IMG/VR virus record: IMGVR_UViG_3300035670_000901 | Coordinates: 1 to 31,375 of that record | Strand: one strand, 5' to 3' | Length of the DNA stretch: 31,375 bases | From: a virus | In this document: one piece after another, positions 1 to 31,375 of the stretch | How positions within the stretch are numbered: position 1 is the first letter of the stretch | Layout: each line of letters opens with the position of its first letter | Notes under the pieces: model-generated | Database searches by the model: none | What the model was told of the DNA's origin: nothing | The model's input: only the letters and a program-made list of their open reading frames with translations | Program-made: the position numbers and the translations under genes

Positions 1-326
1 TCTTCCGTTTCAATCTTGTTTGCTTTGTGAATGCGTTTGATGAACTCATCCAGTGCGGCAATCTCGTTTTGCTTCCAATCAAGTGCAAACCACTTATGTG
101 CCGGGCATGATGTAAAACGGAACTTAACCTTTAAGGGCATGAAGCAACCGCAAAGCTTTATCTTTTCCTTATAGTAGGTTACGCTGTTTTCTTCGGGATC
201 AACCTCTTTGCCTGCACCGGCTATGAGTGTGCCGCATGATGAAGTTGATGCCACAAAGAACTTACATTTTTTGCAAGTGTTCAGCCTCTCTCGCTGTATG
301 TGCAATGGCACGTTGAAGTTTAACAT
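1..326 (-). CDS. Cysteine-rich hypothetical protein, 3' end cut by the window
   Basis: Reading leftwards from an ATG at 324-326 the frame stays open to the window edge, giving about 108 visible residues. The N-terminus reads MLNFNVPLHIQRERLNTCKK. Cysteines are placed like zinc ligands: C18-x2-C21, C31, C59-x-C61, and C74-P-A-H77. There is no signal peptide or membrane segment. Its first 65 bases overlap the 3' end of the sigma-like gene in another frame, which suggests translational coupling in a minus-strand operon. I recognise the look (CKKC, LCGCFM, CPAH) from uncharacterised Bacteroidetes phage proteins but know no function. A small zinc-binding protein is inference from the cysteine spacing. 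The C-terminal part and the stop lie outside the window. Confidence 0.7.
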   Translation of the reverse strand, partial: MLNFNVPLHIQRERLNTCKKCKFFVASTSSCGTLIAGAGKEVDPEENSVTYYKEKIKLCGCFMPLKVKFRFTSCPAHKWFALDWKQNEIAALDEFIKRIHKANKIETE

Positions 327-819
327 ATTCTCGTATTCTTTTTAATGCTCTGTGTATTGATTGCCGCAGATAGTTGTATGGTATTCCTGTTTCCCTGCTC
401 AATTCTTTGTAGTCAAAATCGGGTTTTGAGTATAGACGTAGTAAAATACTATCGTATTCATTCAAACGCCCTATTGCGCTGTACAGATATTCACCGTCAA
501 TAAATGCACCTATCCACGTTTCATCTTGTTTAGTATCTACTAGTTCGCGCTCTGTGTGCAATTCGTAGTATTTGCGATACTTAACAGCGTAATCACTGCG
601 ATTGCTATGCCATGATAGCCACAATGCACGATTGACATATTGCTCTATCTTACCACCGCACACGATATCCACCACGTCCTGTTCTGGTCTATCCATTAGC
701 CGGGCAAGTACCTCATGTAGTAGATCACTTGCCCTGTTTTTATCGTGAGTAAGCCCCGTGGCCTTGTTAAGCCATTCGCCGTAATGCTTTGATATGTGGC
801 TACTTACGCAGTGATGCAA
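262..819 (-). CDS. Sigma-70-like / helix-turn-helix transcription factor, TTG start
   Basis: The 185-residue protein has the layout of a small sigma-70-like factor. Residues 28-45 (NRASDLLHEVLARLMDRP) resemble region 2 helices. Residues 115-165 resemble region 4, with an acidic-aromatic lead (RLNEYDSILLRLY) and a helix-turn-helix (YKELSRETGIPYNYLRQSIH), followed by basic residues. Such proteins direct host RNA polymerase, or act as regulators, inside the cell. There is no ATG between the upstream in-frame stop and residue 41; the only usable start at the domain edge is TTG at 817-819, so the start is unusual. A promoter candidate at 886-914 would give a leader of about 60 bases. It is divergent from the early cluster, so a role in early/late switching is plausible but inferred. 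It could instead be a sigma-like regulator that does not bind core polymerase. Confidence 0.65.
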   Translation of the reverse strand: MHHCVSSHISKHYGEWLNKATGLTHDKNRASDLLHEVLARLMDRPEQDVVDIVCGGKIEQYVNRALWLSWHSNRSDYAVKYRKYYELHTERELVDTKQDETWIGAFIDGEYLYSAIGRLNEYDSILLRLYSKPDFDYKELSRETGIPYNYLRQSIHRALKRIREYVKLQRAIAHTAREAEHLQKM

Positions 820-848
820 AAATAAATGTTAAAATTTAGTGTAAAAAC

Positions 849-878
849 TTGCACACTTAAAAAACAGGTGTATATTTG
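849..878 (+). promoter_or_regulatory. Bacteroidetes-type promoter for the plus-strand early cluster
   Basis: TTG at 849-851 (-33 element), 19 bases, then TATATTTG at 871-878, an exact match to the TAnnTTTG -7 pattern known for Bacteroidetes. Transcription would begin near 884, about 30 bases before the ATG at 916. Confidence 0.65.
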
Positions 879-885
879 TACCCGT

Positions 886-914
886 CAAAGATACACAATC
901 AAAAACAAAAACAA
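886..914 (-). promoter_or_regulatory. Bacteroidetes-type promoter for the sigma-like gene
   Basis: On the minus strand TTG (914 to 912), 18 bases, then TATCTTTG (893 to 886), an exact TAnnTTTG match. Transcription would begin near 880 and run left into the sigma-like gene, crossing the whole plus-strand promoter at 849-878. The two -7 boxes form an inverted repeat with 7 bases between them. Confidence 0.5.
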
Positions 915-915
915 T

Positions 916-1167
916 ATGCAAATCATTTACGGGCTTACACACCCACACGAAAACGAAGACATGTGCATCCACTGCGACTGGACTACCTACTACGACTGGG
1001 TAAAAGAGGAAGCAGACATCATGGTTGAAAAATGGAATGCTGAAAATCCTGATGACACAATGAAGCCTACCGATTGGGAGTGCTTTGTTGATGAAGCGGT
1101 TGAGGAAGTTATTAAGCGCGGTGATATCCAAACCACTTGCAGCGAATGTTACGATAACGAAGATTAA
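916..1167 (+). CDS. Small acidic protein with two CxxC pairs, unknown function
   Basis: This 83-residue protein starts MQIIYGLTHPHENEDMCIHC. I chose the ATG at 916 because the frame's earlier start (826) lies upstream of the -7 promoter box at 871-878. C17-x2-C20 near the start and C75-x2-C78 near the end, with C56 between, suggest a zinc knuckle. It is rich in Asp and Glu and has several Trp. No membrane segment is seen. It is the first gene of the plus-strand early cluster, about 30 bases after the predicted transcription start. First early genes in phages are often host-takeover proteins, but nothing in the sequence proves that here. I do not recognise the family. Confidence 0.6.
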   Translation: MQIIYGLTHPHENEDMCIHCDWTTYYDWVKEEADIMVEKWNAENPDDTMKPTDWECFVDEAVEEVIKRGDIQTTCSECYDNED

Positions 1168-1184
1168 TTTTAAAAATCAATACA

Positions 1185-1520
1185 ATGAAACACACTTTTC
1201 AAGTACCAATTTATGAACCCGTGATAAGCGGGTCTACTGAAATTACTTTGCCTCACTACTACATCTGTGGTAGTTTTGGGCAAGTGTTCTGCTGTATGTC
1301 TGAAGATATGGTGTTAACCACCGTAATGAGTTACAGCACTAACAAGCAAATCGAAGTACGTAAGTACGATAGCCTTTCGCAGATTGTTACACGCATTGAG
1401 GTTGATATGCGTGACAGGCACTATAAGGTTATTGATGCGGAAGTATTCATGCACATGTTTAGCGAAGCGCACCGGGAAGTGTTCTACGCTGTTAACCCCG
1501 AACTAAAACCAAAGCTATGA
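1185..1520 (+). CDS. Hypothetical early protein
   Basis: A 111-residue soluble protein starting MKHTFQVPIYEPVISG. Its first half looks beta-rich (HYYICGSFGQVFCCMSEDM) and its second half helical. I do not recognise the family and see no catalytic motif. It follows the preceding gene by 17 bases, with an A-rich leader, and its stop overlaps the start of the XRE-like gene (ATGA at 1517-1520). It is therefore probably translated from the same early transcript as its neighbours. The real-gene call rests on this tight packing and on the absence of a better frame. Confidence 0.6.
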   Translation: MKHTFQVPIYEPVISGSTEITLPHYYICGSFGQVFCCMSEDMVLTTVMSYSTNKQIEVRKYDSLSQIVTRIEVDMRDRHYKVIDAEVFMHMFSEAHREVFYAVNPELKPKL

Positions 1521-1753
1521 GAAAGAACAATCAACTTAACGGGTTGATTGCACGCACGGTGGGGAGCAAGGCGGCTCTCCTTCGTGCCATGCAACGCAGC
1601 AACACACCAATAGTAAAAAAGACTTTGCACAACTGGTGTGCTGACCCGGGCAGTATCAAGCTGCGGCAGCTAATGAACCTTAGCAATGTCATGCAGTTGC
1701 CACTATGCGAAATCATTAATGTAATAACTATCAAAAATGAAGGCGAAGAATAA
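1517..1753 (+). CDS. XRE-like small DNA-binding protein
   Basis: A 78-residue protein with the pattern of a Cro/CI-type helix-turn-helix domain over almost its full length. Helix 1 is near residues 6-14 (LNGLIARTV), a helix-turn-helix follows near 16-38 (SKAALLRAMQ then KKTLHNW), and then a typical tail, WCADPGSIKLRQLMNLSNVM. That tail matches the W..dP..i.l..L..ia..l pattern of XRE proteins. It would bind DNA as a dimer in the cytoplasm and is the best candidate in the window for a repressor acting on the palindromes at 7224-7240, 7274-7287 or 8642-8660; this link is inference. It overlaps the preceding stop by 4 bases and the next gene by 17 bases, so it is coupled to both. Confidence 0.6.
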   Translation: MRKNNQLNGLIARTVGSKAALLRAMQRSNTPIVKKTLHNWCADPGSIKLRQLMNLSNVMQLPLCEIINVITIKNEGEE

Positions 1754-2321
1754 AACAAGACAGCAAGAATTACCCACACGTAGTGACATCTTGCACATCA
1801 TTAAGCGATGGGATAAGGTACCATTCCAAACGTTGCGAGCTGAATTGAACGTGAGCAATGCAAAGCTTTTAAAGTGGTTTAAATTAATCTTCGATAACAA
1901 CGACAAAGAGAAACGTTGGAGAGATATTGAAGATAACCTAAACAGGATGGAATCTAATGAATCTTTTGAAGGCGCAATGGTAAGCGAATACGATACCCAT
2001 ACGGTGGGTAGAGGGTTTGGCAATAAACAACAAATCATAAAGCGTAAGATAGTCAATGAAAGTAGACAGTGCTATATGGTTACAATAGATCACTCATTCA
2101 ACTATCTAGTGAAGTTTGACATTCCTGTGCAAAAGCAAACGCTAGAGTTCTGCCCTGTATCGGTTGGCTGTGATTATCATGTACATCCAGTAGGGCAGTG
2201 GGAATTTCAACAGCTGCACAATCATTTGCACGTGGTAGAAATCGTAGCAGATGAACACTACCGTGATGCATTTTGGTTGTCTATGTCAAACATGTTACAA
2301 CAGGTTGCACATGAAGCATGA
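1737..2321 (+). CDS. Hypothetical early protein with possible N-terminal HTH
   Basis: A 194-residue protein of unknown function. Residues 14-60 (TRSDILHIIKRWDKVP then LRAELNVSNAKLLKWFKLIF) could form a winged helix or helix-turn-helix. The middle is basic and polar. The C-terminal half looks beta-rich and has a cluster of His residues (DYHVHPVGQWEFQQLHNHLH), which might bind metal. No membrane segment is present. Its start overlaps the XRE-like gene by 17 bases and its end overlaps the VRR-NUC gene by 11 bases. Sitting between a DNA-binding protein and a nuclease suggests a DNA-related job, but that is context only. Confidence 0.6.
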   Translation: MKAKNKTRQQELPTRSDILHIIKRWDKVPFQTLRAELNVSNAKLLKWFKLIFDNNDKEKRWRDIEDNLNRMESNESFEGAMVSEYDTHTVGRGFGNKQQIIKRKIVNESRQCYMVTIDHSFNYLVKFDIPVQKQTLEFCPVSVGCDYHVHPVGQWEFQQLHNHLHVVEIVADEHYRDAFWLSMSNMLQQVAHEA

Positions 2322-2673
2322 AGAAAGTAAGATACAGCAACGATGTGTGGAGTGGTTTAGATACTCATTCCCAAAAACATTGATTGCTTCATTCCCTAAC
2401 GGGGTATTTATCGGAGGTACTACGGTGCAACGGGCGAAAAGGTGGAACATATTGAAGGCTGAAGGAGCCATGCCCGGCATGCCCGATTTAATGATATGCA
2501 TTCCATCGGGTTCATACCATGCGCTGTTTATCGAGATGAAAACCGAGAAGGGTAAACTTTCAGACACGCAGAAAATCGTTCATGCACAACTTATCAACGC
2601 AGGATACTGTGTGAAAGTGTGCAGGTCATTTGAAGAATTTACACAAACAATAAAAACATATTTAGAGAAATGA
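2311..2673 (+). CDS. VRR-NUC domain nuclease
   Basis: Taking the ATG at 2311, the protein is 120 residues and is nearly a stand-alone VRR-NUC domain, the PD-(D/E)xK type common in phages. Visible motifs are the opening helix ESKIQQRCVEWFRY (5-18), FPNG (28-31), the PGMPDL strand with Asp59, and the FIEMKTEKGKLS strand with Glu75 and Lys77. The usual closing helix (SDTQKIVHAQLINAGY) follows. Length fits the stand-alone family. Such proteins cut DNA, often branched DNA, in replication or recombination. A longer reading from 2251 adds 20 residues lying wholly inside the previous gene and unlike the family, so I rejected it. The stop overlaps the next start by 4 bases. Confidence 0.85.
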   Translation: MKHEESKIQQRCVEWFRYSFPKTLIASFPNGVFIGGTTVQRAKRWNILKAEGAMPGMPDLMICIPSGSYHALFIEMKTEKGKLSDTQKIVHAQLINAGYCVKVCRSFEEFTQTIKTYLEK

Positions 2674-3083
2674 GCAAGACAAAAGAAAAGTATATGAATG
2701 CGATGTTGTTCGCATGTGGTCAAGCTGAATTTCAATCCCGAGAATTTGCAAAAGCATTTAAGATTAGTCACAACGTAATTACTGCTATGCATGAACTGGG
2801 TTTGATTCAGAAGGTAGGCAATGGAAAGTACTGTTGGGTTGTTAGGCGTGAGCCTTTACCGTCTGATGTAATAGCTATTCGCAAGCGAATGACTGCGTAT
2901 AATGCAGCTGCAAGGCAAAGCAATGGACAGCTGAAGCTTACACCTATCCGCAAAGCACCGGTATCGACACCTGAACCAATCGTGCAGGAAGCCGAATGCG
3001 ATACAAGCAATAGCAAGATGTTATTGATACTGGCTGTTGGTGCGATGGTAGGCTTTATGATTGCAACAATTATTTGCAAGTAG
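2670..3083 (+). CDS. Winged-helix protein with C-terminal membrane anchor
   Basis: A 137-residue protein with two visible parts. Residues 22-58 look like a winged helix-turn-helix: QSREFAKAFKISHNVITAM, HELGLIQKVG, then a wing (NGKYCWVVRR). After a Pro/Ala-rich linker (about 85-112), residues 117-136 form a clear membrane helix (MLLILAVGAMVGFMIATII) with only K at the very end. The DNA-binding part should therefore sit in the cytoplasm, tethered to the inner membrane by its tail. It is the last gene before the promoter at 3073-3103, whose upstream element lies in its final codons. A function in tethering phage DNA to the membrane, or membrane-linked regulation, is inference. Confidence 0.65.
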   Translation: MSKTKEKYMNAMLFACGQAEFQSREFAKAFKISHNVITAMHELGLIQKVGNGKYCWVVRREPLPSDVIAIRKRMTAYNAAARQSNGQLKLTPIRKAPVSTPEPIVQEAECDTSNSKMLLILAVGAMVGFMIATIICK

Positions 3084-3103
3084 AGATAGTTTGACTATCT
3101 TTG
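3073..3103 (+). promoter_or_regulatory. Strong Bacteroidetes-type promoter with overlapping inverted repeat
   Basis: TTTG at 3073-3076, exactly 19 bases, then TATCTTTG at 3096-3103: the best match in the window to the Bacteroidetes consensus. AGATAG (3084-3089) and CTATCT (3095-3100) form a 6-base inverted repeat overlapping the -7 box, a possible operator. Transcription would start near 3109. Confidence 0.7.
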
Positions 3104-3108
3104 CAATG

Positions 3109-3200
3109 CTCCTTCCGTATGAAAACATTAAAAATCCCATCACTACCGTATTGCCTATAGCACGTCCGTGCACGGGGGAGCCTTTACGTGTAGTGGTGGG
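3109..3200 (+). ncRNA. Candidate structured leader RNA or small RNA
   Basis: This gene-free stretch of about 110 bases starts at the predicted transcription start of the 3073-3103 promoter. CCCATCACTA (3136-3145) can pair with TAGTGGTGGG (3191-3200) as a 10-pair helix with one G-U. Inside, CCGT (3146-3149) pairs with ACGG (3172-3175), stacked on it, around a hairpin GCAC/GTGC (3160-3163 with 3168-3171). A competing pairing, CACGT (3161-3165) with ACGTG (3186-3190), would stack on the same outer helix. Two exclusive inner folds inside one helix ending 11 bases before the next ATG look switch-like. A 13-codon frame (3119-3160) could be a leader peptide. I do not recognise a known RNA class. Confidence 0.4.
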
Positions 3201-3211
3201 TATTTAGTTTT

Positions 3212-3427
3212 ATGTATCTTGATTCAGGTAGATCAATAGTGGAAACTAATCCGCCACGTTTTCGTGACATACGCTCACAATGTTTTGTTCAATTTTCAAG
3301 AATCAATGGCGCTATTTTCATGTCAGCATATCGTGATTCAGATGGTGAAGGAGTATACATTTCAATGACTGATTATGAAGTTAACCGCATGATTGAACAT
3401 CTTCAAAAATTACTCGATGAAAAATAA
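3212..3427 (+). CDS. Small hypothetical protein
   Basis: A 71-residue protein starting MYLDSGRSIVETNPPRFRDI. It appears to fold as beta strands (RSQCFVQFSRINGAIFMSAYRDSD, then GVYISMTDYE) followed by one helix (VNRMIEHLQKLLDEK). It has no membrane segment or recognised motif. It is the first gene after the promoter at 3073-3103 and the candidate structured RNA, and its end overlaps the replication initiator by 11 bases, so the two are likely co-expressed. It could be a small partner or regulator of replication, judged only from position. Confidence 0.55.
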   Translation: MYLDSGRSIVETNPPRFRDIRSQCFVQFSRINGAIFMSAYRDSDGEGVYISMTDYEVNRMIEHLQKLLDEK

Positions 3428-4211
3428 CGGCTATTCATATTCACGGGCATGGTTTGACTACGCCTTTGAACACCCGGAGCATGTTACTGCTTCGCATGGT
3501 ATCCTATACCTATGGCTTGTTGAGATTAATAACCGATTGGGGTGGGTAGATATATTCCAAATCACAGCCAGTGAGTGCATGCAAGGCATGGGCTGTAAAA
3601 GCTACAACACATACAAGAAGTGTTTTGACCAACTTGTTGAATGGGGGTTTGTTAAGGTAGTAAAGAAGGCAGTCAATCAACATCAATGCAATATAGTTGC
3701 TCTATCAAAATTTGACAAAGCACTTAATAAAGCACTTGACAAAGCATTGCAAAAGCACTTGACAAAGCAAAGTGAAAGCACAGTACAAAGCAATGTTGAA
3801 AGCAACTGCGATATTCATAAACAAGTAAACAATAAACCACAAACCATAAACCATAAACGTAGTGCATTCGCACCACCAAACGAAAATGATGTTTATAATT
3901 TCATGGGTGAGTATTCAGTTCAAAAGCACATGCAATGGACTGATGAAAAAATAAACACCGAGGCCGCGAAATTTTTTAACTACTACGAAGCCAATGGTTG
4001 GAAGCAAGGCCGCAATCCGATGAAAGATTGGAAAGCTTCAGCACGTAATTGGATGGTAAATAATTCTAAATTTGACAACTCAAATAATTCAAAAAACGTA
4101 ATTCAAGATGAAAGAGCAAAACGCATTAGCGAACTTGAAGAGTTCCGCAAGCAGTACCGAAGTGCAATTGCACGAGATTTTGGCACTGAAAACATCACCA
4201 ACGCTGGCTGA
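3417..4211 (+). CDS. Replication initiator, winged helix with DnaD/O-like C-terminal part
   Basis: From the ATG at 3417 the protein is 264 residues. Residues 10-98 look like the winged-helix DNA-binding part of phage replication initiators (SRAWFDYAFEHP through FQITASECMQGMGCKSYNTY to LVEWGFVKVVKKA). Residues 99-150 are a low-complexity linker with repeated KAL units (KALNKALDKALQKHL), encoded by the iteron array. Residues 158-215 carry a tail typical of initiators and replisome organisers (AAKFFNYYEANGWKQGRNPM then DWKASARNWM). It would bind the origin and recruit helicase or loader. The start at 3417 overlaps the preceding gene by 11 bases; the earlier start at 3393 has no support. Its 3' end overlaps the next gene by 104 bases. 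Confidence 0.75.
   Translation: MKNNGYSYSRAWFDYAFEHPEHVTASHGILYLWLVEINNRLGWVDIFQITASECMQGMGCKSYNTYKKCFDQLVEWGFVKVVKKAVNQHQCNIVALSKFDKALNKALDKALQKHLTKQSESTVQSNVESNCDIHKQVNNKPQTINHKRSAFAPPNENDVYNFMGEYSVQKHMQWTDEKINTEAAKFFNYYEANGWKQGRNPMKDWKASARNWMVNNSKFDNSNNSKNVIQDERAKRISELEEFRKQYRSAIARDFGTENITNAG
3712..3805 (+). repeat. Iteron array, eight direct repeats inside the initiator gene
   Basis: Eight contiguous 11-12 base units, each containing AAAGCA, whose cores start at 3717, 3729, 3741, 3752, 3764, 3775, 3787 and 3799. Units 1, 3 and 5 share TTGACAAAGCA exactly. Spacing of about one helical turn puts all sites on one face of the DNA. Two 11-base units break the codon phase, so the repeat is a DNA-level rather than a purely protein-level pattern. 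Location in the initiator gene matches lambda, whose origin iterons lie in gene O. Confidence 0.6.
3806..3858 (+). other. AT-rich stretch next to the iterons, candidate DNA unwinding element
   Basis: Immediately after the iterons the plus strand becomes A-rich and very low in G, with short repeats such as ACCATAAACCATAAAC (3843-3858). Together with the iterons this is the two-part layout of a lambda-type replication origin. It codes for the polar linker of the initiator (HKQVNNKPQTINHK). Origin function is inferred. Confidence 0.5.
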
Positions 4212-4794
4212 AATTCGCAAGAATAAAAATCAGCAAGCAACGGTAAACATTATGGTGGCAATGATGGATATGTGCCAACAATACTTTAACCTTCAGCAAC
4301 CAATGAACGCACAACAACTTGCACTCACAGCAGAGTTGATGCTTGAAGATTACTACTACCTACGAGTGGATGAACTGCAACTTTGTTTCCGCATGGCAAT
4401 GAAGGGTGAGTTTGGCCCGGTGTATAACCGCATCGATGGTCAGGTATTCTTTGAATGGATACGCAAGTTCATGACCAAAAGACAAGCGATCAGTGAACGC
4501 ATTAATTTGGAAAAGCAGAGCAACAACAACATCTACGAAATGTTCCAACACCCGCAGGTGGTAGATGCTATCCAGCAGGCAGCGGATAAGTTGAAGATAC
4601 AGGAAGCTCCAGTGCAGGAAGCAAAGCGCAGCAATCCACCGCAGATTGAAATAGCATTGATGCGTGAGTACGATGACCTGCCAGCGTGGGACAATGACTT
4701 GCGCTTCCGTGTGTACAAGAACAAGCCGTATCAATTCACTGAGTACAGGAAGGAGCGTTACAGAGAACTAATCGAAAACCAAAATGAATACTGA
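4108..4794 (+). CDS. Hypothetical replication-associated protein
   Basis: A 228-residue soluble protein. The conserved-looking core (residues about 32-140) begins PTLAEIRKNKNQQATVN and includes AELMLEDYYYLRVDELQLCF, then GPVYNRIDGQVFFEWIRKF. I recognise this core from Bacteroidetes proteins encoded beside initiators (from memory, DUF6633-type), with no known function. The C-terminal part is polar and charged. By position it could be a helicase loader or initiator partner, as in lambda O-P or DnaD-DnaB pairs; no ATPase motif is visible, so this is only context. The start at 4108 overlaps the initiator by 104 bases; the next in-frame ATG (about 4252) would remove part of the core. Confidence 0.6.
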   Translation: MKEQNALANLKSSASSTEVQLHEILALKTSPTLAEIRKNKNQQATVNIMVAMMDMCQQYFNLQQPMNAQQLALTAELMLEDYYYLRVDELQLCFRMAMKGEFGPVYNRIDGQVFFEWIRKFMTKRQAISERINLEKQSNNNIYEMFQHPQVVDAIQQAADKLKIQEAPVQEAKRSNPPQIEIALMREYDDLPAWDNDLRFRVYKNKPYQFTEYRKERYRELIENQNEY

Positions 4795-4795
4795 G

Positions 4796-5002
4796 ATGAA
4801 AAAGCAAACAGCATTACAATGGCTTTACGCCAAATTAGACCAAATGCCAACCCGTGATGAAGTGTGTGACTTAGTGTATCAATTAGAAGAACAAGCCAAA
4901 GCAATGGAGAAGGAGCAGATTATTGATGCATTTAATTATGCACGTTATCGTTTGGGGGATTCATCAGATTACTACGACGAAACATACGGAGGTGACAAAT
5001 GA
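4796..5002 (+). CDS. MKKQTA-family small protein, copy 1
   Basis: A 68-residue protein, first of five paralogs in this window. It shows the family frame: start MKKQTALQWLYAKL, a variable middle, a conserved helix QAKAMEKEQIIDAFNYARYR, and an acidic Tyr-rich end DYYDETYGGDK. I use the ATG at 4796 because all paralogs start MKKQTA or MKKETA; an ATG at 4784 adds four residues. The protein looks wholly helical and soluble. The family is common in Bacteroidetes phage genomes as I remember it, with unknown function. Its stop overlaps the next family member's ATG (ATGA), and both end in GGDK. Confidence 0.7.
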   Translation: MKKQTALQWLYAKLDQMPTRDEVCDLVYQLEEQAKAMEKEQIIDAFNYARYRLGDSSDYYDETYGGDK

Positions 5003-5003
5003 A
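4988..5003 (+). promoter_or_regulatory. Strong Shine-Dalgarno site, copy 1 of a repeated junction
   Basis: GGAGGTGACAAATGAA: a near-perfect Shine-Dalgarno (GGAGGTGA) placed 3 bases before the ATG at 4999. It also encodes the GGDK end of the preceding gene. Such strong sites are unusual in Bacteroidetes, where leaders are mostly A-rich. The same 16 bases recur at 5239-5254. Confidence 0.6.
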
Positions 5004-5253
5004 AAAGCAAACTGCGGTGCAATGGCTTATTGATAAGCTAATGGATGATGGAGTTGGTATTCACAAATCCATTCGTGAACACGCATTAAGCCTTGAAGAA
5101 AGACAAAACAACGCTGAATGGCAAGAGGGCAATACATGGGCATATAATAACATCGAGTGGTGCTTTGAAAATGGCTTTAAAGGAATTTCGAAACAACAAA
5201 TGGACGAATGGTATAAGCAATACATTTTAAGCAAAGAAGGAGGTGACAAATGA
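4999..5253 (+). CDS. MKKQTA-family small protein, copy 2
   Basis: An 84-residue protein that shares MKKQTAVQWLIDKL with copy 1 and has the same GGDK end. Its middle differs: the helix SIREHALSLEERQNNAEW is followed by a Trp-rich part (GNTWAYNNIEWCFENGFKGI) rather than the AMEKEQ helix and YYDETY end of copy 1. It is therefore either a diverged or a chimeric copy. It is soluble and helical, with no catalytic motif. It sits between two identical Shine-Dalgarno junctions (4988-5003 and 5239-5254), which suggests that it arose by tandem duplication. Function unknown. Confidence 0.7.
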   Translation: MKKQTAVQWLIDKLMDDGVGIHKSIREHALSLEERQNNAEWQEGNTWAYNNIEWCFENGFKGISKQQMDEWYKQYILSKEGGDK

Positions 5254-5254
5254 A
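5239..5254 (+). promoter_or_regulatory. Strong Shine-Dalgarno site, copy 2 of a repeated junction
   Basis: The second identical copy of GGAGGTGACAAATGAA, again encoding a GGDK terminus and placing GGAGGTGA 3 bases before the ATG at 5250. It marks the downstream edge of a duplicated gene unit. Confidence 0.6.
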
Positions 5255-5408
5255 GTACGATCAACAGAAAGAAGTCGAGCTGCTACGCAAGTTGTTTGTG
5301 TTGACAGCACGCAGGAGTATGCGCCCTGCCATGAGCGATAATATCGCAATGCGCCTTATCTTTGAAGAGTTACATTTGCTAACTGATAAAGATGAATATA
5401 AGCTATGA
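5250..5408 (+). CDS. Short helical protein, 52 residues
   Basis: The frame starts MKYDQQKEVELLRKLFVLTA and ends LTDKDEYKL. It looks like two or three helices rich in Leu, Arg and Met, and is soluble. The strong Shine-Dalgarno at 5239-5246 sits just before its ATG, and its stop overlaps the next ATG at 5405, so both signals support real translation. I do not recognise the family. Its small size and position among MKKQTA-family genes suggest accessory early function. Confidence 0.6.
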   Translation: MKYDQQKEVELLRKLFVLTARRSMRPAMSDNIAMRLIFEELHLLTDKDEYKL

Positions 5409-5587
5409 CAATAGGTGAATTGTGGGATAAGCTTGCGCAGTACCCGGATGATGTTGAGGTGTACGTTGGCTTTGTCAACGGGCATAGCATCGACCACGAA
5501 TGGTTTGAAGTAGTGGAAACAACAGACTTCAACGGCAAGACCACAATCAGTTTAATGGTAGACGATATAGCAATAATACACAATTAA
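5405..5587 (+). CDS. Small conserved-looking phage protein (LWDKLAQYPDDVEVYV type)
   Basis: A 60-residue protein. The opening TIGELWDKLAQYPDDVEVYV matches a pattern I know from many small phage proteins (LxxxLxxYPdDxeVyv): one helix, then an acidic turn and strands. The rest (WFEVVETTDFNGKTTISLMV) looks like further beta strands, so a small alpha/beta fold is likely. The function of this group is unknown to me. It overlaps the preceding stop by 4 bases and is followed by the SSB-like gene 4 bases downstream. Confidence 0.65.
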   Translation: MTIGELWDKLAQYPDDVEVYVGFVNGHSIDHEWFEVVETTDFNGKTTISLMVDDIAIIHN

Positions 5588-5591
5588 TACA

Positions 5592-5834
5592 ATGAGTAAC
5601 TATCAAATGCAAGAGGGACAGTTCACCCTATTCAAGAACAACAAGACAACCAACAACGCACCTGAATACACTGGTGAAATCATGGTGAATGGAAAGAAGA
5701 TGCGCCTTGCTGCGTGGGTGAAGGAAGGCAAGAGTGGTAAGTTCTTTAGTGGTAAGATGTCCGAGCCACTGCAACAATCATCTTCCCGACCTCAGGAAAA
5801 CGATGCACAAGGCACGGGTGATTTGCCATTTTAA
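5592..5834 (+). CDS. Small SSB-like protein with DLPF tail
   Basis: An 80-residue protein. Residues 8-57 look like a small beta barrel (EGQFTLFKNNKTTNNAPEYT, then EIMVNGKKMRLAAWVKEGKS, then KFFSGKMSEP), similar to short single-strand-binding or DUF736-like proteins. The C-terminus is a polar linker ending GTGDLPF. That resembles the acidic DDIPF tip of bacterial SSB, which recruits replication and repair proteins. Role inferred: binds single-stranded DNA during phage replication or recombination. It follows small early genes and directly precedes the terminase. A DUF736-type protein of unknown role is the alternative. Confidence 0.55.
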   Translation: MSNYQMQEGQFTLFKNNKTTNNAPEYTGEIMVNGKKMRLAAWVKEGKSGKFFSGKMSEPLQQSSSRPQENDAQGTGDLPF

Positions 5835-5857
5835 TTCCATCGAATCCGAAGGGTTTA

Positions 5858-7156
5858 ATGATTGAGTACCTACCGAAACAAAAAGAAGCATTGCGTGTGC
5901 TGGGTAATTCACACCCGGCACGCACTGTGCTATTTGGTGGAGGTGCAGGACCAGGTAAGTCATTCATCGGATGTGCATGGCAAATAAGCCGTAGGTTTAA
6001 GTATCCTGGTACTCGTGGGTTGATAGGTCGCAGCAAATTAGATACGCTTAAAAAGACCACACTCAAAACGTTTTTCGAGGTAGCGCATGTATTGCAGCTA
6101 TTGCCTAACGAACACTACACCATCAACAACCAAACGCACGTTATCACGTTTGCAAATGGTAGCGAAATAATACTTAAAGATTTATTTGCCTATCCATCCG
6201 ACCCTGAGTTTCATTCATTGGGTGGTCTTGAGTTAACAGATGCATATGTGGATGAGGCTGCACAGGTTAGTAAGCGTGCAATAGACATATTACAATCTCG
6301 TATTCGATATAAGCTAAGAGAATATAACCTGCCACCAAAGATGCTGCTCACATGCAATCCATCGAAGGGATGGCTATATAATGATTTTTATGCACCATAT
6401 CGAAGTGAAACATTACCACAACATCTTGCTTTTATTCCATCACTTGCAACTGATAATGTGCATTTGCCTGATTCCTATATTGAAACTTTGGAAAGACTAC
6501 CCGAAGTAGATAGGCGAAGGCTTTTGTACGGTGATTGGGAGTATGATGAAAGTGTAGACAACCTTTACCAATACGATGATTTAGTGCGCTGCTTCCGGGA
6601 AGAAGATAGCAAAGGCGATAAATACATTAGTGCAGATATTGCACGACTTGGAAAAGACCGTAGTGTCATATGCGTATGGCATGGCTTGCATTTGATGGAG
6701 ATACACGAGCTGCGTAAGCAACCAATTACTACCGTAGTTAGCACCATTCGGCAACTATGCGATAGGCACAGCATCAGATTATCCAACGTGATCTGTGATG
6801 AAGATGGAGTAGGTGGTGGTGTGGTGGATAGCTTAAAGTGCAGGGGCTTTCTTAATGGTGGGCGTGCTAAACAATCAGATAAGTTCACCAATCAAAAGGC
6901 TGAGTGCTATTTCAAGCTTGCAGAATTAATCGAGCAGAACAAAGTAATCTTCAAAGTGAATCAGTTCCGGGATGTGATAGTGCAAGAACTGGATATGATA
7001 CGCAGGCGGCAACCTGAAGCCGATGGCAAACTCGCTGTGATAAGTAAAGAGGAAATCGCACGCATGCACGGTAAGTCACCTGACTACGCTGATGCCATAA
7101 TGATGCGCATGTACTTTGAACTATTCCCAAACTACGGCAGCTATTCGTGGGCGTAG
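5858..7156 (+). CDS. terL: Terminase large subunit
   Basis: A 432-residue packaging motor and nuclease, normal length for the family. ATPase part: Walker A GGGAGPGKS (27-35), Walker B DAYVDEA (128-134) with catalytic Glu133, and the coupling motif TCNPSKGW (165-172). Nuclease part (RNase H fold): Asp260 in ISADIARLGKD, the CDEDGVGGG strand (313-321), and Asp409/Asp412 in SPDYADAIM. It would cut and pump DNA into proheads through the portal. It is oddly placed: on the plus strand within early genes, while portal and capsid are 8-12 kb away on the minus strand. I see no small terminase in the window. The start at 5858 puts the Q-motif-like PKQKEAL near the N-terminus, as expected. Confidence 0.95.
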   Translation: MIEYLPKQKEALRVLGNSHPARTVLFGGGAGPGKSFIGCAWQISRRFKYPGTRGLIGRSKLDTLKKTTLKTFFEVAHVLQLLPNEHYTINNQTHVITFANGSEIILKDLFAYPSDPEFHSLGGLELTDAYVDEAAQVSKRAIDILQSRIRYKLREYNLPPKMLLTCNPSKGWLYNDFYAPYRSETLPQHLAFIPSLATDNVHLPDSYIETLERLPEVDRRRLLYGDWEYDESVDNLYQYDDLVRCFREEDSKGDKYISADIARLGKDRSVICVWHGLHLMEIHELRKQPITTVVSTIRQLCDRHSIRLSNVICDEDGVGGGVVDSLKCRGFLNGGRAKQSDKFTNQKAECYFKLAELIEQNKVIFKVNQFRDVIVQELDMIRRRQPEADGKLAVISKEEIARMHGKSPDYADAIMMRMYFELFPNYGSYSWA

Positions 7157-7190
7157 TGTACCCTTAAAGGTATAAACGAGGGTAATTGTG

Positions 7191-7219
7191 TTGCATTTAT
7201 ACCCTTGTGGGTATATTTG
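7191..7219 (+). promoter_or_regulatory. Bacteroidetes-type promoter upstream of the recombination segment
   Basis: TTG at 7191-7193, 18 bases, TATATTTG at 7212-7219, an exact -7 match. The -7 box overlaps the right arm of the TATACCC-TTGT-GGGTATA palindrome, and the transcription start would fall inside the next palindrome, so repression by bound protein is plausible. Confidence 0.6.
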
Positions 7220-7223
7220 AAAT

Positions 7224-7240
7224 GGTTACAATCTGTAACC
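7224..7240. promoter_or_regulatory. Perfect palindrome, operator candidate
   Basis: GGTTACA-ATC-TGTAACC: 7-base arms and a 3-base centre, 17 bases in all, placed at the predicted transcription start of the 7191-7219 promoter. Size and symmetry suit a helix-turn-helix dimer. Its inner TTACA/TGTAA half-sites recur in the palindrome at 7274-7287. Confidence 0.55.
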
Positions 7241-7273
7241 GACTGCAATTTTAACAATTTTTAACAGGGTATA

Positions 7274-7296
7274 TGTAAGTATTTACACTATCATTG
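7274..7296 (+). promoter_or_regulatory. Second palindrome and weak -7 box
   Basis: TGTAA-GTAT-TTACA (7274-7287) repeats the half-sites of the palindrome at 7224-7240. It lies directly upstream of TATCATTG (7289-7296), a 7-of-8 match to TAnnTTTG. No clear -33 element is seen at the right distance, so this second promoter is tentative. Confidence 0.35.
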
Positions 7297-7327
7297 CAGC
7301 ATCAAACAACAACAAAAACACAAAGCC

Positions 7328-7510
7328 ATGACAAACACAGTAAACTTTGAAAGCATCAACAGCGAAATCGTAGCATTGATTAACAACGAAAACTTCCGTA
7401 AGACTTGCGCTGAAACAGCTAAGAAAATCGGAATCACTGCACAGGAATGGAACGCAAATAAAGTGAACATTCTTTACATGTGGGCATCACAAGTAGTTTG
7501 CAATAAGTAA
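7328..7510 (+). CDS. Small helical hypothetical protein
   Basis: A 60-residue soluble protein starting MTNTVNFESINSEIVALINN. It looks all-helical (NFRKTCAETAKKIGITAQEW, then NANKVNILYMWASQVV), with a short turn that might be a helix-turn-helix but is too weak to call. It is the first gene after the operator-rich control region at 7157-7327, with an A-rich leader (ACAACAACAAAAACACAAAG) typical of Bacteroidetes. As the first gene under a tightly controlled promoter it may be a regulator or an abundant early protein. I do not recognise it. Confidence 0.6.
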   Translation: MTNTVNFESINSEIVALINNENFRKTCAETAKKIGITAQEWNANKVNILYMWASQVVCNK

Positions 7511-7549
7511 AACAAAAGGAGGGGTGCGGCTCATCAACGCACATATCCT

Positions 7550-7801
7550 ATGAATCAAAAACAAACCGCCGTTCAATTTCTAATTGAACAAATAGATATA
7601 GCACTAAAGCTAAATAAAGTTGAATTGAATCCAATTTATAAAATGAAGACAGTTGTGCCAATTTATATGAAGGCATTGGAAATGGAAAAACAACAAATTG
7701 TGGAGTGCTATATTGACCGTGATATCAATTTAGGTATAGAGCCTAAAACTGAAATAGCTAACGCATATTTTCATAGTACATTCAAACCAGTAAAAAAATA
7801 A
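7550..7801 (+). CDS. MKKQTA-family small protein, copy 3
   Basis: An 83-residue paralog that opens MNQKQTAVQFLIEQIDIAL and has the conserved helix YMKALEMEKQQIVECYIDRD, as in copies 1 and 4. The C-terminal Tyr-rich end is partly lost (ANAYFHSTFKPVKK). Codon use is more AT-rich than in its neighbours (many AAA, ATA, AAT). The 39-base gap before it contains AGGAGGGG about 30 bases upstream of the ATG, too far to be a normal ribosome site. Soluble and helical, function unknown. Confidence 0.65.
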   Translation: MNQKQTAVQFLIEQIDIALKLNKVELNPIYKMKTVVPIYMKALEMEKQQIVECYIDRDINLGIEPKTEIANAYFHSTFKPVKK

Positions 7802-7805
7802 CAAC

Positions 7806-7907
7806 ATGAAAGCAAGCAAAGTCATTAAGTACATCGTATGGGGCGCAATCTTTTTTGCAATTCTTAACTATTGTCAAGAGTTAAATGATTGCCTGATGAA
7901 GTATTAA
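7806..7907 (+). CDS. 33-residue single-pass membrane peptide
   Basis: The frame encodes a basic N-terminus (MKASKVIKY), one hydrophobic segment (residues about 8-21, YIVWGAIFFAILNY) and a short polar tail (CQELNDCLMKY). By the positive-inside rule the N-terminus stays in the cytoplasm. It starts 5 bases after the preceding stop with an ACAACATG leader, a typical Bacteroidetes start context. Small membrane peptides of this type in phages can be superinfection-exclusion or membrane-stress proteins; no specific role is shown. Confidence 0.5.
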   Translation: MKASKVIKYIVWGAIFFAILNYCQELNDCLMKY

Positions 7908-7919
7908 TTTGTATCTTTA
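7889..7919 (+). promoter_or_regulatory. Promoter candidate for the recombination genes
   Basis: TTG at 7889-7891, 20 bases, TATCTTTA at 7912-7919 (7 of 8 to TAnnTTTG). The transcription start would be near 7925, about 16 bases before the ATG at 7941. It overlaps the end of the small membrane peptide gene. Confidence 0.45.
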
Positions 7920-7940
7920 AAGTCTAAAATCAATAACAAC

Positions 7941-8618
7941 ATGAACAGTTTCCACAAAGACAATTTGGAAGCATTGCAGAAATTTCAGCAAATGCTTAAC
8001 GCCAAACCCGATGAAATCGGTATTGAAAAAACTCCCGATGGTAAGGCTAAGACCTTAGTCATATCACACGTAGAAACCACCTTAGATGAAATGTTCTTCG
8101 GGCATTGGAGAACAGAGAATTTCAAGTGGGAGCGTATAGCTAACGAGGTAGTGGGTAGTCTTGACCTTGTAGTGATCCATCCAATAACCGGGTATGAATT
8201 GCGTAGAACAGGAGCAGCATCCATTGTCATCATGGTTGACAAAGTACCCAGTGCGATAGCAGCCGACCCTGTTGAGCGCAATAGGTGGGCATTAAACGCA
8301 GATAATAAAAAGCCGAACGCCTTAGACCTTGCGTTCCCTAAACTCAAAACAGAGTGCCTTAAAAACGCTGCATTGTCATTTGGTAAGTTGTTAGGGCGTG
8401 ACCTTAACCGCAACAACGTGGATGTGTACAAGCCATTCAAATTGAAGGGTAGCCTTAACGCATCCAACAAAGATGTGCAGTACATGCTTGAATTAATCGA
8501 GAAAGCGCAAAGCCTTGATGATTGTGATATCATCTTGCAGGCATGCCCACAGGAATATTGGGCGCAAATTGAACCGTTAGTAAATGTTAAAAAACAGGAA
8601 CTATCAGGATTGTTGTAG
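7941..8618 (+). CDS. RAD52-like single-strand annealing protein (candidate)
   Basis: A 225-residue soluble protein. Residues 36-175 recall RAD52/Sak-type phage annealing proteins: VISHVETTLDEMFFGHWRTE, a strand (DLVVIHPITGYELRRTGAAS), and the helix FPKLKTECLKNAALSFGKLL followed by GRDLNRN. In this group the Lys-rich conserved helix and the GRDLNR segment are the recognisable parts. It would pair complementary single strands made by an exonuclease. The next gene but 66 bases is a YqaJ-type exonuclease, which is the usual partner and strongly supports the call. No ATPase motif is present, consistent with annealing rather than RecA-like activity. Confidence 0.6.
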   Translation: MNSFHKDNLEALQKFQQMLNAKPDEIGIEKTPDGKAKTLVISHVETTLDEMFFGHWRTENFKWERIANEVVGSLDLVVIHPITGYELRRTGAASIVIMVDKVPSAIAADPVERNRWALNADNKKPNALDLAFPKLKTECLKNAALSFGKLLGRDLNRNNVDVYKPFKLKGSLNASNKDVQYMLELIEKAQSLDDCDIILQACPQEYWAQIEPLVNVKKQELSGLL

Positions 8619-8660
8619 TATCTTAGCACCATCAATCGAGTTGTTCGGAATTTCCGAACA
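8619..8660 (+). promoter_or_regulatory. -7-like box followed by a perfect 19-base palindrome
   Basis: TATCTTAG (8619-8626, 7 of 8 to TAnnTTTG) begins right after the annealing gene's stop, and no good -33 is visible. TGTTCGGAA-T-TTCCGAACA (8642-8660) has perfect 9-base arms around one base, and lies 25 bases before the exonuclease ATG. The size fits a dimeric repressor site; a hairpin with a 1-base loop is not feasible as such. Confidence 0.5.
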
Positions 8661-8684
8661 GTTCAAAAACAAAAACAAAACACA

Positions 8685-9449
8685 ATGGAACAAGTAAAAT
8701 TTAGAGCATCGCAGCTTGGTAAGCTAATGACCGATGCAAGAACCAAATCAGGTTTATCAGAAACAACAAAGAGCGCACTGCTTGAAATCTACATTCAACA
8801 GAAGTACAAGCGTTACAAAGAGATTAGCAACAAGTACATCGAGAAAGGTGTGGCAGTTGAGAATGACGCTATTGACCTGTGGCGCAGAGAACGTGGCGCA
8901 ATCGTGTTCAAGAATGAAATCAATTTTCAAAATGACATCATCACAGGTACACCCGATTTGCTTATCAAAGATGGTGGCGCAGTAGTGAACGTGCCGGATA
9001 TTAAATCATCATGGGACATCCACACTTTTATGGACGCAAAGGTTAATGACTTGAGTAAAGACTACTATTGGCAAGGTCAAGCATACTGCTGGCTAACAGG
9101 TGCGCCTAAGGCAACATTCTGTTTCGTGCTTGTCAATGCTCCAAGCCAAATGATAGATAGTGAAAAATACCGCCTATCATTACGCATGAATCTTATTGAT
9201 CCACAGAGCAACCCTGAATTTATCAAGAAGGCGCAGCGCATAGAAAAGAATATGATATATGACATGCCTACTTACTTAAATGAAAATCCAAGTGCTAACC
9301 TTGAAACAGACCTTAGCGAATGGACGTACGATATACCAGTGCAAGAACGCATCCACGAAAAGGTTGTGGAGTTTGATGAGTCAGCAATCGCAAAGCTTCA
9401 GGAGCGTGTACCAATGTGGCGTGAATACCTTAATACTTTAGCACTATGA
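8685..9449 (+). CDS. YqaJ-type recombination exonuclease
   Basis: A 254-residue PD-(D/E)xK exonuclease of the YqaJ/lambda-exo kind. Motifs: opening RASQLGKLM (7-15), helix EKGVAVENDAIDLW (53-66) with Glu59, TGTPDLLI (88-94) with Asp91, VPDIKSSWD (103-111) with Asp105 and Lys107, and the QGQAYCWL helix (130-137). These supply the metal-binding and catalytic residues. It would resect one strand of double-stranded ends and hand it to the annealing protein encoded just upstream, giving a Red-like two-gene recombination pair. It lies behind a 19-base palindrome, so it may be separately repressed. Its stop overlaps the next ATG by 4 bases. Confidence 0.8.
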   Translation: MEQVKFRASQLGKLMTDARTKSGLSETTKSALLEIYIQQKYKRYKEISNKYIEKGVAVENDAIDLWRRERGAIVFKNEINFQNDIITGTPDLLIKDGGAVVNVPDIKSSWDIHTFMDAKVNDLSKDYYWQGQAYCWLTGAPKATFCFVLVNAPSQMIDSEKYRLSLRMNLIDPQSNPEFIKKAQRIEKNMIYDMPTYLNENPSANLETDLSEWTYDIPVQERIHEKVVEFDESAIAKLQERVPMWREYLNTLAL

Positions 9450-9643
9450 AAAAAGAAACCGCAGTAGATTGGTTGATTGATGCAATACGCAACCAAATAG
9501 CAGAAGGCACATTGAATGCAATAGCCATTAGCGAATTAAAAATGAAAGCCAAAGCAATTGAGAAGGAGCAGCTGATGGAGGCTCATTACGCGCCAAAATA
9601 CGGATGCTTTAGTGAAGAATACTACAACGAAACATACAAATGA
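9446..9643 (+). CDS. MKKQTA-family small protein, copy 4
   Basis: A 65-residue member closest to copy 1: MKKETAVDWLIDAI at the start, KMKAKAIEKEQLMEAHYAPK in the middle, and the SEEYYNETYK end. The shared end (YYxETY) and helix (IEKEQ or MEKEQ) define the family. Wholly helical and soluble. Its ATG overlaps the exonuclease stop, and its own stop overlaps the next ATG at 9640, so it is coupled to both. Confidence 0.7.
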   Translation: MKKETAVDWLIDAIRNQIAEGTLNAIAISELKMKAKAIEKEQLMEAHYAPKYGCFSEEYYNETYK

Positions 9644-9780
9644 CCACCGAACAACTTAAAGACCACGTGCGCAATTCAATACAGCACTACTACAACAAAG
9701 AGCAAGTAATCGAATTAATCAATAAGCTAAACAATGAAGGCAAAAGACAAGGCATGGCAACTGTACTCGAACTATTTTGA
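9640..9780 (+). CDS. 46-residue hypothetical protein
   Basis: The frame starts MTTEQLKDHVRNSIQHYYNK and ends MATVLELF. It is helical and soluble. The ATG shares bases with the preceding TGA (ATGA), which supports translation by coupling, but its last 47 bases overlap the next gene in another frame, which weakens the case. No family recognised. Confidence 0.45.
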   Translation: MTTEQLKDHVRNSIQHYYNKEQVIELINKLNNEGKRQGMATVLELF

Positions 9781-10003
9781 TATAGTCGAAGGTGAACAGC
9801 AGGAAGGGCAACTGGGTGCGGTGCATATCAAAGCTATCAACTGCGCACTCTATTGCGTCGATGAAGCATTGGCTAACGCACCTGATGACATCGTAAATGA
9901 CTTTGATGGCACCGGTGAATACTATTCCGTGAAAGCCTACTACCACCACGTAAAAAACGAAATACTCAAACTCAATGTGCAAAAGAAAACTGCTACCGCT
10001 TGA
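9734..10003 (+). CDS. Small conserved-looking phage protein (CVDEAL / YHHVKNEI type)
   Basis: An 89-residue protein. It shows a pattern I know from many Bacteroidetes phage proteins: an opening helix (MKAKDKAWQLYSNYFDIV), a second helix with Cys and acidic residues (HIKAINCALYCVDEALANAP), an acidic loop, and a closing helix (SVKAYYHHVKNEILKL). The function of that group is unknown. It is soluble and probably a three-helix bundle. It overlaps both the 46-residue frame upstream and the 56-residue frame downstream. Confidence 0.65.
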   Translation: MKAKDKAWQLYSNYFDIVEGEQQEGQLGAVHIKAINCALYCVDEALANAPDDIVNDFDGTGEYYSVKAYYHHVKNEILKLNVQKKTATA

Positions 10004-10145
10004 TGATCTACGGCAGGAACGTTTGGTTTTGCTCAACATGTTTGCTAATGCCAAAACACGATACGTAAAAGATAATCTACATAACAAAATCAAAGCCGTA
10101 AACAAAGACCTATTCACCATAACCAAAGACACAAAGTACTTATGA
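9975..10145 (+). CDS. 56-residue basic hypothetical protein
   Basis: The frame starts MCKRKLLPLDDLRQERLVLL and ends FTITKDTKYL. It is strongly basic and looks like one long helix plus a tail. It overlaps the preceding gene by 29 bases and its stop overlaps the next ATG at 10142 (ATGA), filling what would otherwise be a 138-base gap. Gap filling with overlaps at both ends supports it. Function unknown. Confidence 0.5.
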   Translation: MCKRKLLPLDDLRQERLVLLNMFANAKTRYVKDNLHNKIKAVNKDLFTITKDTKYL

Positions 10146-10477
10146 CAAACACAACTTTATTAAAAACCAAATACAAATTTTGGGTAGATTGTAATGAATG
10201 GACACCAATGAAAAATGGAGCAAATATTTTGCTTCGAGGATATCATGGAGATGAACAAGAAAACAATGGTATTAGTCCTATTATGATAGTAGGTTTAGAC
10301 CAGGTAAATAATGAAGATTCACTTGGAGGATTAACATCAAAAGATGCTTTTTTTCTTGCTGCTAGTCCTGATATCTACAACGCTCTTATAGATATTTTAA
10401 ATAATGGTTTAAATCATTCAACCTATATGCAGGCAATGAAAGCAATTTTGTTAACTAAAGACGAATACGCAAAATGA
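10142..10477 (+). CDS. Hypothetical early protein
   Basis: A 111-residue soluble protein starting MTNTTLLKTKYKFWVDCNEW. The C-terminal half carries FFLAASPDIYNALIDILNNG, resembling a helix (AAPELLxAL) found in many small phage proteins of unknown function. The N-terminal half looks beta-rich. Codon use is more AT-rich than in neighbours, as in copy 3 of the MKKQTA family, hinting at a separate origin. Coupled to both neighbours by ATGA overlaps. Confidence 0.6.
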   Translation: MTNTTLLKTKYKFWVDCNEWTPMKNGANILLRGYHGDEQENNGISPIMIVGLDQVNNEDSLGGLTSKDAFFLAASPDIYNALIDILNNGLNHSTYMQAMKAILLTKDEYAK

Positions 10478-10695
10478 AAAAAGAAACAGCCATTCGCAGA
10501 CTTCATCTAACGCTTAAAAGACGTTTTAAAGGTCAAGCCATACGCATGACTTGGGCTGAAATGGAAGGACTATTGAACGCAGTGCAAACGATTGAAATGA
10601 ACCACATCCATGACTCATACAACGATGGGTATAGAGATGGTGAAACAGGACAACCAAATAGAACACAACAAGATGAAAGCAACACTAACCTTTGA
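10474..10695 (+). CDS. MKKQTA-family small protein, copy 5 (diverged)
   Basis: A 73-residue member with the family start MKKETAIRRLHLTLKRRF, a basic first half, and the helix LLNAVQTIEMNHIHDSYNDG, where IEMNHI replaces MEKEQI. The Tyr-rich end is replaced by a polar tail (GETGQPNRTQQDESNTNL). The most diverged copy. Its last 23 bases overlap the next gene. Function unknown. Confidence 0.6.
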   Translation: MKKETAIRRLHLTLKRRFKGQAIRMTWAEMEGLLNAVQTIEMNHIHDSYNDGYRDGETGQPNRTQQDESNTNL

Positions 10696-10894
10696 CCTTA
10701 GGGAAGACCAGCACGCATTTGATTGCTCTGTGAATGGTATGAAGTACCATGATGTGATATACGAAATACAACAGCACCTGCGTAGCCTTGAGAAATACCA
10801 AGACCTTACAGCTGAACAATACGAGATAGTAGGTAAGATACGTGAATGGTTGGCAAGTGAGTTACTCGATGCCGGAATAGCAGATAAGTTTTGA
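10673..10894 (+). CDS. Small conserved-looking phage protein (TFDLREDQHAFDCSVNG type)
   Basis: Taking the ATG at 10673, a 73-residue protein starting MKATLTFDLREDQHAFDCSV. I recognise this opening (beta strand, LPED or LRED, an acidic loop, then NGxKY and a helix like IYEIQQHLRSLEKY) from small phage proteins of unknown function. The helical second half has EQYEIVGKIREWLASELL. A longer reading from 10610 adds 21 residues that lie inside the preceding gene and do not fit the family. It ends the plus-strand early cluster; no clear terminator follows it. Confidence 0.65.
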   Translation: MKATLTFDLREDQHAFDCSVNGMKYHDVIYEIQQHLRSLEKYQDLTAEQYEIVGKIREWLASELLDAGIADKF

Positions 10895-10924
10895 CACGCT
10901 ACTTAATCCTTAGCAGTGGGCGTA

Positions 10925-11170
10925 TCATTGCTGCACCTTGCGATAGCCATGCTTCCAAAGAAACCTACCCAGTGCCTCACCTTCAGCATCCACCTTCTCC
11001 TCACTCCATTCAGGTTGAATGTGATGAAGATACTCATGGATCAACACAATAAGGTATCGCATTGGTGGCAGCGTAGGGTCTATCTCAATGACGTTATCGC
11101 AGTACAAACCATCAGCCTTCTCTCTTCCGAGTTTGCGATGAATAACTTTTGGATGTGGCTTGCGTTTCAT
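10925..11170 (-). CDS. Minimal HExxH metallopeptidase-like protein
   Basis: An 81-residue protein with the zinc-protease signature LIHEYLHHIQ (His-Glu-x-x-His at residues 44-48) followed by WSEEKVDAEGEAL, whose acidic residues could supply the third ligand. The N-terminus is basic. It is far shorter than typical zinc proteases; similar short HEYLHH proteins occur in phages, and their substrates are unknown to me. It stands alone on the minus strand, separated from the late operon by a terminator (11231-11258) and converging on the early cluster with a 30-base gap. No convincing promoter is visible upstream, so it may depend on read-through. Confidence 0.6.
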   Translation of the reverse strand: MKRKPHPKVIHRKLGREKADGLYCDNVIEIDPTLPPMRYLIVLIHEYLHHIQPEWSEEKVDAEGEALGRFLWKHGYRKVQQ

Positions 11171-11230
11171 TTGTGCTATATTTACAGCGGTTTTGTTTTC
11201 AATACCTCTTGTTTTTGTTATTTGATTGAT

Positions 11231-11258
11231 AAAAGACCCTGCAACGGTGGGGTCTTTT
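11231..11258. terminator. Bidirectional terminator after the late operon
   Basis: AAAAGACCC (11231-11239) and GGGTCTTTT (11250-11258) form a perfect 9-pair stem around a 10-base loop, with T-runs available on both strands. It lies 3 bases past the stop of the phosphoesterase gene (minus strand) and would end the late transcript, isolating the metallopeptidase gene. Confidence 0.8.
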
Positions 11259-11261
11259 TAT

Positions 11262-12314
11262 TTATCGAATCTTACCATTCACAATACGATAGTTGTTTAC
11301 TTCAAATTCTCCCGTGTCCATTACACGCACATGCGCAAAGCCATGATGGTGTTTGTTGATGGGCATGTAATCAGGGTGCAATTCGCACAAACATGCCACA
11401 CTCCAGCACGTTGTTAGCTTGCCATTGATGTTAGGCTCTGTGTGTTCTGATGCCTGGTGATGATGACCGCATAATGCATTAGCCTTAGCACGTAAAAACA
11501 AACCGCGTGCAATGTTCACAGGGCTAAACACAGATGCACCTAACTCATGCCCGTGCAAGATTGTCAAGTTACCCGCGTGGATTACTTGCTTATCCGGGAT
11601 AAAAGTGATATTAAGTTCATCAAGCTTCATCAAACTCTCAAAGCTAAACTCATTCATGCCCAAAAGGTCGGGCGCATTACGCATGATGTAATGGTCATAA
11701 CGCACATCATGATTCCCACATTTGTAATAAATGGCACTATTTGGAAATAGTTTTCGCAAGGTTTGCAGAAACTGCCTTGTCATCAATACTTCATGCCCGA
11801 AGTTGCGCTTACGTGGGTCTTTCTCAAAACGGCTTATTGCGTAGAAGTCTATTACATCACCATTGAGCAGGATGGTATTAACCTCATTCTCCAGTCCATA
11901 CTTTAACGCCAAAGTCAATGCCTGAATGTTATGGTAGGGAACGTGAATATCCGACATCAACAAGATATTGTTGTGATTTATCGGTAGCTTGTACGGCTTG
12001 TAATTTGATTCCTGCGATGGTGGCAGGTCTAGTGGATTTGATTCCGATGGTTTAAGTTCATCGAGTATGCTACTAAATCCATTCAGCTTTGTTTCTAGTG
12101 AGGCAAGTGGACTTTTGCCACGATCTATTTGACCAACTATAACACTGTTATTCTTTACAATGTTATTGCCTTTGCACCACGCATGGAACATCCGGGTGAA
12201 ACTCTTTTGACTGATACCTATGTTGTACTTACGCATTGCGTTAGCAACACGGCTATTCAGTGTACCCTCGCCTTCGTTTATCTCTAGATAAACCGCAGCG
12301 TAATTTGGTCTCAT
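11262..12314 (-). CDS. Calcineurin-like metallophosphoesterase with N-terminal HTH-like part
   Basis: A 350-residue protein. The catalytic part (about 113-345) has all five family motifs: SDIHVP (D122, H124), NGDVID (D153), GNHD (200-203), HGHE (254-257) and GHHH (283-286). These bind two metal ions and split phosphoesters; DNA ends, nucleotides or phosphoproteins are possible targets. Residues 15-60 look helical, perhaps a helix-turn-helix (SRVANAMRKY, then SQKSFTRMFHAW), followed by a polar linker. It is the last gene of the late operon, 6 bases after the small membrane protein and just before the bidirectional terminator. A DNA-directed role such as SbcD-like end processing is inference. 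Confidence 0.85.
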   Translation of the reverse strand: MRPNYAAVYLEINEGEGTLNSRVANAMRKYNIGISQKSFTRMFHAWCKGNNIVKNNSVIVGQIDRGKSPLASLETKLNGFSSILDELKPSESNPLDLPPSQESNYKPYKLPINHNNILLMSDIHVPYHNIQALTLALKYGLENEVNTILLNGDVIDFYAISRFEKDPRKRNFGHEVLMTRQFLQTLRKLFPNSAIYYKCGNHDVRYDHYIMRNAPDLLGMNEFSFESLMKLDELNITFIPDKQVIHAGNLTILHGHELGASVFSPVNIARGLFLRAKANALCGHHHQASEHTEPNINGKLTTCWSVACLCELHPDYMPINKHHHGFAHVRVMDTGEFEVNNYRIVNGKIR

Positions 12315-12320
12315 GCTAAT

Positions 12321-12647
12321 TTATTTTTGACCTCGCAAGTACCCTGTCAATTCCGCAAGGTTGTTTGATATCAAAATGTTTTGAGTTGCAATCGTGTCAA
12401 TCTTACTTTCAAGCTTATCAATAGCCTTGTTTTGCTCATCCTTCATGGCAGTAAGTTTATTGTTGAACTCTTCCTTAGTATCCTTTATAGATTCAGCAAG
12501 CATAGTAACCTCCCTTTTGTGGTATGATTCAACTGTCTTAAGTGATGCACTAACCTTTACCACATCACGCTTTAACGCATAGTATAACCCGGTAAGTGAT
12601 ACTGCACCCCCTATAATGGTCACTAAATCTCTCGGTTGAAAATCCAT
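12321..12647 (-). CDS. Membrane-anchored coiled-coil protein of the lysis region
   Basis: A 108-residue protein with one weakly hydrophobic segment near the start (residues 9-24, VTIIGGAVSLTGLYYA). A long charged coiled coil follows (about 30-95, VSASLKTVESYHKREVTMLA then EEFNNKLTAMKDEQNKAIDK). Topology and position next to the lysin and spanin-like genes suggest a lysis accessory or holin-like protein. It lies 2 bases from the gene before it and 6 from the next. Confidence 0.55.
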   Translation of the reverse strand: MDFQPRDLVTIIGGAVSLTGLYYALKRDVVKVSASLKTVESYHKREVTMLAESIKDTKEEFNNKLTAMKDEQNKAIDKLESKIDTIATQNILISNNLAELTGYLRGQK

Positions 12648-12649
12648 AA

Positions 12650-13090
12650 CTATAACAGTGTAAAATATATAGTAGAAAAAGCAATGGCAGAAATTCCAAT
12701 TGTTAGTGCTGTGTTTGAAAATATCAACCGCCTGTTGCGCTGTTTCAGGTCTTTGATTTCAGCATCCTTTTCAGCATTAACAGCCTTTTCAATCGCTTGC
12801 TTGTTAGCGTATATCTGCGCTAATGTTTCATAACTCGATGCCTGTATGCCTGTTATCTTAGCGTAGTAACCCACCTTTAGCTTCTCAAGTTGGTACAACG
12901 AATCAATTTCCATAGCCGTACCATACCAGTACATCATGCTATTGTAGTTGAGATTGAAAAGCTGCAGATCGTAGGTTGTAAGTTCGGGTGTAAAATCCTG
13001 CTTTAAGTAAGCTGTCCGACTTTTTGAGTGTTGCGCGGAACTGCTTAGATGCAGCAGCATTATCAGAATTAAGAATGTTGTAAGTTTCAT
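12650..13090 (-). CDS. Spanin-like envelope protein with signal peptide and C-terminal membrane segment
   Basis: A 146-residue protein. The start MKLTTFLILIMLLHLSSSAQ is a good signal peptide (cut probably after SSA), but without the Cys of a lipoprotein. The middle is periplasmic and partly coiled (ETLAQIYANKQAIEKAVNAE). Residues 124-145 (LIFSNTALTIGISAIAFSTIYF) form a membrane helix. It begins inside the preceding gene in another frame (152-base overlap), which mirrors the Rz/Rz1 spanin pair. Signal peptide plus C-terminal membrane helix also resembles unimolecular spanins, though those are lipoproteins. Role in outer-membrane disruption is therefore plausible but unproven. Confidence 0.5.
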   Translation of the reverse strand: MKLTTFLILIMLLHLSSSAQHSKSRTAYLKQDFTPELTTYDLQLFNLNYNSMMYWYGTAMEIDSLYQLEKLKVGYYAKITGIQASSYETLAQIYANKQAIEKAVNAEKDAEIKDLKQRNRRLIFSNTALTIGISAIAFSTIYFTLL

Positions 13091-13358
13091 TGCGATAGTA
13101 TTGGTTGGTTATTTCTTGTTGCTGTATGATGGTATCACCTTTGACGTTTAGCGAATCAATTTTAGCAAAGAGCGAATCGGTCTTAATGTTATTTGATTGG
13201 ATGACTTCATACAGACTATCATTTATGCTGTGAAGCCTATCCACAGCGGGATTGCTTATTTGATGCTTATTTGATTTAATCAAATAAAACACGCATATAA
13301 AGCATACAAGTCCAAGGGACACATCTATAATTGTCCTTTTTAATTTGTTTTTTTCCAT
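12939..13358 (-). CDS. i-spanin-like (Rz-like) protein
   Basis: A 139-residue protein with a basic N-terminus (MEKNKLKRT), one membrane helix (residues about 10-27, IIDVSLGLVCFICVFYLI) and a long periplasmic helical part with repeated acidic-Ser-Leu units (INDSLYEVIQSNN, KTDSLFAKIDSLN, KKSDSLLKAG). This is the layout of Rz-type inner-membrane spanins. Its start overlaps the lysin gene's end by 19 bases, and its last 152 bases are shared with the next gene in another frame, as with Rz and Rz1. Sequence likeness to Rz itself is not evident, so the call rests on topology and context. Confidence 0.55.
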   Translation of the reverse strand: MEKNKLKRTIIDVSLGLVCFICVFYLIKSNKHQISNPAVDRLHSINDSLYEVIQSNNIKTDSLFAKIDSLNVKGDTIIQQQEITNQYYRNETYNILNSDNAAASKQFRATLKKSDSLLKAGFYTRTYNLRSAAFQSQLQ

Positions 13359-13915
13359 CGTGTTATATGTAAGTTCTTTGATAGTGGTCTTATCTTGTAG
13401 TACACCCCATCCCGTGTGCGGCTGTCACGCATGCCCTGCTCGTTCGTATTGCCCTCAATTGTACGCACTGAATACTTAGAGACCCTGTCTACTATTCCAG
13501 TGTGTCCTATGCCCTTAAATCGCTTTCCCTTAAATGAGTTGTAACTAAGTGTCATGACCAATACATCCTTGTCGCTGAACGCTTGCAGGAACTTTCCATC
13601 GGTGAAGATTACATCACGCTTGTTGTATGCAGTAGGTGACCATCCTGTAATGGTGTGAGGTATACCGCACTCGTTAAGCATTGCCATGACAAAAAATGAA
13701 CACCATGCATAGCCGGGTTTCCACCCTTCCTGCTTCATAAGAATAAGCAGAGCCTTGTCATTAAAGCCCATGTTATTACCGCCCCTTTCCTGCACACCCA
13801 CAAACGCCGCAGAGGTTACCCTTACGCAGTAACCGTCATCAGCATGTGTAAGATATACAGGTACGCAGCAAAGTAGAACGCATATAAGAGCAGGTATAAG
13901 ACAACCTTTTGCCAT
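13340..13915 (-). CDS. Endolysin with CHAP-type domain and signal peptide
   Basis: A 191-residue protein. Residues 1-25 (MAKGCLIPALICVLLCCVPV then YLTHA) form a signal peptide or signal anchor. Residues 60-180 fit a CHAP cysteine peptidase/amidase: catalytic Cys72 in YAWCSFFV, His138 in GIGHTGIVD, and an Asn/Glu partner in TIEGNTNEQG (152-161). It would cut cell-wall peptide bonds after export. An own signal sequence suggests Sec-dependent export, with the holin setting timing. It overlaps the holin-like gene by 94 bases in another frame and the spanin-like gene by 19. Confidence 0.8.
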   Translation of the reverse strand: MAKGCLIPALICVLLCCVPVYLTHADDGYCVRVTSAAFVGVQERGGNNMGFNDKALLILMKQEGWKPGYAWCSFFVMAMLNECGIPHTITGWSPTAYNKRDVIFTDGKFLQAFSDKDVLVMTLSYNSFKGKRFKGIGHTGIVDRVSKYSVRTIEGNTNEQGMRDSRTRDGVYYKIRPLSKNLHITRWKKTN

Positions 13916-14232
13916 GTGGTTAGATAGGTATTGATTTCATACTTAACTTCCTTGTTGTATATCTCCCGTTGTAATGCCCGAAAATTGAATCTGATGCCTA
14001 AGAACACAACGAAATTGGCAAAGACCATGACCATTGCCGCAAGCACAATGTACTGGATGTATTCCGTGCTAATAAGCGCATCGCCAAAATAGGCAACCGA
14101 TACAGTACCTGATATGGCAAACACCAAAAAGGCAAGTGGTATTGACCAAAAGCCATCGAATAATTGCAGCTTGTAGCGCAATGATTTCAAACCGTTACTT
14201 TTTGTCACGGGTGCGTTCTTCTTGCTTGCCAT
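13822..14232 (-). CDS. Three-pass membrane protein, holin candidate
   Basis: A 136-residue protein with three clear membrane helices: about 29-49 (FWSIPLAFLVFAISGTVSVA), 58-80 (YIQYIVLAAMVMVFANFVVF) and 109-132 (VVLYLLLYAFYFAAYLYILH). The N-terminus is basic (MASKKNAPVTKSNGLKSLRY) and the loop between helices 2 and 3 is charged. Three helices, small size and position directly before the lysin fit a class I-like holin, which opens the inner membrane at the end of infection. Its 3' 94 bases code also for the lysin's signal sequence in another frame. Confidence 0.65.
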   Translation of the reverse strand: MASKKNAPVTKSNGLKSLRYKLQLFDGFWSIPLAFLVFAISGTVSVAYFGDALISTEYIQYIVLAAMVMVFANFVVFLGIRFNFRALQREIYNKEVKYEINTYLTTWQKVVLYLLLYAFYFAAYLYILHMLMTVTA

Positions 14233-14317
14233 TCGCTCGTAGTTTTAATGATAGCTCACGCTCGTACTTGCGCAAACGTTCAGTGTAGTCTTGCTTCAAT
14301 GTCTTTTTTTCACTCAT
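14195..14317 (-). CDS. 40-residue charged hypothetical protein
   Basis: The frame starts MSEKKTLKQDYTERLRKYER and ends QEERTRDKK. Almost half the residues are charged; it would be one amphipathic helix. Its ATG overlaps the connector gene's stop (ATGA) and its end overlaps the holin start by 38 bases, so it closes an otherwise empty 81-base gap. Function unknown; small soluble proteins next to holins can be antiholins, which is speculation here. Confidence 0.5.
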   Translation of the reverse strand: MSEKKTLKQDYTERLRKYERELSLKLRANGKQEERTRDKK

Positions 14318-14883
14318 GGTATACGATTGATGATATTACGTGAGTAGGTGGGACGGTATGAAGTGGATGTATTGCCCGAACTGAACTGGTAGTTAAGTGT
14401 GTTTGTCACATCCGTCCGTGGTGATCTATCAGGCCATTGCGCTGTTTGGTATTCCGGGAACAAACTTGAGTTAGCACATAGGTAATCAACAAGCAAAGTG
14501 GTGTAGTGTTCCGCGTTTTGCCTTGCACGGTCTATCATATCCTTCATAACTAAATCCGATACGGGCACAGTATCCTCTGATTGACGTTGCACCAGCGTGC
14601 CATTGTCCATACGATAGCAAAGATTTGGTGTAACATCCACCATAACCCACCACAAGAGCATCTTTTGGATGTAATCCTCAAGTAATATCTGATAGTTGCC
14701 CGCAATCGTATTGTTTGATACATCGGTCTTTATCTTGTTTAGCAAGTCAGTACCAAGAAATGGTAACAGCCATTTGTCCTGTGCTAAATATACCGAAGGG
14801 TATAAAATATTTGGGTCAACACTACCATTGACCGTTGTATATTTCTTTATGTAGTTCTCTGATATTAAAAGTACTTCTGCCAT
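14314..14883 (-). CDS. Head-tail connector protein (DUF6712-like)
   Basis: A 189-residue protein. The first 60 residues have the pattern of a helical head-completion protein seen beside portals in Bacteroidetes phages (from memory, DUF6712): ISENYIKKYTTVNGSVDPNI, then YPSVYLAQDKWLLPFLGTDL. The middle helices (YQILLEDYIQKMLLWWVMVD) and a polar tail rich in Ser, Thr and Tyr follow. It would attach below the portal and join the head to the tail. It lies 8 bases after the portal gene. Confidence 0.65.
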   Translation of the reverse strand: MAEVLLISENYIKKYTTVNGSVDPNILYPSVYLAQDKWLLPFLGTDLLNKIKTDVSNNTIAGNYQILLEDYIQKMLLWWVMVDVTPNLCYRMDNGTLVQRQSEDTVPVSDLVMKDMIDRARQNAEHYTTLLVDYLCANSSLFPEYQTAQWPDRSPRTDVTNTLNYQFSSGNTSTSYRPTYSRNIINRIP

Positions 14884-14891
14884 AATTGTAA

Positions 14892-16832
14892 TTATTGATT
14901 GCCGTAAATAGGGTTTGTTGGTAGGAAACCGTTATAATCCATGTCAACAGGTAGCTTCGCCACAAGTGAGTTATTTCGCACTTTATAACCCATACGTTCA
15001 GCCATTGCCACAGCGATACGTTTTGCATCAGGGTCATTAGGGTTAATCTTTGCACCCTTTGCATCTACATAAACACGCTTTTCCCAAAAGTGGTGACAGT
15101 TACCACCGCCCTTGTAAAACCAAATGTCATAAGTAGCCGCGCCTTCAGGTCCCCATCCGGGATTGACAGCTACGTTTTCCATAGCTACAATATCCTCTTT
15201 GCGATATAGCTTACCTGCTTCAAGCATCTTGCGACAAAATGGGCGCATATTATCATTCCTAAACTCACCTGCGTAAACGTAACGAGTAATAAAGTATTTA
15301 CCATCGACAATAGCATCTTGCTCACTCTTTGCCGCTGGTCTTGCCGCTCCTGTGCGTACTGCAAATTCGTGCTGAATTTCTTCATCTGCATTGTAGGCAT
15401 CAATCAATATCCAGTCTTCAGGTGCATCTTCGCCTAATGCTATCAATGCTTCACCTACTTCGCTGTCATCTACTTTTTTTTTTAACTCAACACTTGATTG
15501 AATCACTTCCCTTGGTTGCAAACTACCCGGCAATACATCTGCAAAAATTGCACTAACCACATCAGGTGGTAATGTTGGAAACGCTGCACTTACAATAGCC
15601 TTAGCACTTGACACTGGCACAGCTCCCGCAGCACTTTGCATCACTATATCTACAAGTGAACTGATCTGTGCACCATTCAATGCAGTAGCGGCAACATCTG
15701 CCGTAGTACCTGTTGCGCTTGCATCGGTTACAACAGATGTTTGCTCAGCTACAAGTGGAGTGTTTGGCACAATCTCAAAGCTTACACCCGGCATCTGATT
15801 GCTCAATAGTTCTGTGATACTTTGATTTATTTTTTCCTGATATGGCTCGATTACTTGCTTATTAAATATCTCAAGACCAACAGTCATTTCATCTTTGTTG
15901 CTACCGAATCCCGATGTTTCTCTGATACCGAAAAGCAATGGAGTAGTAACACGGTGTGCAGTGATAATCTTTTGCTGTGCGGTAGTATCCATTAACTGAT
16001 ACTGCTTATCCGCATCATTAACGGGGAATGGTGTAATTTCAGTCTTAGGTTGATCACGTTCGTTAAAGAACATAACCACCTTTCCTGCATTACGTGCACC
16101 ACTCATCTTGTTCTCCCAGTCCATCATCATCTGTTGCTTCTGTTCAGGCGTTGCTTGCCCATTGTAGAAGTTGATGATAGTAGAAGGGAAAAGACCGTTT
16201 GAAATTTGGTTGATATGGAATATAGATATCTGCTTATCTAACTCGATGTAGTTGATAGCAGACCAATAGTCAGGGCGTGGGTATGAATCACTACCTGTGT
16301 ACGTAAAGCACCAATAGATTTGGCGCGGTTCCTCGTTACGTGTTAAATAGTTGTATTTGGGTATGAACTCGGGTGTGTTCTTTTTCTTGCGAATGTTTGA
16401 CCAATCGTAGCTGTGGTAAATACCTATCTCGCTTTCGTCCTCTTGACTGATTGCAATACGGCACTCTTCAAAAGGTATGGCGTTTAGCTTAGATATAACC
16501 GTTCTATCATTGCTCCAAATCACTTCAATGAAGAAACCGCCAAACAACTTCAAGTCATGTGCACATGCGTAGGTTAGTTCATCAACCTTTAGCGCGTCAA
16601 GTTCAGCCTGATATTGCTCGGACTGGATACCCTTACCTGCAATCATATCACCGATTGCCACAACGAGTGAACCATGCACGGGTGATTCATGCGATAGGTC
16701 ACGTAGGTACTGCGGGAAATCATTTGCATCTCCGTAGTTTACCCACCCTTTGCGGTCTACTTTCTCTGCATCGCTTTTAGCTACGTATTCACTAAGCTTC
16801 AGTGATACTATATTCGATTCGTTATGGTTCAT
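14892..16832 (-). CDS. Portal protein with extra C-terminal domain
   Basis: A 646-residue protein. Residues 25-360 look like an HK97-type portal: WVNYGDANDFPQYLRDLSHE, the helix-rich stem region with DTTAQQKIITAHRVTTPLLF and GSNKDEMTVGLEIFNKQVIE. Residues 385-435 (ALNGAQISSLVDIVMQSAAG and following) are the usual portal end in this group. Residues 455-646 add a further domain with PFCRKM, NPGWGPEGAATYDIWFYKGG and NCHHFWEKRVYV, which recalls metal-binding parts of minor head proteins. The twelve-fold ring would hold the packaging motor. The two parts are joined at K451-K453, encoded by a run of ten A. The start overlaps the preceding gene by 11 bases. Confidence 0.85.
   Translation of the reverse strand: MNHNESNIVSLKLSEYVAKSDAEKVDRKGWVNYGDANDFPQYLRDLSHESPVHGSLVVAIGDMIAGKGIQSEQYQAELDALKVDELTYACAHDLKLFGGFFIEVIWSNDRTVISKLNAIPFEECRIAISQEDESEIGIYHSYDWSNIRKKKNTPEFIPKYNYLTRNEEPRQIYWCFTYTGSDSYPRPDYWSAINYIELDKQISIFHINQISNGLFPSTIINFYNGQATPEQKQQMMMDWENKMSGARNAGKVVMFFNERDQPKTEITPFPVNDADKQYQLMDTTAQQKIITAHRVTTPLLFGIRETSGFGSNKDEMTVGLEIFNKQVIEPYQEKINQSITELLSNQMPGVSFEIVPNTPLVAEQTSVVTDASATGTTADVAATALNGAQISSLVDIVMQSAAGAVPVSSAKAIVSAAFPTLPPDVVSAIFADVLPGSLQPREVIQSSVELKKKVDDSEVGEALIALGEDAPEDWILIDAYNADEEIQHEFAVRTGAARPAAKSEQDAIVDGKYFITRYVYAGEFRNDNMRPFCRKMLEAGKLYRKEDIVAMENVAVNPGWGPEGAATYDIWFYKGGGNCHHFWEKRVYVDAKGAKINPNDPDAKRIAVAMAERMGYKVRNNSLVAKLPVDMDYNGFLPTNPIYGNQ
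15474..15483 (-). other. A10 slippery run at the portal fusion joint
   Basis: Ten consecutive A on the coding strand cover codons 451-453 of the portal gene. A shift by one base in either direction meets a stop almost at once (KKKSR then TGA in -1, KKK then TAG in +1). Slippage by polymerase or ribosome would release a portal of about 453-455 residues without the extra domain. Confidence 0.45.
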
Positions 16833-17211
16833 ATATTATATCGTTTGGTATGGTATTGACAGGTACATCAAACCAACTTGTATTGTCATTTAAAACAGCA
16901 TATCCACGCTCCACAATACCAACAACAGCAGCATTTGCCGGATTAGTATTAATTGCAGAGTTTTGTCCATACACTTCATAGCGATACCTACCCGCCAAAG
17001 TTAAGCCAACTGTGGTAATAGTCAGATGTGTAATTCTTACCGATTCACTAACAACCGTTGCAACCTGTGCAAGCTTAGTCCCGGTAGTGCTATTCTCCTC
17101 GTGTGTGAGAATGATGAGATAGTTTGTGAATGCTGTGCTGTAATACTGCCGTGCTTCATCTAATGAAAGATACACTTGTTGATTAGCAGTATTGGTAGTT
17201 AAGTAGATCAT
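16822..17211 (-). CDS. Small beta-rich virion protein
   Basis: A 129-residue protein starting MIYLTTNTANQQVYLSLDEA. It looks all-beta (YYSTAFTNYLIILTHEENST, then SESVRITHLTITTVGLTLAG, then GRYRYEVYGQNSA), without membrane segments. I have seen this type between the portal and tail-tube genes in Bacteroidetes phages but know no name. Head-tail joining or head decoration is the likely role from position. A terminator-like hairpin lies just upstream (17225-17255), so it is probably made at a lower level than the tail-tube-like protein. Overlaps the portal start by 11 bases. Confidence 0.6.
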   Translation of the reverse strand: MIYLTTNTANQQVYLSLDEARQYYSTAFTNYLIILTHEENSTTGTKLAQVATVVSESVRITHLTITTVGLTLAGRYRYEVYGQNSAINTNPANAAVVGIVERGYAVLNDNTSWFDVPVNTIPNDIIYEP

Positions 17212-17224
17212 TAGCCTTTTATTT

Positions 17225-17255
17225 AAAAAGGGGCAAGTGTAAACCTGCCCCCTTT
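17225..17255 (-). terminator. Terminator between tail-tube-like gene and small virion gene
   Basis: Read on the minus strand: GGGGCA (17251 to 17246), a 10-base loop, TGCCCC (17235 to 17230), then TTTTT (17229 to 17225). It lies 34 bases past the stop at 17289. As more late genes follow, it is probably partial and lowers downstream expression. Confidence 0.65.
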
Positions 17256-17288
17256 ACAATACAACAAGAACACAAACGGAAACAATTC

Positions 17289-17831
17289 TTAGTAAGCAGG
17301 GCTTACAGTAATACCTGCGAAGTTATCGAAAGGTACTGATGTGAAAGCTTCAAGGTGTGCAGCGGGTACAAGTTCTTCCGCAATGGTTGTTACTTGGTAA
17401 CCCATCAAATCTGCTTTCTGCTGTCCTGATTGAACAGTACCTGCGGTCAATTGTGAACCTTCGCCTGCACCAATCAAAAGGATTTGGTCATCGTTAGTAC
17501 GAACGAACACAACCATCTTCGCCTTTGCAACGTTCAAGAATTCGTTACGCATATCTTGGTTCAACTTACCGAAAGTCCATCCAACTTCCTGCGAAAAGTA
17601 AAGCGTACCTGTTTCCAAGTTTTTGTTTACTGTTTCAATGTAAGAACCTGAGTTACGGAATGGCACGTAACGATAGATAGTAGCGGTTGGCAAACCATCT
17701 ACCTTACCTGTTACGGCATCATAAGTAACGCCCGATGTAAAGTCATCGTAGTTAGCAATCAATACTTCTTTAACACCACCAATACCTTCAAGGCATCCGA
17801 GGGTAAATCCTGTGGTTAATTCACAAGCCAT
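17289..17831 (-). CDS. Tail-tube-like major virion protein
   Basis: A 180-residue, beta-rich soluble protein starting MACELTTGFTLGCLEGIGGV. Features recalling phage tail-tube proteins are the central strand-rich part (TGTLYFSQEVGWTFGKLNQD), a helix with MRNEFLNVAKAKMVVFVRTN, then GAGEGSQLTAGTVQSGQQKA and a closing strand with VTTIAEELVPAAHLEAF, typical of a gain-of-marking 'gadGyxvtf.g.e..pa' pattern. It lies directly after the capsid gene and is bounded on both sides by terminator-like hairpins, as befits a highly made structural protein. A head decoration protein is the alternative. Confidence 0.55.
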   Translation of the reverse strand: MACELTTGFTLGCLEGIGGVKEVLIANYDDFTSGVTYDAVTGKVDGLPTATIYRYVPFRNSGSYIETVNKNLETGTLYFSQEVGWTFGKLNQDMRNEFLNVAKAKMVVFVRTNDDQILLIGAGEGSQLTAGTVQSGQQKADLMGYQVTTIAEELVPAAHLEAFTSVPFDNFAGITVSPAY

Positions 17832-17848
17832 GTTTTATATAGTTTTAA

Positions 17849-17870
17849 AAGGGGGCTGTTACACCCCCTT
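17849..17870 (-). terminator. Terminator-like hairpin after the capsid gene
   Basis: On the minus strand AAGGGGG (17870 to 17864), an 8-base loop, CCCCCTT (17855 to 17849), then two more T. It lies 9 bases past the capsid stop. The T-run is short, so it probably acts as a partial terminator or protects the capsid mRNA end. Confidence 0.6.
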
Positions 17871-17879
17871 AGTTATTAA

Positions 17880-18776
17880 TTATGCTCCCCAGTAGGTGAT
17901 GTCCTCAGCTACTGCAATCTGTGCACCCAAATAGAATCGCGCACCGTAACGAACGTTCTGTGAACCATCCAAGTTTTGCATATCCAAGATGAACACTTCG
18001 TTCATTTGGTTTTCCTGCCATGTACCAAGCATCAAGTTTGACTTCTGTGCAAACACGATGTTATCAGCAGCCATACCTGGGCATACGTAGATTTCGTACA
18101 TACCTACGAAACGCTTAGCTACTTCTGGGCCTGCGGTTGCATACCATCCGTTGCCATCAGCGATTTGAGCTTGCATGTAAGCTTCCCAAGCAGCCTGTCC
18201 CATGTAAAGTGCAGGCTTTTCAGCAGCACCTTTAACAGCAGCAGGAGCAGTGTTGATGATGTCCCAAATGGTAGCGATGATGTTGGTAGAATCCAAAGCG
18301 CCTGAACCCGCAGATACAGCACCTGAACCACCCGCCTTAATCAAAGTCAAGAAACCATCGTACTGACCTGCGGTAGCGTTAACGCCATTCCACATTACAG
18401 ATTCGTTGTTAGCAGCGATACCACCAACCAAGCGGCCAATGATAGCATCTTGGATTTGAGTGTTTACACGGCCGCTCATTACATCAGCAGCAGTCCAGTC
18501 TGTGAAGAAGTCCTTCTTACAGATTTGGCGTTGAACTTGGAATTCTTCCAAGGTCAAGATGCGCTCAGTCAAAGTGATAGTACCTGTTGGGGTAAAGTCA
18601 CAAGTGCCGGCAGCAAATGTTACAGTGTCATCAATTTTACGTACTACTGATTTGTAAGGTACGTTTGGCTTCATTGTCACGTACTGTGCAGATACGTTTG
18701 ACAACAAAGCTTTAGCTACGATTTCACCAGCTAATTCACCTGCATAGGTGGTGGTGAGTGAAGTTGTTGTTGGCAT
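17880..18776 (-). CDS. Major capsid protein
   Basis: A 298-residue protein with features of HK97-fold capsid proteins of Bacteroidetes phages: an N-terminal helix region (TTTYAGELAGEIVAKALLSN), an extended strand part (CDFTPTGTITLTERILTLEE then FQVQRQICKKDFFTDW), a Gly/Ser-rich loop, a mid helix (GQAAWEAYMQAQIADGNGWY), GMYEIYVCPGM, and a strand-rich end (VRYGARFYLGAQIAVAEDIT). It follows the coiled-coil scaffold gene by 25 bases, the expected order. It forms the icosahedral shell. No N-terminal pro-domain is obvious, consistent with a separate scaffold. A hairpin follows its stop. Confidence 0.85.
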   Translation of the reverse strand: MPTTTSLTTTYAGELAGEIVAKALLSNVSAQYVTMKPNVPYKSVVRKIDDTVTFAAGTCDFTPTGTITLTERILTLEEFQVQRQICKKDFFTDWTAADVMSGRVNTQIQDAIIGRLVGGIAANNESVMWNGVNATAGQYDGFLTLIKAGGSGAVSAGSGALDSTNIIATIWDIINTAPAAVKGAAEKPALYMGQAAWEAYMQAQIADGNGWYATAGPEVAKRFVGMYEIYVCPGMAADNIVFAQKSNLMLGTWQENQMNEVFILDMQNLDGSQNVRYGARFYLGAQIAVAEDITYWGA

Positions 18777-18801
18777 TTTAAATAATAATTTATGAGGTGA
18801 A

Positions 18802-19407
18802 TTAATTTACTTGTTTAGCACGGATGTTCTCCATGAAGTCGCTGAATGATGATCCATTCGAAGCAACCAATGGCTGTGCGTTTTTCTTGAATTCTTGTGA
18901 CTTAACTGAAGGAACAGCAGGTGCTTTCTTTACAGAAGCAAGCTCAGCCTTTACAGATGCAGTTTCGTTCTTTGCAGATTCGATTGCAGCAGCAAGTTCA
19001 GTCTTTTCAGTTTCAAGTGCAGCGATACGCTCAGACAATTGACCGATTACCGCAACAAGGTCTTCGCTGCTCATTTCAGTCGATTGTTCTTCTTTTTCAA
19101 TTTCAGCAATAAGACCATCTTCGCCTACTACGACTTTGGTCACACCGTCCTCAAGCAGGTACTCGCCTGCAGGAACAGGCACTGGATTGCCTTCAGCATC
19201 CTGTGTGTAAATATCCACACCTACTACCCACTCATCAGCGGTAGAATAGATTTTAGTACCATCGCTCAAAGTACCTTCTACTGCGAACTTCACCTCTGTG
19301 GCTGTTTCTTCAGTAGCTGTTTCTTCTTCGAACTTGATACCGACGCTTGAAGGGTCAATGCCGTACTTTGAGAATACGGATTTGATTTGTTCTTTAATGT
19401 TTGACAT
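18802..19407 (-). CDS. Head scaffold protein
   Basis: A 201-residue, strongly acidic protein. Residues 1-110 are Glu/Asp/Thr-rich with short strands (TLSDGTKIYSTADEWVVGVD and PAGEYLLEDGVTKVVVGEDG). Residues 115-160 form a coiled coil (EDLVAVIGQLSERIAALETE, then KNETASVKAELASVKK). The end is basic and polar (FSDFMENIRAKQVN), as in scaffolds whose C-terminus binds the capsid protein. Length, charge and position directly before the capsid gene fit a scaffold that guides prohead assembly and is then removed. The XkdF-like protease upstream could be what removes it. Confidence 0.75.
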   Translation of the reverse strand: MSNIKEQIKSVFSKYGIDPSSVGIKFEEETATEETATEVKFAVEGTLSDGTKIYSTADEWVVGVDIYTQDAEGNPVPVPAGEYLLEDGVTKVVVGEDGLIAEIEKEEQSTEMSSEDLVAVIGQLSERIAALETEKTELAAAIESAKNETASVKAELASVKKAPAVPSVKSQEFKKNAQPLVASNGSSFSDFMENIRAKQVN

Positions 19408-19442
19408 CGATTAGTATTTGGGTATAGTAGCAAAAACGTTTT

Positions 19443-19474
19443 TTTGTTACATCCCAAAAACTATATTACCTTAG
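19443..19474 (+). promoter_or_regulatory. Plus-strand promoter inside the late region
   Basis: TTTG at 19443-19446, 20 bases, TACCTTAG at 19467-19474 (7 of 8 to TAnnTTTG). Transcription would start near 19480, about 18 bases before the RHH gene, and run against the late operon. Confidence 0.45.
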
Positions 19475-19497
19475 CTGTATAAATAAATACACTTATT

Positions 19498-19629
19498 ATG
19501 AAGCAAACAGAAACCTTATCAAAAAAAGTTAGCGCACGATTGACGGAAAAGCAATACAAGATGATTGCTAAAAATGCGAAAGCATCAAAGATGAACATAG
19601 CGGATTACATCCGTGCGTGCATCCTTTGA
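19498..19629 (+). CDS. Ribbon-helix-helix DNA-binding protein, 43 residues
   Basis: The frame starts MKQTETLSKKVSARLTEKQY and ends MNIADYIRACIL. This is a complete minimal RHH (Arc/MetJ/CopG-type) unit: a basic polar lead, the ribbon strand KVSARLTEKQ (residues 10-18), helix A (YKMIAKNAKAS), a turn (KMN) and helix B (IADYIRACIL). Such proteins bind DNA as dimers through the ribbon. It lies alone on the plus strand between the subtilase and scaffold genes of the minus-strand late operon, with its own promoter and a terminator 25 bases after its stop. That makes a self-contained regulatory gene. A relaxase-accessory RHH is an alternative, but no relaxase is seen. Confidence 0.65.
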   Translation: MKQTETLSKKVSARLTEKQYKMIAKNAKASKMNIADYIRACIL

Positions 19630-19654
19630 GTGGTTAAGTTTTGGTTTAAAAAAA

Positions 19655-19676
19655 AATGCCCCTCGTTAGGGGCATT
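19655..19676. terminator. Bidirectional terminator between subtilase and scaffold genes
   Basis: AATGCCCC (19655-19662) and GGGGCATT (19669-19676) make a perfect 8-pair stem with a 6-base loop. T-runs follow on both sides: CTTTTT on the plus strand and nine T on the minus strand. It ends the RHH transcript and the tail-to-subtilase transcript. Confidence 0.85.
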
Positions 19677-19722
19677 CTTTTTGACGCTTATACCTTAAAC
19701 ACTATAAAAGCTGTTAACGTTG

Positions 19723-19730
19723 CAAATATA
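19723..19730 (-). promoter_or_regulatory. Minus-strand -7 box just past the subtilase stop
   Basis: TATATTTG (19730 to 19723) is an exact -7 match, 3 bases beyond the subtilase stop codon. No TTG is found at the proper distance upstream. If active, it would start a transcript near 19717 that runs into the terminator at 19655-19676, giving a small RNA of about 65-70 bases. Confidence 0.3.
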
Positions 19731-19733
19731 GAA

Positions 19734-21803
19734 TTATTTCTTTATCTCTTTACTTGCAATGTTATTAGTTGTGACTGCATCAGGTGAACCATTCACAGCA
19801 ACTATCTCAATAGTGTAGATAGCAGGCAAGGTTACACCAATCCAAGTTGTGCTATACACACTGCCTAATGTTACACTTCTACCCGGCTGTATTTTATCGG
19901 TACGATTCCACACGCCTTGAAAGCCACCTGCAAAACCATGCTTTACCTTCAGTGATGTAATAGGCACTGTGCCTTTATTGGTGAACTTATAGCGTATGCG
20001 CACACGATTAGCATCTAGCCATTCATAACTTTCAATGCTGACTTCTGCATCCGTTCCATCCGCAGGTGGATTGATAGGTGCAATGTTACATCCAGTGCTT
20101 ATGCTGTTATCATTCTCATTCAATTCAACAATAACATTGTTTGGATCAATAGAAAGTGTGAACGTGCTATTGCCTGTTTGGTTGTTAGGCAGGGCAAATG
20201 GTGCGGTCATGGTTGTTACCTGTTGCCCTTTTGGTATGGTCACATCTCCAGTGTAGAAAGTAAACACACTACCATCGGGACGTTTGAACAACAGGCTAAC
20301 TGTTGCAATGATGTCTTTGCTATATACCCTGTCTACGTTAACGCTATACGTGACATTGATAGTTGAGCCTTGCACTGCATTTGCAGGTGTGCTAATCGTA
20401 CCAAATAGATTGAACTCTGGTGTTGGCACAGGTACAGGTTCACCACCGTCTAATGATTTGGCAATGGTCACAGCACTAAACATGTCAACTACTCCGTAAC
20501 CTAGTTCCGCACTCTTACCATTAGCATCATAAACATAACCGCCCGTCTTACGTGCAGCTTGTCGCAACACATCTGCTACCTGTGCCTCTGTCAATGATGG
20601 ATTAGCAAGCAAAGTACTTGCAGCAATAGCCGCTAATACAGGGCATGAACACGATGTGCCACTAAAGTTGGTATAGTTGCTTGTGGTGTTGTACCCATTT
20701 GCACCTGTGCGGTCAACTGTGGGGCATGATGTGCCGGGTGTTGCGGCAAACAACTTTGGTCCGTAGTTGCTAAATCCTGCACGGGTGTTTGTAGTTGTGC
20801 TTGCTCCTACTGCGTGTACCATTGGATAGATAGCAGGTGCTTGTGTGAAGTTACTGCTATACTGGTTACCACTTGATGCGAAGATTGGAATACCCTTACC
20901 CTCACGTCCTAGCGTTTTGATTTGCGTCAATCCGTTTTGGAATATCGGATAACTCCAAGTGCCACCACCACCCCACGACATTGATACGGCAAGGCAGTTA
21001 GGATTAGCAATTACCTTGTTAGCGGCAAGTGTAAGGATAGTGTCCGATGTGCTAAACCCCCCACCCGATGTACTGCCATAACCGATATGCAAGAATTGCA
21101 CTTTGAGTTTGTTGTTTCCTAGTGAGGAAACACCTACACCATTATCGGTAGTTGCACATATCAAACCACTGCAACAAGTACCGTGCTTTTCAAATTCACT
21201 AACCGGGTTGACATCTGCTGCATTGGTAACGCAATTCCAAGATGTATCGCTAATCATGCCCTGCAAATCTTCATGCCCTGTTTCGCAAGCAATATCCAGT
21301 ACTGCAACTTCACCATAGGCAGCACCATCGATTAATGCCCACGCCTCGCGTGCCTTCACATTAGGCAAATGCCATTGTGATTCGTAGCTGTATGCATCTG
21401 CATCCGTTTGAAATGGTTGGATATAATCAGGCTCTACGCTCGTGAATAGCTTCGTGTTCATTAGCGCAGTATAGAACTCATCAAATGATGCAAACGCAGG
21501 TACTTCTACAAAGAAAGTATTAGTAAGCTCGAATGATTGCGTAATAATGATTTTGTTCTTTTGCAAGTAGATTTCAGCTGCGCCCATATCAGGGGCAACT
21601 AAGATAGCAAGACCAGTAGGGATGTTATCGAGTGCACCGTCTACTTGGTATGCCTGCGATACTTTGGCAGCATCAGGGGCAACATAGTTAGCATCTTCAA
21701 AAACAATAATGCCAAATGGCTCATGCACGGCACGTACATTAGGCTTGTTCTTGTTCTTTTCAAAGGACGCTTTGTCCTTAAATTTAACAGCATTTATTTT
21801 CAT
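19734..21803 (-). CDS. Subtilisin-like serine protease with C-terminal CARDB-like domains
   Basis: A 689-residue protein. The S8 catalytic set is complete: Asp170 in VAVLDIACETGHED, His208 in KHGTCCSGL, Asn313 in ASSGNQ, and Ser384 in FSGTSCSCP. The canonical GTSMA is here GTSCS, and each triad motif has nearby Cys. Residues 65-130 look like an inhibitor-type propeptide. Residues about 463-590 and 595-689 are Ig-like CARDB-type domains (STINVTYSVNVD and RVRIRYKFTNKGTVPITSLK). There is no signal peptide, so it either acts in the cell or is carried in the virion. It sits between the XkdF-like protease and the scaffold, and its ATG overlaps the protease stop. Roles in prohead maturation or as a virion enzyme are both inference. 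Confidence 0.85.
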   Translation of the reverse strand: MKINAVKFKDKASFEKNKNKPNVRAVHEPFGIIVFEDANYVAPDAAKVSQAYQVDGALDNIPTGLAILVAPDMGAAEIYLQKNKIIITQSFELTNTFFVEVPAFASFDEFYTALMNTKLFTSVEPDYIQPFQTDADAYSYESQWHLPNVKAREAWALIDGAAYGEVAVLDIACETGHEDLQGMISDTSWNCVTNAADVNPVSEFEKHGTCCSGLICATTDNGVGVSSLGNNKLKVQFLHIGYGSTSGGGFSTSDTILTLAANKVIANPNCLAVSMSWGGGGTWSYPIFQNGLTQIKTLGREGKGIPIFASSGNQYSSNFTQAPAIYPMVHAVGASTTTNTRAGFSNYGPKLFAATPGTSCPTVDRTGANGYNTTSNYTNFSGTSCSCPVLAAIAASTLLANPSLTEAQVADVLRQAARKTGGYVYDANGKSAELGYGVVDMFSAVTIAKSLDGGEPVPVPTPEFNLFGTISTPANAVQGSTINVTYSVNVDRVYSKDIIATVSLLFKRPDGSVFTFYTGDVTIPKGQQVTTMTAPFALPNNQTGNSTFTLSIDPNNVIVELNENDNSISTGCNIAPINPPADGTDAEVSIESYEWLDANRVRIRYKFTNKGTVPITSLKVKHGFAGGFQGVWNRTDKIQPGRSVTLGSVYSTTWIGVTLPAIYTIEIVAVNGSPDAVTTNNIASKEIKK

Positions 21804-22396
21804 TTGTTGGGATTTACACTGCTTAATAGTTGATCTAACTCAAGTACTAATTCAGCCTCGTAATTCTTTACACCACTCATGGCTACGCCTACCTCGTTAA
21901 AGAACCCTTCAATGCTGTATCCTTTTACCTTGCCCATCTTCACATCTTCCCACACGGCATCTTCGTCTACATGCGTACCAATAAACCATGTGCCATCGGG
22001 CAGTTCAGGCAATCCGAGCTGTAATGATTTATCTTGCTTACCCTCTTTCAACCATGACTCTACAACGGTCACACCTGTTACGGGTATTTCATGTTGCAGG
22101 TTAGTGGTGTGTTGTAGATTCTTTTTGAAAAACTGATGTGCTACCTTTTGAACGGTTGCCTTTTCAAAGTACACATAGTAAGGTTCGCCCTTGTCATCAT
22201 AGCGAAGTATCTCCTTATCCGGAATGAGTGCGGGACCATACAGCATCCTGCGTTCTTCATCTACTTTTGATAATTGCATTTTAGAAAGTGCAATCCAATT
22301 TTCTTCGATTGCAGGGCTATCCACTAAGCCCATTGCAGTGATGCCTAAACGACCCTCTTCATCAATAACACATTTAACTACTTTTCTTTTTTCCAT
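21800..22396 (-). CDS. XkdF-like putative prohead protease
   Basis: A 198-residue protein of the XkdF type, a putative serine protease group found with capsid genes. Key parts: GITAMGLVDSPAIEENWIAL (18-37), YGPALIPDKEILRYD (53-67), TVQKVAHQFFKKN (81-93), TNLQHE with His102, ESWLKEGKQDKSLQLGLPEL, and WFIGTHVDED leading to KGYSIEGFF with Ser161. His102 and Ser161 are the probable catalytic residues. It would trim scaffold and capsid proteins during maturation. It is coupled to the subtilase by a 4-base overlap and follows the tape measure by 19 bases, an unusual neighbour for a head protease. Confidence 0.75.
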   Translation of the reverse strand: MEKRKVVKCVIDEEGRLGITAMGLVDSPAIEENWIALSKMQLSKVDEERRMLYGPALIPDKEILRYDDKGEPYYVYFEKATVQKVAHQFFKKNLQHTTNLQHEIPVTGVTVVESWLKEGKQDKSLQLGLPELPDGTWFIGTHVDEDAVWEDVKMGKVKGYSIEGFFNEVGVAMSGVKNYEAELVLELDQLLSSVNPNK

Positions 22397-22415
22397 GATG
22401 TAAAATTATATTAGT

Positions 22416-24437
22416 TTATCCGATTCTTGCTAAATCCGCTACGTTTTCGCGCACCTCTTGTGCACTGGCTACATCGCCTGCAAGTACATATGCACGTGGT
22501 GTAATTTGTTCAGGTCTATCTTGCAGGAATGATGCGGCAAGTGGGTTGAATTGCGCAGGCTGTGCACCTGTATCACCACCACCCGTTGAAGGTATATTAC
22601 TTGTGGTATCATTGCCACCTGTTGCACCACCACCAAACTGTGAATTTTTAATTTTTACAATCTGTGCCAAACCTAATGCAGCCGCAATACCAGCTTCAAC
22701 AAATTGTGCGCCTGTCGCAAGTTTAATAGGGTTACCCCCTGCGGTCAATGCACCGGTAACAGCCGATGCTGTTTGTACTGTTGCAGCACCAATGGCAAGT
22801 GCTTTGTCTGTTTTGAATTTCTTTTTAGCATCTCGCTCACCATTCTTTGTAGATGCATCGCTGAATGCTTGCAGTACCTGTATTGCACCTTGCGCTAAAT
22901 CTAAACCTTTTTTAAATCCTGCTTGCCTTGCCGCTACTTCTTTGTCAATACCTTTTTGAATGATATCATTGACCTCATTTTGATTTGCTTCAGCAATTTG
23001 TTTCTGCAATTCTGCATTTCCTTTTGCCTGTTCACGTAGCTTAGCATATTTGGCATCAACAATGGCAATCTCTTTGTCTTGCCCTTCTGCCATTAGCGAT
23101 ATGCGTAAATCCTCTGCATCTTGTTGCGCTTTTATTTCTGCATCGAAATCAGTTAATTCTGTCTTTGTTGATTCAACTGGCTTAGCGGCATCTTCTCGTA
23201 GTTTACGATTTAATTCAATAGATTGCTCATAAAGTTTTTTACGTGATTCGTATAATGCAGCATTAGTCTTTTGTTCGTCCGCTAACCTATCAGCATTATT
23301 CTTCTCTCTTTGTGACTTTTCCTTTGCGTCCTGTGCATTAAGTATTCCATCACGTTGGTTGTTTAATGAAGTCAAAGTCTTTTCCGCATCCTTGACTATC
23401 TTCTCTTGGTCTTTGCGCTCTTGTTCAGGGTCGAATATCTTTTTTACAATGAAGTTGTTTACATCCTCAAAGACGGATGTAATGTCGATTTTCTCTACAT
23501 CTAAACCAAGTTTATTGAGTACTGTAATTGCACCATTGACAAAATTTTGAAAGAACTCCGCAAGCTTGCGCTGTGGGAAGGTTACAAAGTCAAGAAACGT
23601 TTGGAGATATTTTGCATTACGTTCCGCTGCCTTAATCTGTCCTTCTGCTTGTAAGCGTGTCGTTTCAACTACTGCTTGTTGTTCAAGTATAGCAGTATTT
23701 AATGCTTGAAGTTTAAGTTCTGTAATCTCTTTTTCACTTAAGCCTTGACGCTTTAATGATTCCTCTTGCGCACTAATTGCATCTACCTGTTCCTTTGCAA
23801 GTGCTGCACGTTCTTTCTGTGCATCCAATGCTTTCGTTTCTGCATCGGTAACACCGTCAATCAATGACAGCAATTCTTCAGCGTACACAATCGCACCCGC
23901 TATGGCAGCACCTATCAAAAAGATAGGGTTAGTTAGTAATGCCTTACCTACCGATGCAAATGCACTTCCGATACTGGATATACCTTTGGCAATATCACCC
24001 GGCTTGACCTGTCCGATGTTAACCGCTAATTGCTTTGCACCCTCTGCCGCACCTTCAAAGTCAAGGTTGGCAATACGTGAAGTAACAAGTCCTAATGATC
24101 CACCAACACGCTCAAAAGCACCACCCGCCTGTGTGCCTACTGCTTGCGCTGCATCTTGTATTCTATCCTTGAGTTCACCCGCTGCGGCTGCAAGTTCACG
24201 GTACTTTGCGCTATCGGGGTCAGTAGCGGCAAGCTGTGCCTGTAATTCACGTAGCTGTGCCTTGAGTGACTTGCTCGATGCTACTACTTCCTGTTCAGCA
24301 GCGGCTACATTCTCAAAAGATTGCGCACCGCTATTGATTGCTTGCGATGTTGCATTGATTTGAACGTTTAACTCCTTAAGGTTTTGTTCACTTTCTGTGG
24401 TGTCAATTACGAAACTCCGAACGATAGGCTCTGCCAT
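22416..24437 (-). CDS. Tape measure protein
   Basis: A 673-residue protein with the signs of a tail tape measure: long Ala/Gln/Glu-rich coiled coils (about 15-105 and 210-500), a hydrophobic stretch at 170-187 (NPIFLIGAAIAGAIVYAE), and a second weakly hydrophobic helical part near 545-600 (ALAIGAATVQTASAVTGALT). The C-terminus is Gly/Pro-rich. Such proteins set tail length, at roughly 0.15 nm per residue, so about 100 nm here, and enter the host envelope with the DNA. It follows the tail-hub-like gene and a small membrane protein; the usual order would put it upstream of the distal tail genes. Confidence 0.8.
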   Translation of the reverse strand: MAEPIVRSFVIDTTESEQNLKELNVQINATSQAINSGAQSFENVAAAEQEVVASSKSLKAQLRELQAQLAATDPDSAKYRELAAAAGELKDRIQDAAQAVGTQAGGAFERVGGSLGLVTSRIANLDFEGAAEGAKQLAVNIGQVKPGDIAKGISSIGSAFASVGKALLTNPIFLIGAAIAGAIVYAEELLSLIDGVTDAETKALDAQKERAALAKEQVDAISAQEESLKRQGLSEKEITELKLQALNTAILEQQAVVETTRLQAEGQIKAAERNAKYLQTFLDFVTFPQRKLAEFFQNFVNGAITVLNKLGLDVEKIDITSVFEDVNNFIVKKIFDPEQERKDQEKIVKDAEKTLTSLNNQRDGILNAQDAKEKSQREKNNADRLADEQKTNAALYESRKKLYEQSIELNRKLREDAAKPVESTKTELTDFDAEIKAQQDAEDLRISLMAEGQDKEIAIVDAKYAKLREQAKGNAELQKQIAEANQNEVNDIIQKGIDKEVAARQAGFKKGLDLAQGAIQVLQAFSDASTKNGERDAKKKFKTDKALAIGAATVQTASAVTGALTAGGNPIKLATGAQFVEAGIAAALGLAQIVKIKNSQFGGGATGGNDTTSNIPSTGGGDTGAQPAQFNPLAASFLQDRPEQITPRAYVLAGDVASAQEVRENVADLARIG

Positions 24438-24610
24438 TAGTATATTAGTTTAGATAGTAAATAGATTAGTCCGAAAAACAAGATAGTGCGCCACACATAG
24501 AGTGTGATATACCACAGCACACGTTGCCATGTGCGAAGTTGAAAGTTATGCTTAGCTGTTGGTGCAATGCCCAGTTGCAAATAACGCATTGTGTTTTTAA
24601 TTGAATCCAT
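24437..24610 (-). CDS. 57-residue membrane protein between tail genes
   Basis: The frame starts MDSIKNTMRYLQLGIAPTAK and ends FGLIYLLSKLIY. One strong hydrophobic segment (residues about 30-52, VLWYITLYVWRTILFFGLIY) is flanked by a basic N-terminal half (KHNFQLRTWQR). It is joined at both ends by TAATG stop-start overlaps, at 24608-24612 and 24435-24439, so it is firmly part of the tail operon. Possible roles are a membrane factor in tail assembly or injection; none is shown by sequence. Confidence 0.65.
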   Translation of the reverse strand: MDSIKNTMRYLQLGIAPTAKHNFQLRTWQRVLWYITLYVWRTILFFGLIYLLSKLIY

Positions 24611-27600
24611 TATGTTGAAAGTTTCATTTGTTGGTATTGAAGTGTAGAAGAAATTTGAAAGCCTGCTGGATATGTGCCACCTGTGACGGTGATGTTTATT
24701 CGATGCTCAGCTGGATTAGTAGCAGTGTCAATACCAAATGTAAACACATTCGTGCCGATTGCACCAATAGTATTGAGCGTAGTTATTGCACTGGCGTTTG
24801 CTGCGCCTCCTATCTTGTCAAGAGTAAAGTGATGCAATGAAGTTTCACTTGCTCCTGCCGCATCGCGTATAACAACATTGAATATACAACTCCATACCGT
24901 ATCATCGGGAATGTTGATGTATTGTCCCGCTACACCCTCAATTAATAAATCAACTACTTCACCTGATGTTGCAATGGTTGGATAATCTTGTAACACTAAC
25001 ATGCCCATTTGCGCCCATCCAGTATAAGTCGCATTAGCTACATTACCATCGCGATAGCCACCTCCTATATGAATACCCGGAAGATTCGTTTCAACATTCT
25101 TTCCAAGTAGCGTACTGCCTTGAACATCCTTTGACAGCGTCAGATTCTCGCCCACAGCAAGCATATCCTTATTACCAACTTCGATAGCAACCGATTCACC
25201 ATTGATTACTGAATTGACAATAGATCGCGTTTGCCTTGCTGTTTTAATCACACGAGGTGCTGGACTTGTGGCATTACCATTTACACCGCTATTAGGTCTA
25301 TCGCCCGTTGGTGTAAACGCCCAACAAACAGCATTGACTTCATCCCAATTATAGCCATAACGTGAACAGCAATCTTGCGTTGGCTCAACAGGGTCACCGT
25401 TGCCATCTTCAAAGTTTACTTCACCATTGACGCTAATTGATACAGGCGTACTTGAACAATCTTCTACATCTTCCAAAAACTTTATAAGCTTCACCTTTGT
25501 GCTTTCATACATGCCCACCTTGTAATCCATTATTTCAAGTATGCGCCAATAGCTATCCTGAATCCATATCTTGTCGGCAAATGAAAAGGTAAGGATGTCT
25601 TTAAGGTCAAGTGCAAAGTTCGCTTCCATCATGCGTGCTTCAGGTGAGTATAAAGCATTCATGTAAGTGCGCCAATACAGATTGAATAGGTTGTTGTATG
25701 GATTGCTTATTATCGGTTGCGCTGGTACTTCAGGTGCAAAGTTCAAATCGTAATCATCAAGTTCAGCAACAAGTGCACTGTAATTGTTTAGCACAGGTAC
25801 GGATGTAGTAACAACTGCACTTACACTGTCATCGTATAATTCAATAGGGTATGTGCCTGCCTCGTATAAACATCGCGGTCCGGGTGCAACAAACTCTAAT
25901 TGATCATTGAGGAAAATGGGCATGACATAACCGCTACCATTTACCAATCCCGAAGGTGTTGACTTAGTTACAAGTTGAATCTTTTGTTCACCTATGGCAA
26001 AGTCACTAGGGCTAGTGTTTGGATTGATGGTATATCCTACTGCTTCATAATCCCCGTATATGCGCTGTGCAACTTGGTATTGCTTGCTTATGATGTCATC
26101 ACCTGCCGTGTAAGTAAATTGAAATTTTGACTTTTGTAAATCTGCTGTGCTACTTATTACAATGTCCTTGCTTGTGTCAAGCTTCGATGTCCAGTCTAGC
26201 GTATCACCACTACCCAAATAACTATTTTGTGGTACGATGTATATCTTATTTGGAATTGCCCTATCGGGGACAATAGCACAGTTATGCATCTTGATTACAT
26301 CCGTCACAAAGTCTATCTGCTTCATATCGGGTGCGTTCAAGTTGTAGTAAATAGTTTGCCCGAAAAACAATTCAGTTTTATTTACCTCAAATAATGTCTT
26401 ATTGAATGTGCCATCCCCTGCCTGGACATATAGCTGATTGTTCACAGGTAGATTTGATTGAAGCACTACTAATTGCACGGTATCTCCCGTGTTTAATGCC
26501 CAACGCAAATTGCAATCGACAATCGTGTTATTGGTGGCTGTACCAAAATACATCTCACTAAAATTCACAACACCATTGACACGTAATGCAACAATAATAT
26601 CCCACGGTGTTGTTGATGCAGTGCTAAATTTTAACACCGCCCTAAACGTATACCAACCTCCACCGGGTGCAGTGTAAGTATTGGTAGCTGTATTAAAATC
26701 ACCATTGTTATCAAACAATTCCGTATTGATAGGTATGGTGGTATAGCTATTTGATATACCTACCTGCGCTGAATTGTATGCTCTAAAGAATAAGGAGTTG
26801 TATGAATCGCTACCTATGATGTTTGACTGGTTACACCATGGCATCCAGTAGTTAGATAGCAGGGTATTTAGCGTACCTGCTACAAGTTCAAAGCCTGCTT
26901 CTGTGATTATCTTCTCAAACAAGTATGCCCAACTTAGGGCAGGTGTTAAATCTTCGGCAAATACAGGCGTAGCTGTTGTATTTAAAGACCGAGTGTTTGC
27001 TTCACCGCCCTCACTCCATCTTTGACCGCGATCGCATAGCGTCCAAATCCTTTCAGATGTGGGTGTTGTTACAATGTCATAATCAACAATCTCATCTAAT
27101 GTGGTTAGGTCAGCAATGTCTGCAAGCTTTTTATCTCCGATGTTGCGTACTAAGTCAGGCGTTTCAGCGTAGAACGCTATCTCAACTTCATTGATACGAT
27201 TCATTTGCTTGTACACCTTGCGCACTCGGATGTATCCTGTGGCAATCGGTAGCGTATCAACACGTATTTCAGCAGGTAACTTGTAGTGAAAATAGTTGGC
27301 TGCTCCTGCTTCATTGTTTACATCAAACAAAGCACCTAATGCCTTTTGATTATTCTCGCTAAATGGTATTCTAAACTCACGGCTAAACGCACCCTGTGCT
27401 GTGAAATTAGTTAAGTCCTGAAACTTCCAATTCTGCGATATGCTCTCATTCTCGAATAGGTCAAGATAATTGTCTATCGTCTGAGGCGCATAGGCATAAA
27501 TATCAATACCAACTGCATTAATAGCAGGTAAGGATGGAAACACATAAACAAAACCCGTGGCATCATCACTATTGGTTACATAAGTTGTAAATACTTCAAC

Positions 27601-27789
27601 CGCAGGAAATACGTTATTGTCAAAGAAAGTTATCTTAGTGCCTATGGGGTAATAATCAGTTAGCGGTGCTGAATTAGTTGAAATAAAATAGCTTTGCCCG
27701 GAAGCAATGCTAAATTGTAATGACTCTGTGCTTGTATCATTGACAGGTATTACCTTGCTCTTAACTATTAATTGTACTTCTCCGTTCAT
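24610..27789 (-). CDS. Large tail protein, hub- or tip-like
   Basis: At 1059 residues this is the largest protein in the window. The first part, about 1-230, contains QTIDNYLDLFENESISQNWK and AFSREFRIPFSENNQKALGA, which I know from large tail proteins of Bacteroidetes phages. The middle, about 330-480, has beta-rich, TNF/C1q-like strands (NTYTAPGGGWYTFRAVLKFS). A Cys cluster follows at DCCSRYGYNWDEVNAVCWAF near residue 800. The C-terminal 220 residues are beta-rich with NGESVAIEVGNKDMLAVGEN and GGGYRDGNV, like a fibre or trimer-forming head. It probably forms the tail tip and host-contact structure. The exact place in the tail is inferred. Confidence 0.65.
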   Translation of the reverse strand: MNGEVQLIVKSKVIPVNDTSTESLQFSIASGQSYFISTNSAPLTDYYPIGTKITFFDNNVFPAVEVFTTYVTNSDDATGFVYVFPSLPAINAVGIDIYAYAPQTIDNYLDLFENESISQNWKFQDLTNFTAQGAFSREFRIPFSENNQKALGALFDVNNEAGAANYFHYKLPAEIRVDTLPIATGYIRVRKVYKQMNRINEVEIAFYAETPDLVRNIGDKKLADIADLTTLDEIVDYDIVTTPTSERIWTLCDRGQRWSEGGEANTRSLNTTATPVFAEDLTPALSWAYLFEKIITEAGFELVAGTLNTLLSNYWMPWCNQSNIIGSDSYNSLFFRAYNSAQVGISNSYTTIPINTELFDNNGDFNTATNTYTAPGGGWYTFRAVLKFSTASTTPWDIIVALRVNGVVNFSEMYFGTATNNTIVDCNLRWALNTGDTVQLVVLQSNLPVNNQLYVQAGDGTFNKTLFEVNKTELFFGQTIYYNLNAPDMKQIDFVTDVIKMHNCAIVPDRAIPNKIYIVPQNSYLGSGDTLDWTSKLDTSKDIVISSTADLQKSKFQFTYTAGDDIISKQYQVAQRIYGDYEAVGYTINPNTSPSDFAIGEQKIQLVTKSTPSGLVNGSGYVMPIFLNDQLEFVAPGPRCLYEAGTYPIELYDDSVSAVVTTSVPVLNNYSALVAELDDYDLNFAPEVPAQPIISNPYNNLFNLYWRTYMNALYSPEARMMEANFALDLKDILTFSFADKIWIQDSYWRILEIMDYKVGMYESTKVKLIKFLEDVEDCSSTPVSISVNGEVNFEDGNGDPVEPTQDCCSRYGYNWDEVNAVCWAFTPTGDRPNSGVNGNATSPAPRVIKTARQTRSIVNSVINGESVAIEVGNKDMLAVGENLTLSKDVQGSTLLGKNVETNLPGIHIGGGYRDGNVANATYTGWAQMGMLVLQDYPTIATSGEVVDLLIEGVAGQYINIPDDTVWSCIFNVVIRDAAGASETSLHHFTLDKIGGAANASAITTLNTIGAIGTNVFTFGIDTATNPAEHRINITVTGGTYPAGFQISSTLQYQQMKLST

Positions 27790-27790
27790 G

Positions 27791-29077
27791 TTATGTCCAG
27801 TATTCGTTTGCGATTCTTACCTTTAAAGTCACGTTGTATAGCTTACCGTCACGGGTTTTCTTTTCGACATACGTTGTATCATCAAGCTTCACGGGTATCT
27901 CAACAGGCTTACCTGCATCCGTACTCAACCACGTAACTTGATTGCTCACAAGCAGTGAACGCAAAAACTTAAATTCACCTTCACTAATGTAATCACTCGT
28001 TATGGTTAGCACTTGTTGCACGATGTTTCTACGTTCCTGCAATCCACGATCATTTAAATTAAATACAGACGTTGTACCATTGAACAACACCTTGCGGTAG
28101 TTCTTGCGTTCTATTTCATCAGTCATTTCTGACTTCTTTGTAAAGTTGATATAGTCCCAACCTTCACGGCTGTTAACCCATCCTAAACGTATCTTATCAT
28201 TGTGGCAATCCGATTGACCATATACACCTGCATTGTAGAAAATATAGCTAATGCTTTTCTGTGTAAGTCCACTAACTATTTGCACCTGATAACAACGCCA
28301 ATTAGCAAACAGCGAAGGCTTCACCGTCAACCCTGTCCAATCATTCAGGTTAGCAGGATAGACAGGTAATGCCTCAATATCGTAATTGTTCAAAGTTATA
28401 TCCTGACTACTAGGCGCACCCGTTGAAGAAAAGATTGTGATGCGCAAAGTCACAGGTGTATTATTCGATAGATAGTCATCATTGCCCGGAATGGATAGCA
28501 CACCGTAGTCTGATTCAAACGCAGGAATCCATATCAAGTTGCTACCTGTGGGGCTGAAACCCCAAGTGCTTGCCAAATACCATGAGTGCGTATCTGTTTG
28601 CCTATCGCTCATGGCAAGGCTTGTATTCGATGTCAGTGAGTACTTAACCTTTTGCGTACCTGTTTCTACGTTTGGCTTGTACGCATCAATTACTTGGAAG
28701 TAGCCATTGATGGCAATCATTTCTTCACCTGCTTCCTCACTACCTTCAGCCTCTGTCAACACGCCACCTACTATCCACCATTCAGACAAAGTGAAATTGA
28801 TTGTGCGCTTGCTCAAATCATCCACCGTATCATCTGTGCTGAAGTGAAAGTTCAATGGCTCATAGTTGCGCATGTCATCAAGCAGGGGTGCAAGGTCGAA
28901 GTATAGCTTATCATCGGGCGCAGCTGGTATATAAAAGTTATATGTCTTTGCATCGATAACAACCTCAACCCCGTATCGGAATCCTGTCTGTGCAGTTTCC
29001 GTACTCGTTGCAATTATCATTAGCTTTTGACCACGTACCGCCCACTTGTAGGGTTGGTCATTGATTGTTATTGCCAT
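27791..29077 (-). CDS. Tail protein, distal-tail-like
   Basis: A 428-residue, beta-rich soluble protein starting MAITINDQPYKWAVRGQKLM. The N-terminal strands (GFRYGVEVVIDAKTYNFYIP), the central Gly/Asn-rich region, and a C-terminal part with ERKNYRKVLFNGTTSVFNLN and GEFKFLRSLLVSNQVTW recall distal tail or baseplate proteins of Bacteroidetes phages. It lies between the gp10-like gene (1 base away) and the large tail protein (1 base away), so all three are co-translated in order. I know no specific name. A virion structural protein seems sure; the position in the tail is inferred. Confidence 0.6.
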   Translation of the reverse strand: MAITINDQPYKWAVRGQKLMIIATSTETAQTGFRYGVEVVIDAKTYNFYIPAAPDDKLYFDLAPLLDDMRNYEPLNFHFSTDDTVDDLSKRTINFTLSEWWIVGGVLTEAEGSEEAGEEMIAINGYFQVIDAYKPNVETGTQKVKYSLTSNTSLAMSDRQTDTHSWYLASTWGFSPTGSNLIWIPAFESDYGVLSIPGNDDYLSNNTPVTLRITIFSSTGAPSSQDITLNNYDIEALPVYPANLNDWTGLTVKPSLFANWRCYQVQIVSGLTQKSISYIFYNAGVYGQSDCHNDKIRLGWVNSREGWDYINFTKKSEMTDEIERKNYRKVLFNGTTSVFNLNDRGLQERRNIVQQVLTITSDYISEGEFKFLRSLLVSNQVTWLSTDAGKPVEIPVKLDDTTYVEKKTRDGKLYNVTLKVRIANEYWT

Positions 29078-29596
29078 CTATCTTTTGTTTAACAGTAATC
29101 GATTCTCTATTGATTTAATGTAGCTATCCATTAGCTTGTCCTTGTACTCGTCCCACGTATCATCTATTGCCTCTGTGTAGTAGTAAATACCTTCAATGCC
29201 TTTTTGACCGATGCTTTTTGCAATGGCAAATGCAGCACTTTTGATGTTGCTCTCTGTGGCTTTGATAAACTCGCCCTGTCTGTTGCGAAGCTTTAAAGGC
29301 TTCAACCTAATCCAATCCTCAATAGGTTTGACAGGTGGCATCTTCGCACCGGCTCTACGCCCAAACTCAATAACATCTGCGTACTTACCTGCGTCATCAT
29401 TAGATACGGTGAAGTCAATGGTGGGTTTGTTGTATCGTATCTTGAGATTGTAGTATAGTGAATTGAGCAACCTGCCCGATGCAACACGATTGACAGTCTT
29501 ACCACGTACACGTCTTTTGATACGTAGGTTAGATTGCGCACGCTCAACAACAGCTAGTGCATACTCGTTTAATATGTCCTCAAACTCACTTGCCAT
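29078..29596 (-). CDS. HK97 gp10-like tail completion protein
   Basis: A 172-residue protein resembling the HK97 gp10 family, which sits at the head-proximal end of the tail: an opening helix (DILNEYALAVVERAQSNLRI), basic middle (KRRVRGKTVNRVASGRLLNS), YADVIEFGRRAGAKMPPVKP, and a closing helix (AAFAIAKSIGQKGIEGIYYY). The YxxxxEFG and PxxP positions are the recognisable family marks. It would help join tail to head. Its ATG overlaps the stop of the fibre-like gene by 1 base and the next gene starts 1 base after its stop. Confidence 0.7.
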   Translation of the reverse strand: MASEFEDILNEYALAVVERAQSNLRIKRRVRGKTVNRVASGRLLNSLYYNLKIRYNKPTIDFTVSNDDAGKYADVIEFGRRAGAKMPPVKPIEDWIRLKPLKLRNRQGEFIKATESNIKSAAFAIAKSIGQKGIEGIYYYTEAIDDTWDEYKDKLMDSYIKSIENRLLLNKR

Positions 29597-31375
29597 TAGC
29601 TACGTTCAATAATAAATGCCATTGATTGTACCTGTGCGCTTGCCGAACTTGCACCATTGATAAGTTGAAAGCTTATCTTATCCCCGGCTGAAACAGCCAC
29701 AGTGTTGACCGTATCACTTAGTGTAGCAAAGTTGCCATCTGCATTGGTAAGCGTAACACCAATACCAGAGTTCACACCATTAATGCGCAGGTTAATTGTA
29801 AGCGAACCTGTCGCTGGCTGTATGGTATTATTAGTCATGTAAAAGTCTTTGATAGTACCACTCACAGCAGACACCACTTGTCTATTCGTTTCCGTTCCGT
29901 TGTATGTGGCAATACCTGCAACCGCTGCATACACTGTTGCACCTGATACAACACTTGCAGTGTACACCTGCGCAAATGATATCGTGTCTTTTTTGTTATT
30001 GATCTGCGTTTGAATTGCAGATGTAACACCATCCAAATAACCGAACTCTGTATTTGATACGTTACCTGTTCCGATGTTAGCTGCATCAATGCCCGTTGGC
30101 AAATCACTTGTTGTTAATGTGTCATTCTCCCAAAGGCTAGTTGCAGAATTGTATATTAATAGATCACGATTTGCAACCGATGTAATCAATACTCCTTCAT
30201 CTGAGTTAATGTTACTACCTAAAGTCGTACGTATCATTAACGTGCCATTGTTTGCAGCATGAACTACGGCTGCGGCTACTATGATATTGTTTGGCGCAAC
30301 GGGCATGGTTGTTTGAAATTCACCTGCCACCGTTGTTGACACGTATAAGATATCTCCGTCATTGTATGCACTGGTATCTACACCACGCATCTTACCAAAG
30401 TGATATACTTTGCCATCCGTGTTATTCGTTAATTCTTCAGATGTTATACCCATGTAGTATGTGCTTGGGTATGTTCCATCTGCAAGCATTGGTGCTATCA
30501 ATAACCTGCCACTATTGCCCGTAGTACCTGCAAAGCGCACAGCTGTTCCTTTGGGTATGGTTGAACCTGTGGTATTACGCACATGGTAAAAAGTATCTTC
30601 ACCTACCTTTTGCGTTGTGCCATTCATTATCAATGCAAGTGTTTCTGCATTGTCATCCCAGTACACGCTGCCTTGAGTAACAGGTATGTTAGTTGGCGTG
30701 ATATCAAATTCAAGATTGCCAAGTTGAATACCAAATTCACCAAGATTCACATCCTGTGTAGCACCTGTGTACGGCACATAACCTGTAACCGCTGCTGGTG
30801 TTTGCGCTTCCCAATCTCCCGATGTGCTGTTGTATGTAAGCACCTGCCCGTTCGATGGTGTTGGTGCGTTAACATCTGCAAGGTCATCAAGGTTAGTTGG
30901 TATGGTGGGTAGATTGCTTAAATCATTGTAATCCCCGGATGTTGCAACTGCGGCTAGTGCTTGATTCTTGAACTCGTTGCCGCTTGAAAAATAAATGAGC
31001 GCATCGCCATCATTAGGATTATCAAGATACACATCAGTTAGGTCATCAAGCGAAGTTGGTATAGTTGGAAACGTTTGCAATGCACCGCTACCATCAATGT
31101 ATTCGCTAGCATCTCCTGCCCCTGTTATTGCCAAAGTTCCCGAAGTGGTAACAGGCGAACCGCTAACATTGAACGCAGAAGGTGCTGTAAGTGCTACGCT
31201 TGTAACCGTGCCCGAACCACCACCACCACCACCTCCCGTAGCAGCAATAGTTACACTACCATCTCCATTGTCGGTAAGAGTTACATTCGTTCCTGCAACA
31301 AGGTCAAGTTGGCTCTGCACTGCATTGTCAACATTGTTAACCTGTAATAGTATTCCGATAGGCGTTCCACTACCA
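29596..31375 (-). CDS. Tail fibre-like protein, 5' end cut by the window
   Basis: About 592 residues are visible, and the frame is open through the right edge: codons upstream of a GTG at 31318-31320 continue with GSGTPIGILLQVNNVDNAVQ, so that GTG is not the true start. Features: a Gly hinge (GGGGGGGSG), two repeats of the fibre motif with SLDDLTDV or NLDDLADV and GDYNDLSNLPTIP, a beta-rich shaft (GYVPYTGATQDVNL), and a C-terminal part with GNVSNTEFGYLDGV and a beta-sandwich-like end. Repeats of this kind are common in phage fibres and receptor-binding proteins. It opens the visible late operon. The N-terminal attachment part is outside the window. Confidence 0.75.
   Translation of the reverse strand, partial: GSGTPIGILLQVNNVDNAVQSQLDLVAGTNVTLTDNGDGSVTIAATGGGGGGGSGTVTSVALTAPSAFNVSGSPVTTSGTLAITGAGDASEYIDGSGALQTFPTIPTSLDDLTDVYLDNPNDGDALIYFSSGNEFKNQALAAVATSGDYNDLSNLPTIPTNLDDLADVNAPTPSNGQVLTYNSTSGDWEAQTPAAVTGYVPYTGATQDVNLGEFGIQLGNLEFDITPTNIPVTQGSVYWDDNAETLALIMNGTTQKVGEDTFYHVRNTTGSTIPKGTAVRFAGTTGNSGRLLIAPMLADGTYPSTYYMGITSEELTNNTDGKVYHFGKMRGVDTSAYNDGDILYVSTTVAGEFQTTMPVAPNNIIVAAAVVHAANNGTLMIRTTLGSNINSDEGVLITSVANRDLLIYNSATSLWENDTLTTSDLPTGIDAANIGTGNVSNTEFGYLDGVTSAIQTQINNKKDTISFAQVYTASVVSGATVYAAVAGIATYNGTETNRQVVSAVSGTIKDFYMTNNTIQPATGSLTINLRINGVNSGIGVTLTNADGNFATLSDTVNTVAVSAGDKISFQLINGASSASAQVQSMAFIIERS

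Follow-up and report, generated by a model that had tools for sequence, protein, structure and literature searches.

A probable phage replication origin inside its own initiator gene and related candidate origins in a family of Bacteroidota phages and prophages

Positions 3712-3858 of a 31,375-nucleotide viral DNA (IMG/VR record IMGVR_UViG_3300035670_000901, positions 1 to 31,375; hereafter the window) very probably serve as a phage replication origin that lies within its own initiator gene. This reading draws on the repeat array itself, its conservation at the DNA level, its co-inheritance with a DNA-binding domain, the predicted fold of that domain, and a replication-gene context. In the mechanism that we favour, the N-terminal winged helix of the initiator would bind eight head-to-tail iterons, with about one monomer per helical turn, and the resulting nucleoprotein complex would open the adjoining A-rich tract. 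The C-terminal domain, together with the protein encoded by the overlapping gene downstream, would bring in the replicative helicase. From this architecture we infer that the initiator binds the array, that the tract melts, that the helicase is loaded, and that replication actually starts at the array.

The initiator gene occupies 3417-4211 on the plus strand, with ATG 3417 as the preferred start and a product of 264 aa. It is assigned on the basis of its open reading frame, the AlphaFold model, its N-terminal family, and the PHROG matches of its siblings. In the middle of the gene, eight head-to-tail iterons of 11-12 bases (3712-3805, plus strand) code for residues ~99-130, which form a linker. 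Each iteron carries an AAAGCA core. The cores are located at 3717-3722, 3729-3734, and 3741-3746 in codon phase 0, at 3752-3757 and 3764-3769 in phase 2, and at 3775-3780, 3787-3792, and 3799-3804 in phase 1, all on the plus strand. They span 3717-3804 with core-to-core steps of 12,12,11,12,11,12,12. The two 11-base steps move the reading frame, so that identical core DNA yields K-A at first, (x)K-H/K-Q next, and E-S/Q-S at the end. Elsewhere in the 31,375 bases of the window, at most two plus-strand copies of AAAGCA occur within any 95-base stretch. Directly 3' of the iterons lies an A-rich, G-poor tract of 49 bases (3810-3858, plus strand), 28 of them A and 2 of them G (73% A+T), considered a candidate DNA unwinding element owing to its composition and synonymous constraint. 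Within it, ATAAACC heptamers recur with a period of 7 at 3827-3858. The original prediction had already described the contiguous iterons with their core, the AT-rich stretch behind them, and the shift of codon phase by two 11-base units, all of which hold with their coordinates. Its spacing of about one helical turn between the cores is an approximation. The DNA helix has 10.5 bp per turn, the mean step is ~11.6 bp in the window array and 11.7 bp across the family, and successive monomers would thus rotate by ~40 degrees around the helix at each step. It may be guessed that the initiator monomers wrap the DNA as a filament.

The ATAAACC heptamer was also considered as a general origin marker and rejected. 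Exact arrays of it were found in 11 viral contigs, mostly intergenic by look, and the heptamer is therefore not diagnostic of an origin. In two contigs a tandem repeat stands just ahead of the ATAAACC array, namely TTGAACGACCG near 8903 of L287 and CCCAGGGGTAT near 5548 of L278, both on the minus strand. Judged by their sequence, these repeats and arrays are possibly another layout of iterons plus an A-rich tract.

The repetition is retained by the DNA beyond what the protein requires. A codon-preserving null was used in which the protein sequence is fixed and the codons are redrawn from the usage of the phage itself. None of 20,000 draws contained eight AAAGCA copies (mean 1.9, maximum 7). 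When 322 fifty-codon windows from all genes of the phage were scanned, the linker had the top copy number (8) and tied for the lowest P. As a positive control, the same codon test on lambda O flags exactly its known origin. Synonymous variation was further examined in 27 distinct close relatives from viral contigs. There, 73 of 88 N-terminal codons vary synonymously versus 0 of 15 codons with the third base in a core (Fisher 4e-10); the spacer codons have a synonymous change in 6 of 17 cases and those of the A-rich tract in 1 of 16 (Fisher 4e-9). Moreover, an independent group with ACRGCA iterons has synonymous changes at 61 of 85 N-terminal versus 3 of 14 core codons (p=5e-4). Two of its three core changes sit at the degenerate R, and 4 of its 23 A-rich tract codons vary synonymously. 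As originally proposed, the constraint on the array, and also that on the A-rich tract, acts at the DNA level.

The same design is widely spread among relatives that were fetched with the N-terminal domain alone as query and have an N-terminal identity of 31-66%. They come from viral/phage contigs and from the genomes of Pedobacter, Dyadobacter, Sphingobacterium, Flavobacterium, Chryseobacterium, Lutibacter, Winogradskyella, and other Bacteroidota; one is labelled a Clostridia MAG. The window itself belongs to a freshwater phage, the host of which is likely to be found among the Bacteroidota. Of the first 79 distinct genes, 68 exceed the codon-preserving null at P<0.05, and 68 have the RGCA core in three codon phases. 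The addition of 29 further genes brought the set to 108, a number that does not stand for independent events because the genes share ancestry. A GCA core lies on the 11/12 grid in three phases in 94 of the 108. Chains of at least 5 units are present in 97 genes, compared with at most 3 units in control stretches of 150 bases at either end of these genes. The exact 12,11,12,11 register is seen in 57 of the 108 genes, or in 65 when one missing core is allowed. Especially, the cultivated Polaribacter phage Danklef_1, with an N-terminal identity of 45%, has a homologue that is annotated as a 'transcriptional regulator' and has a C-terminus unrelated to that of the window protein. No relative was found to keep the protein linker without the DNA repeat, and even Danklef_1 retains 8-9 AAAGCA cores in three phases. 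An N-terminal relative in a Maribacter sp. HyVt-319 MAG (L196:4001-4219) has no iteron array; its N-terminal domain stops right behind the recognition helix, where an unrelated reading frame is joined to it. It is a decayed (broken) or chimeric gene copy. In the window, the orientation of the genes confounds the GC skew. In Danklef_1 (L289), nearly all genes lie on one strand; the array is at 29,333 and the detrended cumulative GC-skew minimum ~0.5 kb away at 29,913, with a non-significant skew range (P=0.34).

The predicted structure of the protein has three parts. Residues 1-96 (3417-3704, plus strand) are modelled by AlphaFold as a winged helix, with a mean pLDDT of ~70-92 per ten-residue block and the secondary structure H5-18, H25-40, E47-50, H51-58, H63-76, E79-83, E91-96. 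A putative recognition helix with a basic cap (K61, helix 63-76; KSYNTYKK; 3597-3644, plus strand) is placed by this model and by the helix-iteron association given below. Residues 118-148, within the linker, are predicted to be disordered and the C-terminus helical; the original description of a linker in a winged-helix initiator gene agrees with the model. The nearest structures in a Foldseek search of the N-terminal domain are RepA N-terminal domains (best PDB matches 4pt7, 5kbj, and 4pql), although the match is weak (probability 1.00, E 0.008-0.009, TM ~0.5 of target); the DnaD N-terminal domain ranks lower. At the sequence level, no Pfam or NCBIfam model covers the N-terminal domain, and a PDB sequence search with the N-terminal profile found nothing. 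The window protein reaches only E 0.03 against the PHROG 'replication initiation O-like', which is matched by two siblings with the same N-terminus, L174 (2.7e-16) and L135 (1e-4). A further protein with this N-terminus, L193, matches the PHROG 'replisome organizer'.

The exchangeable helical C-terminal domain (3870-4076, plus strand) is of the YYxANGWKxGRNPMKDWKASARNW type. Its sole PHROG match is phrog_15768, for which no function is assigned, and among its distant relatives there are matches to DnaD-like loaders and to replication initiation proteins. The domain presumably recruits a loader or a helicase. In phages sharing it, the annotated neighbour is a DnaC-like helicase loader (Porphyromonas phage), a DnaB-like helicase (Vibrio phage), or a primase/helicase (Flavonifractor phage). 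The downstream gene of the window (4108-4794, plus strand) matches phrog_35728 and weakly DUF6633, and it is a candidate helicase loader. In nearly all loci, the initiator gene and the gene that follows it overlap. In these loci, 25 downstream proteins including that of the window fall in one cluster of unassigned function (phrog_35728 type), 20 in one that has AAA+ DnaC-like loaders among its members, and 18 in one to which DnaB helicase and primases belong. The phrog_35728 cluster is a candidate for a new helicase-loader family. A fold search of the 4108-4794 product against the PDB gave no structural match, and its proposed loader role accordingly relies on context. Elsewhere in the window, 262-819 (minus strand) encodes a sigma-70-like protein that matches region 4 (phrog_1740) and may be a sigma factor of the phage, and 19734-21803 (minus strand) encodes a large protein among structural genes that resembles a subtilisin-like protease by eye.

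Some initiators share the C-terminal domain only (YYxxNGWKVGKNPMKDWKAA). They have unrelated N-termini and linker repeats of their own, which suggests that many more in-gene origins exist. The listed loci of this kind are L048:3965-4705, L083:2001-2615 (Flavonifractor phage Chenonceau), L051:2621-3361, and L061:3488-4294; the repeats in their linkers comprise ACGCAAGAGTAT x6, CTTTAC every 12 bp, ATGCAA, and TATATCCGAAAACGGA.

Comparison of loci further shows that the array is inherited together with the DNA-binding domain. In L039-L043 the recognition helix reads IGNKRTY in place of KSYNTYK, and the C-terminus is nearly the same as that of the window protein. The iteron of these loci is ACRGCA, mostly followed by TTG, and their A-rich tract differs from that of the window, being made of AGAAACCA octamers. 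As originally predicted, a different N-terminus is therefore paired with a different iteron. The DNA of L039 and of the window is 91-97% identical immediately upstream of the gene (3167-3416) and immediately downstream of the module (from 3867), whereas across the module itself the identity falls to 42-59%. Conversely, the module is kept and the C-terminal domain replaced in L025-L037, with L025 and L036 showing the reverse of the swap in L039. The DNA-binding domain is thus exchanged as one cassette with its iterons and A-rich tract. Additionally, iteron bases go with the residue at position 61. In the 79 genes, a basic or polar residue (K/R/H/N) at this position is accompanied by AA before GCA in 54 of 63, and other residues by the lack of AA in 15 of 16 (Fisher 3e-9). 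The association amounts to ~5 changes on the tree, and independent-pair tests are non-significant; the apparent covariation of recognition-helix identity with iteron bases is thus supportive of recognition and does not prove it.

Other explanations of the array deserve attention. One is that the array is an operator and the protein a transcriptional regulator that binds its own gene and controls early transcription, with replication starting elsewhere. The predicted winged-helix fold of the N-terminal domain would suit such a role, as would the annotation of the Danklef_1 homologue, and binding within the gene would also block transcription. We nevertheless regard an operator as improbable, since a series of six to nine iterons with a conserved A-rich tract behind it has the layout of an origin and the array is located mid-gene rather than at a promoter. 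Moreover, most relatives have a loader, helicase or primase gene that overlaps the initiator gene, and the siblings match PHROGs for O-like initiation proteins and replisome organizers.

Somewhat less probable still is an initiator-bound array that acts in copy control, incompatibility or partition without opening the strands, the true origin being elsewhere. Plasmid iterons are also used for handcuffing and partition, and the heptamers of the A-rich tract are by themselves not diagnostic. However, there is no second AAAGCA cluster in the window or in the complete Danklef_1 genome, and the adjoining A-rich tract shares the synonymous constraint of the array. The stretch does encode a low-complexity linker, predicted to be part helical and part disordered, and it could be imagined that a KAL-rich protein linker has grown by DNA slippage and has no function as DNA. 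This is scarcely credible: a single DNA core serves in three reading frames (KA, KH/KQ, ES/QS), the cores lack synonymous variation, the grid survives at 31-66% N-terminal identity, and the iterons change with the DNA-binding domain. The three-frame reading and the synonymous constraint rule out a mere protein linker. A replication origin inside the initiator gene remains the reading that we prefer.

If 3712-3858 is such an origin, the occurrence of the same design in more than 100 related genes makes the replication starts of many undescribed phages predictable. The prediction covers prophages as well as the cultivated phage Danklef_1, in which the gene is annotated merely as a transcriptional regulator. 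Furthermore, more than 100 initiators with their natural iterons, falling into two or three recognition-helix classes, offer data on how a winged helix reads an origin. The exchange of the DNA-binding domain, iterons, and A-rich tract on one side against the C-terminus and loader on the other shows initiator and origin to travel as one module, which is already known in lambdoid phages and in pPR9/pSK41 plasmids. A broader proposal is offered tentatively, and we hold it to be somewhat doubtful. In it, a Bacteroidota-wide initiator family without a Pfam/NCBIfam model would have a distinct geometry in which iterons of 11-12 bases lie head to tail and often keep a 12-12-11-12-11-12 register through three frames. 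Its monomers may form a one-per-turn filament before the A-rich tract melts, the domain and origin being traded as a cassette and the C-termini and loaders exchanged separately.

No published description of the window initiator family was found in the open-access literature searched, which gave lambda/Stx O and RepA_N as precedents. In lambda O/ori, and in O/ori of Stx phages, the origin lies in the middle of the initiator gene with iterons followed by an A-rich tract, and the loader gene P is directly downstream of O (PMC7466680). The window likewise has an in-gene array of direct iterons with an A-rich tract on the same (3') side, and its iterons fall in several codon phases, as do those of lambda O (computed as 0,2,2,1). 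In contrast, lambda has four 18-base imperfectly palindromic iterons that are 20-24 bp apart, and the window has eight head-to-tail units of 11-12 bases. Lambda has its loader gene next door; in the window this place is taken by the overlapping candidate loader gene (phrog_35728, weak DUF6633), and in many relatives by AAA+ loaders or DnaB/primase. Neither the window protein nor any of 60 aligned members matches the lambda-O Pfam family. The label 'lambda-like' in the original prediction is thus apt for the layout and way of working and not for the family, as the Pfam match and the 18-base palindromes are absent. Some C-termini paired with a window-type N-terminus match 'replisome organizer' (L193), a likeness to DnaD-like/replisome-organizer phage initiators, from which the window protein differs by a C-terminal domain that matches only phrog_15768.

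RepA_N initiators provide the other parallel. In pSK41 RepA, the Rep boxes are central within rep and the linker that they encode is dispensable, and the natural chimera pPR9 has exchanged its N-terminal domain along with the origin while retaining the C-terminus (PMC5703833). The C-termini of RepA_N proteins vary between hosts, and their iterons are semi-palindromic around a poly-A tract (PMC7145576). By a weak Foldseek match, the window protein may share the winged-helix N-terminal fold of RepA_N initiators (pSK41 RepA; V. cholerae PLE RepA), and it has in common with pSK41 RepA a mid-gene array that encodes a linker; the exchange among its relatives is of the same kind as that in pPR9. Unlike RepA_N, the family has no RepA_N Pfam match in the window protein or the aligned members, and its iterons are short and non-palindromic. 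RepA_N is found mainly in Firmicutes plasmids, whereas the window family is found in phages and prophages of Bacteroidota. By the tests made, the family stands outside the lambda-O and RepA_N sequence families. Since the same layout occurs in lambda O/ori and in pSK41/pPR9 RepA, the predicted origin of the window is of a known kind.
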